DNA of 64,000 bases, from positions 6,138,001 to 6,202,000 of the forward strand of contig CP082844.1 of the NCBI GenBank assembly GCA_019930625.1, in the 5' to 3' direction. Every line of letters starts with the position of its first letter. Position 1 is the first letter of the stretch. The notes below the pieces were generated by a model. It worked only from the letters and a program-made list of their open reading frames with translations, searched no databases and was not told the DNA's origin. Source of the DNA: Nocardia asteroides. Its GTDB lineage: Bacteria; Actinomycetota; Actinomycetes; Mycobacteriales; Mycobacteriaceae. Shown piece after piece: positions 1 through 64,000 of the stretch. The position numbers were made by a program, and so were the translations under genes.

Positions 1-340
1 CCGACGAGCTGTGCGCGGCCGGATTACCGAGATACATGCCGATCGCGCTGTTCCCGTGCTCACGACGCACCTTCCGCAGCCGCTGCCCGATCTCCAGGAA
101 GGCCTCGTCCCATCCGATCGGCTCGAACGACGAGCCCACTCGCCGCACCGGCGTACGCAGCCGATCCGGATCATGGTGCAACCCGCCCATCGCCGTCGCC
201 TTGGGGCAGATACACCCCTTCGACAACACGTCCTGCGGATTACCCTCGATCCGCGTCACCTGGTCGCCGGAGACCGTCACGAGGATTCCGCAGTGCGCTT
301 CACACAAGGTGCACTGCCGGGCGATGGTGGTAGCACTCAT
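1..340 (-). CDS. Molybdopterin oxidoreductase, N-terminal part (runs off the window)
   Basis: About 113 N-terminal residues are visible; the rest lies left of position 1. The start opens with the 4Fe-4S domain typical of molybdopterin-bis-MGD oxidoreductases of the formate dehydrogenase/nitrate reductase class. Cysteines fall at residues 10, 13 and 17, and a C-P-K motif at 45 supplies the likely fourth ligand. The first stretch of the molybdopterin oxidoreductase domain (IGWDEAF) follows. The ATG has an AAGGTG-type ribosome site 6 nt upstream. The substrate cannot be told from this fragment. The cluster and cofactor assignment is family knowledge read from the motif. Confidence 0.88.
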   Translation of the reverse strand, partial: MSATTIARQCTLCEAHCGILVTVSGDQVTRIEGNPQDVLSKGCICPKATAMGGLHHDPDRLRTPVRRVGSSFEPIGWDEAFLEIGQRLRKVRREHGNSAIGMYLGNPAAHSSS

Positions 341-405
341 GAATTTCACCTTCTGCCGGATCGCTGCCCACAGACTATCTGGGACAGTACGTTCCGTACA
401 GGGAT

Positions 406-1011
406 CTACGTCGCGCGGACGCGCGCATGCACATGCATGTCGTGCCACCCGTCAGCGTGCAATCCGGCGCTGCGCCTGACACTTTCCGCCGCGAACCCCG
501 CCTTCACCGCCGCACGACACGACGGCAGATTGCGCACCGAGTGCAGCACCTCCAGCCGATGGAAACCGACCTCGAATGCCCAGCGAGAGACCGTCTCGAC
601 CGCCGCAGGCGTCACCCCGCGCCCACGCCACGCCGGCGCGGTCCAATACGCCAGTTCAGTCAAGCCCTCCGGCGGCGACATCTTCCGCAACCCGATCCGG
701 GCCACGACCACATCATCGACGACGACCGCCCACTGCGGACCGTCCCCGTTCGTCCACCCCGCCCGCCAGCGCGCGATCAGCTCCCGAGCCTCGGCTTCGG
801 AGACCACATCGCGAACATGCCAGCGTCGAATGTCCGGATCTCGGTAAACCGCGTGCACCACGGCCGCGTCGGCATCAACCCACGGCCGCAACAGCAGCGT
901 CTCACTCCTCAACGTGGGTTGGATTCTCGCGGCGAACACTTCGGCGGGCACCACGTCGGGCAGCAGAGCGGACACACCCGAATTGTCCCCGGACATGCCG
1001 CCGATCACCAC
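406..1011 (-). CDS. GNAT family N-acetyltransferase (RimJ/RimL-like)
   Basis: Protein of about 200 residues with the layout of RimJ/RimL-type GNAT enzymes, which move an acetyl group from acetyl-CoA to an amine. The N-terminal strand LLLRPW, the central AYWTAPAWRGRGVTPAA (acetyl-CoA pyrophosphate-binding loop, R-G-x-G core) and the late HRLEVLHSVRNLPSCRAAVKAGF helix region are all present. The start is uncertain: the GTG at 1011 or the ATG at 996, with no strong ribosome site at either. It is divergent from nothing close and stands alone between the oxidoreductase and a decayed region. Substrate unknown. Confidence 0.85.
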   Translation of the reverse strand: MVIGGMSGDNSGVSALLPDVVPAEVFAARIQPTLRSETLLLRPWVDADAAVVHAVYRDPDIRRWHVRDVVSEAEARELIARWRAGWTNGDGPQWAVVVDDVVVARIGLRKMSPPEGLTELAYWTAPAWRGRGVTPAAVETVSRWAFEVGFHRLEVLHSVRNLPSCRAAVKAGFAAESVRRSAGLHADGWHDMHVHARVRAT

Positions 1012-1214
1012 GAATTACCAGCGCCAGGGGACAGGCATGCCGATCGAAGGCGGTGACCGATTGCGCTCCCTCGCAAGCGATTCGATGTCACCTGGAACGA
1101 AATGCACCACTGATCCGACCGGACTGAGACTTCTCCCGAGCGACCAACTTCGTCACTGTGACGATAACTAATCCACCAGCGCGGGACCGAACCGATAGGG
1201 GAGTCAGCAACCGA

Positions 1215-1435
1215 TCACACCGCGGGGGCCACACCGACAACAGGTTCCAGCTCCGGCTCCGACGGCGCGAAGCCCGGCAGGAAGCCGTTCACGGCGGGAA
1301 TCATCAGGTGAATCAGCGGGCCGATCCCGAAGGCGTACACCAGCGTTCCGATGCCGACGCCGCCGCCGAGGATCAAGCCCGTTACCCGTACAACCACAAT
1401 CCGACGTACAACGCGACCAACCGACGAACCAGCAC
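1215..1435 (-). pseudogene. YczE/YitT-type membrane protein remnant with internal deletion
   Basis: Two pieces of one membrane protein family lie next to each other in different frames. From a GTG at 1435 one frame gives VRRLVALYVGLWLYG and then a TAA, which resembles the N-terminal first helix of YczE-like proteins. The next frame (through 1215) gives GLILGGGVGIGTLVYAFGIG, the characteristic last helix. The family is normally around 200 residues, so some 130 central residues are missing and the ends are out of frame. Family assignment is from pattern memory; the two-frame structure is read directly. Confidence 0.6.
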
Positions 1436-1835
1436 CGACTCAGGGTGCCGCGAACTGGACACCACATCCAGGGCTAATCACCGATCACTGGACCTACCAC
1501 CGACAGCCACCGCACGCGGCAGCGGGCGAGAACGCCACGAGAATCGTCACTGTGACGTTTACATGCGACCGACACTAACGCCAGAGAGGTCACTCTAGGG
1601 AAAACGCAAGATTCACCAAGCAAGCCGATAATCACCGGAAAATTTCCACCAAGCGGACAAAGGGGCCAAGTGGGACCAATCGTCGAGCGCGAACATCCGA
1701 CCACTCGAGACTCCAAGGGCGGATCCCAGCTGGGGCGTAGGAGCCAAAGGCGTGACACAGCAAGGACATACCGCAGACATCCACTCTCACAACCTGCGCC
1801 GGATTTGCGCCGATAATCAACATTATGTCAACTAA
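1436..1835. other. No convincing gene
   Basis: Roughly 400 bases between two gene remnants. The short open frames on both strands have no recognisable motif, no ribosome site and no consistent codon pattern. I see no tRNA, strong hairpin or repeat. Given decayed genes on both sides, it is probably degenerate sequence. Confidence 0.4.
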
Positions 1836-2075
1836 AGGTTCTCGGCTCACCGCCCCAACGCCGGAAACATCACCGCCGCCACCTTGATCTTGCGCGGCGA
1901 ATACGACTTCTGGAGCCGACCCGAAGATATCGAATCGTTGACGCGGCATCTGGTAAGGGCAGAGAAGGTGCGCGCGGTCGAACTCACCGGGGCAACGCAT
2001 TTCGCACATCTCGACCGCGCCGAACACGGACGTGGCCAGTTGCTCGACGCCCTTACCACCTTTCTCGATGAGTGA
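1836..2075 (+). pseudogene. Alpha/beta hydrolase C-terminal remnant
   Basis: From just after a TAA at 1833 the frame reads ITAATLILRGEYDFWSRPED, then a helix and GATHFAHLDRAEHGR, then DALTTFLDE. This is the end of an alpha/beta hydrolase: the LILRGEYD strand carries the acid residue and the THFAHLDR loop the catalytic histidine. The nucleophile domain is absent upstream and there is no start codon or ribosome site before the fragment, so it is read as a 5'-deleted gene. An ATG-like start at 1884 would leave only 63 residues. Confidence 0.65.
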
Positions 2076-2145
2076 ATCGAGTGGTGCGAGGACCAGCATC
2101 CCTCCCGGCGCAGGGTCTTCCGGCGACCTCGAACCCTACCCCGTC

Positions 2146-2772
2146 CTACCTCAAGTGAGACGTATCGGCGAGACCGAGCACCGCACGGTTGCGCCAGTAA
2201 TCGTCATGCCGCAGGTGGGTGATCGCGCCGGGCACGGTCGCGAAGGAGGCGAAACCGGCCGCCTCGACCGGGATCATCATCCATGTGGTGATGACGAATG
2301 TCAGCGCGTAACCGTGCGTGACGACGATGTGGTCATGATCGGTGTCGGCCATCAACTCACGCACACACTCATCCACTCGGGTCGCGACCTCACGCCGCGT
2401 CTCCGCCTCACGGATGGGACCACGGTGGTCGAGCCGATCGTGGTCGGGTGCGGGCACCTGCCGTTGCGCGAGCCACGCATTCGGTCGGCCGTTCGCATGC
2501 CCGAAGCTGATCTCCCGCAACCGCCGATCCGCCGCAACCGGAACAGAGAGTGCCGTGGCGAGAATCCCCGCCGTCTCGGTACAACGAGCGAGGTCGGACG
2601 TCGTGATCCGCACCGGCCGCAACGCACCCGCACACCGGCGCGCCAACTCCTCGGCGACAAGGCCGGCGTCACGCCGACCGCGCGCCGTCAGCTTCGAGTC
2701 GTACCACCCGCCGACGAGATCACTCTCGGTGTGCTCCGCGTGCGGGTGACTCACTATGTAGAGGTCCTGCAA
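2146..2772 (-). CDS. Histidine phosphatase (phosphoglycerate mutase) family protein
   Basis: 208 residues. The start MQDLYIVSHPHAEHTE followed by GGWYDSKLTARG matches the actinobacterial branch of the histidine phosphatase superfamily. In it the usual RHG phosphate-binding motif is replaced by an S/T-H-P form and a conserved GGW-D-LT-G segment follows. The late VVTHGYALTF contains the second histidine of the active site. The superfamily includes phosphomonoesterases acting on sugars and small molecules; the substrate here is unknown. It stands alone on the minus strand, 120 bp from the next gene. Confidence 0.85.
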   Translation of the reverse strand: MQDLYIVSHPHAEHTESDLVGGWYDSKLTARGRRDAGLVAEELARRCAGALRPVRITTSDLARCTETAGILATALSVPVAADRRLREISFGHANGRPNAWLAQRQVPAPDHDRLDHRGPIREAETRREVATRVDECVRELMADTDHDHIVVTHGYALTFVITTWMMIPVEAAGFASFATVPGAITHLRHDDYWRNRAVLGLADTSHLR

Positions 2773-2891
2773 GCCTCTCCCCCTATTCGCACGCCCGGCG
2801 ATTTCCAGCGCTCCACCCTATCGGCGTGAGAACGAACCGCTCGGCGCCGGGCCCAACCCCGGAAACATGGCCTGGCGCCGAGGCAGTCGGC

Positions 2892-3926
2892 TCACGCCAA
2901 CGTGTCCGCCAGTTCCGCGTGCAGGTCGAACAAGTCCGGGATCTGGTCGGCTGGGCGGCGGCCCATGCCGCACTCGGTGGCGATGCCGAACTCGGGGACC
3001 GAGTGGCGGGCAGCTTCGATGCGCTGGAGTGCGCCCGCCCGGCCGTCGGTGGCGTGGACCAGGCCGAGGTACAGGTCCGTCTCAGGCGGAAGGACCAGAT
3101 CTGCGAGGGGTTCGAAATAGGCGGCGTCGGTGCGCGAACGCGGGACCGGCAGATGGATCCAGTTCACCGGACGCTCCAGCCCGGCCAGGACGCGACCGGC
3201 GACGGCGGCGAGCCGGCCGGTGTCGGCGGGTTCGGCGAAGTGACGGTGACCGAAATCGCCGTAGCAGAGGTGGTAGCCGAGCTCGACCGACTCGGGCACC
3301 GCGGCGCCCAGCCGGATGAGGCGCTCCCCCACTGCCTCGAGCTGCGTCGGATAGTCGTCCCCGAACCAAGACGGAAAGATGCCCTCGAAGATGGCGAACT
3401 CGACGGCGCAATCCCACTGCACCGCAAGGTCCTCCGCCGGGATCGCGGCACAGATGGTGTCCAGCTCGTCGAGCAGACGCGCCTCGTATCGGCGCTCCAA
3501 CTCCCCCTGCGGACCCGCGACGAAGGCCCCGATCACCGCGATCGGCGTCGGCAGACTGACCTGGAACCGGACCCGCGCCGGAATCGTGCCCTCCGCACGC
3601 AGCTGTCGGAACACCTGCCAGGACTCGAGGGCGGCCTCCGCGTAACCCAACGGGCCGAAGTCGACCGACGCCGCGTCCACGCCGGGCTTGGGTTGCACTC
3701 GTTCGCTGGGCCCGTATTCCGGGCTCGGCGGTGGCACGGTTTCCAGGTCCGGATTCGCTTGCATCTTGGGCAGTTGCCACACCACCCAGTTGTCCCGCAC
3801 TCCGGTCTCACCGTCTGGAATGCGCTTCACGTGCGACCCCATGCGCCGTGCTGCCTCTGAGAAGACCGTGCGCGCATCCGCCAGAGGAACGCTGCCGCAC
3901 AGATGGACTCCGCGACCCTTACCCAC
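2892..3926 (-). CDS. MetE/UROD-like TIM-barrel protein of unknown function
   Basis: About 344 residues. The GVHLCGSVPLADARTVF opening, the RIPDGETGVRDNWVVWQ segment, LPTPIAVIGAFV and YHLCYGDFGHRHF match the cobalamin-independent methionine synthase-like superfamily often annotated only as hypothetical. These proteins share the barrel with MetE but lack its N-terminal half, and the substrate is not known. The GTG at 3926 is preferred over the ATG at 3941 because a GGGAGG ribosome site lies 5 nt before the GTG, inside the longer frame. Confidence 0.7.
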   Translation of the reverse strand: MGKGRGVHLCGSVPLADARTVFSEAARRMGSHVKRIPDGETGVRDNWVVWQLPKMQANPDLETVPPPSPEYGPSERVQPKPGVDAASVDFGPLGYAEAALESWQVFRQLRAEGTIPARVRFQVSLPTPIAVIGAFVAGPQGELERRYEARLLDELDTICAAIPAEDLAVQWDCAVEFAIFEGIFPSWFGDDYPTQLEAVGERLIRLGAAVPESVELGYHLCYGDFGHRHFAEPADTGRLAAVAGRVLAGLERPVNWIHLPVPRSRTDAAYFEPLADLVLPPETDLYLGLVHATDGRAGALQRIEAARHSVPEFGIATECGMGRRPADQIPDLFDLHAELADTLA

Positions 3927-3941
3927 CGCAACCTCCCACAT

Positions 3942-4363
3942 ATCCCTACCGCTGTTCCAGCCGATCTGGTCGAAACCAGAGAGTTGCCAGGCGTCTCAAC
4001 GACATTCGCCTTCGCACTCGGCAATCGATCGGTTCGCGCTACGCGATGCAGCGTAGGCGCGTACTACGAACTGGAATCCCCACAATTGGGAAATACCTAG
4101 CGACCAGTTCACTGGCAGGTCTCGCGCACCGGGCCCGAAAACATCCGCTCCTCGGCCGCACGATCGAACACACTTGCCGTTCCCGCCGGTCGACTACAAG
4201 AATCACGCCATGACGGTCGAGGACAAGCCCCGCAGACGGGATGCCGACGCTTCCGCCGACGCCATCGCGGACGCACTCGACCGGATCGGTGCGGAGTCTC
4301 GACCAGCTACTCCACGCCATCCGCTGACCCGGTGCCCGCGGGCCACTCTGGAGGTTTCGTCAC
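3942..4363. other. Intergenic stretch, no convincing gene
   Basis: About 420 bases separating the MetE-like gene from the P-loop protein. A plus-strand frame from the ATG at 4210 (MTVEDKPRRRDADASADA) runs into the next gene out of frame and has no homologue I recognise. Nothing else with a ribosome site or motif is visible. Confidence 0.35.
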
Positions 4364-4906
4364 ATCTGCGAACTACTCATTCTCGTCAACGGACTGCCCG
4401 GCTCAGGGAAGAGCACGTTGGCCCCGACACTGGCGCGAGAACTCGGCGCGCACCTGCTCACCAAGGACGTCATCAAAGAGGCACTCGGCTCCGGGCTCGA
4501 CGGCGCTGCCGTTCTACCGAACATCGGCGCGATAGCGATGGAGGCCGCGTGGACGCTCGCCGCCGCCCTCCCCGGCGTGGTCCTGGTCGACTCTTGGTGG
4601 TTCAAACCCCGTGACACGCGGTACGCCGCGGACGGCATCGCGACTTCCGGGGCGACACGAGCCGTCGAGGTCTGGTGCTCGGTTCCGCCGGAACTCGCAC
4701 GCGCCCGCTACCGTGGCCGTACCCGCGCTGCGCTGTACCACGACGACGCCCACCTCGCGCACGACTGGGACCGCTGGGCGCGGCTGGCCGAACCTCTCGC
4801 GCTCACCCCGGTCGTGACCGTCGACACCACCGCGCCGGTCGACTGCCTCGAGCTGGCGCGGCAGGTGATGGCTGCGGCGACAGTTGCCATCGGCGACGTC
4901 CTCTAG
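4364..4906 (+). CDS. AAA-type P-loop kinase, apparent ATC start
   Basis: About 180 residues. The Walker A loop GLPGSGKSTLA lies near the N-terminus after a beta strand (LLILVN), and is followed by the LTKDVIKEAL pattern seen in small kinases and zeta-toxin/chloramphenicol-phosphotransferase-like P-loop proteins. Codons from the upstream in-frame TGA (4325) to the Walker A contain no ATG, GTG or TTG. A perfect GGAGG (4350-4354) is followed after 9 nt by an in-frame ATC at 4364, so initiation at a rare ATC is the simplest reading. The next standard start (4418) would remove the Walker A loop. A sequence error upstream is the alternative. Substrate unknown. Confidence 0.7.
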   Translation: MCELLILVNGLPGSGKSTLAPTLARELGAHLLTKDVIKEALGSGLDGAAVLPNIGAIAMEAAWTLAAALPGVVLVDSWWFKPRDTRYAADGIATSGATRAVEVWCSVPPELARARYRGRTRAALYHDDAHLAHDWDRWARLAEPLALTPVVTVDTTAPVDCLELARQVMAAATVAIGDVL

Positions 4907-5369
4907 CACCGAATTACTCGACGGGCACTGGTGCGCGCCCTTGCGCGGAGAAGAATAGGTCCCCGGCGCCAATGGACGGCCCGCCAATGGCCGCCCACCG
5001 TGGTCCGCATCCGATCAGTGATTCGGGATCTGTCCCCTCGTCTGCCTCAGGTGCCGCAACTGCGCGCTATTTCTTGGCCTCTGTGCTTTTCGAGCTGTAG
5101 AGGATTGGGAGGTGACGTTGTTTTGGGAGGATATATGTATATATACGCAAATGAACGTATCGCAATCATTGGGATGGTGCGCTTCAAGCGAAACCGAATC
5201 CGGCGGCATCGAACGATCAGCGAGCCCCTCGCCGCCACTATTCCGACCGTCCGCGCAACACCTTTCGAGCGACCGTGCCCATAGACAGCACTCCCCTACC
5301 CCGTCACAGGCCAGGCCCGACATCGAGCGATCAAGATCATCTCGACTCGAGCCTCCCCTACGCAACGGC
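4907..5369. other. Intergenic stretch with an AT-rich promoter-like island
   Basis: No gene recognised. At about 5135-5160 the sequence is unusually AT-rich for this genome and includes the palindrome GTATATATAC, just before the LacI-like remnant. It looks like a promoter or operator island left from a lost gene. No clear -35/-10 pair can be fixed. Confidence 0.35.
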
Positions 5370-5714
5370 ATTCGCGTGATCACCGGTTGGGCCCGCGACG
5401 GCGTGACCGCCGTATGCACCCAAAACGACGAGACCGCGTTCAGCGTCCTACACGGCGTGCGCGAGGCCGGCTTGCACTGCCCCCAGGACATGGCGGCCAT
5501 CGGCGTCGACGCCATCCCCCTCGGCGCAGTGAGCACCCCACCCCTGACCTCCATCGGCTTGGACGCCGGAACAATCATCGAGCTGTCGGTCTCGGCGATG
5601 ATGGCCGAACTCGGCTTCGCCCCGCCCCCACCGCACACCCTCGGCACCTCGATCGGCTTACCTCATCGACCGCGCCTCCGCCTGACAAGGAAGCCGGGGC
5701 TCTATGCGGAGTGA
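5370..5714 (+). pseudogene. LacI-family regulator C-terminal remnant
   Basis: The recognisable part (about 95 residues) starts near ITGWARDGVTAVCTQNDETA and continues through REAGLHCPQDMAAIGVDAIP and STPPLTSIGLDA. This is the effector-binding half of a LacI/GalR-type regulator, where an N-D-E and a D-x-x-P-L pattern are usual. The DNA-binding domain and most of the periplasmic-binding-like core are missing. The frame upstream (from 5112) is low-complexity and unlike the family. The end after GTSIGL is also unlike a normal terminus. Confidence 0.65.
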
Positions 5715-5755
5715 TGCCCTCTACGGGCCATGGCGCGGAGAGGCGGCCGGTGCGG

Positions 5756-6004
5756 TCAAGCCTGGACCGGCACCTGGTAAATGTTGTCGGCGGGATGTCC
5801 CGCGCGCTCGTGAATCCTCTGCACCGCCTCGCCATCGGGTGCTTCGGACAGGCAGAAAACCATCCCCGACTCGGGGTCCGCCCAGGCGTGCTTGAAGTTC
5901 ACTTGCTCGTCGTCCTGGATCGCGAGGTCGGCGTTGTGGGCTTCAGTGAGGGCTTCGGGAGTAACTCCCTTCATCGTCGTGTGCACATCCATGAACTCAG
6001 GCAT
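5756..6004 (-). CDS. DUF4242 (SCO4226-like nickel-binding) small protein
   Basis: 82 residues beginning MPEFMDVHTTMKGVTPEAL, with the FKHAWADPESGMVFCLSEAP core and HERAGHPADNIYQV near the end. This fits the DUF4242 family of small ferredoxin-fold proteins, one member of which (SCO4226 of Streptomyces) binds nickel. The start at 6004 has an AAGGGGA ribosome site. The reading frame continues upstream into a decayed acetyltransferase, so the shorter start is chosen. Function here is unknown; metal binding is inferred from the family. Confidence 0.8.
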   Translation of the reverse strand: MPEFMDVHTTMKGVTPEALTEAHNADLAIQDDEQVNFKHAWADPESGMVFCLSEAPDGEAVQRIHERAGHPADNIYQVPVQA

Positions 6005-6084
6005 GACACGTCCCCTTTCTCTGAGACTTCCCACTATCCTCCCTTGTCCGCCGCGCCGCCATGGCGGATCAGATTCGCGACGGT

Positions 6085-6360
6085 TCAGAATCCGCAGTAC
6101 ATGACGTGCACACCGACCCGGCCGAGCGCGGGATGGTGAAACGCTCCGGGCACGGTACCCAGATCTCCAAGCCCAACCGCTGGTAGACATCAACAGCCCT
6201 GCGATTGGAATCGGCCACCGCGTTGAATTGCATAGCGGCGAAGCCTTTTCCTTCGCCCACTCCATCACATGCCGGCACAAAGTTGTACCAATGCCCTGAC
6301 CGCGCGCCGTGGCGTCGACCATGAAGCTTGTGGTCGATATGTGCGCGCCCGCGCCCGGCC
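6085..6360 (-). pseudogene. GNAT acetyltransferase, broken by two frameshifts
   Basis: Three consecutive frames spell the C-terminal half of one acetyltransferase. The first gives HISTTSFMVDATARGQGIGT with the acetyl-CoA loop. The second gives FAAMQFNAVADSNRRAVDVY and then YQRLGLEI. The third gives LGTVPGAFHHPALGRVGVHV and ends MYCGF. Each segment follows the expected order for this GNAT subfamily, so the gene has two frameshifts. The N-terminal half is missing. It lies opposite a TauE/SafE remnant, which suggests the region was rearranged before decay. Confidence 0.7.
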
Positions 6361-6398
6361 GATCAGCCTCCGCCGCCGCACCCTCCGCCCCCGTCGTC

Positions 6399-6551
6399 CG
6401 CTACAGCCGCGACGCCAGCTTCCAGATCCTGTGCGCCGATACCCGTTTCGTGCTCGTCATGGCCGCCGGGTCGATCGCTGGCACCATCGTTGGAGGGCTG
6501 TTACTCGGTGTCGTGCCCAGTGCGGCGCTCATGCAAAGGAGAAGTACCTAA
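6399..6551 (+). pseudogene. TauE/SafE-type membrane transporter remnant
   Basis: The frame reads RYSRDASFQILCADTRFVLV and then MAAGSIAGTIVGGLLLGVVP, ending SAALMQRRST. The glycine-rich helix is typical of the last third of TauE/SafE (sulfite exporter family) permeases. The remainder of the 250-residue family is absent, and the upstream part of the frame overlaps the antisense acetyltransferase remnant. Assignment rests on one helix and its flanks. Confidence 0.5.
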
Positions 6552-6677
6552 GGCGAGAAGACAACACTTCCCGCCACTTTCAACATATAGCGGACGGGGG
6601 GGCTTGCGGCAAGACCCGGGTCGCAGCGCAGAATCACCGGCCGAGAGCCAGAACCTGCGGAGATGGGGAGTTGCGAA

Positions 6678-7913
6678 GTGCGTGTGTTGTTGACGACGTG
6701 GGGGTCACGCGGGGATGTCGAACCGCTGGCGGCGCTCGCGGAGGCGTTGCGGGAACTGGGCGCCGAGGCGCGGGTGTGCGCGCCGCCCGACGAGGAGTTC
6801 GCGAAGCTGCTCGAGCGTGTCGGCGTGCCGCTGGTGCCGCTCGGCCCGACGGTGCACTCGGTCGTCGCCAACCCGAAGCCACCGACGGCGCGAGACGCGT
6901 TCGCGCTCGCTCCCGCGCTGGTCGCCGCGCGGTTCGACACGCTCACCGCGGTGGCCGAGGGATGTGACGCGCTGTTGGCGACCGGCCTGATGCCGGCCGG
7001 CGCACGAGACGTGGCCGAGAAGCTGGGCATGCACTACGTGTTCGCGTGCTTTCACCTGCTCGGGCTGCCGTCGCGACATCTCCCTCCGGGGAGACGGCCG
7101 GGCACACCGTCCCCGCCGGATGAGACCGACAACCGGGTGCTGTGGCAGCAGGACGCCCAGCGGGTGAACGCCTTGTACGGCGAGGCGCTCAACAGCCATC
7201 GGGCGGCGATCGGCCTGCCGCCGGTGGACAACGTCCGCGACCACGTCTTGACCGGCAGGCCGTGGCTGGCGGCGGACGCGACGCTGTGTCCGTCGCAGGG
7301 CATGACGGACCTCGACGTCGTACAGACCGGGGCGTGGATCCTGCCCGACGACCGCCCGCTCCCGAACGGCCTGAAGGCGTTCCTGGACGCCGGCGCGCCA
7401 CCGGTATATGTGGGCTTCGGCAGTATGGCCGCACACGCACCGAAGGACATCGCCCGGGTGGCCATCGAGGCGGTCCGCGCGCAGGACCGCCGAGTGCTCC
7501 TCGCCCGCGGCTGGGCGGAGCTGGCCCCGATCGACGACGTCGACGACTGCTTCGTCGTCGGCGAGGTCAACCAGCAGGCGCTGTTCGGTAGGGTGGCCGC
7601 GGTCGTGCACCACGGCGGCGCGGGCACCACCACCACGGCAGCCCGAGCCGGCGCGCCCCAGGTGATCGTGCCCCAGATCGCCGACCAACCGTACTGGGCC
7701 ACCCGAGTGGCCGAGCTGGGCATCGGTGTGGCACACGAGGGCTCGACGCCGACCGTCGACTCCCTGTCCGCCGCGCTCGCCACGGCCCTGGCCCCCGAGA
7801 CCCGAACACGAGCCAGGACCGTGGCCGGTGCGATCCGGGCCGACGGGGCGACGGTGGCCGCGAAACTGCTCCTCGAGGCAGCGAGCCGGACGAAGCCACC
7901 CGTAACCGTGTGA
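6678..7913 (+). CDS. GT1-family (GtfA-like) glycosyltransferase
   Basis: 411 residues. The N-terminal VRVLLTTWGSRGDVEPLAAL and the C-terminal signature VVHHGGAGTTTTAARAGAPQ followed by PQIADQPYWATRV are diagnostic of GT-B fold family 1 glycosyltransferases. These move a sugar from a UDP- or dTDP-sugar to a lipid, sterol or natural product. GFGSM near the middle starts the donor-binding domain. The GTG at 6678 is preferred because GGGGAG sits about 8 nt upstream; an in-frame ATG at 6663 adds five residues. No sugar or natural-product genes flank it, so the acceptor is unknown. Confidence 0.88.
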   Translation: MRVLLTTWGSRGDVEPLAALAEALRELGAEARVCAPPDEEFAKLLERVGVPLVPLGPTVHSVVANPKPPTARDAFALAPALVAARFDTLTAVAEGCDALLATGLMPAGARDVAEKLGMHYVFACFHLLGLPSRHLPPGRRPGTPSPPDETDNRVLWQQDAQRVNALYGEALNSHRAAIGLPPVDNVRDHVLTGRPWLAADATLCPSQGMTDLDVVQTGAWILPDDRPLPNGLKAFLDAGAPPVYVGFGSMAAHAPKDIARVAIEAVRAQDRRVLLARGWAELAPIDDVDDCFVVGEVNQQALFGRVAAVVHHGGAGTTTTAARAGAPQVIVPQIADQPYWATRVAELGIGVAHEGSTPTVDSLSAALATALAPETRTRARTVAGAIRADGATVAAKLLLEAASRTKPPVTV

Positions 7914-8022
7914 GCCCGGTCGGTGTCGGACTCGGGGCGTGACGGCGGAACGAGCGGACTGTGAGCTGCCGCTTGATGAATGCACGGCAGCGCTGCCGCG
8001 GGTCCGATTCCGGGCCGATCAG

Positions 8023-8250
8023 TCATGTGGCAATGATCGCCGGAAGGATATCGGCGGTCACAACGCGTTGTATGTCGCGGCCACGAGGTCGTAGGCGCGG
8101 CGGTCGCCGGACAGCCAGTCGCGGCGCAGGTTCGGAACGAAACGCGATCGCCGCCCCTCCGGCGTTCCGGCCGCCGGCGAAGCTTGCCTCGAACACATCG
8201 CGCACCGGCAGGAAGGCGGGATCCACCTCGCCGTCCGCGCATTTACTCAC
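8023..8250 (-). pseudogene. Beta-lactamase-fold serine hydrolase N-terminal remnant
   Basis: From a GTG at 8250 the frame reads GEVDPAFLPVRDVFEASFAG and GRNAGGAAIAFR, which matches the start of EstB-like class C beta-lactamase-fold esterases. The sequence then drops into arginine/proline-rich text typical of a wrong frame. A second frame holds a short unrelated-looking tail (DWLSGDRRAYDLVAATYNAL). No catalytic S-x-x-K is present. Read as a truncated, frameshifted gene; identity is moderately uncertain. Confidence 0.45.
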
Positions 8251-8437
8251 TGAAAATACATGTTCTAGTTTGTGGGTCCAGTTCAGCCAATCGACACGGT
8301 TCAGCCGGTAGCGCGATGGCTCACCGCCGACGAAGCTGCGGTCAGCTCACCCACGGTGATCGAATCAGCCGCACCGGCCGTGTCTGATCAACCGGATCTC
8401 GTGCCGTCGTCCCGCAGCAGCGCGGTGTCCACTTCGG

Positions 8438-9376
8438 TCACTCCTTCGGGGTGGTGTCGACACCGCCGAGCCGATTTCGAACCGCACCGCCCGCGCAGGC
8501 GATGACCACGAGTCCGCCCACGAACGTGAGCCAGCCGATGCGTTCCCCGAGCAGCAGGGCCGCCCAGCAGAGGCTCATGATGGGCTGCACGAGCTGGACC
8601 TGACTGACCCGGGACATCGGACCGATGGCGAGCCCTCGGTACCAGGCGAAGAAGCCGAGGTACATGCTGACGGCCGAAAGGTAGGCGAAACAAGCCCATT
8701 CGACAGCCGACCCCGACGGTGCCTGACGCCCGAACGCGACGACGGTCAGCGTGAGCATCAGCGGCGAGGAGAGAATCAGGGCCCACGACACGGTCTGCCA
8801 GGACCCGATTTCGCGCGCGAGTAGGGCACCCTCGGAATACCCCACCGCGGCCGCCAGCACAGCACCGAAGAGAAGCAGGTCGGCCCAGTGGACCCGGCCG
8901 ATCCCCCCGCTCTGCAGCAGAGCGAACACGACCGTGGCGATCGCGCCCGCGAGTGAGAAGAGCCAGAACGCGCGTGTCGGCTGCTCGCCGGTACGCAGCA
9001 CCGCCGTCACCGCAGTCGCGGCGGGCAGCAGGGCGACGACGATGGCACCGTGACTCGCTGGTGTCACGCTGAGGGCGTACGACGTGAGAATAGGGAAGCC
9101 GACGACGACCCCAGCCGCGACGACAGCGAGACGCAGCCACTGCCTGCTCCCCGGAACCGTCTGCCGCGTGGCCGCCAGGGTCGCTCCCGCCAGCACAGCC
9201 GCGACCACCGCGCGACCGGATCCGATGAACAGGGGCGAGAGTCCGCCCACTGCGACACGGGTGAGTGGCATCGTCAACGAGAAGGCCGCGACACCCACGA
9301 GTCCCCAGGTCAATCCGGTCGGCCTAGGCGATAGCGGAGTTCTGGATTTGACAGTAGCGCTACTCTGAACTGACAT
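8438..9376 (-). CDS. EamA/DMT-family exporter
   Basis: 312 residues with about ten hydrophobic segments in two repeats, as in drug/metabolite transporters of the EamA family. Both halves carry the conserved pattern: GRAVVAAVLAGATLA with PASHGAIVVALLPA in the first, and VSMYLGFFAWYRGLA with PIMSLCWAALLLGERIGW in the second. The start at 9376 overlaps the start of the divergent MocR gene by two bases and no ribosome site precedes it. A TATCGT box 5 nt upstream suggests leaderless transcription. MocR-type proteins often regulate the adjacent divergent gene, so the exporter is likely under its control. Confidence 0.87.
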   Translation of the reverse strand: MSVQSSATVKSRTPLSPRPTGLTWGLVGVAAFSLTMPLTRVAVGGLSPLFIGSGRAVVAAVLAGATLAATRQTVPGSRQWLRLAVVAAGVVVGFPILTSYALSVTPASHGAIVVALLPAATAVTAVLRTGEQPTRAFWLFSLAGAIATVVFALLQSGGIGRVHWADLLLFGAVLAAAVGYSEGALLAREIGSWQTVSWALILSSPLMLTLTVVAFGRQAPSGSAVEWACFAYLSAVSMYLGFFAWYRGLAIGPMSRVSQVQLVQPIMSLCWAALLLGERIGWLTFVGGLVVIACAGGAVRNRLGGVDTTPKE

Positions 9377-9392
9377 GTCCAACGATAGCAGT
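9348..9392. promoter_or_regulatory. Divergent promoter/operator with overlapping start codons
   Basis: The minus-strand ATG (9376-9374) and the plus-strand ATG (9375-9377) share two bases of a CATG. A perfect 12-bp palindrome AGTAGCGCTACT (9353-9364) lies just upstream of the plus gene, with a TTGACA at 9348. The plus gene has TACTCT ending 8 nt before its ATG, and the minus gene has TATCGT ending 5 nt before its ATG. Neither gene has a ribosome site. Both may be leaderless, each promoter lying inside the other gene's first codons. The palindrome is the likely MocR operator (inference). Confidence 0.55.
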
Positions 9393-10784
9393 AGCCGCTT
9401 GGCTGACGGTATTCGCGCCTGGATGGCGACGGCTGCCCCGGGTGCGCGACTACCGTCCACACGACAGCTGGTGACCGACTACGCAGCCAGTCCGGTCACA
9501 GTGCAGAAGGCCATCCGGTCACTCGCCGCGGAAGGCCTCATCGAGTGCCGCCCGGGCGTCGGCAACTTCGTCCGGGCTCCGCGTTCCACCCGTCCGCAGG
9601 ACTACGGCTGGCAGACAGCCGCATTGGGCTCCCCGCGCAGCACCCTGCCGAGCGTGGCAGGCGCCCTGCGCACCGCTGCGCCCGATGCCCAGGAACTCCA
9701 CTCCGGCTATCCCGAGGCCGACCTGCTGCCAGGGCGGCTGGTCCGCGCGGCCCTCATCCGCGCGGCGAGAGGCGCTTCGGCGACGTCACGCACGGCCCCT
9801 GCCGGGCTGCACGATCTCCGGACCTGGTTCGCGGCCGAGTTGGCCGGCCTGACGCCCGCCGGTCTCGCCGTGCCCACGGCCAACGATGTCGTCATCGTCC
9901 CAGGAAGCCAGAGCGGGCTCACGTCGATATTCCGTGCACTGGTCGCGCCGGGACAACCGCTGTTGATCGAGTCCCCGACGTACTGGGGCGCGATCCTCGC
10001 CGCGCACCAGGCGGGTGCGCGCCTGGTCCCCGTGCCGAGCGACGCCGATGGGCCCGACCCGGACGAACTCGACCGGTTCTTCCGCGAGACTCGGGCGAGA
10101 GCCTTGTACGTCCAACCGAACTACGCGAACCCTACCGGGGCTCAGTGGTCGCCGGACCGCGCCGAGGCTGTGCTGGACCTGGTCCGTGCGCACGGTGCGT
10201 TCCTCGTCGAGGACGACTGGGCACACGACTTCGGGATCGACACAGAGCCGAGGCCGGTCGCTGCCCACGACACCGCCGGCCATGTCGTCTACCTCCGTTC
10301 GCTGACCAAGAGCATGTCACCCGCTATCCGGATCGGCGCGCTCGTTGCCCGTGGGCCCGTCCGCGATCGACTGCTCGCCGACCGATCCGCGGAGTCCATG
10401 TACGTGAGCGGGCTTCTGCAACAAGCGGCTCTCGAGGTCGTCACCGATCCCGGCTGGAAGACTCACCTGCGCAGGCTTCGTGTCCAACTCCGGGAACGCA
10501 GGGACCTGCTCGTCGCCAGTCTGCGCGAGCACGCCCCCCGGCTCCATGTCGACCACGTTCCCGAGGGGGGACTCCACCTCTGGGCACGGCTGCCCGACGG
10601 CACGAATACCGACCGACTCGTGCGCGATTGCGAGACCCGAGGGGTGTACGTCGCATCCGGTCACGAGTGGTTCCCGGCTGAGCCTTCGGGCCCTTTCCTG
10701 CGCTTGAACTTCACCGGCCCCAACCCGAATGGCTTCCCGGCAGCAGCCCGGACCATCAGCGCGGCACTCGCCTCCCAATGGTGA
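9375..10784 (+). CDS. MocR-type (GntR HTH plus aminotransferase) regulator
   Basis: 469 residues. The N-terminal winged helix (about 1-75) contains LPSTRQLVTDYAASPVTVQK and IRSLAAEGLIECRPGVGNFV, the GntR pattern. The rest is a fold-type-I aminotransferase domain with QPNYANPTGAQWSP, VEDDWAHDFG and the PLP lysine in LRSLTKSMSPAIRIG. Such MocR proteins sense PLP or an amino acid/PLP adduct and regulate neighbouring genes, usually also their own. The divergent EamA exporter is the obvious target. There is no ribosome site; the start overlaps the divergent start codon. Confidence 0.9.
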   Translation: MSNDSSSRLADGIRAWMATAAPGARLPSTRQLVTDYAASPVTVQKAIRSLAAEGLIECRPGVGNFVRAPRSTRPQDYGWQTAALGSPRSTLPSVAGALRTAAPDAQELHSGYPEADLLPGRLVRAALIRAARGASATSRTAPAGLHDLRTWFAAELAGLTPAGLAVPTANDVVIVPGSQSGLTSIFRALVAPGQPLLIESPTYWGAILAAHQAGARLVPVPSDADGPDPDELDRFFRETRARALYVQPNYANPTGAQWSPDRAEAVLDLVRAHGAFLVEDDWAHDFGIDTEPRPVAAHDTAGHVVYLRSLTKSMSPAIRIGALVARGPVRDRLLADRSAESMYVSGLLQQAALEVVTDPGWKTHLRRLRVQLRERRDLLVASLREHAPRLHVDHVPEGGLHLWARLPDGTNTDRLVRDCETRGVYVASGHEWFPAEPSGPFLRLNFTGPNPNGFPAAARTISAALASQW

Positions 10785-10997
10785 AGGAAATCCACCATCT
10801 GGCCTATCGCTCCGTCAGAGCCGCCGACTGCGCGTGGCCGAACGATGCCGAGGGCGGCGGTGATCGGTAGGAGAAGTCCGAGCCTGCCGCTGGGCTGATG
10901 CTCCTTCAGGTCCACTTGACCAATGCGTCCCGGATTCGGCAACAGTGTTTGTCGGTTTCGGGCGCCATCTCCGATGCTCGTATCGGAGGTGATCGCA
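10785..10997. other. Leader region of the exporter gene
   Basis: About 210 bases between the MocR gene and the small leader ORF. No gene is seen. It should contain the promoter for the leader ORF and exporter, but I cannot fix a -35/-10 pair with confidence. Confidence 0.3.
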
Positions 10998-11123
10998 ATG
11001 AACGCAAGCATGTATGAACCGAATATGTCTCTGCCAGAAGATCTTTGGCACGCGATCGTTGTCGGAAGAGATCTGTCCGCTGGTGCCATCCCGGACCGGC
11101 TCGATGTCGGAGGTGCCCGCTGA
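10998..11123 (+). CDS. 41-residue leader ORF translationally coupled to the exporter
   Basis: An ATG at 10998 has a near-perfect ribosome site GGAGGTGA (10985-10992) 5 nt upstream, stronger than most in the window. The frame encodes 41 residues, including MSLPEDLWHAIVVGRDLSAG, and ends with TGA at 11121-11123, overlapping the exporter ATG by one base (TGATG). Too short for routine gene calling. The arrangement suggests translational coupling, or a leader peptide that controls exporter expression through ribosome stalling. That kind of attenuation is known for several chloramphenicol and macrolide resistance genes, but is not shown here. Confidence 0.6.
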   Translation: MNASMYEPNMSLPEDLWHAIVVGRDLSAGAIPDRLDVGGAR

Positions 11124-12373
11124 TGGTTACCGTCATTTCGGAGTCGCCGCGGGGCGGTCGTCTCGAACGATTGCCCGCCGGGGTGTATCTGCTGGCTTTC
11201 AGCCTGTTCGCGATGGGTAGCGCTGAGTTCCTGATGGCTGGGGTCCTGCCCGCGGTCGCCACCGACCTCGATGTCGCGCTCTCCTCGGCCGGAATGCTCA
11301 TCACCGCGTTCGCATCGGGTGTCGTCGTCGGCGGGCCGCTTTTCGCCGTGATCAGCCTGCGCTGGCCGCGACGCACCGCCTTGGTGGTCACTCAGGTGGT
11401 CTTCGCTGTCAGCGTTGTCGTCGGTTTGCTGGGCAACTTCCCGGTGATGTTGCTGTCCAGGCTTGTTTCCGGCCTGGCCTATGCCGGCTTCTTCGCTGTA
11501 GCGTCGGTGACCGCGATCAGCTTGGTGACCACCGACCGCAATGCCCGCGCATCCGGCGTCGTGGTCAGCGGTCTCACCATCGCCATGATCGCCGGGGGCC
11601 CCTCGGGTACTCTGCTCAGTCACTTCACCGACTGGCGTGGCGGATTCTGGGCTGTCGCGGTGCTGACCCTCGTCGGAGCCATCACCTGCGTGCTCGGTCT
11701 CCCCGCCGGCAAGTCGGGCGCCGGCCCGGCGACGGGGACCAGCCTGTCGCGGGAGATCGCCACGATGCGCGAACCCTCCCTGTGGGGGTTATACGGGATC
11801 ACCATCCTCACTACCGCGGCTTACATGATCTCGTTCAACTACCTTGCCGCCATACTCGCCGACATCACCGGCGTCCCCGAGGTCTGGATTCCGGCGATCC
11901 TCGCGCTCTTCGGAGCAGGCGCCTTCATCGGGCTTTCCATCGGCGGCCGGATCTCCGATCAGCGCCCGCACTTCGCGCTGATCATGGGGGTGGTCGGCGT
12001 AGTCACACTGTCTGTGGTCAGTGTCATCGTGGTCGAGCGGATCTGGGCAATGGTGGCCGCGGTGTTCCTGACCGGTATCGCGGCGTTCGTGCTCAATCCC
12101 GCGATATACGGTCGCGTCTTCACGATCGCAGCCGATGCGCCCACGATCGCGGGTGCCACAACGGTGTCAGCCTTCCAATTGGGCATCAGCATCACTCCCG
12201 TGCTGGCGGCGGCGACACTCACCCGCGGTGCCGCTCTCACGTCGGTGTACTGGTTCGGAGCCGTACTCGCCACCCTCGCCGTCCCGCTCATCCTCCTCGA
12301 CCGAACGCGGCAGGCCCGAGCCACGCCGACGCGCGAGGGTGACTCGCAGACCACGCAGCGTCCGGCGTCCTGA
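11123..12373 (+). CDS. Cmx/CmrA-like MFS drug exporter
   Basis: 416 residues with about 12 membrane segments. The first helix FAMGSAEFLMAGVLPAVATD, the loop VVGGPLFAVISLRWPRR and GSPSG-like AGGPSGTLLSHFTDWRGGFW place it in the DHA1 exporters that include the chloramphenicol exporters Cmr/Cmx of Rhodococcus and Corynebacterium. Those proteins export drugs by proton antiport across the inner membrane. The ATG at 11123 has GGAGG 9 nt upstream and overlaps the leader ORF stop. Substrate is not proven; sugar-efflux relatives share the same motifs. Confidence 0.85.
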   Translation: MVTVISESPRGGRLERLPAGVYLLAFSLFAMGSAEFLMAGVLPAVATDLDVALSSAGMLITAFASGVVVGGPLFAVISLRWPRRTALVVTQVVFAVSVVVGLLGNFPVMLLSRLVSGLAYAGFFAVASVTAISLVTTDRNARASGVVVSGLTIAMIAGGPSGTLLSHFTDWRGGFWAVAVLTLVGAITCVLGLPAGKSGAGPATGTSLSREIATMREPSLWGLYGITILTTAAYMISFNYLAAILADITGVPEVWIPAILALFGAGAFIGLSIGGRISDQRPHFALIMGVVGVVTLSVVSVIVVERIWAMVAAVFLTGIAAFVLNPAIYGRVFTIAADAPTIAGATTVSAFQLGISITPVLAAATLTRGAALTSVYWFGAVLATLAVPLILLDRTRQARATPTREGDSQTTQRPAS

Positions 12374-12985
12374 TCAGTCCACGCCATCGCCGGCTGGAAC
12401 GTGGTCAGCGGCGGACCAAGCGCTTGACCTGGTCGTTTGTGTAGGAGATCGCTGAGAGGCAGCGGACCGGCTGCCCCTCAGTCAATTTTCATCGAGCGGA
12501 TTGGAGACAGTCCGTTCTGGCCCAGCCCCGCTGTCAACTCCGTCGCTGCATACCCCGGCTTGCGCTTCGCCTGGCCATTGGAACAGTGATGTACAAAGGA
12601 CTTGGCAAAAAGCCGAGCCGGGTATGCCCTGACGAGCGCGTCCATGAAAGACGGGTGTCCGTTCCATGTGAACGTTGCGTTTGGCTAATTCGTTGGCCTG
12701 CGATCCGAAATCTGGACGATGTTTCGTTTCCCGGTTTTCCGGATCCAGTTGCCGATTATGTGATCTTCCCTGCCGCCGCCGTCCGCGGCTCATCCGAGCC
12801 GGACGGCCGCCGTCGCGGGCTCCCTTCACCGCCGGCTACCGTCGCCACGGAGTACACGGGTATCCTCGGATTAGGCCGCGTGGGAAATGTGGCGAGCAAT
12901 ATATATTAGTCAACGCGGCGGCTTCTGGAGTCCGCCGAAAACGCGTAGACTTCGAGCAGGTCGGGACTGTATCTGGAGCCCTATC
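12374..12985. other. Long intergenic region upstream of the Gly-Trp-rich gene
   Basis: About 610 bases with no convincing gene. A plus frame from 12586 (MYKGLGKKPSRVCPDERVHE) has no recognisable relative. The last 130 bases are AT-rich for this genome (AATATATATTAG near 12900) and contain a short CGGCGG/CCGCCG hairpin (about 12915-12940). A TAGACT-like -10 lies near 12948. This is probably the promoter of the secreted protein that follows. Confidence 0.4.
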
Positions 12986-13321
12986 ATGTTCGAGAGAAAG
13001 AATTCACACACGAAGTTGGCCCGGTTGGCGGCCGCCGCCGGTATGGCCGCAGTTGCTGCGATTCCGGTCGTCGCAGCCGCGGCGCAAGCGCCTACCGCGC
13101 AAGCAACGACGCCCACGTCCGCAACCCAACTCGTCGACAGCCCCGGCTGGGGTAACAGCCCAGGTTGGGGTTGGGGTCGAGGCCAAGGCTGGGGTCGCGG
13201 CCCCGGTTGGGGTGACGGGCGCGGTTGGGGTAATGGCCCTGGTTGGGGATGGAATCCCGGCTGGGGGAATTGGTGGAACCCACCCGGCTGGGGTGGCTGG
13301 GGCGGCTGGGGCAGCTTCTAG
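12986..13321 (+). CDS. Secreted Gly/Trp-repeat protein
   Basis: 111 residues. Residues 1-40 form a Sec signal peptide: basic KNSHTKLAR, a long Ala/Val core, and a likely cleavage after AQAPTAQA. The mature part of about 70 residues is mostly repeats of PGWG, RGWG and QGWG spaced by 5-8 residues, ending WNPPGWGGWGGWGSF. It has no cysteine. The ATG has GGAG 7 nt upstream, and a hairpin terminator follows the stop. I know no function for it. The repeat resembles low-complexity surface-exposed peptides, and the aromatic spacing could favour self-assembly or carbohydrate or wall binding (inference). Confidence 0.75.
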   Translation: MFERKNSHTKLARLAAAAGMAAVAAIPVVAAAAQAPTAQATTPTSATQLVDSPGWGNSPGWGWGRGQGWGRGPGWGDGRGWGNGPGWGWNPGWGNWWNPPGWGGWGGWGSF

Positions 13322-13331
13322 CGCCGGTGAT

Positions 13332-13363
13332 CGAGCCCGGACACGCACAGCGTGCCGGGCTCG
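13332..13363 (+). terminator. Hairpin terminator of the Gly-Trp-rich gene
   Basis: Arms CGAGCCCGG plus CACGC and GCGTG plus CCGGGCTCG form a 14-bp stem with a single bulged A and a 3-nt loop, 10 bp after the stop codon. There is no U-run, as is common in actinobacterial intrinsic terminators. Confidence 0.7.
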
Positions 13364-13426
13364 GTTGCATCGAGGACCGATCATGTGAAGCCAGGTTCGA
13401 CCGACCGTGCTGCAGTTGGTGACGAG

Positions 13427-14650
13427 ATGAAGATCGTGTGTATCGGTGGTGGGCCGGCCGGCTTGTACTTCGCTATCTCGATGAAACGGCGCGACCCAGC
13501 CCATGACATCACGGTGATCGACCGCGATCCCCCCGGGTCCACCTATGGCTGGGGCGTCGTGTATTGGGACGACCTGCTCGACATTCTGTATCGGAATGAC
13601 CCCGACAGCGCCCAGGCGGTGCGTGCCGGGTCCGTCGTCTGGCGTGAACAGGCAATCCACGTGCGCGACAACCAGACCGCGCACTTCGGGGGCTACGGAT
13701 TCAGCATGGGACGGGCGGCATTGCTCGACGTACTTTCCCGACGGGCGAGCGACCTGGGCGTCGATGTCCAGCACGGGCGAGAGGTCCACGATCTGTCCGG
13801 CTTCGACGACACCGATCTCATCGTCGCCTCCGACGGCGCGAACAGCCGGGTACGGCAGCTGGGTGATCATCGTTTCGGCACGTCGGTCACCTTCGGCGAG
13901 AACCGGTATCTCTGGCTCGGTACGGACAAGGTCTTCACCCGATTCACCTTCGCCTTCGAACACACCGCGGCCGGTTGGATCTGGTTCCATGCCTACCCGT
14001 CGGTCGCCGAAAAGATCAGCACCTGCATCGTCGAGTGCCAACCGCAGACTTGGCATGGACTGGGATTCGATTCGTTGGACAACCTGGAGAACCTGCGTGT
14101 CTTGGAGAACATATTCACGCGCCTTCTCGACGGTCACTCGTTGCTCAGCAAGACACGAGGCGAGTTCGCTAGGTGGAGCCGATTTTCCGAGGTAACCAAC
14201 AAGACCTGGTATCACGACAACGTGGTGCTGCTCGGCGACGCAGCGCACACCACGCACTTCACCATCGGTTCGGGCACCCGGTTGGCGATCATCGACGCCG
14301 TCGTCCTCGCACAGAACCTGTACGAGCATGCCGAGGTAGCCGACGCGCTGGAGAACTACGATGCGCAGCGGCGCGCTGCACTGCGCCCGATACAGGCCGC
14401 CGCCCGTTCCAGCATGGCCTGGTTCGAACACGCCGACCGGTACCTCGACCGCAGCGCCGTGCAGTTCGCCTATGCGATGGCGGCTCGACACGGGCTGCAA
14501 ATGCCGTGGCGATATCAGCTACACCTGCTCACGCAGGTATCCGCTGTGCGCAAGATCCGGCGTGGCATCGACTCCGGACAGCGGTGGTGGCGCGCTGCCC
14601 GACGGGGGGAACTCGCGATGGCACAGCCGCCGGGGGTGCCTGGCCGGTGA
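13427..14650 (+). CDS. FAD-dependent aromatic monooxygenase (salicylyl-CoA 5-hydroxylase-like)
   Basis: 407 residues of a class A flavoprotein monooxygenase. MKIVCIGGGPAGLYFAISMK is the dinucleotide-binding motif, LIVASDGANSRVR the D-G motif, and VVLLGDAAHTTHFTIGSGT the G-D motif that contacts the FAD ribityl chain. The early STYGWGVVYWDDLLDILYRN segment is typical of the branch containing salicylyl-CoA 5-hydroxylase and VioD-like tryptophan hydroxylases. It likely hydroxylates an aromatic ring with NAD(P)H and O2. No pathway partners flank it, so the substrate is open. The ATG at 13427 is at the conserved N-terminus. Confidence 0.87.
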   Translation: MKIVCIGGGPAGLYFAISMKRRDPAHDITVIDRDPPGSTYGWGVVYWDDLLDILYRNDPDSAQAVRAGSVVWREQAIHVRDNQTAHFGGYGFSMGRAALLDVLSRRASDLGVDVQHGREVHDLSGFDDTDLIVASDGANSRVRQLGDHRFGTSVTFGENRYLWLGTDKVFTRFTFAFEHTAAGWIWFHAYPSVAEKISTCIVECQPQTWHGLGFDSLDNLENLRVLENIFTRLLDGHSLLSKTRGEFARWSRFSEVTNKTWYHDNVVLLGDAAHTTHFTIGSGTRLAIIDAVVLAQNLYEHAEVADALENYDAQRRAALRPIQAAARSSMAWFEHADRYLDRSAVQFAYAMAARHGLQMPWRYQLHLLTQVSAVRKIRRGIDSGQRWWRAARRGELAMAQPPGVPGR

Positions 14651-14706
14651 CTCGTCCGGTCCGGCTCATCCGAGGAACATCGCGCCCAGACCCACGCCGC
14701 AGAACC

Positions 14707-14986
14707 TCACCAGCCGCCGCAGCGCGGGCCGAGTTCGGCCCACACCGTTTTGCCGCCGTCGTGGTAGTCGACACCCCAGCAGGTTGCGAGCTGGTCGACC
14801 AGGAGCAACCCGCGCCCGCCGGTGTGATCGGGCCGACGGATCCGCGCCGGCGCGGGCGAGCGGCTCGAGCAGACGCCGCACCTCCGCCCGGACCTGCCTC
14901 AACGGCACGACCCCGAGGTCCAACTCGACAACACCGCGGTCCACGGATCGACCGGCGTGTGCCGGATTCAATATCGAAACGCCCAC
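14707..14986 (-). pseudogene. RsbW-like ATPase/anti-sigma protein, frameshifted and deleted
   Basis: The first frame (from 14986) gives VVELDLGVVPLRQVRAEVRR and LLEPLA, like the start of a GHKL ATPase of the anti-sigma type. A second frame ending at 14707 gives RPDHTGGRGLLLVDQLATCW and GGKTVWAEL, the family's C-terminal nucleotide-binding part. The central N-box region is missing and the two parts are out of frame. Intact relatives are about 140 residues. Such ATPases often sit beside XRE/DUF397 genes in actinomycetes, but none is adjacent here. Confidence 0.65.
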
Positions 14987-15151
14987 CCTGCACCCCTCCT
15001 CTCACTCGCCCAGTGCCCCGACCTCCGCGGGGACAGCCGTTACTTCGGCGACATACCCCCGCTAGACCCCCGAAAACCGCCGAGAAACCACACATCGGGA
15101 CCGTCACAGAACGCTTCAGGTGCGGCCCTGTCCTCGGATTAGGATGCCGCC

Positions 15152-15913
15152 GTGGGATTGCTGTTCGAGACACGTGCGTCGGATTCGCCGTGGATCGCGT
15201 CGGTGTGGACCTGCCGGAGCGAGCAGGTCGCTGAGATGACCGCTGTGGCGACCGAGACCTGGGGGCTGGTCTTCTGGGAACAGGAAGGCACAGCGTACGC
15301 GTGCGTCACCGGTCCCGAGAGCCGCACCAGCACTGCCCCTGTGCCTGAAGGCGCGACCTTTGTCGGTATCCAGTTCGCGGTCGGCACGTCCCTTCGCGCG
15401 GTGGCCGCTCCTTCCCTGCTCGACAGCGGGATCGTCTTGCCCGAGGTGACCGCCCGGACCTTCTGGCTCGACGGTGCTCGCTGGGAGACGCCGCACCCGG
15501 ACGATGCCGAGGCGCTCGTCGACCGACTCGTCCGAGGCGGAGTCGTAATCCACGATCGCTTGGTAACGGAGGCTCTGCGGGGCCACCGTCCAGCGGTTTC
15601 CGATCGGACGCTCGAGCGCCGCTTCCGAGCGGCGACGGGCCTCACCCGAGGCGCGGTGCGGCAAATCGCGCGCGTCCGCACCGCGGCGGCACTGCTGAGC
15701 TCAGGTGAGGCCGACAGCGATGTCGTCGGCCTGCTCGGGTATTACGACGAACCCCATCTTGCCCGCGCGCTGCGACGGTACGTCGGGCGCACGGCACGGC
15801 AGCTGCGCGGGGGCGTGGGCGGTGCGATCGCGCTCGATCCCGCTTCAGCGAACGACTTTGTAGACGAGTTTGGCCACTCCGTTCGAGTAGGTCGCCGACT
15901 CCTCGAGGCGTAG
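15152..15913 (+). CDS. AraC-family transcriptional regulator
   Basis: 253 residues. The C-terminal 100 residues carry the two-helix-turn-helix AraC domain: VSDRTLERRFRAATGLTRGA in the first recognition unit and VVGLLGYYDEPHLARALRRY in the second. The N-terminal half (ETWGLVFWEQEGTAYACVTG) resembles DUF6597-like sensor domains of small AraC regulators. Start is a GTG at 15152. Its 3' end overlaps the convergent dihydrofolate-reductase-like gene by 69 bp. That neighbour, rather than its own upstream region, may be the link between regulator and target, but this is inference. Confidence 0.87.
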   Translation: MGLLFETRASDSPWIASVWTCRSEQVAEMTAVATETWGLVFWEQEGTAYACVTGPESRTSTAPVPEGATFVGIQFAVGTSLRAVAAPSLLDSGIVLPEVTARTFWLDGARWETPHPDDAEALVDRLVRGGVVIHDRLVTEALRGHRPAVSDRTLERRFRAATGLTRGAVRQIARVRTAAALLSSGEADSDVVGLLGYYDEPHLARALRRYVGRTARQLRGGVGGAIALDPASANDFVDEFGHSVRVGRRLLEA

Positions 15914-16420
15914 CTGCTGCTTGTCCCGGTCGGCGGTGCTGAACAGGCTTTTGCCCGCCCCCAGCAGCACCGGGAACACGAGCAGGTTGTACCGGTCGAT
16001 CAGATCGGCGTCCGACAGGCGCCTGGCCAGTTCGGCGCTGCCGTGGATGAAGATCGCGCCGCCGTCGCCCTGCTTCAGTTCGGCGACATCCTCGATCGAC
16101 CGCAGGATCGTGATCGGACCCCATCCGTCGATCAGGGCGTCGTCGGTGAGGCTGGTCGAGACGATGTACTTGGGGAGTTCCTTGTATGCGACATGATCTT
16201 CCGAAGCGGGCCACATCGGGGCGAACGCCTCGTAGCTGCGTCGGCCGAACATCAGCGCTGTGGTCTCGGCGAGTTCCTCCGCCTTGAGCGAGTAGGCCTC
16301 GGGCACGAACTCGGTGTCCATCACCCAGCCGCCGCTGCGATGTCCCTCGACCGCGCCGCCTGGCGAGTCGACTACTCCGTCGAGCGACATGAAGCCCGTG
16401 TAGACCAGTTCGCGTGTCAC
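15845..16420 (-). CDS. Dihydrofolate reductase/RibD C-terminal-like protein
   Basis: 191 residues. RELVYTGFMSLDGVVDSPGG, LMFGRRSYEAFAPMWP, KYIVSTSLTDDALIDGWGPI and the HGSAELARRLSDADLIDRYN/LLVFPVLLGAGKSLF blocks are the standard pattern of the RibD C-terminal/DHFR-like reductase family common in actinobacteria. Members bind NADPH; their substrates are mostly unknown. The start is a GTG with GGAGG 6 nt upstream. It overlaps the convergent AraC gene at its 3' end. Confidence 0.88.
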   Translation of the reverse strand: MTRELVYTGFMSLDGVVDSPGGAVEGHRSGGWVMDTEFVPEAYSLKAEELAETTALMFGRRSYEAFAPMWPASEDHVAYKELPKYIVSTSLTDDALIDGWGPITILRSIEDVAELKQGDGGAIFIHGSAELARRLSDADLIDRYNLLVFPVLLGAGKSLFSTADRDKQQLRLEESATYSNGVAKLVYKVVR

Positions 16421-16565
16421 AAAATCCTCCAGAGAACGGACGGCGGAGATCGCCGGTGGTCAGTTGATACCGGCTCGGAGCCTACGGGCGGAGAGCTCTG
16501 CGGTCTTGGACGAAACCGACACCCACGCCACTCGCGGCATCGACCGCATCGCCGCCTTCCTCCCG

Positions 16566-17195
16566 TCAGCGGGAGTCATTCCGGGGGTGGCTCGGGGTCC
16601 AGCCGAGTTCGACTGACCGGCGGCAGGTGTCGGGGTCGTCGCCGCAGCTGGTGAAAAGAGCGGTGAGCATGGGTGCGCCGTAATCGAGCGCTTCGCGCGG
16701 TAAGGGGCCGGTTGCCACGAGGGACACCAGTCCATGGCCGATGGCCCAACTCTGGGTAGCGAGAGCCTGGGGGTCGACGTCGGAGCGGAACCGTCCGATG
16801 GTTTTCGCCCGTTCGACGGCGCGCACCAGGCAGTGCAGGGTTTCGTCGGCGGCGGCGGGGTCTTCCAGTGCGAAGTCGGCGTCGAACATGACCCGGTAGA
16901 GGTCCGGACCGGCAAGGGCGTTGGAGAGGTACGCGGCCCCGAGGGCGGCGAGGTCTCGGACCGGGTCCGCCGTCAGGGTGACCGCGTTGAGCTCGGCCGC
17001 CAGGCGAGTGAACCCTTCCTGGCGCATCGCCTGCCACAGGCCCTCCATCCCCCCGAAGTAGGTGTAGACGGCCATGGTCGACAAACCGGTTCCCGCGACG
17101 ACCGATCGCAGAGTGATCGGTTCCCGGGCTCGAAGCATGCGCGCCGCCCGCTCGATCAGCTGGGTGCGGACCGCCGGATCTTTCGTTCTGACCAC
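16566..17195 (-). CDS. TetR-family repressor
   Basis: 209 residues. The N-terminal helix-turn-helix (about 5-60) reads RTQLIERAARMLRAREPITL, RSVVAGTGLSTMAVYTYFGG, MEGLWQAM. The C-terminal ligand domain resembles TetR_C_13-type domains, with YRVMFDADFALEDP. The GTG start lies 11 bp from a perfect 17-bp palindrome in the divergent space shared with the RidA gene. It most likely represses both. Ligand unknown. Confidence 0.9.
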   Translation of the reverse strand: MVRTKDPAVRTQLIERAARMLRAREPITLRSVVAGTGLSTMAVYTYFGGMEGLWQAMRQEGFTRLAAELNAVTLTADPVRDLAALGAAYLSNALAGPDLYRVMFDADFALEDPAAADETLHCLVRAVERAKTIGRFRSDVDPQALATQSWAIGHGLVSLVATGPLPREALDYGAPMLTALFTSCGDDPDTCRRSVELGWTPSHPRNDSR

Positions 17196-17206
17196 GGCAC
17201 CACATT

Positions 17207-17223
17207 ACATAGCGATGCTATGT
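17207..17223. promoter_or_regulatory. TetR operator (17-bp palindrome)
   Basis: ACATAGC-GAT-GCTATGT is a perfect inverted repeat with a 3-bp centre, placed in the 65-bp gap between the divergent TetR and RidA genes. Size, symmetry and place fit a TetR dimer site. Binding by the adjacent TetR is inferred. Confidence 0.75.
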
Positions 17224-17260
17224 TCAGAATCGTCGATCTTGCGTGAGTGAGGAGGGCGTT

Positions 17261-17668
17261 ATGGCCGTGGAAATGGTCAACCCGGACGGATTGCCGAAAC
17301 CCGAGGTGTACCGGCAGTTATCGATCGCCACCGGCTCGAGGCTGGTGTTCCTGGCCGGGCAGGTGGCCCGCGACGCTACCGGAAAGCCCGTCGGCGAGGG
17401 AGATCTGGCCGCACAGGTCGAGCAGGCCTATCTCAATGTCGGTACGGCCATGGCCGGGATCGGCGGATCGTTCGATGATGTGGCGAAACTGACCATCTAT
17501 GTAGTCGACTGGTCCCCCGACAAGATGCCGTTGCTCGGCGAAGGCGTGGCCAGGGCGGCCGCGAAGTTGGGTGTCGATCCAGTCAAACCGATCACCCTGC
17601 TGGGGGTCGCTGCGCTGGGTGAGCCCGACCTGCTGGTGGAGGTCGAGGCCACCGCTGTTATCGACTGA
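17261..17668 (+). CDS. RidA family protein (enamine/imine deaminase fold)
   Basis: 135 residues. NPDGLPKPEVYRQLSIATGS, LVFLAGQVARDATGKPVGEG, QAYLNVGTAMAGIGGSFDDV and the C-terminal GVAALGEPDLLVEVEATAVI follow the RidA/YjgF/YER057c pattern. True RidA enzymes hydrolyse reactive imines and enamines to 2-oxo acids, with a catalytic arginine before the last strand. Here that region reads ALGEPDLLVEVE without an obvious arginine, so it may belong to a non-archetypal RidA branch. The ATG at 17261 has GGAGGG 4 nt upstream; a GTG at 17243 is less likely. Divergent from TetR. Confidence 0.87.
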   Translation: MAVEMVNPDGLPKPEVYRQLSIATGSRLVFLAGQVARDATGKPVGEGDLAAQVEQAYLNVGTAMAGIGGSFDDVAKLTIYVVDWSPDKMPLLGEGVARAAAKLGVDPVKPITLLGVAALGEPDLLVEVEATAVID

Positions 17669-18055
17669 CATGCCACGCACCGCAGGGCGACGTCGGCGGC
17701 GGTGAGTCTGCTCGCCGTGCGGAGTTCGAGGCTCCCTCCGAAGCCGGAGAAGACCAGCCCGAGGATCGGATGCCGAGATCGCTTGCCGCTGCGGCCATTA
17801 CCGTCTGCGGCAGTTGCCACTTCGCCTTGAACAGGTACCCGGTTCCCGCGCGGCGGGAGACCACAACAGGGCGGCCAGGCGCGCCTGATTCAATGATGTC
17901 CGTCCGTAGACCACGGTCCCACCGGCGAGAGTCGATCACGAAATGTCCACCGGGAAAACGGTTTCGTGGCGTGGCGCGGTCGGAATCAGCGGAGAATTCC
18001 GCTGGTGGCCGACCGGCCACGGTGGCGATGATGGACTCGAGTGGACGGGACAGGC
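17669..18055. other. No convincing gene
   Basis: About 385 bases between the RidA and EF-hand genes. A minus-strand frame (17658-18020) contains GTGYLFKAKWQLPQTVMAAA but no family I recognise. No ribosome site, strong hairpin or repeat was seen. Confidence 0.35.
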
Positions 18056-18616
18056 ATGGAGATCAGCGAGTTCTTGACGCGCAAGTTGGAACGGCGGTTC
18101 GAGACGTTCGATTTCGACGGAGACGGCCGGATCGAGCGCAGCGATTTCGAGAGTTCGGCGCGCGCGGTGGCCGCGGAGTTCGGCCACGAACCGGATTCGC
18201 CTGCCGCGCACCAGTTGCTGCAACTGAGCTTGCAGCTGTGGGGCCGCCTGGCATCGGTGGGCGATGTGGACATCGACGGATCGGTCGATCTCGCCGAGTA
18301 CAAGCAGGCTTTCGCGGAAGGCCTGCTGGTGACCGAGGAATCATTCGACCAGGGCTATCGACCGTTCCTCTCGGCGATCATGGCGATCGCCGACGGCGAC
18401 GGCGACGGCAAACTGAATGCCGAGGACTACGCCCGCTGGACGGGGGCGCTCATGCACCTGCCTGCCGGCGATGCCCGCGAAATCCACCGCAGGCTCGACA
18501 CCGACGGCGACGGCTTCGTCACCACCGAGGATCTGCTGCAAGCCATCCACGACTATTACTTCGACGAGAACCCGGAAGGTGTCGGCAGCTGGTTGCTCGG
18601 CAAACTTCGCGGCTGA
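18056..18616 (+). CDS. EF-hand calcium-binding protein (calerythrin-like)
   Basis: About 186 residues, cytoplasmic (no signal peptide). Loop 1, DFDGDGRIERSD (residues 19-30), supplies Asp at 1, 3, 5 and 12. A later pair, DGDGDGKLNAED and DTDGDGFVTTED, forms two canonical loops, and DIDGSVDLAEY is a degenerate loop 2. Four hands with a weak second one is the calerythrin/sarcoplasmic-type pattern known from Streptomyces and Saccharopolyspora. The role is probably calcium buffering or signalling. A GTG at 18041 would add five residues. Confidence 0.88.
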   Translation: MEISEFLTRKLERRFETFDFDGDGRIERSDFESSARAVAAEFGHEPDSPAAHQLLQLSLQLWGRLASVGDVDIDGSVDLAEYKQAFAEGLLVTEESFDQGYRPFLSAIMAIADGDGDGKLNAEDYARWTGALMHLPAGDAREIHRRLDTDGDGFVTTEDLLQAIHDYYFDENPEGVGSWLLGKLRG

Positions 18617-18807
18617 CGGCAATTCTCGCCGATCGCCGTCGCCTTCACGTCGTCGATCGGACCGACCGAATCGCGCGGCTTCATCCGCGTTCGCCGCCTC
18701 CGGACGCGGGTATGTTGCTCAGATCACACGCGAGGCCCCATCACACCCCGACGGCCCGTCTCGTCTCCAGTTCGGTACCGCGTTCGCGGCCTTAGAAGGA
18801 GGCAACC

Positions 18808-19053
18808 ATGAATCGTTCGGTCACCGTCGTCACCCTTGTGGCAGCGGCATCGATGCTGGGTATCGGGATCTGGTGCCGCATCGACCCGGCTGGTTTCGCC
18901 GAATGGGCCAACTGGCCGGAGCACGAGCATTTCCTGCACGACGCGGGCGTCTTCCAGATCGGGATCGGGCTGATGATGATCGCGCCTCGTCATCCGCCTG
19001 CGGGAACTGCGCACGCGGAATTCAGCCGCCACGGTCTCGAGGTGAAACCATGA
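18808..19053 (+). CDS. Small membrane protein, probably C-terminally truncated
   Basis: 81 residues. An N-terminal helix (VTVVTLVAAASMLGIGIWCR) is followed by the motif FAEWANWPEHEHFLHDAGVF and a second helix start (QIGIGLMMIA). Related actinobacterial membrane proteins that I recall continue through about two more helices. Here the frame turns hydrophilic (PRHPPAGTAHAEFSRHGLEV) right after helix two. This suggests a deletion or frameshift near 18985. AGAAGGAGG precedes the ATG. Its stop overlaps the start of the SDR gene by 4 bp (ATGA). Confidence 0.6.
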   Translation: MNRSVTVVTLVAAASMLGIGIWCRIDPAGFAEWANWPEHEHFLHDAGVFQIGIGLMMIAPRHPPAGTAHAEFSRHGLEVKP

Positions 19054-19985
19054 GGATCCTGCTCGCCGGCGCGACCGGAACGATCAGCTCCGCTTTGATC
19101 CCTCTGTTGCGGTCGGCCGGCCATACCGTGCTCGGCCTCACCCGAACAGCCGCCGGCGGCCATCGCCTCGCCGAGTCCGGTGTTCGTCCGGTGGTCGCGG
19201 ACATCCTGGACGCCGCTGCGCTACGCAACGCCGTCGCGGGTCTGCGTGCGGACGCGGTGGTCCACCAGGCCACCGCGCTCACCAGGACACCGACCCGGCA
19301 TCGGGACCTGTACGCCACCGACGAACTGCGTGACAAGGGCACGCGCAATCTGCTGCGGGCGGCGGAAACCGTCGGCGCCCGGCAATTCGTGACACAGTCG
19401 TTCTTCCTCGGCTACGGCTGGTGCGACCACGGCCCGGCTCCGCTCAGCGAGGATCATCCTTTCGCGCCCCTCGGTCACGGCCCATTCGAGACCCATATGC
19501 GCTCACTGCGCTCCAACGAGGAACAGGTGCTCGGATACGGAGGTATCGCACTGCGCTACGGCTTGTTCTACGGGCCGGAACCGGCCACCTTCGGGATGAT
19601 GGACAGCCTCCGCCGCCGCAGGCTGCCGGTGCCGCGCGAACCCGGGACCCTGCACCCGATACACATCGCCGACGCCGCTTCCGCGACCCTCGCGGCCTTG
19701 GCACGTGGCCGGCCAGGCGAGGCGTACAACATCGCCGACCGGGAGCCGGTCGATATGGGCGACTACCTCGATGCTCTCGCGGCCGTGGCCGATGCCCCGC
19801 CGCCACGCCGCATCCCCGGGTGGCTGCTACGAGCGACACCTTATCTGCACGCCCTGCTGGTGAGCAGTCGCATCCGACTGGACACCGCCAAAGCCGAACG
19901 CGAACTCGGCTGGTCCCCCGCCTACCCGACGTATCGGGAGGGCCTGCCCCCTCTCGGTGCCGCGCACGCGCCGAACGAACGCTGA
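19050..19985 (+). CDS. Extended SDR/NAD-dependent epimerase-type oxidoreductase
   Basis: 311 residues. MRILLAGATGTISSALIPLL is the NAD(P)-binding glycine motif of extended short-chain dehydrogenases. ALRYGLFYGP and the EAYNIADREPVDMGDYLDAL segment are typical of the epimerase-like C-terminal half. The usual active-site tyrosine of Y-x-x-x-K is not clear (FETHMRSLRSNEEQVL), so the catalytic step may differ. The start overlaps the preceding small membrane gene by ATGA, implying coupled translation. Confidence 0.85.
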   Translation: MRILLAGATGTISSALIPLLRSAGHTVLGLTRTAAGGHRLAESGVRPVVADILDAAALRNAVAGLRADAVVHQATALTRTPTRHRDLYATDELRDKGTRNLLRAAETVGARQFVTQSFFLGYGWCDHGPAPLSEDHPFAPLGHGPFETHMRSLRSNEEQVLGYGGIALRYGLFYGPEPATFGMMDSLRRRRLPVPREPGTLHPIHIADAASATLAALARGRPGEAYNIADREPVDMGDYLDALAAVADAPPPRRIPGWLLRATPYLHALLVSSRIRLDTAKAERELGWSPAYPTYREGLPPLGAAHAPNER

Positions 19986-20053
19986 ATCCAGCACCCCGCG
20001 TCACTGCTCGACGATTGCCCGACCGAATCGAACGAGCAATCGATTTGCATTGC

Positions 20054-20072
20054 TAAGTTAGCATGCTAAGTT
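20054..20072. promoter_or_regulatory. MarR operator candidate
   Basis: TTAGCATGCTAA (20058-20069) is a perfect 12-bp palindrome ending 3 bp before the MarR start codon, and CTAAGTTA occurs twice as a direct repeat around it. The site would overlap the transcription start. Autorepression by the MarR protein is inferred. Confidence 0.6.
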
Positions 20073-20510
20073 ATGGAGGTGGAACCGACTCTGAGCTTCG
20101 ACCTGCACGTGCTCACCGCCCGTCTGGATCGAGCGGCGGACCGCATTCTGCGAGCCGAGCACGGCGTGTCCTACAGCCGCTTTCTGGCATTGACGTTCGT
20201 GGGCGAGTTGGGAGCCTCGACGCAGCGGACTCTTGCCGACCGGCTCGGTGTGACGGAACCGTCGGTCAGTCGCATGGCGGCGGTCCTCTCCGCCGACGGG
20301 CTGCTCGACGTGCGCCCCGACCCGGGAGGCGGACGAAGCCGCCGGCTCAGTCTCACCGGCAAAGGGCAGGAGCTGGTAGCCGCGGCCCAGCGCGGCCTCG
20401 AAGAGCGGTTGGCGGCAGTCGTCGCCGAAAGCGGCGTGCCCTACGACGAATACGCGCGGCACACCGCGCGATTGCTGGCCACCTTCGAGCGCTTGGAGTC
20501 CCTCACATGA
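20073..20510 (+). CDS. MarR-family regulator
   Basis: 145 residues. The winged helix-turn-helix reads TLADRLGVTEPSVSRMAAVL, SADGLLDVRPDPGGGRSRRL, SLTGKGQELV, the classic MarR recognition helix and wing. The ATG lies directly after a palindromic operator candidate with no clear ribosome site, so the transcript may be leaderless or nearly so. The stop overlaps the alpha/beta hydrolase start by 4 bp (ATGA): one operon, in which the hydrolase is probably the regulated enzyme. Confidence 0.9.
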   Translation: MEVEPTLSFDLHVLTARLDRAADRILRAEHGVSYSRFLALTFVGELGASTQRTLADRLGVTEPSVSRMAAVLSADGLLDVRPDPGGGRSRRLSLTGKGQELVAAAQRGLEERLAAVVAESGVPYDEYARHTARLLATFERLESLT

Positions 20511-21355
20511 ATGCCGACGTACCGGTCACACCGGCCATGCAGCGCTCGGTCGTCTCGACAGACGGCACACCGATCGGCTACCGAACCATGGGCAGCGGGC
20601 CGGGAGTGATCGTGATCGGCGGCTCACTGTTCACCGCGCAGGACTATCTACCGTTGGCATCGGCACTGGCCGAGTCCTGCACGGTGCATCTCCTCGAACG
20701 ACGCGGACGCGGCGCGAGCGGGCCACTCGGGGAGGACTACCTCTTGCGAAAGGAAGTGGACGACGTGCTCGCCGTGCACGCTGAAACCGGCGCGCGGCTG
20801 GCGTTCGGACACAGCTATGGCGGACTCGTCGTTCTCGAGACGGAACGGTCGTCACCGGTGTTCGACCGCGTCGTGCTCTACGAGCCGGGGGTACCCGGCG
20901 GCCAGGTAGCCACCGGATGGATGGCCCCCTACCGTGAGCGGCTGGCCGCGGGCGGCCCCTACGCCGCCTTCGCCTACTTCATCCAGGGATCCGGTGGCGC
21001 GCCGGGATTCGTTGCCAGGCTGCCCCACTGGTATCTGCGCACCGCGTTACGCATCGGACTCCGCGGGCGGCGATGGCAGCGAATGCGGCCGCTGCTCGCA
21101 GCCAACCTGGCCGAACACGAGCAATTGGCCGCGCAGCACGACCGGCTGCACGAGTTCGCCGACCTCACCACCGCGACCTTGATCCTTCGCGGAACTCGCA
21201 CGCCGTCGACAACGCGTACAGAACTCGACGTCCTTGCCCGCACACTCCCCCACGCCACCGTCGACACCATCGACGGACTCGACCACTTCGGACCGGAGGG
21301 CAAGTCGGGATCAATCGTTGCGGAACGGGCGGCGGGCTTCCTCCTCGAACGTTGA
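20507..21355 (+). CDS. Alpha/beta hydrolase
   Basis: 282 residues. The nucleophile elbow FGHSYGGLVV (Ser in GHSYG), the oxyanion strand VIVIGGSLFTAQDY and the late histidine in TIDGLDHFGPEG are present. The expected acid after strand 7 (LILRGTRTPST) is not an Asp, so the acid may come from elsewhere. Translation is coupled to the upstream MarR gene. Small-molecule ester or amide hydrolysis is likely; substrate unknown. Its last 45 bp overlap the convergent MerR/HEAT gene. Confidence 0.85.
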   Translation: MNADVPVTPAMQRSVVSTDGTPIGYRTMGSGPGVIVIGGSLFTAQDYLPLASALAESCTVHLLERRGRGASGPLGEDYLLRKEVDDVLAVHAETGARLAFGHSYGGLVVLETERSSPVFDRVVLYEPGVPGGQVATGWMAPYRERLAAGGPYAAFAYFIQGSGGAPGFVARLPHWYLRTALRIGLRGRRWQRMRPLLAANLAEHEQLAAQHDRLHEFADLTTATLILRGTRTPSTTRTELDVLARTLPHATVDTIDGLDHFGPEGKSGSIVAERAAGFLLER

Positions 21356-22384
21356 GAGACGTCCGAGCGAATCTGTGAACTCGATTTCGGGCGGTCTCGA
21401 GCGCAGAATCGCGGAGGCGGTCGCCGCGATCGTCCGGTCGTCGTCGGCAGTCAGCGCTATGAGGGCTTCCCGTGCCGCGGTGCCCGCAACCTCGGCGAGC
21501 GCCTGCGTGATCCGCAGACGTGTCGGGGCGTCGACAGTGTTGTCGAGCCGGTCCCGCATCGCCCGGACGATGTCGTCGGCACAGGCCGCGTCCTGCGCCA
21601 ACAATCCCAGCATCTCGGCGGCCTCGACATCGGACCGCCCCTCGACGACCATCTCGAGCAGGGCAGGCATCGCCTCGGCGACACGCCGGGAGCCCAGAGC
21701 CAGGGCAGCGCGGTCTCGCACCGTCGCGTCGCGGTCGTCCAGAGCCCTCCTCAGCAGCATCGTCGCCTCCGCGGCGGGCACTGCCGCTATCGCGACAGTC
21801 GCCCGCCGCCGGACCTCGACCGCCCCCGAATCCAGACCGACGGCCAGGTCCTTCAACCCCTCACCGGCCGCCCTCGCCAACGACCACCGCAGCGCTCCGG
21901 CGACATTCGGGTCGTCCTCCGACAGCGCCGCCTCGACCAGGGCTTCGACCGGCAGCGACGTGCGCTCGTTCTGCGACAGCACCGCTTGCTGACGGCGGGC
22001 TCCGGACTCCGATTCCAGCGCGTGCAACAACGTGACGATGCCAAGGACGTCCCCCCACTGCGCGGGCGCGGCCGCGTCGACGCGCTCGAGCTTCCTGAGC
22101 AGTTCCTCCTCGGACGCGATCCGCGCTCGCGTGTGCCGGATGAGCTCTCCCACCAATTCGGCCGGAGCGAAACCGGGTTCGTCCAGCGCCCGCTTGGCTT
22201 CGTTCAGCGACAGCCCGAGAGTCCTGAGGCACTCGACGTGGAAGAGGCGACGGATGTCGTCGGCGGAGTATTCACGGTAACCACCGGATGTGCGGAGCGT
22301 CGGTTTCACCAGACCCAACGCGTCGTAGTGGCGCAGCATGCGGGTGCTGACGCCGGAACGCCGCGAAACCTCACCGATCAACAT
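21311..22384 (-). CDS. MerR-type regulator fused to HEAT repeats
   Basis: 357 residues. MLIGEVSRRSGVSTRMLRHY, DALGLVKPTLRTSGGYREYS, DDIRRLFHVECLRTLGLSLN form a standard MerR DNA-binding domain (1-75), followed by a dimerisation helix. From about residue 150 the chain is a run of helical HEAT-like repeats: ALSEDDPNVAGALRWSLARA, LDSGAVEVRRRATVAIAAVP, LDDRDATVRDRAALALGSRR. The usual small-molecule pocket is thus replaced by a protein-interaction scaffold. AGGAG lies 7 nt upstream. It follows a separate HEAT protein gene by 13 bp, which could be its partner. Confidence 0.87.
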   Translation of the reverse strand: MLIGEVSRRSGVSTRMLRHYDALGLVKPTLRTSGGYREYSADDIRRLFHVECLRTLGLSLNEAKRALDEPGFAPAELVGELIRHTRARIASEEELLRKLERVDAAAPAQWGDVLGIVTLLHALESESGARRQQAVLSQNERTSLPVEALVEAALSEDDPNVAGALRWSLARAAGEGLKDLAVGLDSGAVEVRRRATVAIAAVPAAEATMLLRRALDDRDATVRDRAALALGSRRVAEAMPALLEMVVEGRSDVEAAEMLGLLAQDAACADDIVRAMRDRLDNTVDAPTRLRITQALAEVAGTAAREALIALTADDDRTIAATASAILRSRPPEIEFTDSLGRLSTFEEEARRPFRND

Positions 22385-22397
22385 CCATCGTCTCCTT

Positions 22398-23054
22398 TTA
22401 TACGTCCGGACCGGTCGCGGCGACGCGCTTGGCCATTTCCACCGAGAGGGTGAACCCGCTGTCGGGGTCACGACGCAGCCCCTCGGTGGCCTCCGCATGC
22501 GCGCGAACGCGTGGATCCGGATTCGCCATCGCGGCAACCAGAACCGGCGCGGCGGCCTCTCCGAGCGCCGCCAGTGCGCGGCTCAGACTGAGCTGCACAT
22601 CGTGGTCACCCCGTCCGAGCGCGGTCGCCATATCGGCGGCGAGCTCGCCCTCCTCGCCGGGCGCAACGAGCACCACGCCGGCCCGCCAGGCGCTTTGCGC
22701 GACCTCGTCGTGTTCGTCGTGCAGCAGTCTCGACACCGCGGGCCAGGCACTCCGATCGCCGATCTTCGACAGGGTGTGCAGCGCCTGACTGCGGGCCTGG
22801 GCGATGCCGGACCCGAGTTCGGCGAGCAGCCTCGGTACCGTGATCTCGGGGGGCAACCGGCACAACGCCCAGGTCAGCATGTCCCGGACGAAGAAATCCG
22901 GTTCGACGGCACACCGGGCGACGAGGATCTCCACGAGACGGGGATCGCCCAGCGTGCCTGCCGATAGCGCCGCCCGCAGCCGAGCCGACGAATCAGTGTC
23001 GGCGAGAGCGTCGACAAGGCGAGCATCCGGCTCGCCGTGGTTGGTTGTATTCAC
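22398..23054 (-). CDS. HEAT-repeat protein, partner of the MerR-HEAT regulator
   Basis: 218 residues, entirely made of HEAT/PBS-lyase-like helical repeats: LVDALADTDSSARLRAALSA, ITVPRLLAELGSGIAQARSQ, VSRLLHDEHDEVAQSAWRAG, AAMANPDPRVRAHAEATEGL. No enzyme motif. The GTG at 23054 is chosen for a GGAGG 8 nt upstream; longer GTG starts to 23063 are possible. It is the first gene of a two-gene operon with the MerR-HEAT regulator. The two HEAT arrays may bind each other or a shared target (inference). Confidence 0.82.
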   Translation of the reverse strand: MNTTNHGEPDARLVDALADTDSSARLRAALSAGTLGDPRLVEILVARCAVEPDFFVRDMLTWALCRLPPEITVPRLLAELGSGIAQARSQALHTLSKIGDRSAWPAVSRLLHDEHDEVAQSAWRAGVVLVAPGEEGELAADMATALGRGDHDVQLSLSRALAALGEAAAPVLVAAMANPDPRVRAHAEATEGLRRDPDSGFTLSVEMAKRVAATGPDV

Positions 23055-23370
23055 GACAACCACCTCCTTCGTCGACCACTCAAGTCCTTGTCACAGTGTC
23101 AGGGTCAAGCCGTGGAGTCACGCCGAGCCGCGCCGATCCGTCGCGCCGCGCCGATCCGGTTCCGAACGGGCGCGTGGCTCGGTGCGCTCGCGCGGGGATG
23201 GACGACGCTTCGGGTGCGAGAGCACCCCTCGGGGAGCTCGGTGTCATGGGGCCACGCCGAGTGCGTCGGGACAATTCGAGCGCGGCCCGGCAGAGCTATC
23301 GGCGGGCGTTGAGCCGGGCGGCCTGGCGCGGCAGGTCATCTCGGAGGTCACTCCGTGATGGGCGGCGCGG
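23055..23370. other. Intergenic stretch, perhaps with a sigma-factor remnant
   Basis: No intact gene. Around 23275-23340 the plus strand reads NSSAARQSYRRALSRAA, which vaguely recalls the end of the SnoaL-less ECF sigma factors that usually accompany YciI genes (as here, though on the other strand). The match is too short to call. Confidence 0.25.
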
Positions 23371-23658
23371 TCAGGAACGGCCGCGCCTCGAGTCACTCAC
23401 CATCCAGCCGCCGACGAGGTCCAGGGTCTCGGCGAAAGGGCCGTCGGTGACCGGCGGTCGGCCCTCGCCTTCGCACCGGACTGACATGTCCTCGGGGGCG
23501 AGCGTCTGACTGTCGACGTACTCGCGGTCTCCTCGAGCCGGGCCGCGAAGTCGCGCATGTATTGCATGTGAGCCGAGAACTCCTGCGGCGTCCACTGGTC
23601 CATGGGCACGTCGTCGACCGCAGCCGGGGCAGTGCTCGAGCAGCAAGTACTTCGCCAT
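23371..23658 (-). pseudogene. YciI/DGPF-domain protein with two frameshifts
   Basis: The gene starts MAKYLLLEHCPG in frame A and continues as AAVDDVPMDQWTPQEFSAHM then QYMRDFAARLEET in frame B. It returns to frame A as EYVDSQTLAPEDMSVRCEGE, GRPPVTDGPFAETLDLVGGW. All pieces are in the normal order for YciI-related proteins (around 120 residues), so a pair of opposite frameshifts flanks about 40 codons. It also ends early, after GGWMVSDS. The family is often encoded beside ECF sigma factors. Confidence 0.75.
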
Positions 23659-23906
23659 TGTGGTCGCATTCGTGTCAGGGGCGGAGCCCCTCCCGAGTTC
23701 TCGACCTCACCATCCGGATTTCTCGGTTCTCGTCGACGAATCGGGCGGAGCCGACTGTGGTGACCGGCTCCGCGATTCATTTTCTGATGGAAGCGTTCGA
23801 GAATTCCGCGCTTGTTCGTCTGTCGGCGGCACCGGACACAATGATCACCGCACTGCTCGCGTACTGCGATCGGGCCGTCGACCGAACGACCATTTCGCAT
23901 GGCGAA

Positions 23907-23933
23907 GCCGAGCGGGTTCGTGGCCCGCTCGGC
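23907..23933 (-). terminator. Hairpin terminator of the glycine-zipper protein gene
   Basis: Perfect 10-bp arms GCCGAGCGGG and CCCGCTCGGC with a 7-nt loop, 40-65 bp past the stop of the minus-strand gene ending at 23972. No long U-run. The rest of the roughly 310-bp interval 23659-23971 holds no gene I can support. Confidence 0.65.
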
Positions 23934-23971
23934 CGTGTCGACTATCTTGATTCGGTTCTTCCCGATATCGA

Positions 23972-24523
23972 TCAGAACGGGGTGAAGAAGAAGCCGAACC
24001 AGGCACCTACCGCAGCACCGACCGCGCAGCCGATGACGGCGCCGACGACGAAGAACCAGATTCCGATGGCGATGCCGATCGCGCAGCCGATCGCCGCACC
24101 CAGCAAGGCGCCACCGAGCAGGGCATCGTGCATCAGGCCCTGCACCTCGGGTGTGACCGCGGCGGGTGACGGTGTGCCACCTGCCGGCGTCATCGTCAGC
24201 GTCCTACCCGACGGGTCGAGCGACGGTGTGACGCTGAAGTTCTGGCCGGTCTCCATACGCAGTGTCGTCGGGATCGTTCCGACAATCGCACCGTCGTCCG
24301 CGACCACGTTGACCGCGTCCGGCGTTACTTCGAATCTGCCGGAAGCGAGATCGACGACTGCGCTGCGGTGATCAGCCGCCAGAGTTGTCGTGTAGGCGAT
24401 AGGCCCATCCACCCCGTTCATCGTGAGGTTTGCCAGGGTGCCCTCACCGTGTGCCGTTGCCATGGCAATGCCCGTTGACGCGATGGCCATCAGGGCGGTC
24501 GCCACTAATTTCTTGAATATCAT
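23972..24523 (-). CDS. Secreted or membrane-anchored protein with C-terminal glycine-zipper helices
   Basis: 183 residues (188 if the ATG at 24538 is used). An N-terminal signal peptide (MIFKKLVATALMAIASTGIA, MATAHG) precedes a beta-rich domain of about 90 residues (SGRFEVTPDAVNVVADDGAI, GTIPTTLRMETG, LTMTPAGG). The last 55 residues form two glycine/alanine-zipper helices: ALLGGALLGAAIGCAIGIAI and VVGAVIGCAVGAAVGAWFGF. Similar two-part exported proteins are known as hypotheticals in Nocardia and Rhodococcus. Function unknown; the zipper suggests helix packing or pore-like oligomers in a membrane. Confidence 0.7.
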   Translation of the reverse strand: MIFKKLVATALMAIASTGIAMATAHGEGTLANLTMNGVDGPIAYTTTLAADHRSAVVDLASGRFEVTPDAVNVVADDGAIVGTIPTTLRMETGQNFSVTPSLDPSGRTLTMTPAGGTPSPAAVTPEVQGLMHDALLGGALLGAAIGCAIGIAIGIWFFVVGAVIGCAVGAAVGAWFGFFFTPF

Positions 24524-24713
24524 CGGGAGTCCAATCATCGGGACCGATATGTGTTGGATTCCCCCCGGGCGGGCGACGTTGACCGTCAGGTATGATATTT
24601 ACTCCTCAACTTGTTCTATGTCGATAGGTATCCGGTAGGGAGAATTTTTCGTACTTCAGGTCGAATATTCTCTCCACCTTTCCCCCTTCTTCTATAACAA
24701 GTCAGAACGCTCC

Positions 24714-24759
24714 GCAGCATTCTGTTATCTATCCGAAGCAGCATTCTGTTATCTATCCG
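24714..24759. repeat. Tandem 24-bp direct repeat
   Basis: Two identical 22-bp copies starting GCAGCATTCTGTTATC (24714-24735 and 24738-24759) are separated by AA. They lie in the AT-richer gap between the glycine-zipper protein and the SGNH hydrolase. Could be a slippage duplication or a pair of protein sites; two copies only, so not a CRISPR. Confidence 0.8.
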
Positions 24760-24778
24760 CAGCGTCCGGGGACCGTGT

Positions 24779-25642
24779 TCACCGGTCCGTGGTCGCGGCA
24801 GTCGCAGCGGCCGTGCGGTCGCAAACCGGCAGCAGGTCGGGGCGTTTGGCGGTACGGCCGTCGCCGGAAGACCGCCCGGTCAGCCGTCGCCCCAGCCAAG
24901 GGCCGAGGAAAGTCGCCGCCCAGCGCAGCTCGTTCGCCGCCACGGCCAACACACCGCGCTCGGGCAGCGCCGGTTGCAACGGGCTGGTCCAACGGTCGTC
25001 GGCGCCGGGCAGCCGCAGCGCGTGGGCGAGAGCGTCGGCGATGCGTTGATGGCCGATCGGGCTCGCGTGCAGCCGATCGGGGCTCCACAGGCGGGGATCG
25101 GTGACGACGGCGTGGGGGGTCGTTTCGGCGACGATGACGCCGTGCCGTTGGGCGCATGCGCGGATGCGATGGTTGAGTGCGATGACCCGGCCGCCGATCG
25201 GACGCACCAGCGGGGTGATGCGCGTGACGTCGGGGAAGGTCAGCGTGGCCACCACGGCGCCGTGGGCGGTGAGCGCCGCGAACATGGCATCGAGGTGTCC
25301 GGCGACCTCGTCGGCGTCGAATCCCGGGCGCAGCAGGTCGTTGATTCCGGCGACCACGGTGACCAGGTCCGGCCGTAATGCGAGGGCGGCCCCGAGCTGT
25401 TCTGCGTGGACCTGTCGAGCGAGTTTGCCGCGAACGGCGAGGTTGGCGTAGCGCAAATCCGGATTGATCGCGGCGAGCAGTTCGGCGAAGCGATCGGCCA
25501 GACCACGTAAGCCGCCTTGGTCGTCGCGATCGCCGACGCCTTCGGTCTGGCTGTCGCCCATGGCGACGTATCGCGAGTAGGTCGCGGCAGTGCTCGAGCC
25601 GGCGTTGCCCGCGCCGATGACCGTCGCGTCGAAGTCGCTCAC
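24779..25642 (-). CDS. SGNH/GDSL hydrolase
   Basis: 287 residues. The catalytic blocks are YVAMGDSQTEGVGDRDD (block I, nucleophile Ser), NLAVRGKLARQ (block II Gly), TVVAGINDLLRP (block III Asn) and WSPDRLHASPIGH (block V Asp and His). This is a complete SGNH esterase/lipase set. The first 25 residues (MSDFDATVIGAGNAGSSTAA) look like the start of an unrelated Rossmann flavoprotein rather than a signal peptide, so the enzyme may be cytoplasmic. The GTG start overlaps the stop of the NTF2-like gene by 4 bp (GTGA), so the two are cotranslated. Confidence 0.87.
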   Translation of the reverse strand: MSDFDATVIGAGNAGSSTAATYSRYVAMGDSQTEGVGDRDDQGGLRGLADRFAELLAAINPDLRYANLAVRGKLARQVHAEQLGAALALRPDLVTVVAGINDLLRPGFDADEVAGHLDAMFAALTAHGAVVATLTFPDVTRITPLVRPIGGRVIALNHRIRACAQRHGVIVAETTPHAVVTDPRLWSPDRLHASPIGHQRIADALAHALRLPGADDRWTSPLQPALPERGVLAVAANELRWAATFLGPWLGRRLTGRSSGDGRTAKRPDLLPVCDRTAAATAATTDR

Positions 25643-26067
25643 GCCTGCGCCGCCGGACGCCCGAGCTGCGCGGCGGCCTCGGCCTCGATGCGCTCGAACT
25701 GCTCCCCCATCCGCGCGGCCAGGGCGTGCGCGGCCGACAGCGGCCGCACCATGACCATGAAGTCGTCGATCTTCCCGTCCGCGTCGAAGTGCAGAAAGTC
25801 GCAGCCGGTCAGCTGCTTGCCGTCCACTCTCGCCTCGAACACGAACGCGTGGTCGCGACCGTTCGCGTCGGCGATCTCACGCACATAACGAAAGTCCTCG
25901 AAAACGCGGATCACCGCGCGCAGGATCGCCGCGGTCACGGCCTTGCCCGGATACGGCTTGAACGCCACCGGACTGGTGAACACCACATTGTCGGCCAGCA
26001 GCGCCTCGATCGCCGCTTCGTCCCGTGCCTCCACGGCTGCCCGGAAGGGATGCACGCCCACCTCCAT
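25639..26067 (-). CDS. NTF2-like/SnoaL-fold protein
   Basis: 142 residues with the cone-shaped NTF2 fold pattern: HPFRAAVEARDEAAIEALLA, DNVVFTSPVAFKPYPGKAVT, HAFVFEARVDGKQLTGCDFL, DADGKIDDFMVMVRPLSAAH. Enzymes of this fold include isomerases and hydrolases, but many members are uncharacterised. A GTG at 26055 preceded by GGAGG is an alternative start. It is translated just before the SGNH hydrolase and divergent from the PadR gene, which probably controls the pair. Confidence 0.8.
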   Translation of the reverse strand: MEVGVHPFRAAVEARDEAAIEALLADNVVFTSPVAFKPYPGKAVTAAILRAVIRVFEDFRYVREIADANGRDHAFVFEARVDGKQLTGCDFLHFDADGKIDDFMVMVRPLSAAHALAARMGEQFERIEAEAAAQLGRPAAQA

Positions 26068-26079
26068 AGTAAATTAGTT

Positions 26080-26145
26080 GAGTAGGTACTCCCAACGCTA
26101 GTGCGCATCATCAGCGGTGTCCAGGAGTCGGCGCGCAAATATTTG
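26080..26145. promoter_or_regulatory. PadR intergenic operator candidates
   Basis: The 107-bp gap between the NTF2-like gene and padR holds two inverted repeats: GAGTA-GG-TACTC (26080-26091) and CAAATATTTG (26136-26145). A TAATTT box ends 6 nt before the PadR ATG, so that transcript may be leaderless. Assignment to PadR is by position only. Confidence 0.4.
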
Positions 26146-26174
26146 AATAGTCGCATGCGTGGTAATTTGACTGG

Positions 26175-26738
26175 ATGGCGCTACGTAACGCGGTACTGGC
26201 CGCCCTGCTGGAGGGCGAAGCGTCCGGCTACGACCTCGCCAAGGGCTTCGACGCTACGGTGGCCAATTTCTGGATGGCCACGCCTCAGCAGCTCTACAAG
26301 GAACTGGAGCGCATGGCTGCCGATGGCCTCATCGAGACCAGGGTCGTGCAGCAGGAGCGCCGCCCCAACAAGCGCCTGCATGCCATCACCGCCGCCGGGC
26401 GAGCGGCGCTGCACGAGTTCGTCCGAGCACCCGCCAAGCCCACCGCCATCCGCGACGAGATGATGGTGAAGGTGCAAGGCATGGACGTCGAGGACGCCCC
26501 GGCCGTGCGCGCCGCGGTGGCCGACAAGCTGGAGTGGTCGAAGGCGAAACTGGCCCGCTACGAACGCCTTCGCTCGCGGCTGCTGAACGGCCGCAGCGAG
26601 CAGGCGTATCTGGTCGAGGCCGAACGCGTCGGCCCCTACCTCACGCTGCTGCGCGGAATCTCGTTCGAGCAGGAGAACATTCGCTGGGCGGAGTTCGCGC
26701 TGGCGGTGATCGATCGGCGGATCGCCGCGCACGTATAG
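26175..26738 (+). CDS. PadR-family regulator
   Basis: 187 residues. The N-terminal winged helix (ALRNAVLAALLEGEASGYDL, WMATPQQLYKELERMAADGL, IETRVVQQERRPNKRLHAIT) and the C-terminal dimerisation helices of the Vir_act_alpha_C type (about 95-180) make the assignment clear. It has no ribosome site; a TAATTT box 6 nt before the ATG fits a leaderless mRNA. The divergent NTF2/SGNH operon is the likely target. Confidence 0.88.
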   Translation: MALRNAVLAALLEGEASGYDLAKGFDATVANFWMATPQQLYKELERMAADGLIETRVVQQERRPNKRLHAITAAGRAALHEFVRAPAKPTAIRDEMMVKVQGMDVEDAPAVRAAVADKLEWSKAKLARYERLRSRLLNGRSEQAYLVEAERVGPYLTLLRGISFEQENIRWAEFALAVIDRRIAAHV

Positions 26739-26913
26739 CGACTTGTTCCCCGCCCGTTCCACCCTGCCGGTCTCCAGGTCCGCGCAACCGTGGTCCGCGT
26801 GTGGCCGAGGCGGTGCGTGACCACAGCGACAGTGCGTCGTGAGAACGTCACACATCGGTGCGGTATCTCGTCGAACCAGTGAAGACGGACGCGACCAGAG
26901 GAGCCGGTACACC

Positions 26914-27849
26914 ATGACCACCAGATCCCAGCAGGCAGGCGGCTCGGCGGATCCGAGCCTGGGCGCGATCATGGACGAGCGGCGCCGGCTGATCAATCTC
27001 GCGTACCGGCTGCTCGGGTCCCTGGCCGAGGCAGAGGATGTCGTTCAGGAGACCTACGCCCGCTGGTACGCCATGCCCCGCCGACGGCAGGACGCCATCG
27101 AATCCCCCGGCGCCTGGCTGACGACGGTCGCCGGCCGCATCTGCCTCGACCTGCTCGGCTCGGCACGCGCCCGGCGAGAGCGCTATGTCGGCGAATGGAT
27201 CCCCGAGCCGCTGCCGGAGCGTACGGAGTGGATCACCGGATGGTCCAGTGGCGGCATGGACGACCCCGCCGACCGAGTCACCCTCGACGAGTCGGTCAAC
27301 ATGGCATTCCTGGTCGTCCTCGAATCGATGACCCCGGCCGAGCGCGTCGCGTTCGTCCTGCATGACGTCTTCGGTTACGCGTTCGCGGAAGTGGCCGAGA
27401 TCGTCGGCCGCAGCCCGGCTGCCTGTCGCCAGCTGGCTTCCTCGGCGCGTCGGCGCGTTCGCGCGTCGCAGGGCATCGCGGTTCCGCCGCTCCAACGCGC
27501 CGACATCGTCCGGGACTTCAAACGGGCGTGGGAAGCCAAGGACATCGACGCCCTTGTCGCCCTGCTCGACCCCGATGCCACGGCGATCGGCGACGGTGGC
27601 GGCCTGGTCAGCGCCGAACTCCACCCGATCGACGGAAGCGAGCGGATCGCGCGGGCCGTTGTCGCCATCGCGGCGAAGGCGCCGGATATGGCGATCCTGG
27701 AACGCACTGTGAACGGACAGCCCGGACTCGTGATTCAGCAGGCCGGTGCCACCGTGACGGTGATCGCGTTCGATATTTCCGGTGACCGGATCACCCGCCT
27801 CTGGGCGATACGCAATCCCGACAAGCTCCGACCCTGGACAAACGGCTGA
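26914..27849 (+). CDS. ECF41-type sigma factor with SnoaL-like C-terminal domain
   Basis: 311 residues. Region 2 reads LINLAYRLLGSLAEAEDVVQ, ETYARWYAM; region 4 reads LTPAER-like MTPAERVAFVLHDVFGYAFA, EVAEIVGRSPAACRQLASSA. After about residue 200 comes a SnoaL/NTF2-like domain with the DGGG and NPDK motifs (AIGDGGGLVSA, AIRNPDKL). Those motifs mark the ECF41 (SigJ-like) group, in which this extension modulates sigma activity in place of a classical anti-sigma. ECF41 genes are usually beside COE/oxidoreductase genes; none adjoins here. The ATG has GAGGAG 10 nt upstream. Confidence 0.88.
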   Translation: MTTRSQQAGGSADPSLGAIMDERRRLINLAYRLLGSLAEAEDVVQETYARWYAMPRRRQDAIESPGAWLTTVAGRICLDLLGSARARRERYVGEWIPEPLPERTEWITGWSSGGMDDPADRVTLDESVNMAFLVVLESMTPAERVAFVLHDVFGYAFAEVAEIVGRSPAACRQLASSARRRVRASQGIAVPPLQRADIVRDFKRAWEAKDIDALVALLDPDATAIGDGGGLVSAELHPIDGSERIARAVVAIAAKAPDMAILERTVNGQPGLVIQQAGATVTVIAFDISGDRITRLWAIRNPDKLRPWTNG

Positions 27850-27949
27850 GGCATACCCCAACGCAGCGGTGAGCTCACGTCCGCGTCCTGCCGCATCGAG
27901 TAAGTCGTCCGTCACGCCACCGCGCCCGAATGACAGCAACTAACCGAAC

Positions 27950-28717
27950 TTACTCGGACACGGTGATCAGGTGTGCGCGGCATAGTCTCGTGACGAGGTC
28001 GACCCACACGTCAGGATCGGTCGACCACAGGTTGTGGGCCATGCCGGGTAGTTCCTCGAACCTGCCGTGCGGTACCAATGTGGCGAGCTGCCGCAGCGGC
28101 CACGACGGACGGATATCGTGCTGCGGGGCGACGAAAGTCATGACCACATCGGAGTCCGCCAGTCGGCGGAGCAGATCCGGTTCGTGGATCCACTCCACGA
28201 ACGACGCACTCAGTGCGGCGTGGACGCCTGGGTCCCAGTCGATGTCGATGTCGGCTTCCAGATGCCGCGAGGACTCGTACGCCTGCGACCAGGTGCGGTC
28301 CTTGTGCAGGCCGTGCCCGGCGACGCCGACAACGGCCCCGACTCGGTCGGGGTGGTCCAGCGCGTAACGCACCGCCAGGTCCGAGCCCCAGGAATGGCCG
28401 AGCACTACCCAGCTGTCGACACCTCCGGCTCGCCGCACCGCTTCGATATCGGCGACTGCCTGGCGGAGGTCGTGCGGCCCACCCTGGGAGCGGCCGACGC
28501 CCCTGGGCTCCGGGTACCACGCCCGCATCCCTTGTGGCGCGAGCCCGTCATCCTCGAGGTAATGGACGCCGCCCGGTCCACCGGACAGGACTACGACATC
28601 CGGACCGTGTCCCGTGACGCCGACGTGCAGCAAGGCACCGTCGTCGGCGGGCACCATCATCGATCGCACATCGCCCCCTGCCGCCACGAGATCGGAGCAC
28701 CGATTCGCCGTCTCCAC
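27950..28717 (-). CDS. Alpha/beta hydrolase (proline iminopeptidase-like)
   Basis: 255 residues. VVVLSGGPGGVHYLEDDGLA with the GGPG oxyanion motif, YPEPRGVGRSQGGP, the elbow VLGHSWGSDLAVRYAL (Ser in GHSWG) and GMAHNLWSTDPD (His) fit peptidase family S33-like hydrolases. The GTG at 28717 is taken; an ATG at 28660 would remove 19 residues that are not conserved in the family. The gene stands alone between two plus-strand and minus-strand regulators. Confidence 0.83.
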   Translation of the reverse strand: METANRCSDLVAAGGDVRSMMVPADDGALLHVGVTGHGPDVVVLSGGPGGVHYLEDDGLAPQGMRAWYPEPRGVGRSQGGPHDLRQAVADIEAVRRAGGVDSWVVLGHSWGSDLAVRYALDHPDRVGAVVGVAGHGLHKDRTWSQAYESSRHLEADIDIDWDPGVHAALSASFVEWIHEPDLLRRLADSDVVMTFVAPQHDIRPSWPLRQLATLVPHGRFEELPGMAHNLWSTDPDVWVDLVTRLCRAHLITVSE

Positions 28718-28813
28718 CTTACCTATTGCCCCGCAGGCGACCTGCTGCGCGGACGTCGCTGCGCATCCGTCGCTTCCCCTGCGGCCGGTTCCCCGTCCTC
28801 GGCGCCATGGCCG

Positions 28814-29461
28814 TCAGCAGGCGGACGTTCCCGCCTCTAGTCCGGTGAGGATGATGCGCATCCCGGCTCGGAACTCGGCTTCGGGGGTGCTCGTGACCGC
28901 CGCGTGGGCGATTTCGATCAGTTTGGGAAACCGCTCGGATGACAGGGCAGCGACCCGGTCGGTGATCGTGGTGGCATCCTCGCCGCGTGCGAGGGATAAG
29001 GGCCCAGCGAGTTCGGCCTGGGCGAATCCGGTGACGAATCCGGACACCGCACGAAATGCCACCAGCAGTTCGGCCCCGGACCTGCCGCTGCGCGCGAGCG
29101 CCCGCAGAAGGGCTTCGGCGGGCAGCAGTGCCGCCAGATCGACGCTGCGCCGGGTGAGAATCAGCGGGATGGCGTGCGGGTGGGCGCGCACGGCACGCCA
29201 CATTCCCTCGGCGACCGCGAGGACCTCCGCACGCCAGTCCTCGGAAGGTGCGTGATCCCAGCGCGTTTCGTTCATCACGGCCTCCGTGACGAGCTGCTCG
29301 AGCCCCTCACGGCCGTCGACGTAGTTGTAGATCGTCATCGCGCCGGTGCCCAATGTCGCCGCGAGGCTGCGCATGGTCAAGCCGGCGAGCCCTTGGTCGT
29401 CGACGAGGGCGAGCGCGGCGATCTGTAACTGCTCCCGAGTGAATTTCCGGGGGGCGGGCAT
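28814..29461 (-). CDS. TetR-family repressor
   Basis: 215 residues. The DNA-binding part is FTREQLQIAALALVDDQGLA, GLTMRSLAATLGTGAMTIYN, YVDGREGLEQLV; the ligand domain is of the TetR_C_1 type. The ATG has AGGAGGAG 2-8 nt upstream. It is divergent from an alpha/beta hydrolase, with two similar palindromes between them, so it probably represses that gene and itself. Confidence 0.9.
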   Translation of the reverse strand: MPAPRKFTREQLQIAALALVDDQGLAGLTMRSLAATLGTGAMTIYNYVDGREGLEQLVTEAVMNETRWDHAPSEDWRAEVLAVAEGMWRAVRAHPHAIPLILTRRSVDLAALLPAEALLRALARSGRSGAELLVAFRAVSGFVTGFAQAELAGPLSLARGEDATTITDRVAALSSERFPKLIEIAHAAVTSTPEAEFRAGMRIILTGLEAGTSAC

Positions 29462-29475
29462 ACTCCTCCTTGATT

Positions 29476-29523
29476 ACGTACGAAGTACGTGTTTAACTCT
29501 GCATGTTCACGTACAACGTACCT
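29476..29523. promoter_or_regulatory. Two TetR operators, 33 bp apart
   Basis: ACGTAC-GAA-GTACGT (29476-29490) is a perfect palindrome and ACGTAC-AAC-GTACCT (29509-29523) a near-perfect second copy. Their centres are 33 bp apart, about three helical turns, so two dimers would sit on the same face of the DNA. They fill the 75-bp gap between the divergent TetR and hydrolase genes. Confidence 0.78.
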
Positions 29524-29536
29524 AAATCGAGGTGTC

Positions 29537-30433
29537 ATGACCATGACCATCCGCACCACCTTCCCCTCCGGCGACGACCAGTGCGCCGCCTGGCTGACCC
29601 TGCCGGAGGGCCCCGGGCCGCATCCGGTCGTCGTGCTCGTCCACGGCGGGGGCGCGACCCACGAGATGACGCTCGGCCAGTACGAGAAGTGGTTCTCCGA
29701 AGCGGGCCTTGCCGTGGTGGCCTTCGACTTCCGCCACCTCGGTGAATCGGGTGGCCTGCCCCGCCAGCTGGTCAGCCATCGCCGGTATGCCACCGACGTC
29801 GACTCGGCGCTGGCGTTCGTCGGAACCCGCCCCGAACTCGATGCCGGCCGAATCGCGCTGTGGGGAACATCGTTCGGCGCGAGCCATGTACTCGCCGCAG
29901 CGGCCCGTCACCCCGAACTCGCCGCGGCGGTCGTGCAGTGCCCGGTGTTCAGCGGGCGCGCGGTGGTCGCCAAAGCGGGAGTGCGGCACCTGGCCCGGTT
30001 CACTGTGCCGATCATCTCCGACCTGGTGCGCGCCGCGTTGCGGCTCCCCCGGCGATACGTGCCGCTGGTCGGTCTGCCAGGCGAGGCGGCCTTCGTCACC
30101 CAGCCCGGCGCTCTGGAAGGGTGGCAGTCAGTTACTCCCCCTGGCTACCGGTTCGACAACCGCATCACAGCCAGTTCCGGGCTGGGTATGTTGTTCTACA
30201 ACGCCGCGGCGCTCGCCCCACGCGTGCGATGCCCACTGCTGGTGTGCGCTTGCGACCGCGAGAATCTCATCGATCCCGCCATCGCGGCGAAGGTGGCCGC
30301 CACAGCACCGCGCGCCGTCGTCGAGCACTACGACGCCGACCATTTCACCGTCTACCACCCACCGATCGTCGAGCGGGTCGTCGCCGATCAGCTCGACTTC
30401 CTCACCACACACCTCGAGTCGAAACAGCGCTGA
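29537..30433 (+). CDS. Alpha/beta hydrolase (dienelactone hydrolase/X-Pro peptidase-like)
   Basis: 298 residues. PHPVVVLVHGGGATHEMTLG (oxyanion region), ALWGTSFGASHVLAAAARHP (nucleophile in GTSFG), LLVCACDRENLIDP (acid) and HYDADHFTVYHPP (histidine) form a complete triad. The layout matches the hydrolases often called DUF1100/YcjY-like. The ATG at 29537 has GAGGTG upstream. Divergent from TetR and preceded by two operators, so it is probably induced by the TetR ligand. Confidence 0.87.
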   Translation: MTMTIRTTFPSGDDQCAAWLTLPEGPGPHPVVVLVHGGGATHEMTLGQYEKWFSEAGLAVVAFDFRHLGESGGLPRQLVSHRRYATDVDSALAFVGTRPELDAGRIALWGTSFGASHVLAAAARHPELAAAVVQCPVFSGRAVVAKAGVRHLARFTVPIISDLVRAALRLPRRYVPLVGLPGEAAFVTQPGALEGWQSVTPPGYRFDNRITASSGLGMLFYNAAALAPRVRCPLLVCACDRENLIDPAIAAKVAATAPRAVVEHYDADHFTVYHPPIVERVVADQLDFLTTHLESKQR

Positions 30434-30676
30434 GCAGAACAGCTTTCAACGCGGCCGCGAAGGGCTGCCACCACTGCCGAGGCCGCGACGTGGGCCGAGA
30501 GCCCAGCGAGTGCGATCGGGATACCTGCCGATCGCGAGGGCGTTGCTACCAGCGCTTCGTCGCGCCTCTTCCAAATCCACCGCCGGGGGTGATCCCGCGC
30601 GAAGGGGGATCGCTCCCGAGTCCTTGACCTCGAGCAAAGTTGAGCTTCTAGCGTCGACGCGACGAGAGGAGTTCGA

Positions 30677-31500
30677 ATGACAACACTGGTCACCGGCGCC
30701 ACCGGGAACACCGGCCGCCACGTCGTGACAGAGCTGGTTCGCCGCGGCGAGCACGTCCGGGCGCTGACACGCGACCCCGTTGCCGCTGCGAGGCTTTTCG
30801 CACCGGAGGTCGAGGTGGTGGCGGGCACGCCCCGAATACGCTGGGCGCGGCCCTCGACGGCGTCGACCGGCTGCACATCACCGTGACGGCGGGGCTCGCC
30901 GAGACCGGCCCCGAGCTGGTGCGGCAAGCGGTGGACGCGGGCGTGCGACGAATCACCGTGGTGTGGGGCGGCGGGGTCGGGCCGGTCGAGCAGGCAGTGG
31001 CGGACTCCGGTGTGGAGTGGACGCGCCTGGAACCGCAGGAGTTCATGTCCAACACGCTGACCTGGATCGACTCCGTGCGGACCGAGGGCGTAGTGCGCGA
31101 ACCGTACGACTCGCCCAGCGCACTGGCGCACGAAGCCGACATCGGAGCCGTGGCCGCGGTCGCGCTGCTGCACGACGGCCACGCGGGGCGGGCCTACAAC
31201 CTCACCGGCCCGGAATCGCTGACGCCGCGGCAACGGATCGCGATCCTGGCCGAGGCCCTGGACAGAGAGATCACCTTCGTCCCGATCACGCACGAACAGG
31301 CCGTCGACAGATTGATCGCCACCGGCGTGTCCCGAGCGGACGCCGAGTACGTCATCGGCTGGTACGCCGCGGCCGATGCGGCCGCCACCACGGTCGTCGA
31401 CACCGTCGAACGGGTGACCGGCCGACCGGCACGCACCTTCGCGCACTGGGTGGCCGAACACGCCGACCGATTCCGGAGCCCGCGGTCGCCGGGAGCCTGA
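30677..31500 (+). pseudogene. NmrA-like NAD(P)-binding protein with a frameshift
   Basis: A GAGAGGAG ribosome site and ATG at 30677 start MTTLVTGATGNTGRHVVTEL, a clean NAD(P)-binding motif. Near 30830 the frame shifts: after EVEVVAGTP the homologous reading continues as APNTLGAALDGVDRLHITVT in the next frame and runs to 31500. That second part covers RITVVWGGGVGPVEQAVADS, WTRLEPQEFMSNTL and AYNLTGPESLTPRQRIAILA. Apart from the shift the gene is complete (about 275 codons). Either a recent pseudogene or a sequencing error. Confidence 0.75.
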
Positions 31501-31503
31501 GGA

Positions 31504-31598
31504 TCGCCGAAGAACATTCGGCGAGTTAGGGCACCGGGCATCCCGTGACAGCCCGATGCCCACCGAGCGGAGGGTGCGAAGATCCGCTCGGTGGGCAT
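31504..31598. terminator. Two strong hairpins (bidirectional terminator)
   Basis: The first hairpin (31504-31524) has arms TCGCCGAA/TTCGGCGA and a 5-nt loop, 4 bp after the NmrA-like stop. The second (31556-31598) has perfect 16-bp arms beginning ATGCCCACCGAG and ending CGGTGGGCAT with an 11-nt loop. They separate the plus-strand NmrA-like gene from the minus-strand lipase, ending 157 bp farther on. Transcription termination from both sides is inferred. Confidence 0.7.
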
Positions 31599-31755
31599 AC
31601 CGCCACGTGTCGGGGACGTGCGCGCCGGGCCAGGGGCGGGGTTGAGGGATCCTGTCCGGCGGGCGAAACGCGTGGCGGGCGGTGCTTCCGTCGAGCGAGC
31701 GCGCGGAGTCAGGGGCACAGGTCACGCCGCTCGACGCAAGCAAGTCATCCGGCGG

Positions 31756-32955
31756 TCACAGCGAGCCTCCGCCGCCGAGCAACCACGGGTTAAAGGTGCA
31801 CTCCAGATTCGGATGCCCGGCCGGGTCCAGCGCACGCAACGCGATGGACAGTGCCCGTGGCGAGTACATGATCGTGAGGTGATCGGAGACGTCCTGCTCG
31901 CATCCTTCCTGCAGGGTGATGTTGTGCACCGTCACGCCGGGCGCCGCCTTCAAGAAAGTCAGATCGTAGGGATTGGTGATTTCGTCGTAGCGGGTGCCGA
32001 CGATGGTGTAGTCCACGCCGGGGATGGTGTCGCCGTTCTCGTTGAGCTTGTTGACGAAGTCCGAGCCGATCGTCTGCTGGATGCCGGCGTGCCCGACGAA
32101 GATCTCGATGAAGCCCAGGATGTCGATGCCGAAGTTGTTGATCGCCCGGCCCAGCGCGCCGATGCCGATCAGGCTGGTGCCGTGGTGGGTGGCGCCGTAG
32201 GTGACCAGATTCTTGACCTTGGCCGCGCCGCCCTCGAACTTGGTGTACCAGTTCGACATCGAACCGCCCTGCGAATGCGCGACGATGTCCACCTCCGAGG
32301 CTCCGGTCGCGGCCAGCACCCGGTCGACGAACGTAGCCAGCTGCTCGGCCGAGTCCTGGATGTACCCGGTGCCCATCACGCCGGGCAGCACCGATCCGAG
32401 ACCGCCGCCCTCGAGCAGGTTGGACCGCCCGTAATTGAAGGTGAATGTGCAGAAGCCCGCGTCCTTGATGGGCTGACCCATGAAGGCGAAGCCGTTGTAG
32501 GCGTTCATCCAGGTGCCGTGCACCATGACGACCGGGCGCGGGCGTTCGGCGGCCGGCTTGCAGTTCCAGTCGTTGGACCCGGGTGGCGCGGCGTCGGGAT
32601 GGGTCAACCCGTAGCCGAACGCGGCCAGCCACGAGGTCATCGGCGGACCGTAACCCACGGTGTCGCTGGCGTAGCCGCCGGAGGACCCGGAGCTGCTGCC
32701 CGAACCGCCGTAGCAGTCACCGGACCCGTTGCCCGACCCCGCGCCACTGCCCGAGGTACACGCCGAGCCGGTACCCGCGCTGCCGGAGTCGGCTACCGGC
32801 GCCACTTTCCGTCCCGCCGCGATGTAGTCGGCCAGTTGCTGCTCGGTCGGTTGCGCCTCCGGCGCCGCGTTCGCGCCGGTCGCACCGGCAGCGAGCACCG
32901 ATACGCTCAGCAGCACCGCCGCCAGGGACGAGCGTCCGTAGGTACTTCGTTTCAT
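31756..32955 (-). CDS. Secreted triacylglycerol lipase/esterase (class 2 lipase)
   Basis: 399 residues. A signal peptide (MKRSTYGRSSLAAVLLSVSV, cleavage after ANA at 30) is followed by a Ser/Gly-rich linker at 57-95 and the lipase domain. VVMVHGTWMNAYNGFA is the oxyanion region, VDIVAHSQGGSMSNWY the elbow (Ser228), VGTRYDEITNP the likely acid and VSDHLTIMYSP the histidine. This matches the lipase_2/LipA-like exported esterases of mycobacteria and nocardiae. It probably hydrolyses host or environmental acylglycerols outside the membrane. GGAAGG precedes the ATG. Confidence 0.88.
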   Translation of the reverse strand: MKRSTYGRSSLAAVLLSVSVLAAGATGANAAPEAQPTEQQLADYIAAGRKVAPVADSGSAGTGSACTSGSGAGSGNGSGDCYGGSGSSSGSSGGYASDTVGYGPPMTSWLAAFGYGLTHPDAAPPGSNDWNCKPAAERPRPVVMVHGTWMNAYNGFAFMGQPIKDAGFCTFTFNYGRSNLLEGGGLGSVLPGVMGTGYIQDSAEQLATFVDRVLAATGASEVDIVAHSQGGSMSNWYTKFEGGAAKVKNLVTYGATHHGTSLIGIGALGRAINNFGIDILGFIEIFVGHAGIQQTIGSDFVNKLNENGDTIPGVDYTIVGTRYDEITNPYDLTFLKAAPGVTVHNITLQEGCEQDVSDHLTIMYSPRALSIALRALDPAGHPNLECTFNPWLLGGGGSL

Positions 32956-33313
32956 TGGTTGCCTTCCTGCAGAACAACGGTGTTCGACGGCCGGCGCCGT
33001 TCTTGCCGATCGACGGCGCCGAAGCTGCGCCAACGCTAGAACCGGGGAACGCGACCGCCTACGCGGAACGGCTGGCTCTGGAGACCTCACGAATGCGTTT
33101 GTCGCGACTAGGGATTCGGCACAATGAAGCGCGGGAAGCGCAATTCCGGGAATTCGACGAGTAGGTCGAGACGCACAAGCGGTCAGCCCGAAAACGGTGA
33201 ATTATCCAAATCACCAGACGGTTACGGTTCCGAAACGGCCGATGGGCTCATCATGGACGAAGCTTCACACCAGCCGTCGGTGGCCATCCGATGGCTAACC
33301 GCTTGGAGATCCC
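32956..33313. other. Divergent intergenic region
   Basis: About 360 bases between the divergent lipase and YdcF genes. I see no gene. It must hold both promoters. The stretch near 33200 (GGTGAATTATCCAAATCACC) is the most AT-rich and forms a short imperfect inverted repeat. Confidence 0.4.
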
Positions 33314-33928
33314 ATGTCCGTCACCATGGTTCCCACCGCCCGCACCGCGGCTCGCGTCTTGCTGGGCGCGCTCGCGGTCACCGCCGCGCTGACCCACCTC
33401 CCGTACGCCTCGGCGGAGGGCTCGGGCTCCTCCGCCACCCCTTCGGCCCTGGGCCCGCTCGGCACGGCGCCGTCGCCTCCGCCGACGGTGCGCGGGCCCG
33501 TGACCGCCATCGTCGTGCTCGGCTACGGACTGCTGCCCGACGGCGGCATGCGCCCGGAGTTGGTCGACCGTCTGCACGCCGGCTACCTGCAGGCCCTGCT
33601 GGCGCCCTTCTCGCCGATCATCGTGACCGGCGGCAACGCGCGCAACGGCGTCACCGAGGCACGGGCCATGGCCGACTGGCTGATCGCCCGCGCCATCCCG
33701 GCCGCCCGGATCCATCTCGAACCGGAGGCGGGCACGACCGTGCAGAACGCCGCGCACTCGGCCACGATCATGCGCGCGATCGGCGCACGCGACGCCGTGG
33801 TGATCACCTCCGCCGACCACGTCGACCGGGCGGTGGACACCTTCCACGACGCCGGAGTGGACGTCGTCGGCACCGTCACTCCCGAGCAGATGCCTGTCCG
33901 GATCTGGCGGTTCGGCCCGCTCGCCTGA
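33314..33928 (+). CDS. Exported YdcF/ElyC/SanA-family protein
   Basis: 204 residues. An N-terminal signal peptide or anchor (ARVLLGALAVTAALTHLPYA, cleavage near SA-EG) precedes the DUF218 domain: AIVVLGYGLLPDGGMRPELV, PIIVTGGNARNGVTEARAMA, AARIHLEPEAGTTVQNAAHS, AVVITSADHVDRAVDTF. The family is implicated in envelope integrity in E. coli and Streptomyces-like hosts, with unknown chemistry. GGAG lies 5 nt before the ATG. The HadAB gene follows by 44 bp, possibly in one operon. Confidence 0.85.
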   Translation: MSVTMVPTARTAARVLLGALAVTAALTHLPYASAEGSGSSATPSALGPLGTAPSPPPTVRGPVTAIVVLGYGLLPDGGMRPELVDRLHAGYLQALLAPFSPIIVTGGNARNGVTEARAMADWLIARAIPAARIHLEPEAGTTVQNAAHSATIMRAIGARDAVVITSADHVDRAVDTFHDAGVDVVGTVTPEQMPVRIWRFGPLA

Positions 33929-33972
33929 CGCGGGCAGGCCGTGATCCCCCGTTTCGCAACACAGGAGCAATT

Positions 33973-35016
33973 ATGAACGACACCGCGGTGAACGCGGCCG
34001 ATCAAGCCAGATCCCTGGTCGACCATCGTTACCGTTCCACCCTGCGCTACGAGGTCGAACGGGAAAAGATTCGCGAATTCGCCCGAGCCGTCCAGGATTC
34101 GCATCCCGCGCATCGCAGCGAGGCCGCCGCTGCCGAGCTCGGATTTCCCGGACTCGTCGCGCCCGCGACGTTCAGTTCGATAATTCTCACCAGGGTGCAG
34201 CGCGAAATTCTGGACACGCTGATCACCGGCTACGATCCGACCCGGATTCTGCACGCGGACCAGGTTTTCGACTTCGGCAGGCCGCTGGTGGCAGGCGACC
34301 GCCTGACCTGTGACATCTATTTCGAATCGTTCCGGCACTTCGGCGACTACGACGTCCTCGCGATCAAGAGCGTGCTCATCGACCAGCACGGCGCCGTCGT
34401 GCAGACCGGCTCGAGCGCGCTGCTCGCACGCGTCGGCGCACGTCATCCGGGATTGGCCGACGCCGTGCGCAAAATCGCCATGGGACAGGGAGATCCGGGC
34501 ACACCGCGACCGGCGCGAGGCAACGCCGTCGTTCCGGCCGCCGCCGACTATCTCTCGCCGACGCCCACGCGCCGGGAACCGCGGTCATGCGTCGATTTCG
34601 CAGGCCTCTCGGTGGGCTCCGAATTGCCCGTCCGCACCATGCGCCTGTCCCGTGGAGACCTGGTCAACTATGCCGGAGTGACCGGCGAAGCCAATCCCGT
34701 GCTGTTCGACGAGCGAATCGCCGTCGCCAGCGGCCTGCCGACCGTGGTCGCGCCGGGCATGCTGAAACTCGGCCTGGCCACCTCGTTCCTGAGTTCCTGG
34801 CTCGGCGACCCCGCGGCGATCACCCGTTTCCGCGCGCAGTTCGCGCACAACACGCACTATCTGCGCATACCACCGTTGGGAGCCGGGACGATCCACTTCC
34901 GCGGCCGGGTCACCTCGATCGATCCGCGCAGGCGACGGGCCACCCTCGCGGTCGACGCGCGCGCCGACGGGCGCAAGCTGTTCGGCTACGCCGCCGCCGA
35001 AGTGCTCTTCGCGTGA
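33973..35016 (+). CDS. Fused HadA/HadB-type hot-dog protein, catalytic residues lost
   Basis: 347 residues: an N-terminal FAS1-like/HadA hot-dog domain (about 10-160) and a C-terminal MaoC/HadB domain (205-345). In HadB-type (3R)-hydroxyacyl-ACP dehydratases the motif after YAG-x-x-G is D-x-N-P-I-H, with Asp and His catalytic. Here it reads YAGVTGEANPVLFDE, with Glu239 and Leu244, and the later SHG is APG. Copy 2 at 50262-51326 keeps both residues. This copy is therefore probably not a dehydratase, and may be regulatory or bind acyl-ACP only. ACAGGAG precedes the ATG. Confidence 0.88.
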   Translation: MNDTAVNAADQARSLVDHRYRSTLRYEVEREKIREFARAVQDSHPAHRSEAAAAELGFPGLVAPATFSSIILTRVQREILDTLITGYDPTRILHADQVFDFGRPLVAGDRLTCDIYFESFRHFGDYDVLAIKSVLIDQHGAVVQTGSSALLARVGARHPGLADAVRKIAMGQGDPGTPRPARGNAVVPAAADYLSPTPTRREPRSCVDFAGLSVGSELPVRTMRLSRGDLVNYAGVTGEANPVLFDERIAVASGLPTVVAPGMLKLGLATSFLSSWLGDPAAITRFRAQFAHNTHYLRIPPLGAGTIHFRGRVTSIDPRRRRATLAVDARADGRKLFGYAAAEVLFA

Positions 35017-35037
35017 GCGGTCGCGGTCACGCGCCGA

Positions 35038-36090
35038 TCAGGCAGCGGTGCCGGATCGCGCATCAGCTCGATCGGGGGCGCCCGCCCGACGACGCGACAG
35101 GCCGGTGAGCAGCGCCAGGCGGCGATGGGACGCCAGCCGGGCAGCGCGATCGTAAGTACTGGTGTGTACGAGGATTTCGTCGGCGCCGGTCCTGCTCACC
35201 AACTGTTCCAGTTGGTCGGCGACCGAGTCTTCGGTGCCGTACAGATGGCCGCGCAGCCCGTCCTCGAAGAGGCAGCGTTCGCGATCGGTCATGGTGCGTG
35301 CCTCGATCTCCGAGGGCGGTGTCAGAGGCGGGAACTCACCGCGGGTGCGCGCGTACGCGGCCGACCACGCCTCCGGCAGCAACAACCGACGCGCCTGCGC
35401 GGTGGTGTCGGCGATGACGATCGATCCGGAGACCATCACGTACGGTCGCGCGCCCGGTAAGGCGGGGCGGAACTCGGCGCGATAGCGCTCGATGGCCTCG
35501 ACCATGTGATCTTCGCCGCCGACCGCGGCGATCACCAGCGGCAACCCGAATCGCGCCGCGCGCTCGGCGCCGGACCCGGTCGCCAGCAGGAAGGCCGGGA
35601 CCCGCAGCCCCTCGGCGGGCCAGGCGTGCACGCCCTGCCTGCCCTCGGTGAAATACGCCAGCAGTTCGGCCAGCCGGGTGTCGAAGTCTTCCGCGTCACC
35701 CTTGTCGTGCCCGAGCGCACGCCGCACGCCGTCGGTGAACCCGACCGAGCGGCCCAAGCCCATGTCGATGCGCCCCGGATAGAGCGATTCGAGCACGCCG
35801 AACTGTTCGGCAACCACCAGTGGCTGATGGTTGGGCAGCATCACCCCGCCGGTGCCGATCCGGATACGGGAGGTCGCGGCCGCGGCAGCGGCCGCGAGCA
35901 CGGTCGGCGCCGAACCTGCCACGCCCGGCACGCTGTGGTGCTCGGAGACCCAGAATCGGTGATAACCCCACTCCTCGGCGAGCCGCGCGAAGTCGACGGT
36001 CTCGCGTAGCGCGTCCGGATGGCTCTGGCCGCGCCGGACGCGCGAGCGATCGAGAACGGAGAACCGGACGGAGGACAGCACCGAGGTCAT
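35038..36090 (-). CDS. LLM class flavin-dependent oxidoreductase
   Basis: 350 residues. DALRETVDFARLAEEWGYHR, FWVSEHHSVPGVAGSAPTVL, SRIRIGTGGVMLPNHQPLVV, AEQFGVLESLYPGRIDMGLG and GRSVGFTDGVRRAL are the conserved blocks of the LLM (bacterial luciferase-like) group lacking F420-specific signatures. It likely uses FMNH2 or F420; the substrate is unknown. It lies between lipid genes but is convergent with HadAB copy 1 (21-bp gap), so no functional link is shown. Confidence 0.87.
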   Translation of the reverse strand: MTSVLSSVRFSVLDRSRVRRGQSHPDALRETVDFARLAEEWGYHRFWVSEHHSVPGVAGSAPTVLAAAAAAATSRIRIGTGGVMLPNHQPLVVAEQFGVLESLYPGRIDMGLGRSVGFTDGVRRALGHDKGDAEDFDTRLAELLAYFTEGRQGVHAWPAEGLRVPAFLLATGSGAERAARFGLPLVIAAVGGEDHMVEAIERYRAEFRPALPGARPYVMVSGSIVIADTTAQARRLLLPEAWSAAYARTRGEFPPLTPPSEIEARTMTDRERCLFEDGLRGHLYGTEDSVADQLEQLVSRTGADEILVHTSTYDRAARLASHRRLALLTGLSRRRAGAPDRADARSGTAA

Positions 36091-36133
36091 ATCGATGTCA
36101 ACGCGGGCGCGCCGCGCTGATTCCGCCCCCGGC

Positions 36134-37162
36134 TCAGGAGGTGCCCGCCACTCCGAGCGCCTGCGCCAGCACCTGCCACGCCTTCGGCAATTGCGCCTGG
36201 AAATCCGGCCAGGTGTGCATGCCCTCGGCGGTGTACTCCACGGTGGCGGGGATGTTCAGCTCGGACAGGCGGGCGGCGAACCGTTCGGTGCACGAACGGG
36301 CGCCCGCCTCCAGCGCGGCGCCGCCGCCCGCCGTCCGCAGCGCGTCCGCGATCGTCGGAGAGTTCGCGACCGCCACCAGATCGGCGCCGGTCGGCAGCCC
36401 GGTGGCCGCCGAGAGGTAGATGGCGGTGCCGCGCAGCGATTCCGCGTGCAGCAAGCTGTCGTGCGCGGCCCATTCCGGTGAGGTCGGCGGGCCCCAGAGG
36501 TTGTCGACGTTGCCGCCGCGCGAAGCGACCGTGATCGTGGTCACCGCGTGACCGAGCGGGTCGGCCGTGGAATAGCACCCGCTCATCCCGGCCACGGCGC
36601 GATACCAGCCGGGATGGCGCTGGGCGAGCATCATCGCGGCCTGCGCTCCCATCGACACTCCGGCGATGGCCCGGCGCCCGTCGGAGCGCAGCAGCGACTC
36701 CACGATGGGCGGAAGCTCGGTGGTGAGGAACGTCTCCCAGCGGTTGAGTCCCAGCGCGGTGTCGTGCCGGACCCAGTCGCTGTACATGCTGCCGGTGCCG
36801 CCGCCGGTCAGCACCACGTCGACCGGTTTGCCCGCGAAGAACTCCGCGGCCTTGCCCTTCGACAGCCAGGCCGACGTGGCGTCGCCGTCGACGCCGTCGA
36901 GCAGATACAACACCGGACGCGGCCCCTCGCCACCGCCGCGCAGCACATCGACCGTGATGATCCTGCGCATCGCCGAGGAGGCGATCGACAGCCGTTCCCG
37001 CCCCGCGGCGACCTTCTCGATCGAGAGCAACCCGGTGCGAGTCATGCCGGGATCGACCGCGGGCGGCGCAGTGGGCGGCGCCGGATCGGCGAACACGGGC
37101 GCAGCGGCGACCGCGGCGATGAGGACCATCGCCGCCGCGGTAATCGGCACGCGCGACTTCAT
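36134..37162 (-). CDS. Secreted mycolyltransferase (antigen 85-like esterase)
   Basis: 342 residues. Signal peptide to about residue 25 (VPITAAAMVLIAAVAAAPVF, A-D). The alpha/beta fold has VLYLLDGVDGDATSAW as strand and oxyanion, AIAGVSMGAQAAMMLA with Ser170, and EGMHTWPDFQAQLPKAW with His316. This is the antigen 85/corynebacterial mycoloyltransferase layout, which transfers mycolates from trehalose monomycolate to trehalose or arabinogalactan in the envelope. The start overlaps the stop of the desaturase gene by 4 bp (ATGA), so the two are coupled. Confidence 0.87.
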   Translation of the reverse strand: MKSRVPITAAAMVLIAAVAAAPVFADPAPPTAPPAVDPGMTRTGLLSIEKVAAGRERLSIASSAMRRIITVDVLRGGGEGPRPVLYLLDGVDGDATSAWLSKGKAAEFFAGKPVDVVLTGGGTGSMYSDWVRHDTALGLNRWETFLTTELPPIVESLLRSDGRRAIAGVSMGAQAAMMLAQRHPGWYRAVAGMSGCYSTADPLGHAVTTITVASRGGNVDNLWGPPTSPEWAAHDSLLHAESLRGTAIYLSAATGLPTGADLVAVANSPTIADALRTAGGGAALEAGARSCTERFAARLSELNIPATVEYTAEGMHTWPDFQAQLPKAWQVLAQALGVAGTS

Positions 37163-38109
37163 CCTGCCAGGGCAGCCCGTTCCGCTCGTCTGGCCGCCGC
37201 GCGTTCGCGCTGCTCCTCGAACCGCCGCGCCCGGATCTCGAGGTCGTCGAGGTAGGCGTGCAGTTCCTCGCGCGCACGTTCGCCGTCGCCGGTCAGATCG
37301 GTCCGTTCGAACACGTGCCAGGCACGCAGCACGGGACGGACCACCACATCCAGATGCCGGCGCAGGTCGTAGATACCGTGCTCGGCCTGCAGCACGGCGT
37401 TGCGCCGAAAGTTCGGCTGGGTCAGCCCGGGCATCTGGAAGCGCGTGACCACGTCGGTGATCGCGCGCAGCGCCTCGTTCGGCAACAGGTCGAGGGCCGC
37501 GGCGCTGATGTTGCGGTAGAAGATCATATGCAGGTTCTCATCGGCGGCGACACGCTGAAGCATACGCTCGGCGATGGGTTCCTCGCACGCCGCGCTGGCG
37601 TTCCGGTGGCTGATCCTGGTCGCCGACTCCTGCGCGGTGAAATAAGCGACCGAACACAGGAACTGTTGTCCTTTCTCGGGTTTCACGACTCCGGCGGTCA
37701 TGTGCGCCATCCTGGCCTGCTCCAGTAGCACCGGATCGACCGCGCGGGTGACCACCAGATAGTCGCGCAGCACGATGGCGTGCCGGTTCTCCTCGGCCGT
37801 CCACCGTCCCACCCAGGTACCCCGGATGCCGTCCAGGGAGAACGACTCCGAGATCTTCCGGTGATACGAGGGAAGATTGTCCTCGGTGAGCAGATTCGTG
37901 ATCATCGCGGTCTGCGCCACTTCGGAAAGCCGGGATTGTCCCGGCTTCCAATCGATTCCGCCGAGGGCAGCGAAATTGCGCCCCTCGTCCCATGGCACGT
38001 AATCGTGCGGATTCCAGGATTTTGCTTTGCGCAGATGATGGTTGAGCAGGCGTTCGGCAGTGGGCTCGAGTTCCCGCAGAATTTCGCGATCGGACAACGC
38101 GGTGGTCAC
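37159..38109 (-). CDS. Acyl-ACP desaturase (DesA-like di-iron enzyme)
   Basis: 316 residues. The two iron-binding E-E-N-R-H / D-E-N-L-H motifs (TAEENRHAIVLRDYL and AADENLHMIFYRN) with E at the expected first ligands identify a soluble acyl-ACP desaturase of the stearoyl-ACP type, as DesA1/DesA2 in mycobacteria. It introduces a double bond into ACP-linked fatty acids, often for mycolic acid synthesis. A GTG at 38109 is chosen with GAGGAG 5 nt upstream; the GTG at 38115 overlaps that site. Coupled to the mycolyltransferase downstream. Confidence 0.9.
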   Translation of the reverse strand: MTTALSDREILRELEPTAERLLNHHLRKAKSWNPHDYVPWDEGRNFAALGGIDWKPGQSRLSEVAQTAMITNLLTEDNLPSYHRKISESFSLDGIRGTWVGRWTAEENRHAIVLRDYLVVTRAVDPVLLEQARMAHMTAGVVKPEKGQQFLCSVAYFTAQESATRISHRNASAACEEPIAERMLQRVAADENLHMIFYRNISAAALDLLPNEALRAITDVVTRFQMPGLTQPNFRRNAVLQAEHGIYDLRRHLDVVVRPVLRAWHVFERTDLTGDGERAREELHAYLDDLEIRARRFEEQRERAAARRAERAALAG

Positions 38110-38166
38110 TCGCACTCCTCAGCTCACCCCGACAGCAGGGCACACTTCGACGATAGCGGCGAAAGT

Positions 38167-39144
38167 TCAAGCTGTTCGCCCTATCACGCGATCGTTGGGC
38201 GAGTCGACGATGGTCATGTGGCCCGGCTGGGGCGGTTCACAACCCGACGGCTCGCCGGCCTCGCCTACCGGGTACAGCCCCGGTGGCCTGCCCGCCGCCC
38301 GCAAGCGGTCCAGCAGATCGTGGGCGCGGCCGGCCAGCTCGGGAATGCGCGCGGTGCGCCCGGTGGTCACCGCGGCGGTCAACGGCACCTCGGCGGCCTC
38401 GCCGAGGATGGCCAGCACGTCGTCGGTCATGCTGAACGTTCCGGTTCGGGCAGGCACGTCGTCGATCGGCACCAGCACCGTGCCGCCCGCGGCCGACAGC
38501 ACCGACAATGCGCGTGAGCCGAGCGGATCGGCCAGCGCAGCCTGGACGCGACGGAGTTTGCGCCGGGCCGCGTCCGCGCCGGTGCCGGGTCTTCGCTCGT
38601 CCGGGTGCGCCGGAATGCCCAGCGCCACGACCTGGTACGACCGTGCGATCGGAATACCGGTCTCCCTGGCGAGCTCGCCCACCGCGTGTCCGCCCAGCAG
38701 CGCCGAAACCAGCGTCTGGGCCGCAGTCTGATGTTCCCGCGCGACCGCGCGGTGCTCGTCCACATAAGCGGTCGAGGCCGCCACGGTCACCATCTCCAAT
38801 AGGTGGACCGCCAGCCGCGCACCCGCGAGAAAATGATCGGCCTGGTCATCGGCGACCTCGTCGGCGAGGAATTCCAGTCCGTTGCGGATTTCGTCGTGGT
38901 ACGCGCCGAGCACCGTTTCCAGCGCTATACCCTCCCGCGCCCAGCGCGAGGCGAAACCGGCGATCTCCGGTGGCCGCACCGCCGCCGGCGCCGGAGGCGG
39001 AGCCAGCAGTTCGACGGCGGCCGCCAAACAGTTCCGCGCGGTGGTCGTGACATCGCCGGACACGCCGTGGCCAGGGTGCTCGGCCAGGTGTTCGACGAGT
39101 TTCGATGTCAACGTCTCGGTACTCGGTCTCGGCTGCCTGCCCAT
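38167..39144 (-). CDS. PucR/CdaR-type regulator lacking its C-terminal HTH (truncated paralogue)
   Basis: 325 residues. It is a clear paralogue of the regulator at 61537-62799: RWAREGIALETVLGAYHDEI, VDEHRAVAREHQTAAQTLVS, IPIARSYQVVALGIPAHPDE and ALSVLSAAGGTVLVPIDD align throughout. The full copy continues for about 95 residues with a PucR C-terminal helix-turn-helix. This one leaves the homology after RPPGLYP and ends with an unrelated tail (DSPNDRVIGRTA). It thus has the RsbRD-like N-terminal and central domains but no DNA-binding domain. GGGAGG precedes the second ATG (39144). Confidence 0.78.
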   Translation of the reverse strand: MGRQPRPSTETLTSKLVEHLAEHPGHGVSGDVTTTARNCLAAAVELLAPPPAPAAVRPPEIAGFASRWAREGIALETVLGAYHDEIRNGLEFLADEVADDQADHFLAGARLAVHLLEMVTVAASTAYVDEHRAVAREHQTAAQTLVSALLGGHAVGELARETGIPIARSYQVVALGIPAHPDERRPGTGADAARRKLRRVQAALADPLGSRALSVLSAAGGTVLVPIDDVPARTGTFSMTDDVLAILGEAAEVPLTAAVTTGRTARIPELAGRAHDLLDRLRAAGRPPGLYPVGEAGEPSGCEPPQPGHMTIVDSPNDRVIGRTA

Positions 39145-39147
39145 CAT

Positions 39148-39694
39148 GCCTCCCGAAGGTTAGCGACGGATCGTGATGGAATCGAGATATGTTCGGCCGA
39201 ATCAGGTAAGTCATCAGCGGCCGTCCTACCCGTTGGGCGGAATCACAAGCGTTTCGAGGCGATTTCGAGACGGAGGCGAGTCCTGCGCGAACAGCGCTAC
39301 CGGGGCACCGTACTATTCGGATCCAGCCCCTGACCGGGGGCGGACTCACCGATTTCCGGAGTATGCGACCCGGAGTAAGTGACGCAGCGCCGTCCGCGCA
39401 TTTTCCGGCGCTGCGTCGAGATCACCCTAGATCCGTCCGCCCGCCCTGAGAAGGGCTCGCCGACGCCCTCGGGATGGTTCATCGGCGCCCGTGCCCGGGA
39501 TTGGGACCTCGCACAACCGTGTCGCCGCGGCGGGCCGAACCCACGCCGTGCTATTAACCGTGAGGCGCACGGGCAAACCTGTGAGCTGTCCCATGACATC
39601 CTCCGAACGCCTGTGCGGCAGATCGCACCGCCGATAACATCGAGCGCCGCGCTGCCGTACGGCGTCGCGACGAGTTCGAAGGGCTACACCACAT
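39148..39694. other. Upstream region of the accD-like gene
   Basis: About 545 bases without a supportable gene. It contains one very strong hairpin (listed separately at 39381-39417). No tRNA, and no insertion-sequence end was recognised. Confidence 0.4.
39381..39417. terminator. Perfect 12-bp hairpin upstream of accD-like gene
   Basis: Arms GACGCAGCGCCG and CGGCGCTGCGTC enclose a 13-nt loop. There is no U-run. It sits 280 bp before the accD-like start and 240 bp after the PucR-type start, so it is either a terminator of a lost transcript or a regulatory stem in a long 5' leader. Confidence 0.55.
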
Positions 39695-41245
39695 ATGAGC
39701 GGTACGCGAGAAAAGCTGGATGAGCTGCGGGGGATCCTGGAGCTGGCCGAGGAACCCGCCGGCGAGACCGGCATCGCGAAACGCAAGAACAAGGGCATTC
39801 CGAGCGCGCGGGAACGAGTGCGCGCACTACTCGATCCCGGGAGTTTCGTGGAGATGGGCGCTCTGGTGCGCCAGCCCGGCACTCCCGGAGCCATGTACGG
39901 CGACGGCGTGGTCACCGGACGCGGCCGGATCGACGGCAGGCCGGTGGTGGTGATCGCGCACGATCAGACCGTCTTCGGCGGCTCGGTCGGTGAGATGTTC
40001 GGTCGCAAAGTCGCCCAAGCGCTGGACTTCGCCACCGCCAACGCCTGCCCGGTGGTCGCGATCAACGACTCCGGCGGCGCCCGCATCCAGGACGCGGTCA
40101 CCTCGCTGGCCTGGTACGCGCTGATGAGCCGCCGTCAGGAAAGGCTGTCGGGTTTCGTACCGCAAGTATCGATCATGCTGGGCAAATGCGCGGCGGGGTC
40201 GGTCTACGCCCCGGTGAACACCGACATCCTGATCGCGACCGAGAAGTCGTACATGTTCGTCACCGGCCCCGAGGTGATCAAGGAGGTCACCGGCGAGGAG
40301 GTGACCATGGAGGAACTCGGCGGCGCGCAGGTGCAGGCGGCCAACGGCACGATCCACCACGTCGCCGCCACCGAGCAGGACGCGTTCGACTGGGCCAGGA
40401 CCTATCTGAGCTATCTGCCCTCCAGCTGCCTGGAACAGGGACCGATCGTCAATCCGGGCCTGGAGCCGCAGGTCACGCCGCAGGATCTGGAGCTGGACTC
40501 GATCATTCCCGATTCCGATCGGGAGGGTTACGACATGCACGAGATCTTGCTGCGGCTGTTCGACGACGGCGACTTCCACGAGATCAGCGCCGCCACCGCG
40601 CAGAACCTGATCACCGGCTTCGCCAGGGTGGACGGACGCAGCGTCGGGGTGATCGCGAATCAGCCCTTGGTGCTCGGCGGCGCCATCGACGCCAGATGCT
40701 CGGACAAGGCGACGCACTTCATCCGTCTGTGCAATGTCTTCGGGTTGCCGCTGATCTTCGTCGTGGACACCCCCGGCGTGCTGCCCGGCGTGGAAGAGGA
40801 GCGCAGCGGGGTGATCAAGCGCGGCGGGCGGTTCTTCCGCGCGGTGATCGAGGCGACCGTACCTATCGTGACCGTCGTGGTCCGCAAAGCTTACGGCGGC
40901 GGCTACGCGGTGATGGGCTGCAAGCAGCTCGGCGCAGACATCAGCCTGGCCTGGCCCACCGCGCGCATCGCCGTGATGGGAGCGGAGAGCGCGGTGAGCA
41001 TCGTCGGCAAGCGCCAGCTGGCCCAAGTAGCCCCGGAGCAACGCGCGGCCGTGCGGGACTACATGATCGACCAGTACAACGCGACGGTCGCCACGCCGTG
41101 GATCGCCGCCGAGCGCGGCTACATCGACGCCGTGATCGAGCCCTCGCAAACCCGGCTGGAGATCCGTAGGGCGCTGCGCCTGCTGCGCGAGAAAGAGGCG
41201 AGCGCCGAGCCCAACCCGCGCAAGCACAGCCTCTACCCGGTCTGA
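39695..41245 (+). CDS. Acyl-CoA carboxylase beta subunit (carboxyltransferase)
   Basis: 516 residues. The two crotonase-like halves are complete: [40 protein letters not shown] and [20 protein letters not shown] in the N-half; [40 protein letters not shown] and [20 protein letters not shown] in the C-half. This is an AccD-type carboxyltransferase that makes malonyl-CoA, methylmalonyl-CoA or long-chain acyl-malonates from biotin carboxylate. The acyl substrate is not clear. Neighbouring mycolate genes suggest a role in lipid supply. No alpha subunit is in the window. Confidence 0.92.
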
Positions 41246-41870
41246 GACGACCTCGCGCCTCTGATTATGTTGCCTCACAACGTAACCGGCCATTCGATGG
41301 ATTCTTCGGTGATCCGCGCCGAATCGGGCCACCCGGCACGCCGATGCCTTACGCTCATCAGCAGTGCCGGGTCCCTTCGTTCGCCGCGTCGTGGCTCGGC
41401 ACGCGACGTGCCCGCTGCGCCTGTTCCCTACCCTCGCCCGGCGGGCACGCCGCACTAATACTGCAGCCGGTGCGCATGGACCCCGCGACTGGGCGCGGGT
41501 GCCGATCCGTATCGGGTGGGAACCCGGGCGCGGGCACTGGCTGGTCGACGTCATCGGCACGGCCCGCGACGGCCAGTGCGCGGTCCGGCCCGCCCAGTGT
41601 TTCCACCGGCACAACGGTCAACCGGTGGCCGAAACAGGGCTGCACCCCTCGAAACCCCGTTCAGCCCTGTTCGTGCGCGAAGGGCATCACGAAGCCCCGG
41701 CCCATCCGCGCGATGCCCGGCCAACTGCATGGTCATGTCGGTGCTCCTCGGAGCCGACGGCGACGTGGACAACGACGCCACGCTGCGCGCATACACCCGA
41801 CACGCGATGGCACAGGCCGAAACCGGAGCTGCGTCGTGGCCCTGATCGAGGCCCGTGACCCGAGGGACAA
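41246..41870. other. Degenerate sequence before the insertion-sequence remnants
   Basis: No intact gene. A plus frame holds RIGWEPGRGHWLVDVIGTAR and a second MSVLLGADGDVDNDATLRAY, ending near 41845. They are in different frames and I cannot place them in a family. The region leads into the IS3 remnant and is probably decayed accessory DNA. Confidence 0.35.
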
Positions 41871-42297
41871 CTGTTCTCGATCCGACGGATGGCACGCCTG
41901 CTCGGTGTGTCGGCGTGGGGCTGCTACCAGTATGTGAAGCGCAGGGCGGCAACGGTTTCCACGTGCGTCAGCAGCGGCGTGCCGATCTGACAGTGAAGAT
42001 CGAGCGCGGGGGAGGGTTCACCGCGGGATTGACAGTGCAAGTCCGCCACCGTCACGGGTTGAAAAGATCAATGGGCGATACCGGAATCTATTGGGACAAC
42101 AGCCCTGCCGAATCATTCCGGCCGACCTGCAACACGAATCGTACTACCGACACGTCTACGCCACCAAAGCCGAACTCGCTGCCGCCGGTTGACAATTGGA
42201 ACCGAAGATACAACCATGACCAGCGGCACTCCGCCCTCGGGATGCTCAGCCCATACGCTACGAGGAATCCCTGACAGACGCAGCAAAGGCTGCTTGA
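41871..42297 (+). mobile_element. IS3-family transposase (orfB) remnant with deletions and frameshifts
   Basis: The pieces appear in IS3 orfB order. FSIRRMARLLGVSAWGCYQY matches the N-terminal part, and RQQRRADLTVKI the next short block. SMGDTGIYWDNSPAESF is part of the DDE integrase core, YYRHVYATKAELAAA the next frame, VDNWNRRYNHDQRHSALGML the C-terminal core, and PIRYEESLTDAAKAA the end, again in another frame. The central part with the first two acidic residues is missing. The copy cannot transpose. No terminal inverted repeats were identified. Confidence 0.75.
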
Positions 42298-42579
42298 AAC
42301 CCTCTCCACCATTCGGGGTGAACCTCAGCCGAGGCGTTCACGCGTCCAGATGGCATGCTCGATCGCATCGAGCGGGGATTCAGCGCACTACCTCTTCTTC
42401 CCCCAGGTGGGCATACTGCCGATCTACCGATGCGCGCCGTATACCTATCCCACGAGGATTCTCTCATCACCCCTGCCGGGGGGCAGAAAGTGTCGAGGTT
42501 GGCCATGTTCGATGAATGGCATGAGGAATGCGTCAGGAGCCCGCAGTATCCGGCTCCCGAGCCCGGCCAGGGCCTTTGG

Positions 42580-43323
42580 CTACGGCGAACCTGTCAGATT
42601 GCCCGGTGCCTGAATCTGGGTTGGCTATTCTCGACGTGGAGCCTGTCTAAGCTGCGGGATATGCTTGCCCGCAAGGAGAGAGTCGATATCGGCCGGGAAA
42701 CTCCGCGGCAGATCCTGAAAACCAGAGGGGTGTCGTGGCAGGCTAGCAAGACTGAGGATGCCGGTAACGTCCCGGATTTTGCAGCGAAGATGGGACATGT
42801 ACTCGATCGCCACCATAATCCACCCACTGACGGGCGAGTGGTGTGTGTCGATGAGTTCGGACCGCTGAACTTGCAGCCGCTTGGCAGCTGGCTTCCGCGG
42901 CGCCGCCTGAATCGATTGTGCGCCAGCCACAATCGCACGCAGGGAGTGCGGCACACGTTCGGTGCGGTGGACCCGGCGACCGGCCGGCTCGACTTCCGAA
43001 TTCGTGACCGGAACCGCTGGATCGAGTTCCTGGCTTTCCCTGAGTTCCCGCGAGCGCGCCGGCCGCAGGAAGATCCCTATCTGATTCTGGACAACGACGC
43101 GGCGCACAAGCACCTCGAGGTACGGGAATGGCACCGGCGACGCGGTCGAATCGGTGTTCGCGCTTACCTTTTCTTTCCGGTCAACCCGGATCGAGTCCGA
43201 GTTCGCCGCGATCGGCGACCACATCCGCGGGAGCGACCAGCACGCCGGACCGATCCGCAACTTCGCCACCGGCTCAAAGGTCCGGCGCCCGGATTACTTG
43301 ACCTGTATTTCTCGACGATGTGA
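42580..43323 (+). mobile_element. IS630-family transposase remnant
   Basis: STWSLSKLRDMLARKERVDI, TRGVSWQASKTEDAGNVPDF, GRVVCVDEFGPLNLQP (first catalytic Asp), RTQGVRHTFGAVDPATGRLD and PYLILDNDAAHKHLEVREWH (second Asp) follow the IS630/Tc1 DDE transposase. After about 43155 the expected WIESEFAAI (third acidic residue) appears in a different frame. The gene is frameshifted and its 5' part, although open from 42355, does not look like the family. Inactive copy. Confidence 0.78.
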
Positions 43324-43549
43324 CCGACCCCAGAATTCACCGACTAATGATGCCGGAATCAGCTGGCGCAGCCAAGAAGATCGAAGCCATAGTGCCGATC
43401 GGCGATACGGTACAGCAAAATCCAATGCGGTGAGACCAAAAATCGCGCGGCTTCACCAAGGGAGAATGCGTCGTCACCTGCCCTCTGGCGTTTTCCGATG
43501 CCTCCAATCACCGGGAAGTCGAGGAATTGTTTTTGTAGTAGTTAAAAGC
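43324..43549. other. AT-rich stretch before the small-peptide promoter
   Basis: No gene. GC content falls towards 43500-43560 (GAATTGTTTTTGTAGTAGTT), which gives an UP-element-like run in front of the promoter below. Foreign origin is likely given the flanking IS remnants. Confidence 0.4.
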
Positions 43550-43577
43550 TTGACAATGTCGCTTGACTGCGTATATT
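43550..43577 (+). promoter_or_regulatory. Near-consensus vegetative promoter of the small secreted peptide
   Basis: TTGACA (43550-43555), a 16-bp spacer and TATATT (43572-43577) form one of the clearest sigma-70-type promoters in the window, preceded by an AT-rich tract. The predicted transcript start near 43585 leaves a 5' leader of about 65 nt before the ATG at 43650. Confidence 0.75.
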
Positions 43578-43649
43578 CAGTATCGTCCTCGACGATGAAC
43601 ACACGGTCGGCAAGTTCGAGGGCGAATAAGGATCGGAAAGGAACTGATC

Positions 43650-43811
43650 ATGATCACCATAACCTCCACCAAGACAAGAAAAGTCGTTGCCTCGGTGGCC
43701 GTGGCGCTAGCCGCCTTCGGCACCCTTGGGTTCAGCGCGTCTGCAAATTCCACCACTCACCATCAGCCCGTCGGCAACTACTCCGGCGGCCTTTACGCCG
43801 GCTGTTGTTGA
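43650..43811 (+). CDS. 53-residue secreted peptide with a C-terminal Cys-Cys
   Basis: The ATG has GGAAAGGAA 7-14 nt upstream. The product has a textbook Sec signal: basic STKTRK, then VVASVAVALAAFGTLGFSAS, with cleavage after SASA at about residue 32. The predicted mature peptide is about 21 residues (STTHHQPVGNYSGGLYAGCC), His- and Gly-containing, ending in two cysteines. It has its own strong promoter and a perfect hairpin terminator, so it is a self-contained unit. It matches no family I know. An antimicrobial, signal or metal-binding peptide are possibilities (inference). The hydroxylase-like gene downstream could be a partner. Confidence 0.72.
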   Translation: MITITSTKTRKVVASVAVALAAFGTLGFSASANSTTHHQPVGNYSGGLYAGCC

Positions 43812-43815
43812 CAAT

Positions 43816-43852
43816 CCGCTGGCCAGCGGCATGTCCGCTGGCCAGCGGACAT
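43816..43852 (+). terminator. Double palindrome terminator of the small peptide gene
   Basis: CCGCTGGCCAGCGG occurs twice (43816-43829 and 43835-43848), 4 bp after the stop. Each copy is itself a palindrome, so the two also pair as a 14-bp stem with a 5-nt loop (CATGT). The second copy is extended to a 22-bp palindrome by ATGT/ACAT. A very stable intrinsic terminator without a U-run. Confidence 0.78.
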
Positions 43853-44071
43853 CCGCTTCTGTCGCGCCACACTCGGCTCTCTACTCGGTTTCCGCACGTT
43901 CGGGCCGAACTGCGCGTTGTTCTACAAATCTCGGTCACCGACGGCGACCTGGGCAGGCACGACCTGAAAACCGCGAAAGTCGAGTCCGTCGGTGCATGTC
44001 AGAAATCCTCGCCGAGTCACGCAGGGGATCACCGAGCCCGAGCCCATGCCTTTTAGATCGGAGTATCGGCG

Positions 44072-45091
44072 ATGTACTGGTCTGTCGTCGACGCATTGTG
44101 GAGTGCCGTAATTCAGCCATTTCGGCTGCTACTCAGCGCGAACGTCGATGTCGGCATCTTGTTCTACCCATTTCTACTGGTCGCCATGATATGGACATTT
44201 CGGCGTCAACCACGCGAGGAGAGCCTGACCAGCTATGTGACCTTCCGGCGTGCACTGCTCAGCCGGTCAGGAAGGCTGGATATCAGATTCTATTTCACCA
44301 ACATCATCCTGATGACATTGCTGTACACCTACAGCGATCCTTGGTACCGGCAGGTGCCCCATGTGGTGGAATCGGGCTGGGCGTGGCTGCTCCAGGAACC
44401 TCGTCTGTACCTGCTCAACGGCGGATTTCTCGCCAGTACGGTGGTGACCGTCCTTGTCTTCATGGCCGCCGATCTCTCCTTTTTTCTTTTCCATATGCTG
44501 ATGCATCGGGTGTCGTGGTTGTGGGAGTTCCACAAGATCCATCATTCGGCAACCGAGTTGAATCCACTGACGAGCTTTCGCGCCCACCCGGTGCAGCTCT
44601 ACCTGACCACCACGGCCGGGGTCGTCTTCTCGGGCGTTGTCCTCGGCAGCGCCGGGTACTTCTCCTCGGGCACGGTACAGGTGCTGTCCTGGCTAGGCTC
44701 CAATGTCCTGTTCATCGGCAGCGGAGCATTCCTGCTCGCCGCGCTCCGGCACTCCCACGTGTGGATACATTTCGGTCCCCGGCTCAACCGAATCCTCTAC
44801 AGTCCGGCCCATCATCAGATACACCACAGCGGCGACAGCGCCGACTACAACGCGAACTACGGCGGCCTGCTCGCGCTGTGGGACTGGATGGCGGGAACTC
44901 TCATCATTCCCGGACATGAACGCCCGATCTACTACGGGCTGGGCAGTACCGCGCAGAACAACCAGTACACCAGCATCGCAATGCTCTACACGCGGCCGTT
45001 CGTCAATCTGTGGCACCGGGCCAGCCGGCGAGACTTCAACAAGAGCGAGTCTGGGAACTCTGGTCAACTCTCAGGCGAGCAGCCGCGATAG
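44072..45091 (+). CDS. Sterol desaturase/fatty acid hydroxylase family membrane protein
   Basis: 339 residues, several membrane helices (LFYPFLLVAMIWTF, FFLFHMLMHRV, FSGVVLGSAGYF). The di-iron histidine clusters of the family are intact: FHMLMHRVSWLWEFHKIHHS (H-x3-H and H-x2-HH), ALRHSHVWIH and SPAHHQIHHSGDS. Such enzymes hydroxylate or desaturate lipids with O2 in the membrane. The C-terminal 20 residues are polar. It is the first gene after the small secreted peptide, about 220 bp past its terminator, so it has a separate transcript. Substrate unknown. Confidence 0.87.
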   Translation: MYWSVVDALWSAVIQPFRLLLSANVDVGILFYPFLLVAMIWTFRRQPREESLTSYVTFRRALLSRSGRLDIRFYFTNIILMTLLYTYSDPWYRQVPHVVESGWAWLLQEPRLYLLNGGFLASTVVTVLVFMAADLSFFLFHMLMHRVSWLWEFHKIHHSATELNPLTSFRAHPVQLYLTTTAGVVFSGVVLGSAGYFSSGTVQVLSWLGSNVLFIGSGAFLLAALRHSHVWIHFGPRLNRILYSPAHHQIHHSGDSADYNANYGGLLALWDWMAGTLIIPGHERPIYYGLGSTAQNNQYTSIAMLYTRPFVNLWHRASRRDFNKSESGNSGQLSGEQPR

Positions 45092-45391
45092 CGCGGCGAT
45101 AATCGCGATGTCGACATGGCCCGTGATGGTAGGTATCGACCGGCTCAACGCCGACCGCACTCCCGCTCCGCACCGCCCCGGCGATCGATCGGCCGGGGCA
45201 TCGCGCCCTGGAGTATCTGCGCAGCGAACGTGTCGACACCCCACGGGTTGCCGCGGGTGTCGATCCACACCGCTGCCGGCGTCTCGGGCTAGTGTAGCTG
45301 GCCTGGATCCGGCGCTGAGACGCAAATTCCGGGCTAATGGTCAGCGGGTTGGCCTACGCGTGGTTTCAAATTGTGAGTTCCAAGAGGACGA
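45092..45391. other. No convincing gene
   Basis: 300 bases. A minus-strand frame contains AVWIDTRGNPWGVDTFAAQI and soon stops; it has no ribosome site and I do not recognise it. It may be the end of a lost gene. Confidence 0.3.
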
Positions 45392-46369
45392 ATGGGTGGT
45401 CTAGATCTGCCGGGCGCGAACAGCCCGGCGGGGATTGCTGGAGACGCTGCCGGTCGGGCTGTACGCGCCTTGACAACCGGTATCTCGAATGTGGTCGGCA
45501 ACGAGCGAGTACTGATCAGTGAGACCCGGGCATCGGCCGGCATGTTCGTCCGTGCGGACCGTGACGCTGCGATACCGGTCGATACGTCCGCGCGAGCGTT
45601 GATCAGTAACGATCAGGTCTACGGCGGGCGGCGGGAGGATGCCTACACCGGGTGGTTACAGGAACTCCACAATCGCGGGGTGGATACCGACCGGGCGATG
45701 TCGGACCTGGGGAAACTGTGGGATTACCTGCGCCGCGACCCGAAATGGGAGATCGATCCAGCACGGAACTACGGAGGAATCATCTTCTTCGGCAGCAAAG
45801 ATATCGGCGGCGCCTCGGTGATCGCGAACCTGGTCCGCGACCGTGGGCTCTACGATGTACCTGTCGTGTTCTCCGGAAGCAATGGCGAAGCAGCCAAATT
45901 CCGGCTGGCCGCGGAGAAGAAGAACCTCGACCCCCGCCAGATCATCGAGGAACCCAATGCAGCCAACACCGGGCAAAACGCTGCCTTCTCGACCCAAATG
46001 CTCGCCGACCACGGCCGCGATATCTCATCGCTCATCGGGGTATGCACCCCGTTCCACGCACGCCGGGTATGGGCCACGATCATGCAGCAGGGCTTTGCCG
46101 ACGTGAACGGCAAGCGTGTTTCGGTCGATCATGTCGCCATGTCCACACCCGATGTCTCCCTGGAAAACTACATGAAGTACGGCAACCGGCCCGATGCCGA
46201 TACAGCACCGCACCCGAAATCGATCGTCGCAGTCACCATGGGAGAGATCAAACGCCTGGACGAGTACCCCGATGAAGGCCATATCGTCCGGCAAGACATC
46301 CCCGGCGAGGTCCGCGATGCCTACGAGCGGCTCAGTGAAACCTTCCGTCCCGCCGAGCGGCGATACTGA
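45392..46369 (+). CDS. YdcF-family (DUF218) protein, cytoplasmic
   Basis: 325 residues. The DUF218 core is RNYGGIIFFGSKDIGGASVI, PVVFSGSNGEAAKFRLAAEK, PRQIIEEPNAANTGQNAAFS, LIGVCTPFHARRVWATIMQQ. Unlike the first YdcF gene (33314) it has no signal peptide. About 130 N-terminal residues form a separate helical segment with DTDRAMSDLGKLWDYLRRDP, a helical lid seen in E. coli YdcF-type proteins. E. coli YdcF binds S-adenosylmethionine, but no activity is established for the family. Lies between IS remnants. Confidence 0.82.
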   Translation: MGGLDLPGANSPAGIAGDAAGRAVRALTTGISNVVGNERVLISETRASAGMFVRADRDAAIPVDTSARALISNDQVYGGRREDAYTGWLQELHNRGVDTDRAMSDLGKLWDYLRRDPKWEIDPARNYGGIIFFGSKDIGGASVIANLVRDRGLYDVPVVFSGSNGEAAKFRLAAEKKNLDPRQIIEEPNAANTGQNAAFSTQMLADHGRDISSLIGVCTPFHARRVWATIMQQGFADVNGKRVSVDHVAMSTPDVSLENYMKYGNRPDADTAPHPKSIVAVTMGEIKRLDEYPDEGHIVRQDIPGEVRDAYERLSETFRPAERRY

Positions 46370-46410
46370 CCACCGAATGCGCAGTCGAACGGGATGCGGC
46401 GCCAAGGATT
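46370..46410. other. Short gap after YdcF
   Basis: Nothing visible before the repeat element listed next. Confidence 0.3.
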
Positions 46411-46503
46411 TACCGCAGATAAGACACGTTATCTGCGGTAGTCGCTCATGTGAGCTGGGGTGTGGCAGTCAGGCCCGCGTGACTCGGTGAATTATCTGCG
46501 GTA
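46411..46503. repeat. Three copies of TTATCTGCGGTA, two as an inverted repeat
   Basis: TACCGCAGATAA (46411-46422) and TTATCTGCGGTA (46429-46440) form a perfect 12-bp inverted repeat with a 6-nt centre. A third copy (46492-46503), in the same orientation as the second, lies 51 bp on, 13 bp before an IS701-like remnant. The paired copies could terminate the YdcF transcript. The triple arrangement fits an element end or recombination site better (inference). Confidence 0.75.
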
Positions 46504-46516
46504 GGGCGATCAAGAC

Positions 46517-46681
46517 ATGATCGCACTCACGCTACCGGAGATCCGACGCCTCACCATCGCCCTGCTCCTCCCCACCATCCGCTGCACCCACCGCGTCTGG
46601 GCATGGTCGACCTGGCGCCGCCGACGACAACACCAAGCCCGCCTATCCCACTACCGACGACGAGGACACCCACTCACCTGA
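46517..46681 (+). mobile_element. IS701-like transposase C-terminal remnant
   Basis: 54 residues: IALTLPEIRRLTIALLLPTI, then VWAWSTWRRRRQHQARLSHY, ending RRRGHPLT. The pattern of a V/L-P-E-I-R-R-L helix followed by W-S-x-W-R-R-R-x-Q-x-x-A-R-x-x-H-Y is one I associate with the extreme C-terminus of actinobacterial IS701/IS4-like transposases. The remaining 350 or so residues are absent. The fragment ends 45 bp before the next gene's stop. Confidence 0.55.
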
Positions 46682-46726
46682 CTGCCGTTGCAGCACTAAG
46701 CCCCCACCGAGCCCTCGCAGCGAGAC

Positions 46727-47308
46727 TCAGCCGTGGCCCCAGTTGAGGTCGGCAGCCATCCACTCGGATTCCCACTGTTGCAGCCGCCGCCGATCGAGTC
46801 CCCGGCGCACCAGCAGGTAGCTGCCCGCGAGCACGATCGAGACCCCGAGCAGCGCACCCGCGGTGAGCATCACCGCTTTGCTCGCGGGCTGGGACGGCGA
46901 CGGCGGCTCCACGATCGCGCCGCCGTCGTTCAGCCAGATCGACACGGTGGATCCCGGCTCCACCACCGTCGTCGACTGATAGTCGCCGGTGTGGATCACG
47001 CCTTCGGCGTCCTTCCAGGACACCCGCGCGGGTACCACCGGTGCGTACAGCGGCGCCTTGCCGGTCTCGATCACGGTGGCCTCCACTTGACGCAACCGCG
47101 CCGTCTCGGCTCGCACCGCGGCCGTCTCCACCTGATACACCCGGCCGCCGACAGTCACGACGAGCACGGGCACGATGATCAGGAACACCAGGGCGAGCAG
47201 GACCGCGCACGCGGTCTGCCAGCGGTCCTCCCTGCGACGCAGCGGATTTCGGTCCAGACCGACGCGCCGGCACGTCCGGCGGTACATGTTCACCGATCCG
47301 GTAGACAT
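46727..47308 (-). CDS. Rv1733c-like membrane protein
   Basis: 193 residues. Two membrane helices (ACAVLLALVFLIIVPVLVVT at about 31-50 and AVMLTAGALLGVSIVLAGSY near 145-165) flank an extracytoplasmic part with VPARVSWKDAEGVIHTGDYQ and STTVVEPGSTVSIWLNDGG. N-terminal NPLRRREDRWQTACA is the family hallmark. The topology equals M. tuberculosis Rv1733c, a dormancy-associated antigen of unknown function. The start overlaps the upstream TetR gene by 19 bp, so both are one operon. Confidence 0.85.
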   Translation of the reverse strand: MSTGSVNMYRRTCRRVGLDRNPLRRREDRWQTACAVLLALVFLIIVPVLVVTVGGRVYQVETAAVRAETARLRQVEATVIETGKAPLYAPVVPARVSWKDAEGVIHTGDYQSTTVVEPGSTVSIWLNDGGAIVEPPSPSQPASKAVMLTAGALLGVSIVLAGSYLLVRRGLDRRRLQQWESEWMAADLNWGHG

Positions 47309-47955
47309 GACGGTGACTCCTCGTGACGGGATTCGGCGGTGAGGGTGACGAGGGTGTCGAAGAACTCTTCGACGAGGCCGGGCAGGCCCATCGGATCCGG
47401 GCCCGCCGCCCAACTCTGTAGCGCCGCGAGCAGCATGCCCGCACCGGCGGCGACGGCGACGGCGGGACGTGGATCCGTCAGCGGGTCCACCCCCAGCCGG
47501 GCCGCTGTGATCCGGACCGATTCGCGCTGCCCTTCGATACGGATGCGCTGATAGCCGGCGAACAGTTCGGGTTCGTCCTCGAAGCGCTGGAACAGAGCCC
47601 AGCGGCGTGCCAGCAGGGCGGCACGGGCGCCGCCATACTCGGTGGCCAGCCAATCGCGCACGGCGTTGCGATAGGCGAGCAACGGCGGCTCGTCGGGAGG
47701 GCGGCGGCACAGCGCCTCGTTGAACAGATGGACGTCCTGATCGACATCGCCGAGAATCGCCTCCTCGATGGAGGCGAAATGTCTGCTGAAAGTACGCCGG
47801 GTGACGCCGGCCCGCATCGCGATGTCCTCGACGGCCACCGCGTGCAGGCCCCGCTCGGTGAGCAGGTCGAACGCCGCGCGCGACAGTGCCTCGCGGCTAC
47901 GCCGAGTGCGCAGCCGACGACCGTCCAGACCGACACCGTCGTCGCCCACGAGCAC
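47290..47955 (-). CDS. TetR-family repressor of the Rv1733c-like gene
   Basis: 221 residues. RRLRTRRSREALSRAAFDLL, TERGLHAVAVEDIAMRAGVT, RRTFSRHFASIEEAILG is the DNA-binding domain. Longer in-frame starts (47997 ATG, 48015) exist, but a perfect 19-bp palindrome lies at 47968-47986 and would then be coding. The GTG at 47955, or a leaderless GTG at 47949 behind a TATCAT box, keeps the operator upstream and is preferred. It overlaps the Rv1733c-like gene it probably controls. Confidence 0.85.
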   Translation of the reverse strand: MLVGDDGVGLDGRRLRTRRSREALSRAAFDLLTERGLHAVAVEDIAMRAGVTRRTFSRHFASIEEAILGDVDQDVHLFNEALCRRPPDEPPLLAYRNAVRDWLATEYGGARAALLARRWALFQRFEDEPELFAGYQRIRIEGQRESVRITAARLGVDPLTDPRPAVAVAAGAGMLLAALQSWAAGPDPMGLPGLVEEFFDTLVTLTAESRHEESPSCLPDR

Positions 47956-47967
47956 ATGATACCGCTT

Positions 47968-47986
47968 ATTGTCCCAATGGGACAAT
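47968..47986. promoter_or_regulatory. TetR operator (19-bp palindrome)
   Basis: ATTGTCCCA-A-TGGGACAAT is a perfect inverted repeat around one base, 13-19 bp before the preferred start of the TetR gene. It is the likely autoregulatory site of that repressor. Confidence 0.75.
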
Positions 47987-48083
47987 AATTCGCCCATCCC
48001 CGGCATCCGCATCACCTCATCACAGGAGATGCCCTGTTCATGCCCGATTCATGCGCGCCGAATCCGCGAGGAAGCCCATTCGG

Positions 48084-49034
48084 TCACCCCCTCGAGTGGT
48101 CCGCGGGTTCGTCGACGGTCGGCGGGACACCGTCACGCAGGACCTGAAGCAACCGGCGGGTGTGCTCCGGTTGCGGCGCCAGCAGCGAAAGTTGGTTCAG
48201 CACCGCGTAGTACACGTCCAGATCAGCGATCTTGTCCAGATACAAGGCGCTGGTGAGCTGCTGGAGGTAGACGATGTCGGGCAGATCGGTCTCGGCGAAG
48301 CGCAAGACGGTGAAGGCGCCGTCGGTGAGCGCCGGGCCGCCCACGTGGTCGGCCAAGATCTGGATGGTGATGTTCGGCTGCGCCTCGATGCGCAGCAGAT
48401 GGTCGAGCTGGGCGCGCCAGACGGTCGAACCGCCGATCCTGCGGCGCAGCGCGGCTTCTTCGACGATCATCCACAGCTGAGGCGGGTGCGGGCCGGTGAG
48501 AATGTCCTGCCTGCGCATGCGCAGCGCGACCCGACGTTCGATAGACTCCTCCGGCTCGCCCGGATGCGACAGTGTGAGCAGCGAGCGAGCGTACTCCGGC
48601 GTCTGCAGCAGCTCGGGTACCGCCCGCGGTTCATAGCCACGGATCCGGCGCGCCGCCTGCTCCAAACCGAGGTAGGTGTCGAACCATTTCGGCAGCCAAT
48701 CGTTGTCCCGCGCCCACCATCCCGACGCGTTGGCCTGCCGGGCCAGCTCCAGGTACCGCTCCCGCTCCTCCGGATCGGCCACCTCGTAGAAGTCGAGCAG
48801 GTCGACCAGATCGCGTTGCCGGCAGCCGGTGCGGCCGAGTTCCAGCCTGCTGATCTTCGAATGCGACCCGCGAATGGCCTCGCCCGCGGCTTCGCGGGTG
48901 ATGCCGCGATCCTCGCGTAGGCGACGCAGACGACCGCCGAGAACCATGCGTAGCACCGTCGGCCCGCCGCCGGACACCGGATGGGCGCCGAGTCCGGGCG
49001 AATCGGGCGCTTGTCGTTCCTTCGAAGCGCGCAT
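48084..49034 (-). CDS. XRE/DUF5753 (Scr1-type) regulator, copy 1
   Basis: 316 residues. The XRE helix-turn-helix reads LGGRLRRLREDRGITREAAG, EAIRGSHSKISRLELGRTGC; the rest is DUF5753, with WFDTYLGLEQAARRIRGYEP, RAVPELLQTPEYARSLLTLS and ITIQILADHVGGPALTDGAF. Such proteins (WhiJ/Scr1-like) usually work with a small DUF397 protein, but none is adjacent to this copy. It shares MRAS at its start with copy 2, which supports the 49034 start. Copy 2 lies 29 bp upstream on the same strand, an apparent tandem duplication. Confidence 0.9.
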   Translation of the reverse strand: MRASKERQAPDSPGLGAHPVSGGGPTVLRMVLGGRLRRLREDRGITREAAGEAIRGSHSKISRLELGRTGCRQRDLVDLLDFYEVADPEERERYLELARQANASGWWARDNDWLPKWFDTYLGLEQAARRIRGYEPRAVPELLQTPEYARSLLTLSHPGEPEESIERRVALRMRRQDILTGPHPPQLWMIVEEAALRRRIGGSTVWRAQLDHLLRIEAQPNITIQILADHVGGPALTDGAFTVLRFAETDLPDIVYLQQLTSALYLDKIADLDVYYAVLNQLSLLAPQPEHTRRLLQVLRDGVPPTVDEPADHSRG

Positions 49035-49063
49035 GTCCCGAGTCTGCCACGTTCCCCCGGTCG

Positions 49064-50077
49064 TCATCTATGGTCGAAAGTCCCTGTACGAGCGGGTATT
49101 CCTGGTTCCATCAAGGTCATCCGACCGTTCGGTCGGCAATTCACCGACGGCAGGTCCACGATGTCGGGCTCACGCTCGCGCAACGCCGCGACGAGCTCGC
49201 GGGTGTACTCGGGTGGCGCGGCGTGCACCGAAAGCAGATTCGCCACCGAGCGGTAGGCCGCGAGATCGGCGTCCTTGTCCAGATACAGGGCGCCGGTGAG
49301 CTGCTGGAGATAGACGATGTCGGGCAGATCCGTCTCGGCGAAGCGCAGCATCGTGAACGCGCCGTCGGCCAGCGCGGGGCCGCCGACATGATCGGCGAGC
49401 ACCTGCACCGTGATGTTCGGCGCGTCCGCGGCCCGCAGCAGGTGCTCGAGCTGAGCCAGCCACACCCGCGAGCCCCCCATCCTGCGGCGCAGCGCGGCCT
49501 CCTCGACGATCAGCCACAGTTGGGGTGGGTCCGGCCTGGTCAGGATTTCCTGGCGGCGCATCCGCAAGACCACGCGCCGCTCGATCGACTCCTCGTCCTC
49601 GTGCGGATGAGCGAGCACGAACAGCGCTCGGGCGTAGTCGGGAGTCTGCAGCAGCTCCGGGACGACCCGCGGCTCGTAGCAGCGGATCAGCTGGGCGGCC
49701 TGTTCCAGCCCGAGGTAGGTGTCGAACCACTTCGGCAGCCAGTCGGCGTCGCGATGCCACCACCCCGAGGTGTTCGCCTGCTTGGCCAGCCGCTTGAACT
49801 CGGCGCACTCCTCCTCGTCGGTGACGCCGTACAGCGCGAGCAGGTCGACCAGGTCCCGCTCCCGGAAACCGGTACGCCCCAATTCCAGCCGGCTGATCTT
49901 GGAGTGGGAGCCGCGGATCGCCTCGCCCGCCTCCTCGAGGGAGATACCGCGCGCTTCCCGCAGCCGCCGCATCCGTGCGCCGAGAATCATCCGTAGGGCG
50001 GTCGGACCGCCCTCGGCGATGGGAGCCGTTCCGCGAGTGATGGATTCGTTCTGAGGCCGCACTACCGAAGCACGCAT
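49064..50077 (-). CDS. XRE/DUF5753 (Scr1-type) regulator, copy 2
   Basis: 337 residues, closely similar to copy 1 over nearly its whole length: LGARMRRLREARGISLEEAG, EAIRGSHSKISRLELGRTGF in the HTH and WFDTYLGLEQAAQLIRCYEP, RVVPELLQTPDYARALFVLA in DUF5753. It has an extra C-terminal tail of about 30 residues (VDLPSVNCRPNGRMTLMEPG). The start MRASVV at 50077 matches copy 1. No DUF397 gene adjoins. Cysteine at NC-R in the tail is unpaired. Confidence 0.9.
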   Translation of the reverse strand: MRASVVRPQNESITRGTAPIAEGGPTALRMILGARMRRLREARGISLEEAGEAIRGSHSKISRLELGRTGFRERDLVDLLALYGVTDEEECAEFKRLAKQANTSGWWHRDADWLPKWFDTYLGLEQAAQLIRCYEPRVVPELLQTPDYARALFVLAHPHEDEESIERRVVLRMRRQEILTRPDPPQLWLIVEEAALRRRMGGSRVWLAQLEHLLRAADAPNITVQVLADHVGGPALADGAFTMLRFAETDLPDIVYLQQLTGALYLDKDADLAAYRSVANLLSVHAAPPEYTRELVAALREREPDIVDLPSVNCRPNGRMTLMEPGIPARTGTFDHR

Positions 50078-50261
50078 GCACCGAGTCTCGCATGTGCACG
50101 GCCCACACTCCAGCACCGCGCTCCTCGAATCGGAGCGTATGCGCAGGTGTAAGCACATCCGCAAGATCACCGACGTGACCGCTCGGCGCTCGCCCGCCCT
50201 GCGGCATTCAGGAGACGAGACGATCCACGCCGGCTCACGCACCGGAACGCTCGGGAGCTGT

Positions 50262-51326
50262 TCAGCGCAGCAGCACGTCCGCCGTCGCGCGACCGAACAG
50301 CTTGCGCTCCCCGCAGATCGCGGTCAACGCGATGGTTGCGGAGCGGGTGTCCGGATTCAATCGCATGACGCGGCCACGGAATTCGATCGCGCTCGCCTCG
50401 GTCGCCGGAACCGGCGCGAACCCGGCGAACCGCACCCCGTACCGCGTCACCGCGGCCGGGTCGCCCAGCCACGATGTCAGATACCCGGCTCCAAGACCCA
50501 TCGTCAGCAGTCCGTGCGACACCACGTCGGGCAGACCGGCACTGCGCGCGACCACGTCGCTGAAATGGATCGGATTCGAATCACCGGACACACCGGCGTA
50601 ATTCACCAGATCGCCCCGTGAGAGCAGCACCGTTCGCGGGGCGAGTTCCATGCCCACGGACAGGTCCTCGAAAGCGGGGACCGTCCGCGGCGTCCGAGTC
50701 TCGTCGGGGGAATCCGGCTGCACCTCCTCGTCGAAGCTCTCGACCAGGCCGCTGTCCTCGCCGAGCTTCCGCGCGGCCGCCGCGTCCGACCGGTCGGTGG
50801 CCGACTGCCCGGTCATGATGACGCCCTCGACCGCCGCGCGCAGATCGGTGGCGAGGTCCACCCCGGTCTGCGCCACCGCTGTGGTGTGCGCGGTCTGCAA
50901 CACTTCCTTGTGCTGGTTGCTCAGCACGTTCCTGGTGACCATGAAGTCCTTGTCACCGAACTGCCGGAACGACTCGATGTAGGAGTCGCATCGCACCTCG
51001 TCGCCCGCGACGATCGGACGGTGCACCTGGATCGACTGCTCGGTCTGCAGCACTTGCCCGAGGTCGTAGCCGGTGAGCACGGACTCGAACATCTTGCGCT
51101 GCGTCAACATGAGCAAGATCGAGGAGAAGGTCAGCGGCGCGACGAGCCCGTCGAAGCCCAGCGCCATGGCGGCGTCCTCGTGCCGGTGCGCCGGATGGCC
51201 GTCCTGCAGCGCTCGCGCGAATTCCCGGATCTTCTCGCGCCCCACCTCGTACGTATCGGTCAGGCGGTAATGCCGTCCCACCAGTGCCTTGGCTTGCTCG
51301 GACGCGGTGGTGGTGATGTCGTTCAT
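50262..51326 (-). CDS. Fused (3R)-hydroxyacyl-ACP dehydratase HadA/HadB, copy 2 (intact)
   Basis: 354 residues, colinear with copy 1 at 33973: IREFARALQDGHPAHRHEDA and LVAPLTFSSILLMLTQRKMF in the HadA-like half. The HadB-like half keeps the dehydratase motif YAGVSGDSNPIHFSD (Asp249, His254) and the SHGLLTMGLGAGYLTSWLGD segment. It should therefore dehydrate 3-hydroxyacyl-ACP in type II fatty acid/mycolate elongation. Fusion of HadA and HadB in one chain is known in Nocardia-type genomes. Fatty-acid genes do not adjoin it directly. Confidence 0.9.
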   Translation of the reverse strand: MNDITTTASEQAKALVGRHYRLTDTYEVGREKIREFARALQDGHPAHRHEDAAMALGFDGLVAPLTFSSILLMLTQRKMFESVLTGYDLGQVLQTEQSIQVHRPIVAGDEVRCDSYIESFRQFGDKDFMVTRNVLSNQHKEVLQTAHTTAVAQTGVDLATDLRAAVEGVIMTGQSATDRSDAAAARKLGEDSGLVESFDEEVQPDSPDETRTPRTVPAFEDLSVGMELAPRTVLLSRGDLVNYAGVSGDSNPIHFSDVVARSAGLPDVVSHGLLTMGLGAGYLTSWLGDPAAVTRYGVRFAGFAPVPATEASAIEFRGRVMRLNPDTRSATIALTAICGERKLFGRATADVLLR

Positions 51327-51510
51327 GTGCCTCTCTCGGGAATTCGGGCGTAACCCCGCCCGGACCGGCCTACCGTACCCAAGCCGCGATGACGCCGCAG
51401 GGCGCCCTCGCCAGAGCCGGGCATGCGATCAGTCGGGTCGACGGGAGCCGGTCGCGATTGCGATCCCGGCGGATCGCGTCACCGGAATTCCGCCCGGCGC
51501 CGTCGCACGG

Positions 51511-52872
51511 TCAGCACTCGTCGGGCGCCCGGACCCCGCGCAACCGTTCGTCCAGCCAGAGCATGGCTTCCGGATAGCCGAGCGCACCCGCGATGATGTG
51601 CTCACCGAGCACACTACGGTACACCGCGGGCACCCCGAGGCGGCATTGCTCCAGATAGAGATTGCGCGCACCCTCGGCCGGGATCCAGAATTCCTGCTCT
51701 CCGTTGTAGATGAACAGCGGCGTCGCCGATTTCATGCCCGCCATCTTGGTCACCCGATAGATGTCCGCGGCCAGCGCCGAATTCAGCGGATCCGGAAAGT
51801 TCGCGGCGATATCGATCGGCAGCATGAGCACGCCGATCGCGCCATAGCTGCTGCCGCACATATCCTTCACCGGCGAGGTCGCCACCCACTGGGCGAGATT
51901 GTTCATCCTGGCCAGGATCTCCGGCCGTTCGCGGCCGATGCCGAACACCGCGCCCATGAAGATCGCCGACGCGAGGTTGCCGTTCATGCTGCGGGCCAGG
52001 ATCTCGAAGTCGGCGGGAACCCCGCCCAGCACGGCGCCGACGATCACCTCCGCCAATTCCGGTGCGTATCCGTCGATCAGCTTCACCGCCCCGTGCGTGG
52101 CGATCGCGCCGCCGGAATATCCCGCCAGCCCGAACTCGGCGGCGCCGAACTCCTCCGGGAACAGATTTCGCACGGCCCTGATCGAGTCGAGCACGGCGTG
52201 CCCGGCCACGATCGGTTCGGCGTAGGCCATCGACGGCCCCTCGTGGTCCGGGATCAGCACGGCGTAACCGCGCAGCGCCGCCACGTGCGTCGTGGGTGGC
52301 AGGAAATCGGTGAAGCTGGTGTCGGGGTTGAGCCCGTGCGCGAGAGTGTATCCCGGCGTGCAGGTCCGGCCGAGGGCGTCGATCGGCAGATTGTTCACCA
52401 CCACCGGCCGCGGGCCCGGGCCCGGCCAGTGCGCGGCGGGGACGATCAGCGTCGCCGTGGCGTACGACGGCGCACCGTGGGCGTCCGTCGTGCGGTACTT
52501 CACCAGGAGCGCGCGCTGGATCGGCAACAGCATCAACGGCGCGGCCGTCGCGCGTACGTCGCGGACTTCGATGACCTGCCCCTCGGCCAGTTCGTCCAGG
52601 TTCGCAGGCCGCACGTCGAATATCGGGTCGCCGATGGCGGAGGGTAGCGTGGCCAGGCGCAGCGCCGCCAGCGACGGGGACAGCGTAGTCGCCTCGTGCG
52701 TGGGCGAATTCGGCTCCGGCAGCGGTGCGATCGGTGGTGGCGGGATCACCTGATCGATGAGTTGCTGGATTCCGGGCAGCAGCCCGCCGGGCGGCGGCTG
52801 CGCGGCGGCTGGTACGGCCGAGACCGAGCCGACAGCGAGCAAAGCGACAGCAATGGCACGCGATATTCTCAT
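51511..52872 (-). CDS. Secreted lipase, LIP family (1 of 3)
   Basis: 453 residues. A signal peptide (ISRAIAVALLAVGSVSAVPA, A-A) is followed by a Pro-rich stretch to residue 55. The fold is of the secretory-lipase (LIP) type: LVKYRTTDAHGAPSYATATL, PRPVVVNNLPIDALGRTCTP, YAVLIPDHEGPSMAYAEP, FGLAGYSGGAIATHGAV with Ser253, and GEHIIAGALGYPEAMLWLDE with the histidine. Two more LIP-type genes follow on the same strand, each with its own gap (over 200 bp), so they look like separately transcribed paralogues. Confidence 0.88.
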   Translation of the reverse strand: MRISRAIAVALLAVGSVSAVPAAAQPPPGGLLPGIQQLIDQVIPPPPIAPLPEPNSPTHEATTLSPSLAALRLATLPSAIGDPIFDVRPANLDELAEGQVIEVRDVRATAAPLMLLPIQRALLVKYRTTDAHGAPSYATATLIVPAAHWPGPGPRPVVVNNLPIDALGRTCTPGYTLAHGLNPDTSFTDFLPPTTHVAALRGYAVLIPDHEGPSMAYAEPIVAGHAVLDSIRAVRNLFPEEFGAAEFGLAGYSGGAIATHGAVKLIDGYAPELAEVIVGAVLGGVPADFEILARSMNGNLASAIFMGAVFGIGRERPEILARMNNLAQWVATSPVKDMCGSSYGAIGVLMLPIDIAANFPDPLNSALAADIYRVTKMAGMKSATPLFIYNGEQEFWIPAEGARNLYLEQCRLGVPAVYRSVLGEHIIAGALGYPEAMLWLDERLRGVRAPDEC

Positions 52873-53104
52873 GGCACACGCCTCTGGGTGCGAACGGCAA
52901 CGTCGTCTGGCACCCGGGCGCAATGGCCTTCGACCCCCGAAAATCCCCTGTCAGACCGGAAGCCAGGACGTCAGGCTACGTCAGCGGCCGTGACTCGACG
53001 CAGAAAAGCGTCCGAGTTGTGTTCTCGCGTATCCATATCGCAACAACCGGCCGAGACCCGTTTCCGGAGAACGGGTCCCGGCTCGGCCGTCCAGGTATCG
53101 ACGC

Positions 53105-54349
53105 TCAGCAATTGCTCGGCGCAGGTTCCCCCCTGAATCGGGCGTCCAACCAGTTCAGTGCCGCGGGGATGCCGAGCGCCGCCGCGGTCAGGTGGTCCGG
53201 CACCGGGATCTCCTCGGATTGCACCTTGGCGCCCGCCGCACACCATCGCTTGTCGGTGTTGACCACCGCGTCGATCGGGATGAGGCCGTCGATCGGCGAG
53301 TGCCACTCGAAGACCGGGGTCTCGGGCACGCCGTCGTAGAGCTCGAGACTGTTCTCCTCGACCACGGCGCGCGCGGTGTCGTCGTTGATCATCGAGGTCG
53401 TCTTGGCGAAGTCCAGCGCACCGCGGCCCGCGCCCGTGGAGAGGATGTCGTTGGTACAGCTGTTGGCGATCTGCGCGCGGGCCGCGAGCCCGCGCTCGTT
53501 CAGCTGGTCACTGAGCGGGAAGCGCGTCGGATACTCACGCTCCAGCCCGAACCCGGCGGCGAATGCCAGCCCGAACACCGGGTGCGGGTTCAATCCCAGT
53601 CCTTCGAGCATCTTCACCAGATTCATCGGCACACCGCCCATGGCCGCGCCCGCGAGGTCCAGTTCCGGTGCGTATCTCGGCTGCAGGGCAGCCGCCCAGG
53701 CGGTGGCCATCCCGCCGCCGGAGTATCCGACCATCGCCACCGGGCTGCGCTGCACGCCGAGTTCGGTGACCTGCTTGACGGCGCGGATCCCGTCGAGCGT
53801 GATCTGCCCGCCGAGTTTCGCCGCGCCGTAGGCGAAGTTGGGGCCGAGGTGGTCGGGCAGCGCCACGCTCCAGCCACGCGCCAGCAGGATGTTCCAGCCC
53901 GGCGCTTCCCGCACGATCAGGTTCGGATCACCGGTGTAGAGCACGCGGGAGACCGAGCACTCCGAGCCGAGACCGTTGATGATGTGCTGGAACGACAGCA
54001 GCGGCCCGTCCGGGCGATGCGCCTTGGGCGTGAGCACCGTGGTGGTCGCGGCGATCGGCTTTCCCTCCGAACTCGTCGACCGGAACCTGACCACGGTCAC
54101 CGTCGTCTCCGGGAAGATCGCCAGCGGGGGCATCACCCGGGTCGCGATCACGTCGCCGGGCTTGCGGTCGGCGATGTCCGCGGGTGTGGCGTAGAAGGGA
54201 TCTGGATCGGGATCGGGGTACAACGGCGCGCTGGTCGCCGCGCCTGCCATGCTCGCGACGAGCACCAGGCCCGCGGCCATCGCTCCGATCGCACGTGCGA
54301 GACGTCTTCGCCCCACTCCCCTACCCAGCGAACGTGGGCCCTGACTCAT
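53105..54349 (-). CDS. Secreted lipase, LIP family (2 of 3)
   Basis: 414 residues. Signal peptide RLARAIGAMAAGLVLVASMA, A-SA near residue 41. LIP-type core with VVRFRSTSSEGKPIAATTTV, SFQHIINGLGSECSVSRVLY, SVALPDHLGPNFAYGAAKLG, VAMVGYSGGGMATAWAAALQ (Ser210), and PVPDHLTAAALGIPAALNWL (histidine). VFEWHSPIDGLIPIDAVVNT supplies the acid. Exported triacylglycerol or cutin-like ester hydrolysis is likely. Longer in-frame starts upstream lack a ribosome site. Confidence 0.87.
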   Translation of the reverse strand: MSQGPRSLGRGVGRRRLARAIGAMAAGLVLVASMAGAATSAPLYPDPDPDPFYATPADIADRKPGDVIATRVMPPLAIFPETTVTVVRFRSTSSEGKPIAATTTVLTPKAHRPDGPLLSFQHIINGLGSECSVSRVLYTGDPNLIVREAPGWNILLARGWSVALPDHLGPNFAYGAAKLGGQITLDGIRAVKQVTELGVQRSPVAMVGYSGGGMATAWAAALQPRYAPELDLAGAAMGGVPMNLVKMLEGLGLNPHPVFGLAFAAGFGLEREYPTRFPLSDQLNERGLAARAQIANSCTNDILSTGAGRGALDFAKTTSMINDDTARAVVEENSLELYDGVPETPVFEWHSPIDGLIPIDAVVNTDKRWCAAGAKVQSEEIPVPDHLTAAALGIPAALNWLDARFRGEPAPSNC

Positions 54350-54624
54350 CGACGTGTGCCTCCTGCATCGTTCAACGCTGTGCTCATCCTCGGCAACATC
54401 ACGCATACAGGACATCACCCGACGCGAACATGTTGACAAATCACAAGTTTGGGGCGGCCATGCTGTGAGCGCGGCGCGCCCCGGCTGGTGACTGTACCCG
54501 ACCGCGCGAGGTCCGTTCTGTGACATTTCCAGCCGATGATCTGGAACATGTTCTCAGCAGTGGCGGGCACTTACCGTCGATCTCACCGGCGCGGCTGCCG
54601 CGCCGGCCGGAAGGAGACGGTGGC
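54350..54624. other. Gap between divergent lipase and small ORF
   Basis: About 275 bases, no gene. Probably holds the promoters of lipase 2 and the small protein. AACATGTTGACAAATCACAA near 54430 contains a TTGACA. Confidence 0.35.
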
Positions 54625-54867
54625 ATGGACGGCGCTGCGCGCGGACTCGCGGACCGCGACGACACCCAGGATCCGCCGAACCGGCGGATCACCGTCTACT
54701 TCGACGGACCCACCCCCGAGGACGCACTGATCCTCGAGTACGCCGCGACGCGGACCGAGGCGGGGGAATTCACTTCGGCCGCCGTGCACGCCGGGCTCAC
54801 CGTCACCGTGGACGGCCACGTTCGCCCCGGCCTTCGCAGGCTACCGTGCCGATCGCTCTGGCGCTGA
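54625..54867 (+). CDS. Small hypothetical protein
   Basis: 80 residues: MDGAARGLADRDDTQDPPNR, RITVYFDGPTPEDALILEYA, ATRTEAGEFTSAAVHAGLTV, TVDGHVRPGLRRL. It has AAGGAGA 8 nt before the ATG and a codon pattern like its neighbours. No family recognised. Convergent with lipase 3, 10 bp apart. Confidence 0.55.
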   Translation: MDGAARGLADRDDTQDPPNRRITVYFDGPTPEDALILEYAATRTEAGEFTSAAVHAGLTVTVDGHVRPGLRRLPCRSLWR

Positions 54868-54877
54868 GTACGCGGGC

Positions 54878-55987
54878 TCAGGGCCGATCGAGCACACCAC
54901 TCAGGAACGTGAGCGCGTCGGGGAACGCTTCCCTGGCCGCCCCCAGGTGGTCGCCGGGATACCAGCCGACCCGCAGATCGGTCCCGGAGGCGTGCAATTC
55001 CGCCACCAGCTCGAGCGTCAGCGGCGCGGGCACCTCGAGGTCGGTCACCCCCTGGCCGAGGTACAGCGGCACCGAATAGCCGCTGGTCGGCACCCTCAGC
55101 ATCGTGCGCACGGCGGCCAGCAGCGCGGGATCGTCCAACGGCCGCGACAACATGGCGCCGATGCCGATGCCGGACACCTGCGCGTCCGCCTCGGTGGCGC
55201 ACTCCGTTTCCACGATGCGCAGGACGTCTCGGCCCACCGGTGTCAGGTAGCCGTCGATGTCGAGCTCCGGTGCGCTGTCGCGCAAGCCCGCCAGCAGCAT
55301 GGCGAAGTAGGTGGTCGTCTTTTGCAGCGGCAGCCGCGGCAGCCAGGGCCCGGCCAGGGGGAAAACCCGATCCAGATTCGACGGCGTCCCGGTCGCGGCC
55401 GCGCCGCGCAGATCGAGCTCCGGTGCGTCGCCGGGTGCGAGGTGGGCGGTGAACAGCGCCGCCTGCCCACCCTGCGACTGGCCGAACACCGCCCAGCGCG
55501 TGCCGAGCGAGGGGGCGATCGCCCGTGCGGCCCGCACGCCGTCGATGATGCTGCGAGCCTCCGAGGGACCGTCCAGATAGGGGTGAACGCCGGGAGTGCC
55601 GAGCCCGACGTAGTCGGAGATCACGACCGCGTATCCCGCGCCGAGCAGAGCCGGGAACACCGAAGTCAGGTAGTAGTCCCGCGGGTGCACCGTGAACGCG
55701 CACTCGTCGGCGATCCCGGAGGTGCCGTGCGCGTAGGCGATGATCGGCCAACCGCCCTGCGGCGGAGAGCCTTCGGGCAGGTACAGCACTCCGGTGCTCT
55801 GCATCGGTCCGCGCGGGCCCCGCGACCAATACGTCAGCCGCTCGGCGGTCGTCGCCCCCTGTACACGCAGCCGCCCGGCCAGCTCCACCCGATCCGTCAC
55901 GGTGCCGGGCGCCTCGCCCACCCGCGCGTCCGCGGGCCCGGCCAACGCGACCGTCACCGACACCACGACGCCTGCCGCCCCTACCAT
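54878..55987 (-). CDS. Secreted lipase, LIP family (3 of 3)
   Basis: 369 residues. Short signal (VGAAGVVVSVTVALAGPADA near 1-21; cleavage uncertain). LIP core: RLTYWSRGPRGPMQSTGVLY, PIIAYAHGTSGIADECAFTV, YAVVISDYVGLGTPGVHPYL, AVFGQSQGGQAALFTAHLAP (Ser171), GYSVPLYLGQGVTDLEVP (acid) and WYPGDHLGAAREAFPD (histidine). It is the most divergent of the three. A very long frame (to 57421) continues upstream, but it covers plus-strand genes and is discarded. Confidence 0.86.
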   Translation of the reverse strand: MVGAAGVVVSVTVALAGPADARVGEAPGTVTDRVELAGRLRVQGATTAERLTYWSRGPRGPMQSTGVLYLPEGSPPQGGWPIIAYAHGTSGIADECAFTVHPRDYYLTSVFPALLGAGYAVVISDYVGLGTPGVHPYLDGPSEARSIIDGVRAARAIAPSLGTRWAVFGQSQGGQAALFTAHLAPGDAPELDLRGAAATGTPSNLDRVFPLAGPWLPRLPLQKTTTYFAMLLAGLRDSAPELDIDGYLTPVGRDVLRIVETECATEADAQVSGIGIGAMLSRPLDDPALLAAVRTMLRVPTSGYSVPLYLGQGVTDLEVPAPLTLELVAELHASGTDLRVGWYPGDHLGAAREAFPDALTFLSGVLDRP

Positions 55988-56104
55988 GATCCGTCCACAC
56001 CGCACCGACCGACTATCCCGGGTCGGAGCCGTACCGGCAAGCCACCACAATCGGTGGCGCTGCAGGAGAATCTCGCCGGGGCCGCTCGGGCTCGCTAGGC
56101 TCGG

Positions 56105-56680
56105 GTGAGCACGCCGGAAAGTGGTGCCGAGGAGGACACAGGAGGTTCGACCGTGGCGCAGCGGTACCCGCATCGCCTCCTCGCCCGGCGTCGGGCCGCC
56201 GCGCTGTTCTCGGCGGGCCTGCTGCCGTGGACGGTGGCCTGCGGCGCCGATGAATCCCCGCCGGCCACGGCCACAGCCACAGCCACAGCCACAGCCACGA
56301 CGGCCCCGAGCGCCCCGCCATCGCCGGTGTCGACACCACTCGCCGCCGTACCGTCCGTCGACCCCTATGCGGGACAGCCTCTGGTGGATCACGTCGCCTG
56401 GACCGAGACGGTCGACGGGCCGCGGCTGCTCGTCTTCCCCACGCAGGCCGGTCGGCGGACCACCTTTCCCGGCTCGGACGAACGGGCGTGGCAGGAAGTG
56501 GTGGCCCGGTCGGCCGACGCCGACGCACCCGGCATGCGCGACCAGTTCGTCTGTCACTGGGCGTGGGCTCGGCTGGTCCAGCCGGACAAGCCGAGCTGGA
56601 ATCTGGAACCGTGGCGGCCGGCGGTCGGCTACCCGGCCACCGTCGAAGCACGCTGTAATCCCGGCGGTCCCGAGCGCTGA
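56105..56680 (+). CDS. DUF2599-domain exported protein
   Basis: 191 residues. Residues 20-48 look like a signal with a cysteine (AAALFSAGLLPWTVACGADE); the sequence before Cys47 is not a strict lipobox. A Thr/Ala run (56266-56307) is followed by DHVAWTETVDGPRLLVFPTQ, AWQEVVARSADADAPGMRDQ, FVCHWAWARLVQPDKPSWNL and EPWRPAVGYPATVEARCNPG, the DUF2599 domain. The two cysteines of FVCHW and ARCNPG may form a disulfide. Function of the domain is unknown. The start is approximate; the GTG at 56153 is another. Confidence 0.8.
   Translation: MSTPESGAEEDTGGSTVAQRYPHRLLARRRAAALFSAGLLPWTVACGADESPPATATATATATATTAPSAPPSPVSTPLAAVPSVDPYAGQPLVDHVAWTETVDGPRLLVFPTQAGRRTTFPGSDERAWQEVVARSADADAPGMRDQFVCHWAWARLVQPDKPSWNLEPWRPAVGYPATVEARCNPGGPER
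56266..56307 (+). repeat. Hexanucleotide repeat encoding a Thr-Ala run
   Basis: Seven units of GCCAC(A/G), five of them identical GCCACA, code for alternating Ala-Thr in the linker of the DUF2599 protein. In-frame slippage would only change linker length. Confidence 0.85.
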
Positions 56681-56714
56681 GCGCGGGCGCCGCCCCGACC
56701 GGAAGGAGCGATCC

Positions 56715-57374
56715 ATGCGCGTGGTCATCGCAGGCGGACATGGCAAGATCGCGTTGCTGCTGGCCCCCGTGCTCACCACGAACGGCCACGAGGTCGCCGC
56801 GCTGATCCGCGATCCAGGGCACGCCGCCGACGTCCGCGCGACCGGCGCCGAGCCGGTGTTCTGCGACCTGGAGAACGCGGGCACCGACGAACTGGCCGAA
56901 GTCGTGAAAGGCTGCGACGCGGCGATATTCGCCGCTGGAGCGGGGCCTGGCAGTGGGGTCGAACGGAAATACACCGTCGACCTGGGCGGCTCGGTCCGTT
57001 TGGCCGAGGCGGCCGAGCGAACCGGGGTGCGCCGCTTTTTGCAGATCTCCACGATGGGAGCCGGTCGACCCCCTTCTCCCGGCACCGATGAGGTGTGGGC
57101 GGCGTATATCGACGCCAAGACCCAGGCCGAGAACGATCTGCGAGGTAGAGAGCTCGACTGGACCATTCTGCGACCCGGCCGGCTGGTCGACTCGCCCGGC
57201 ACCGGGCTGGTGACCCTCGCCCCGCCCCCGGTCGAGCGCGGCGAGGTCCCCCGCGCCGATGTGGCGGCCGTCCTGGCCGGATTACTGCCCGCCGCGCACA
57301 CCTTCTCGATGACGCTCGAACTCGTTTCGGGCGGTATTCCGAGTAACCAGGCGATTGCGCAACTGGCCGACTGA
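56715..57374 (+). CDS. NAD(P)-binding atypical SDR (NmrA-like)
   Basis: 219 residues. MRVVIAGGHGKIALLLAPVL is a GGxGxI type dinucleotide motif, and the middle has AIFAAGAGPGSGVERKYTVD, RFLQISTMGAG, and YIDAKTQAENDLRGRELDWT followed by ILRPGRLVD. This is the atypical SDR5 group, where Y-I-D-A-K replaces the usual active site. Activity is unclear. GGAAGGAG precedes the ATG. It follows the DUF2599 gene by 34 bp. Confidence 0.85.
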   Translation: MRVVIAGGHGKIALLLAPVLTTNGHEVAALIRDPGHAADVRATGAEPVFCDLENAGTDELAEVVKGCDAAIFAAGAGPGSGVERKYTVDLGGSVRLAEAAERTGVRRFLQISTMGAGRPPSPGTDEVWAAYIDAKTQAENDLRGRELDWTILRPGRLVDSPGTGLVTLAPPPVERGEVPRADVAAVLAGLLPAAHTFSMTLELVSGGIPSNQAIAQLAD

Positions 57375-57436
57375 GCCGTCGTGAACCTCGCTAGTCCTTG
57401 CCGATTGACGCCAACGGTCACGATGGGAGAACAACC

Positions 57437-57739
57437 GTGTTCAGTCGTATCGTCTCGATGAAGATCCGCCCCGGGTCCCGCGCCGAGTTCCTCGCCGCCA
57501 TATCACGCAGTGCCGAAGCCTCCGTACGGACCGAGCCGGGCTGTCTGCGCTTCGACATCTGCGCAGATCGGGTGGATCCTCACCGGTTTTTCCTCTATCA
57601 GCTCTACACCGACGACGAGGCGGCAGAAGCACACCGTTTCACCGAACATTTTCTGGCCTGGCATGCCGCGGCGGAGCAATTCGTCGAGCCGGGTACACAG
57701 ATCGACTACAGCACGGACGTCCTCTTCGGACAGGAGTGA
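57437..57739 (+). CDS. Antibiotic-biosynthesis-monooxygenase (ABM) family protein
   Basis: 100 residues. FSRIVSMKIRPGSRAEFLAA, EPGCLRFDICADRVDPHRFF, LYQLYTDDEAAEAHRFTEHF match the ABM fold of small quinol monooxygenases (YgiN-like) and related enzymes. Start is a GTG with GGGAGA upstream. Substrate unknown. It lies 62 bp after the SDR gene and ends 66 bp before the first of the shared promoter elements below. Confidence 0.83.
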   Translation: MFSRIVSMKIRPGSRAEFLAAISRSAEASVRTEPGCLRFDICADRVDPHRFFLYQLYTDDEAAEAHRFTEHFLAWHAAAEQFVEPGTQIDYSTDVLFGQE

Positions 57740-57804
57740 AAATTCCTCGCCGTGGCACCGTACCGGCAAACTTTTGGACGTGAAATCCGCACTGCGCACG
57801 TGCA

Positions 57805-57853
57805 ATCGATCGTGCAGATGTGCTTGCATCTGAAAGGTACGGCGGCATAAACT
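57805..57853 (+). promoter_or_regulatory. Shared promoter/operator, copy P1
   Basis: CAGATG-N6-CATCTG (57815-57832) is an inverted repeat whose right half contains the -35 TTGCAT (57824-57829). An 18-bp spacer leads to TAAACT (57848-57853). Over 48 bp it differs from the copy at 60921 at only 6 positions. A protein on the inverted repeat would cover the -35. A short GGTCCC/GGGACC hairpin and the start of a small ORF follow. The XRE/DUF397 proteins nearby are the candidate regulators (inference). Confidence 0.8.
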
Positions 57854-57895
57854 CGGTCCCGCAACTCTTTACAGGGGACCACCAGGGGAGGCCGC

Positions 57896-58033
57896 GTGGG
57901 CGAGCCGAAGGCCGAAGCCGCCGTGGGTTTGCCGCCGCCACAAAAGCAGGGGCGTTCGAATGGAACAACCACTTACCGGCGGTCGGTTCGGATCAGCCGA
58001 CACCGCACTGGCCGACCAGCCAGCGAACGGTAG
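57896..58033 (+). CDS. Small basic ORF downstream of P1
   Basis: A GTG preceded by AGGGGAGG gives 45 residues, MGEPKAEAAVGLPPPQKQGR and YRRSVRISRHRTGRPASER, rich in Arg and Pro. It ends 4 bp before the next small gene. No relatives known. It may be a real short gene or only a leader that couples translation to the next ORF. Confidence 0.35.
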   Translation: MGEPKAEAAVGLPPPQKQGRSNGTTTYRRSVRISRHRTGRPASER

Positions 58034-58037
58034 ACAT

Positions 58038-58265
58038 ATGAACACATCGTCGGCCCGCAGCGGCCACACCAATACCGCATTCTCCCGAGAAACCGCCGTG
58101 GCATACGTCATCCATGCCGTCGAATCCACCGGTGCGGCGACTCGGCACGATTTCGATATCGAACGAATCGTCACCACCGCACACGCGATGGCCGACGACT
58201 GGGATCTCGAGGCATTGCAACCCGCGACCTTCTGGCGCATTGCCTCCAGCTTCATCAAGCAGTAG
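58038..58265 (+). CDS. Uncharacterised small protein in the P1 transcript
   Basis: 75 residues: TNTAFSRETAVAYVIHAVES, TGAATRHDFDIERIVTTAHA, MADDWDLEALQPATFWRIAS. The helical, acidic C-terminal half and the DW-D-L-E-A-L pattern look like a folded small protein. An in-frame ATG at 57960 would add 26 residues. I do not recognise a family. It is driven by P1 and ends before a 19-bp terminator stem, opposite the XRE/DUF397 operon. Confidence 0.65.
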   Translation: MNTSSARSGHTNTAFSRETAVAYVIHAVESTGAATRHDFDIERIVTTAHAMADDWDLEALQPATFWRIASSFIKQ

Positions 58266-58430
58266 CACCGCCCCGCCGTCCGAGACCGGCTGGTAACGAG
58301 TCATCCTGTGCCACGAGCACTTTCGTCGCGTCACCCGACGCCGGTGCACTTCCACCACGATGCCACCGACGCCGGGCGCCGACTTCATGAAGATATTTCC
58401 GGCGCGCCGTCGCCATTGATCCGAAGAGCG

Positions 58431-58475
58431 AACGCCAGATGACCACCTCCGCTTCAGAGGTGGTCATCTGGCGTT
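58431..58475. terminator. Perfect 19-bp hairpin, bidirectional terminator
   Basis: Arms AACGCCAGATGACCACCTC and its complement GAGGTGGTCATCTGGCGTT enclose a 7-nt loop. It sits between the convergent small gene (stop 58265) and the XRE gene (stop 58515). Ends in AAC/GTT give short A/T tails on both sides. Very likely terminates both transcripts. Confidence 0.85.
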
Positions 58476-58514
58476 TACAGGTCTTCCGGCCGCACGGGAT
58501 GTTGCCGCAGGACC

Positions 58515-59402
58515 TCAGTGTGCGTCGGCGTACTTCTCCATGATCTCGATCGACTTGTCCGGACGCTCGGCCTGGACGCTGAGCCGGTCCATGACCGACA
58601 GATACAGCGCCAGGTCCTGCCGCCGCTCGAGATACAGCGCGCTGGTCAATTGTTCGAGATACACGATGTCCGGAAGTTCGGACTCGGCGAAGCGCAGGAT
58701 ACTGAAGGAACTACCCGCCGCGGCGTGCTCGCCCGCAGTGAACGGCAGTACCTGGATCGTCACGTTCGGCAGCTTCGCAAGCCTGACGAGGTGCAGCATC
58801 TGCTCCCGATGGACCTGCGGTCCACCGACGGGCCGGTGCAGCACCGCTTCATCGATCACTGCCCAGACCACCGGCGGGTCCGAGCGGAACAGGATTTCCT
58901 GCCTGCGCTGACGCACCGCGACCCGACGATCCGTGTCGGCGTCCTCGTGCCCGAGCGCCACGACCGCCCTGGCGTATTCGGGCGTTTGCAGCAGGCCGGG
59001 AACAAGATGCGACTCATAGGTACGGATCTTGCTCGCGGCCTGTTCCAGACCGAGGTAGGTACCGAACCACTGGGGCAGCAGGTCGCTGTAGCGATGCCAC
59101 CAGCCGGGCTCGTTGGCCTGCCTGGCCAGCTCGAGGAACGACTCGCGCTCCTCGGGATCGTGGACGCCGTACAGGGTCAGCAGGTCGCGGATGTCGCGTT
59201 CCTTGAAGCCGGTACGGCCCAACTCGAGTCGACTGATCTTGGCATGCGAGCCTCGGATCGCATCACCCGCGGCCTCGCGGGTGATGCCCTTCTTGTCCCG
59301 AAGCTTGCGCAACTGGCCGCCCAATGCGATGCGTAGCACAGTCGGACCACGTTCCGCGACAACGGATTGCACGTGACCATCGTCATCGGGTTCAGCGATC
59401 AT
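58515..59402 (-). CDS. XRE/DUF5753 (Scr1-type) regulator, copy 3
   Basis: 295 residues. LGGQLRKLRDKKGITREAAG, DAIRGSHAKISRLELGRTGF is the HTH; WFGTYLGLEQAASKIRTYES, HLVPGLLQTPEYARAVVALG and VTIQVLPFTAGEHAAAGSSF are DUF5753. It is more distant from copies 1 and 2 than they are from each other. It is preceded by a DUF397 gene in the same direction (90-bp gap), which gives the canonical pair. In Streptomyces such pairs (WhiJ, AbaA-like) regulate development and secondary metabolism; here the target could be the shared promoters. Confidence 0.9.
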   Translation of the reverse strand: MIAEPDDDGHVQSVVAERGPTVLRIALGGQLRKLRDKKGITREAAGDAIRGSHAKISRLELGRTGFKERDIRDLLTLYGVHDPEERESFLELARQANEPGWWHRYSDLLPQWFGTYLGLEQAASKIRTYESHLVPGLLQTPEYARAVVALGHEDADTDRRVAVRQRRQEILFRSDPPVVWAVIDEAVLHRPVGGPQVHREQMLHLVRLAKLPNVTIQVLPFTAGEHAAAGSSFSILRFAESELPDIVYLEQLTSALYLERRQDLALYLSVMDRLSVQAERPDKSIEIMEKYADAH

Positions 59403-59492
59403 CGAGTTCGTCTCCGATACTCCGGGGTTTGCCCACAGTGTGTCACAACCAGCTGACGGGAGACACACCGTACCGACCGCTAATGCTACCGC

Positions 59493-59714
59493 TCAGCTAG
59501 TCAAATAGTCGAACTCTCCGGCCTTCGCGCCACGGACGAACGCATCGATCTCCGGACGCGTGTAAAGGAGGATACCGCCCTCCGGATCCCGCGAGTTGCG
59601 CACGGCCACCTGGCCGTTGGCCGCCTCGGCCACCTCGACGCAGTTGCCGCTGGGATTGCTGAAGGAACTCTTGCGCCAAGTTCCGATGATCTCGTTGGTG
59701 GATGTATCCGACAT
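59493..59714 (-). CDS. DUF397 protein
   Basis: 73 residues. WRKSSFSNPSGNCVEVAEAA, NGQVAVRNSRDPEGGILLYT, RPEIDAFVRGAKAGEFDYL contains the family hallmarks: W-K/R-S-S-x-S, N-C-V-E-V, V-R-D/N-S-K/R and F/Y-x-x-x-K-x-G-x-F/L. DUF397 proteins pair with DUF5753 XRE regulators, and some pairs act like toxin-antitoxin or signalling modules. It is the first gene of the XRE copy-3 operon; its promoter region carries the TGCATCTG-type motif. Confidence 0.92.
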   Translation of the reverse strand: MSDTSTNEIIGTWRKSSFSNPSGNCVEVAEAANGQVAVRNSRDPEGGILLYTRPEIDAFVRGAKAGEFDYLTS

Positions 59715-59731
59715 CTTCCCCACTCCTCGGT

Positions 59732-59800
59732 TGCCGCAGTTAGGCGATTCGGTTCGTGCAGATGCACGTTCAAACGTTCTTGCATTTGCACCAACACCGG
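59732..59800 (-). promoter_or_regulatory. P3: diverged relative of the shared element, before DUF397
   Basis: On the minus strand TGCAAATGCA (59790-59781) is followed by GTGCATCTGCAC (around 59768-59757), then a TAACTG-like -10 near 59742. The half sites resemble CAGATG/CATCTG of P1 and P2, but they are farther apart and the -10 is weak. If the same protein binds all three, the XRE/DUF397 operon would be autoregulated. Confidence 0.5.
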
Positions 59801-59994
59801 ACGATAGCACGAAGTTCGCGCTCTGTGCGCCCGCAGATTCGGACCATCCGGACGGGATTGTGAAACACGATCACCTCGCCCAGAAACACCGAGATCAGCT
59901 CCCCCGTCCGGCCCGCTCGACGAGGGTGAATCTTGTACTGTCGCAGTGCACATCGGATGTACCAGTCATTCGCGACACCTCCACGCGCCCACCC

Positions 59995-60022
59995 GCACGG
60001 CCGTGCCGCGGACAGTTTTTTT
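59995..60022 (+). promoter_or_regulatory. Attenuator-like hairpin with T7 run before the methyltransferase
   Basis: GCACGG/CCGTGC (59995-60006) is a 12-bp palindrome, followed after 9 nt by seven T (60016-60022), rare in this GC-rich DNA. It lies 19-46 bp before the methyltransferase ATG. Could be an attenuator or a terminator of an upstream transcript. Confidence 0.5.
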
Positions 60023-60040
60023 GCCGAGGAGTCCAACCCC

Positions 60041-60838
60041 ATGCCCGAAGACCACAGCCCCCTCATCCGGACCGACATCCCCCACTCCGCGCGGATCTGG
60101 AACTACTGGATGGGCGGCAAGGACTACTACGAGATCGACCGCATCGCAGGCGACGCCGGCATCGAAGTCGATCCGGACATCACCACCATGGCGATGCAGT
60201 CGCGCCAATTCCTCATTCGCGCGGTGCGTTACCTCGCCGGCGAGCAGGGCATCCGCCAGTTTCTCGATATCGGCACCGGCCTGCCCACCATGCAGAACAC
60301 CCACGAAGTCGCCCAGAGCGTCGCGCCCGAGTCCCGGATCGTCTACGTGGACAACGATCCCCTGGTGCTCACGCACGCGCGAGCGCTACTCACCAGCACC
60401 ACCCCGGAAGGCGTGACCACCTACATCGACGCCGACTACCACGATCCCGAGCTGATCGTCGCCGACGCCAAGCACGTCCTGAACTTCAACGAGCCGGTCG
60501 CCGTGATGTTCATGGGCGTGCTCGGCCACGCCAAGACATACGACGATCTGCTCCGGATCGTGCACACCGTGCTGGACGCCGTTCCGTCGGGCAGCTACCT
60601 GGTGATGTGGGACGGCACCGACGACAGCAAGGCGTATGTCACGCTGTGCGAGAACTACACCGGCACCGGCGGCACTCCTTATGTCCCCCGCCCACAGGCG
60701 CAGATCAAGGCCGTCTTCGATGGTTTGGAGCTCGTGGAGCCCGGTTTCGTGTCGATTACGCAGTGGCGCTCGGGCGCGACCGAGGTCGGGGAGGCCCGGC
60801 CGATCTCCGCCTACGGTGGGGTCGCACGCAAGCCGTAA
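60041..60838 (+). CDS. DUF574/SAV2177-type SAM-dependent methyltransferase
   Basis: 265 residues. RTDIPHSARIWNYWMGGKDY, YEIDRIAGDAGIEVDPDITT mark the N-terminal signature of this family; FLDIGTGLPTMQNTHEVAQS is the SAM-binding motif I, RIVYVDNDPLVLTHARALL motif II. It likely methylates an unknown acceptor in the cytoplasm. DUF574 genes commonly sit beside XRE/DUF397 pairs in actinomycetes; here it is divergent from DUF397. No strong ribosome site, GAGG about 10 nt upstream. A good hairpin terminator follows. Confidence 0.9.
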   Translation: MPEDHSPLIRTDIPHSARIWNYWMGGKDYYEIDRIAGDAGIEVDPDITTMAMQSRQFLIRAVRYLAGEQGIRQFLDIGTGLPTMQNTHEVAQSVAPESRIVYVDNDPLVLTHARALLTSTTPEGVTTYIDADYHDPELIVADAKHVLNFNEPVAVMFMGVLGHAKTYDDLLRIVHTVLDAVPSGSYLVMWDGTDDSKAYVTLCENYTGTGGTPYVPRPQAQIKAVFDGLELVEPGFVSITQWRSGATEVGEARPISAYGGVARKP

Positions 60839-60869
60839 GACCCCTGGACACGAAATTACAAGCGGCACA

Positions 60870-60912
60870 GTGGCGGTCGCCGGTTCCATACCGGCGACGG
60901 CCACCGCTTTTT
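60870..60912 (+). terminator. Rho-independent terminator of the methyltransferase
   Basis: GTGGC-x-GTCGCCGG pairs with CCGGCGAC-x-GCCAC (one mismatch) across a 7-nt loop, followed by CGC and five T, 32 bp after the stop. One of the few U-tailed terminators in the window. Confidence 0.85.
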
Positions 60913-60920
60913 CTGCGACC

Positions 60921-60966
60921 GATCGTGCAGATGTACTTGCATCTGTAAGCGACGGAGGCATAGACT
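60921..60966 (+). promoter_or_regulatory. Shared promoter/operator, copy P2
   Basis: CAGATG-N6-CATCTG (60928-60945) with TTGCAT -35 (60937-60942), 18-bp spacer and TAGACT -10 (60961-60966). Near-identical to P1. It begins only 9 bp after the T-run of the preceding terminator. Followed by a leader of about 90 nt with a 9-bp stem, then the gene at 61064. Confidence 0.8.
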
Positions 60967-60989
60967 CGAAGACGAAATCAGGGAGATAC

Positions 60990-61035
60990 GCAGGGAGTTC
61001 GAGCCCGCGTCGCCAGCACGCCGAGCACTCCCTGC
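60990..61035 (+). promoter_or_regulatory. Stem in the P2 leader
   Basis: GCAGGGAGT and ACTCCCTGC form a perfect 9-bp stem with a 28-nt loop in the 5' leader, between P2 and the ribosome site (GAGGGG at about 61052). No riboswitch class was recognised. It could affect translation or act as a protein site. Confidence 0.45.
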
Positions 61036-61063
61036 CGCACGTTCGGACGCGAGGGGTAGTCGA

Positions 61064-61300
61064 ATGATCGAGCCATTTCGAACTCCCCACCGGGTTGCCG
61101 TCATCGATGGCGCCGGTGCCGAAGCCTTGCGCCAATACCCTGCGCCCGATTTCTCCCTGTCCGACTGCGGGGTGGAGCCCCGTGGCCTCACCTACCGGCA
61201 GGCGCGCGACATCCTCTATGCCCACGAAGTCCACGGCCCGCAATGCAGGCAGTGGCTGGCCGCCGCCGCCTACTTGTCAGCCGGGCTGGACGACGAGTAG
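61064..61300 (+). CDS. Uncharacterised small protein in the P2 transcript
   Basis: 78 residues: VAVIDGAGAEALRQYPAPDF, SLSDCGVEPRGLTYRQARDI, LYAHEVHGPQCRQWLAAAAY. Mostly helical in the second half, with two cysteines (DCG and QCR). No family recognised. GAGGGG lies 8 nt before the ATG. It is controlled by the P2 element that matches P1, so it is likely co-regulated with the small gene at 58038. Confidence 0.68.
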   Translation: MIEPFRTPHRVAVIDGAGAEALRQYPAPDFSLSDCGVEPRGLTYRQARDILYAHEVHGPQCRQWLAAAAYLSAGLDDE

Positions 61301-61536
61301 ACGAAGACTTCTTCTGACACGCAAAGACATCCACTCCAGCGCGTACCTCGCTCCAGCACGCTGAGCGGCGTGCGGCGTGCCCAGCGTCGGAGTCACGATC
61401 GCCGCATCGCGTAATGCGACGACAACCAATCGATCTCACAGATCACTCCCGGTGTCCACGGCCCTTTCGTATAGTGATCGATCGACTCGGGCGCGATTTC
61501 TCACACGCCTGGCGTGGCACTTGGAGCGAACTCGTA

Positions 61537-62799
61537 ATGACATACTCCGCGTTGGATCTGTCCGCCGACTCGTCCGACTCGGTACTGGAAATCGGCGGCC
61601 GACCGGCTTCGGCGCCCTTGCAGAACACCGACAGCGTGGCCACGCACATGGTCGGATACCTAGAGAACGTCATGGCTCCGTGCCGCAGCTTGCCCGGCGA
61701 ACATGTACGCGGCGACGTCACGAAACTCACTCGCAGCTGCCTGAACCTCGCCGCCGAGATGTTCGACCGGCGTACCGTGCCGGACGAGCGACAGCTGGGC
61801 CCGGTACGCGCGACGGCCGCCCGCTGGGCCCGCGAGAGCGTGCCGCTGAGCACTATCCTGCGCGCTTACCACGAGGGACTGCGCATCGCCTTCGGCCTGG
61901 TCACCGCGCGAGCCGAGGCCGACGACGTCGATGAGGTGCTCGTCGCCGCCGATCTGCTGTTGGAGCTGCTGGAGGCGATCACCGCGGCGGTGTCCGACGC
62001 CTACGTCGACGAACAGCGCCTGGTGGCAAAGGAACATCAGACGGCGACACAGACGCTCGCCTCGGCGCTGCTCAGCGGTCGTGGCAGTTCGGCTCTGGCG
62101 CGCCAGACCGGCATTCCGATCGCGGAGTCCTATCAGGTTGTCGCGCTGTCGATTCCGGAGCATCCGGACGAGCGCGATCCGCGCGTCGACGGCAACGTCG
62201 CCGCGCGCCGCAAGCTACGGCGGCTGCAATCCGAGCTGGCCACCGTGTTCGCCTCGCGTGCGCTGGCCCTGCTCAGCGCCAAGGGCGGCACACTGCTCAT
62301 CCCGTTCGGTGACGAGACCGATACCGTCCTCACGGAGACGACACTCGCGCTGCTGGCCGACGCCGCCGAGGTTGCGCTCACCGCCACCGTCGTCCCGACC
62401 GATACCGAGCAGATCCCCGAATCGGCCGATCAGGCGCACGAGCTGCTCAATCTCGTGCGCGTCGGCGCCCGGCCGCCCGGCCTCTATCAGATGTCCGATC
62501 TGGCAGTGGAATATCAGCTCACCCGCAGCGGCCCGGCGACGCGGCGGATCGCGACCATCCTCGACCCGCTCGACGCCCATCCCGAACTGTTCGACACCAT
62601 GCGCGCCTACCTCGGCAACGACATGAACCGGCAGCTCACCGCGCGCCAACTGTACGTGCATCCCAATACCGTCGACTACCGCCTGCGCCGCATCGCCCAG
62701 TTGACCTCGATCGATCTGGCGACCTCGGCGGGCATCTCGCAGGCGGCGATCGCCCTGCTCGCCCGCGACCTGGACCGCAGCGTCGCGCGCCGCCTCTGA
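61537..62799 (+). CDS. PucR/CdaR-type transcriptional regulator (full length)
   Basis: 420 residues. An RsbRD-like N-terminal helical domain (residues 60-200: RWARESVPLSTILRAYHEGL, VDEQRLVAKEHQTATQTLAS) is followed by a central GGDEF-like segment (IPIAESYQVVALSIPEHPDE, LALLSAKGGTLLIPFGDETD). The C-terminal PucR helix-turn-helix reads DMNRQLTARQLYVHPNTVDY, RLRRIAQLTSIDLATSAGIS. The truncated paralogue at 38167 lacks exactly this last part. Targets unknown. The ATG at 61537 has GGAG upstream; a longer frame is not supported. Confidence 0.88.
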   Translation: MTYSALDLSADSSDSVLEIGGRPASAPLQNTDSVATHMVGYLENVMAPCRSLPGEHVRGDVTKLTRSCLNLAAEMFDRRTVPDERQLGPVRATAARWARESVPLSTILRAYHEGLRIAFGLVTARAEADDVDEVLVAADLLLELLEAITAAVSDAYVDEQRLVAKEHQTATQTLASALLSGRGSSALARQTGIPIAESYQVVALSIPEHPDERDPRVDGNVAARRKLRRLQSELATVFASRALALLSAKGGTLLIPFGDETDTVLTETTLALLADAAEVALTATVVPTDTEQIPESADQAHELLNLVRVGARPPGLYQMSDLAVEYQLTRSGPATRRIATILDPLDAHPELFDTMRAYLGNDMNRQLTARQLYVHPNTVDYRLRRIAQLTSIDLATSAGISQAAIALLARDLDRSVARRL

Positions 62800-62893
62800 C
62801 GTGAGGCGAACCGTGGCCTGTAATGGATTCGTGCTGGTCACCGGACTACGAACTTGCGATCCTGGTAATGCCGCGACGTCTGGATGGTGAAAC

Positions 62894-63328
62894 ATGCGAA
62901 TTTCGGAGATCCTGCGCAGGAAGGGCAGCGACGTGGCCACGGTCGCACCCGACACGACCGTCCGCAGACTGCTGGCCACCCTGGCCGAACGGAACATCGG
63001 TGCGGTCGTCGTCTCTCCCGACGGCGACGCGATCGCGGGGATCGTCTCCGAGCGCGACGTGGTACGCAGTCTGCACGCCCGCGGCGCGGCCCTGCTGGAC
63101 ACGCCGGTCTCGGCGATCATGACCTCCGAAGTACGCACCTGCACACCCGACGACCGGGTCGACGGCCTGCGCCGCACCATGACCGAACACCGCATCCGGC
63201 ACCTGCCCGTGGTGCACGAGGGCAGGCTGGTCGGCATCGTCAGCATCGGCGACGTGGTGAAGAGCGCGATCTCCGAATTGGCGACCGAACGCGAACACCT
63301 CGTCGAGTACCTGCAGGGCAGGTACTAG
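62894..63328 (+). CDS. CBS-domain protein
   Basis: 144 residues made of two CBS motifs: VATVAPDTTVRRLLATLAER/NIGAVVVSPDG with IVSERDVVRSL, and VRTCTPDDRVDGLRRTMTEH/RIRHLPVVHEG with IVSIGDVVKSAI. CBS pairs bind adenosyl nucleotides and act as energy sensors. A stand-alone protein of this kind usually has unknown partners. Its stop codon overlaps the stop of the convergent PPOX gene (CTAG). Confidence 0.9.
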   Translation: MRISEILRRKGSDVATVAPDTTVRRLLATLAERNIGAVVVSPDGDAIAGIVSERDVVRSLHARGAALLDTPVSAIMTSEVRTCTPDDRVDGLRRTMTEHRIRHLPVVHEGRLVGIVSIGDVVKSAISELATEREHLVEYLQGRY

Positions 63329-63756
63329 AACTCGCTCGGGTTCCCCAGGTCGGCCGAGAGCCAGCGCTCCGGCCGCAGGAAGACCGCGACCTGCTCGCCG
63401 TAGGCCTCGGCCGCCTTCAGATAGGCGTCGACCGATTCGGCGGGCAGGTACCGCGCCGCCATCTCGCGGTGCTGCTCGTCGGTCATCGGGGTGATCCGGG
63501 TGACCGGGCCCTCCACACTCACATACCGCACCGTGGGTTCGACCTGCTGAACCATCAGACCGAACCGGCCGGCCTCCCGGATGTAGCGCATCTTCCGTGA
63601 CTCCGGGCCGGTCAGGATCCACGCCTCGCCACCGGGGCTGTAGTGATACCAGATCGGGAGGGTGAGCGGGGCACGACCGGAACCCGCGGCCACCGAGAAC
63701 GCGGCCACATGCGGCTGAGCCAGGAACTCTTGACGCTGTTCGGAGGTCAGAGGCAT
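63325..63756 (-). CDS. Pyridoxamine 5'-phosphate oxidase-fold protein (Rv1155-like)
   Basis: 143 residues. LAQPHVAAFSVAAGSGRAPL, TLPIWYHYSPGGEAWILTGP, ESRKMRYIREAGRFGLMVQQ, VRYVSVEGPVTRI is the split-barrel flavin/F420-binding fold of the Rv1155 type. Such enzymes bind FMN or F420; several reduce or oxidise small molecules. The ATG at 63756 is preceded by GAC-rich sequence without a clear ribosome site; longer starts are not convincing. Confidence 0.85.
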   Translation of the reverse strand: MPLTSEQRQEFLAQPHVAAFSVAAGSGRAPLTLPIWYHYSPGGEAWILTGPESRKMRYIREAGRFGLMVQQVEPTVRYVSVEGPVTRITPMTDEQHREMAARYLPAESVDAYLKAAEAYGEQVAVFLRPERWLSADLGNPSEF

Positions 63757-63865
63757 GTCGTCCAGGCTAGTCGTGAAAGACCTTGTCCGCGAGAAAACTT
63801 CGAAGTCCGTACCAAAAATGCGTATCGTGGGTGACGTCCTGGTTACCGGTGAAGGGAGCGTCGCG

Positions 63866-64000
63866 TTGCGGTCCCCTGCCCCGAGATCGCCGGTGACGCG
63901 GGCCGAAGCGGCCACCCGGTTACCGGAGACGCCGCCGTTCGCGCCTACCACGGTCCGGTCGATGTTCCCGGCGCTCACCGCGGCCTCCGAGGTCTACCTC
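63866..64000 (+). CDS. Unidentified gene, N-terminal part (runs off the window)
   Basis: An open frame runs to the end of the window: from a TTG at 63866 (GAAGGGAG 7 nt upstream) it reads RSPAPRSPVTRAEAATRLPE, TPPFAPTTVRSMFPALTAAS, EVYL. An in-frame ATG at 63818 has no ribosome site. The start region is Pro-rich and not recognisable. It is divergent from the PPOX gene. Confidence 0.4.
   Translation, partial: MRSPAPRSPVTRAEAATRLPETPPFAPTTVRSMFPALTAASEVYL

Follow-up and report, generated by a model that had tools for sequence, protein, structure and literature searches.

The 64,000-nucleotide stretch of the Nocardia asteroides genome analyzed here (the window) carries two operator-promoter elements, A and B, ahead of two small genes, smA and smB, and a related site, C, at a DUF397-XRE operon. 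We consider it likely, from the sequence relations set out below, that the XRE protein binds A and B at the −35 region and binds C past its own promoter, in autorepression, that it controls smA and smB, and that the DUF397 protein modulates it. The conservation of the sites, their geometry, their genome-wide specificity, and the association between the operator class and a single XRE clade are direct observations. The features, in window coordinates, are:

57806..57853, plus strand: element A, putative operator and promoter of smA, assigned from sequence and conserved spacer (TTGCAT −35 at 57824-57829; 18-bp spacer; TAAACT −10 at 57848-57853)
57960..58265, plus strand: smA, 101 aa, Shine-Dalgarno sequence CAGGGG; C-terminal part of ~60 residues conserved
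58515..59402, minus strand: XRE regulator, HTH_31 plus DUF5753, helix stretch IRGSHAKISRLELGRTGF
59493..59714, minus strand: DUF397 (BldB-like) protein, first gene of the DUF397-XRE operon (PF04149, 4.8e-21)
59757..59790: site C, TGCA array, proposed autoregulatory site (model match, E 0.049)
59801..59806, minus strand: −10-like TATCGT of the DUF397-XRE promoter (in GTGCTATCGT), with a GATAGCA-like string at conserved distance
60041..60838, plus strand: S-adenosyl methyltransferase (PF04672), optional member (17 of 40 loci)
60919..60966, plus strand: element B, putative operator and promoter of smB, assigned from sequence and conserved spacer (TTGCAT −35 at 60937-60942; 18-bp spacer; TAGACT −10 at 60961-60966)
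61064..61300, plus strand: smB, 78 aa, Shine-Dalgarno sequence GAGGGG; invariant C35, H54, H57, and C61

The initial annotation had described A and B as 48-bp copies 3.1 kb apart that match at 42 positions, with A starting at 57805. The likeness and the separation hold, but the figures change: the best register pairs A at 57806-57853 with B at 60919-60966 and gives 41 of 48 identities, whereas the coordinates as first written are one base off register and give 7 of 48. At the A/B offset, identity in 20-bp bins is 14-17 within the element and 4-10 beyond it. Checks of the sequence confirmed the −35 and −10 hexamers and the 18-bp spacer of both copies, as well as the inverted repeat CAGATG-N6-CATCTG, which occurs exactly at 57815 and 60928 and at no other position in the window (five occurrences with up to two mismatches vs. 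2.34 expected). The operator cores are TGCAAGCACATCTGCA for A (minus strand, 57828-57813) and TGCAAGTACATCTGCA for B (minus strand, 60941-60926). With the window counted in, the −35-to-−10 spacer is 18 bp in 39 of 39 scored A sites and in 38 of 40 scored B sites (17 bp in the other two); the operator overlaps the −35 at all of these sites, 39 A and 40 B, and conservation in the aligned loci reaches upstream of the −35. The inverted repeat, although present, is not the best description of the element, which consists of arrayed TGCA half-sites, for the most part 6, 12, or 18 bp apart; once the class-wide counts of spacings given below were in, we took this array rather than the single inverted repeat as the unit.

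The motif does recur in related genomes beside DUF397/XRE genes, a point that the initial annotation had left to be checked: 117 of 118 genus genomes have the element (at least two copies in 108, one in nine, none in one), whereas a reversed control pattern gave seven single matches over the same 118 genomes. Nor is it scattered genome-wide apart from such genes; with 150 of 1397 first-look candidates scored by the element model, only A, B, and C fall below E 0.1 in the 7.4-Mb genome. Among 80 named loci collected by XRE similarity, 76 (L144-L219, 70-98% identity) contain one or more strong matches to the model, 18 of these loci being contigs already in the model's source loci (L038-L077) and 58 being new; because the two locus sets overlap, genus-locus counts are not independent events. 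The remaining four, L220-L223 (66-70% XRE identity), have no model match, yet L220 has a TGCA pair by the looser label used for the tree below. Outside the genus, L126/L198 has XRE, DUF397, and two sites, and neither smA nor smB was found on its 9-kb contig. The family-level search ran stricter filters, and 149 genomes without a match lie outside its list. We conclude that the element is more than a chance occurrence.

The genus module consists of smA, XRE, DUF397, and smB, each present in at least 39 of 40 loci (DUF397 in 39, XRE in 40). The small genes beside both elements encode proteins conserved throughout the genus: a search with smA gave 80 matches, of which those with species names are Nocardia, and the smB entry draws on a search with 120 of 235 matches listed. 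Neither protein matched a Pfam family. The XRE protein scores 1.2e-15 for HTH_31 and 9.1e-61 for DUF5753; PDB sequence searches gave no match for XRE up to E 0.01 and none for the smB profile up to E 1. In some species a third copy of the element precedes a third small gene, smC. The local regulon that had been suggested has good support from conservation for the XRE/DUF397 pair and the two small proteins; the methyltransferase, present in 17 of 40 loci and with no site of its own by the element model in this genome, was rejected as a core member.

A weaker relative of the element had been placed before the DUF397/XRE operon. It exists, as site C, but it lies downstream of the operon's predicted promoter rather than ahead of it, because it falls in the DUF397-XRE leader between the DUF397 start and the −10-like TATCGT. 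Its score against the A/B model is weak, and it is an array that lacks a TANACT-type −10 and follows a promoter that faces the other way. Site C was assigned in 32 of 40 scored sequences, the script having chosen B in its place in eight; a permissive pattern finds a GATAGCA-like string at all 32 assigned sites, 14-17 bp away from the C core, and GCTATCATG or GCTATCGTG lies close to the array in loci L236, L243, and L252. If TATCGT does serve as the −10, an arrangement of tandem sites past the regulator's own promoter would hold in all 32 assigned sequences.

Judged by its sequence, the operator of A, B, and C belongs to a class common to distant actinobacteria. Upstream of 68 class-wide operons, TGCA pairs occur at a spacing of 12 bp in 32, 6 bp in 43, and 18 bp in 36, counts that are not independent events because several of the loci are close relatives. 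No pairs occur upstream of these operons at spacings of 8-11 or 14-17 bp; spacings of 7, 13, and 19 bp are found in 6, 11, and 11 of them, and phasing is therefore not strict. Pairs at 12 bp were present in 0 of 68 coding controls and, on average, in 0.16 of 68 composition shuffles (maximum 2). In other actinobacterial families the array lies upstream of 28 of 29 DUF397-first operons (14 of 15 in the batch that suggested the idea, 14 of 14 in a later batch), the strict array being absent at L238, and of the 39 operons that have no DUF397 upstream, 28 lack the strict array. Loci L254-L293 were hand-picked for spread over genomes, and the 16-mer operator core pattern was set after loci had been inspected.

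The array class maps to one branch of the XRE family. The tree includes 113 of 115 submitted loci and seven of this genome's 10 other DUF397 loci; in it, 58 of 58 array-bearing XREs fall in one 79-row clade with support 100/100, and 0 of 34 rows outside it, some of them long branches, bear an array. The IRxSxxK helix stretch is present in 74 of 79 clade rows vs. 1 of 34 outside. The array label accepts a site as far as 1.6 kb away on the upstream side or 0.9 kb on the downstream side; three such TGCA pairs occur in the 64-kb window outside A-C, and by this estimate about one locus in eight may carry the label by chance. L321, an outside row beside the clade, has a 6-bp TGCA pair ~80 bp before the XRE match, and the border of the class is therefore not sharp.

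Under the model that we favor, the XRE protein encoded between A, B, and C would bind all three sites, reading the TGCA arrays through the conserved helix IR[GA]S[HE]xKISR. At C, just downstream of the DUF397-XRE promoter, XRE would repress its own operon; at A and B, on the −35 region and 18 bp from the −10, it would control smA and smB; activation is the likeliest mode, given that TTGCAT makes a poor −35. The DUF397 protein would modulate XRE.

The closest precedent, in the excerpts of the cited papers from which all comparisons here and below are drawn, is WhiJ9-BldB9-iosA of Streptomyces venezuelae (PMC10294661). In that system, the repeats bound by WhiJ9 lie past the promoter of its own gene, autorepression is seen, and activation of iosA in a bldB mutant requires WhiJ9 (PMC10294661). 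The two systems share an XRE and DUF397 pair, an uncharacterized small protein as target, a regulator site downstream of its own promoter (here by predicted promoter), and tandem repeats, with three copies at the autoregulatory site (PMC10294661). They differ in the repeat, which is CGXXCTCAAC for WhiJ9 and TGCA here, with no CTCAAC/GTTGAG of the WhiJ9-type direct repeat around A, B, or C; in the target site, which for WhiJ9 is 113 bp upstream of the target transcript start and here is on the −35; in the number of targets, one local target for WhiJ9 and two or three here; and in operon order, here DUF397 then XRE (PMC10294661). In Streptomyces coelicolor, the pairs WhiJ/SCO4542 and Scr1/Scr2 are likewise described with the DUF397 protein as a presumed modulator of the XRE; the targets differ from smA and smB, and the excerpts contain no operator sequence for either pair (PMC4255298, PMC6262351). 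A 2013 review states that information on WhiJ targets was lacking (PMC4255298). A type II toxin-antitoxin prediction for DUF397/XRE concerns the same two families (PMC2701414), but the pair here is tied to fixed external targets. With HTH and DUF5753 domains and an adjacent DUF397 gene, the pair is of the XRE-DUF397 (WhiJ/BldB) type. Described pairs run XRE then DUF397 (PMC8269248), whereas DUF397 is upstream here and in 29 of 68 class-wide operons; gene order is not required for pair membership, because membership rests on the two protein families and the operons fall in one XRE clade. S. clavuligerus has 24 XRE/DUF397 pairs (PMC8269248), and genomes having any bldB paralogs have a median of 19 (PMC10294661). 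In the literature examined, by its excerpts, WhiJ9 is the only such pair with a mapped operator, and among the titles and abstracts listed from open-access PMC, none describes a TGCA-array operator for XRE/DUF397.

The same sites and the same XRE could also serve to repress smA and smB, by covering the −35, with DUF397 relieving repression as in the older WhiJ model. This variant is compatible with the core of the favored model, and we hold it to be a real possibility, if short of an even chance. The overlap of operator and −35 at every scored A and B site agrees with it, as does the WhiJ repression model (PMC6262351, PMC4255298); against it, TTGCAT with an 18-bp spacer would look weak unaided, the small-protein target of WhiJ9 is activated (PMC10294661), and a positive regulatory role is reported for Scr1/Scr2 (PMC6262351). 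It is unlikely that the sites belong to another regulator, either a neighboring PucR-type protein or an XRE paralog. PucR-type matches are found in 16 of 40 loci, some being distant copies elsewhere in the locus, and so lack the constancy of DUF397 and XRE, and the operator adjoins XRE/DUF397 beyond the genus as well; the genome does, however, encode XRE paralogs in the same clade, including two within the window (48084-50242), and cross-binding is therefore possible.

A and B keep a fixed distance to the −10, as would also be expected if they were merely promoters of a class served by one sigma factor, whose conserved −35 is extended, with no regulator bound. We regard this as very improbable: C has the array without that −10 and downstream of an oppositely directed promoter, DUF397 promoters of other families bear the array too, with a TANACT −10 nearby in only three of 67 loci, and conservation runs upstream of the −35. 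Two near-identical copies so close together might, finally, reflect chance or a recent functionless duplication, as the initial annotation had allowed, but both copies are kept genus-wide with fixed spacing and with distinct leaders and genes, and we give this explanation almost no credence.

Returning to the favored model, we lean, with reserve, toward a broader form of it, in which one monophyletic XRE/DUF397 subfamily across the Actinomycetes would read a TGCA array code (core TGCAAGYACAKMTGCA, half-sites mainly 6, 12, or 18 bp apart) via the IR[GA]S[HE]xKISR helix, the Nocardia regulon would have grown by operator-promoter copies placed ahead of small genes that are unrelated to one another (smA, smB, and smC, the last in some species), and the operator alone would predict targets. 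An operator class that is defined by sequence and tied to one regulator clade makes targets predictable; it supplies matched regulator-operator pairs for experiments, points to two conserved, uncharacterized Nocardia proteins as outputs, and makes a gene-control circuit with largely unknown targets traceable in sequence.

The leaders of smA and smB were also considered. A leader peptide ahead of smA was rejected, since conservation of the GTG at 57896 is limited to some relatives. Single folds of 33 distinct smA leaders (four loci skipped) often gave one long hairpin; RNAalifold gave 0 of 6 pairs with two-sided change, and six z-scores were between −1.84 and 0.41. In an Rfam search of 57700-61400 up to E 1, neither leader matched a family, and the one match, MIR1432 (E 0.7; 22.7 bits vs. 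a gathering score of 90), lies outside both. Across 27 smB leaders, a stem of the GGGGAGGU/ACCUCCCC type shows what look like compensatory changes, and its arms gave −23.8 kcal/mol when matched, −21.9 kcal/mol when mismatched, and −19.8 kcal/mol (sd 4.5) when shuffled, values that make a stem with compensatory changes suggestive only.

Elements A and B, two operator-promoters preceding the small-protein genes smA and smB, and site C, in the DUF397-XRE leader, are arranged as follows in the 7.4-Mb host genome (window positions):

57806-57853, element A, before smA: CAGATG-N6-CATCTG, TTGCAT -35, 18-bp spacer, TAAACT -10
downstream of A, smA, 101 aa
between A and B, minus strand, DUF397-XRE operon
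59757-59790, site C, third site of the locus
between A and B, plus strand, methyltransferase
60919-60966, element B, before smB: CAGATG-N6-CATCTG, TTGCAT -35, 18-bp spacer, TAGACT -10
61064-61300, smB, 78 aa, downstream of B

The repeat, -35, spacer, and -10 described in the initial annotation are thus present in both A and B, which are a near-duplicate pair as described, identical at 41 of 48 positions rather than 42; the weaker relative placed before the DUF397/XRE operon exists as C, and would lie just downstream of that operon's promoter. Species-named relatives of smA and smB, among the matches listed (120 of 235 in one listing), are from Nocardia.

We analyzed 40 loci fetched from genus genomes, adding the window for site scoring. 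XRE matches occur in 40/40 loci (in L060, a cut contig, the match is a 59% paralog) and smA, DUF397, and smB matches in 39/40 each (L054 has no smA match), whereas methyltransferase matches occur in 17/40; conservation thus supports the proposed local regulon well for the first four genes, each in at least 39/40 loci, with the methyltransferase as an optional member. A PucR-type protein matches in 16/40. In the scored sequences, window included, element B was found in 40/40 and element A in 39/40, A being missing in L072, whose smA is truncated. Spacer length is 18 bp in 39/39 A sites; in B sites it is 18 bp in 38/40 and 17 bp in 2/40. Site C was assigned in 32/40 sequences, the script choosing B in the remaining 8, and all 32 assigned sites have a GATAGCA-like string, corresponding to a reversed -10, at 14-17 bp from the core. 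The fixed spacers and this string indicate that A and B lie on a -35, and that C probably lies just downstream of the putative regulator-operon promoter.

The element occurs in the genus more often than by chance. A 21-bp pattern, allowing up to 2 mismatches, is present in 117 of 118 genus genomes (at least two copies in 108, one in nine, none in one); the reversed pattern, used as control, gives seven single matches over the same genomes. With a sequence-only model built from 61 genus sites, the own-genome scan (150 of 1397 candidates scored) gave E-values of 3.3e-15 for A, 5.3e-15 for B, and 0.049 for C, with no other match below E 0.1. Of 201 genomes sampled across the family, 32 have a match at E ≤0.1; 149 match-less genomes are unlisted and may include genus members. 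Best E-values are 5.5e-11 or lower in the 15 same-genus genomes among those 32; outside the genus, matches are strong in one genome only (G131; 5.2e-9, 3.9e-5) and E 0.002 or weaker in the other 16.

The motif recurs beside DUF397/XRE genes in relatives, as the initial annotation had proposed checking: strong model matches occur in 76 of 80 named loci fetched by XRE similarity, with at least one in each of L144-L219 (76/76; 58 new, 18 being contigs of the 40-locus set) and none at E ≤1 in L220-L223 (66-70% identity). N. altamirensis and N. colli each have one locus with and one without a strong match. The single strong case outside the genus, a Mycobacteriaceae metagenome bin (L126/L198), has XRE (73% identity), DUF397 (67%), and two sites, and its 9-kb contig lacks smA and smB, which argues that the operator tracks the regulator pair, not the small genes.

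Weak model matches upstream of DUF397 in distant genomes led to a broader operator class, an array of TGCA half-sites. In the 260-bp regions preceding 68 class-wide operons (L227-L293), TGCA pairs occur at spacings of 6, 12, and 18 bp in 43, 32, and 36 operons, and at 8-11 and 14-17 bp in none of the 68; spacings of 7, 13, and 19 bp occur in 6, 11, and 11 operons, so phasing is not strict. Same-size coding stretches gave 1, 0, and 0 pairs at spacings 6, 12, and 18, composition shuffles at spacing 12 a mean of 0.16 (maximum 2 of 68), and eight other palindromic four-letter words a maximum of 7/68 at the spacings printed. The array idea arose on L227-L253 and was then tried on L254-L293: arrays (spacing 12 or 18) precede 14/15 and then 14/14 DUF397-first operons, and 4/12 and then 7/27 operons without upstream DUF397. 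A 16-mer, TGCAAGYACAKMTGCA, composed after inspecting these loci and fitting A and B exactly, matches with ≤3 mismatches in 38/68 operons vs. 0/68 coding stretches, and perfectly in front of seven operons, of which four are closely related.

The array is linked to one XRE clade. None of 39 ordinary DUF397 loci (29 of them class-wide and 10 from the own genome) has the 12- or 18-bp pair at the promoter; four have such pairs elsewhere, which lie within the XRE gene in L305 and L311, downstream in L322, and far upstream in L117, and L321 has a 6-bp pair ~80 bp before the XRE match. A maximum-likelihood tree built from 113 XREs places 58/58 array-bearing rows in one 79-row clade (support 100/100), beside which L321 branches, and 0/34 rows outside it are labelled array-bearing. 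The helix stretch IRxSxxK then ISR occurs in 74/79 clade rows (LCR in one); 26/34 rows outside fail the search pattern, and one (IRGSEAKISRMENG) shares the IRxSxxK form. We conclude that this clade-operator link is the main result; binding by XRE itself is a proposal.

Two tandem XRE/DUF5753 paralogs with helix IRGSHSKISRLELGRTG lie on the minus strand at 48084-50242, and sites are present at 50077-50099 and 50144-50165; the second paralog is preceded at ~120 bp by a related half-site, TGTAAGCACATCCGCAAG, which differs from the 16-mer at 2 positions. In L227, L235, L243, and L252, from other families, the S-adenosyl methyltransferase family also adjoins the array-linked XRE clade, on the XRE strand, so this link looks old, though optional in Nocardia. 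Among 67 distant loci, three (L239, L240, L242) have a TANACT -10 that points away from the array; this orientation is that of Nocardia A and B, although the spacings differ.

XRE/DUF397 pairs are an already known kind of system. In the literature examined, Streptomyces WhiJ9 is the sole such regulator found with a mapped site; its source (PMC10294661) gives that site as CGXXCTCAAC, a repeat that A, B, and C lack. In open-access titles and abstracts searched, no TGCA array was reported as XRE/DUF397 operator, in line with the initial annotation, to which no described element of this sequence was known. We therefore count the TGCA operator as new for these pairs.

XRE would sit on TGCA half-sites, probably as an oligomer, blocking its own promoter at C and substituting for or covering the -35 at A and B; by analogy, DUF397 would be expected to change XRE activity. 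Activation of smA and smB by XRE is favoured on two grounds: TTGCAT makes a poor -35 at an 18-bp spacing, and WhiJ9, in the same paper, is required for activation of a small-protein gene, with autorepression shown; that XRE instead represses smA and smB is nearly as likely.

An additional element copy precedes a third small gene, smC, whose protein contains a stretch like RRLGIADIAAVYGTEALHRRIAQLRASGQHYAAVAIE, in nine loci, two of which (L047, L170) are the same contig.

Element copies before smC (locus, position)
L047, 10031
L127, 2013
L169, 3178-3219
L170, 3981-4028
L172, 3983-4030
L177, 3946-3995
L178, 4020-4068
L188, 3943-3988
L196, 3984-4031

An unlinked 410-aa gene, which has no Pfam family, is preceded at ~150 bp by a weaker conserved site in six loci from other genomes of the genus (L128, L129, L131, L132, L134, L135) and also in the own genome (L141; near C1:4619799, E 0.2). 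Both sites fit a regulon growing by gain of operator-promoters, the 410-aa-gene site being only a lead.

The smA leader (57856-57959 and relatives; ~100 bases) shows strong sequence conservation, with AGGGGA invariant in the 35 leaders aligned, and often folds as one long hairpin, for which covariation support was not found in the aligned relatives. The smB leader (60969-61063 and relatives) has no Rfam match, but just ahead of its Shine-Dalgarno is a candidate stem of the GGGGAGGU/ACCUCCCC type; in several species the stem differs in sequence with pairing apparently kept. Across 38 smB sequences, C35, H54, H57, and C61 do not vary, suggesting a metal site.
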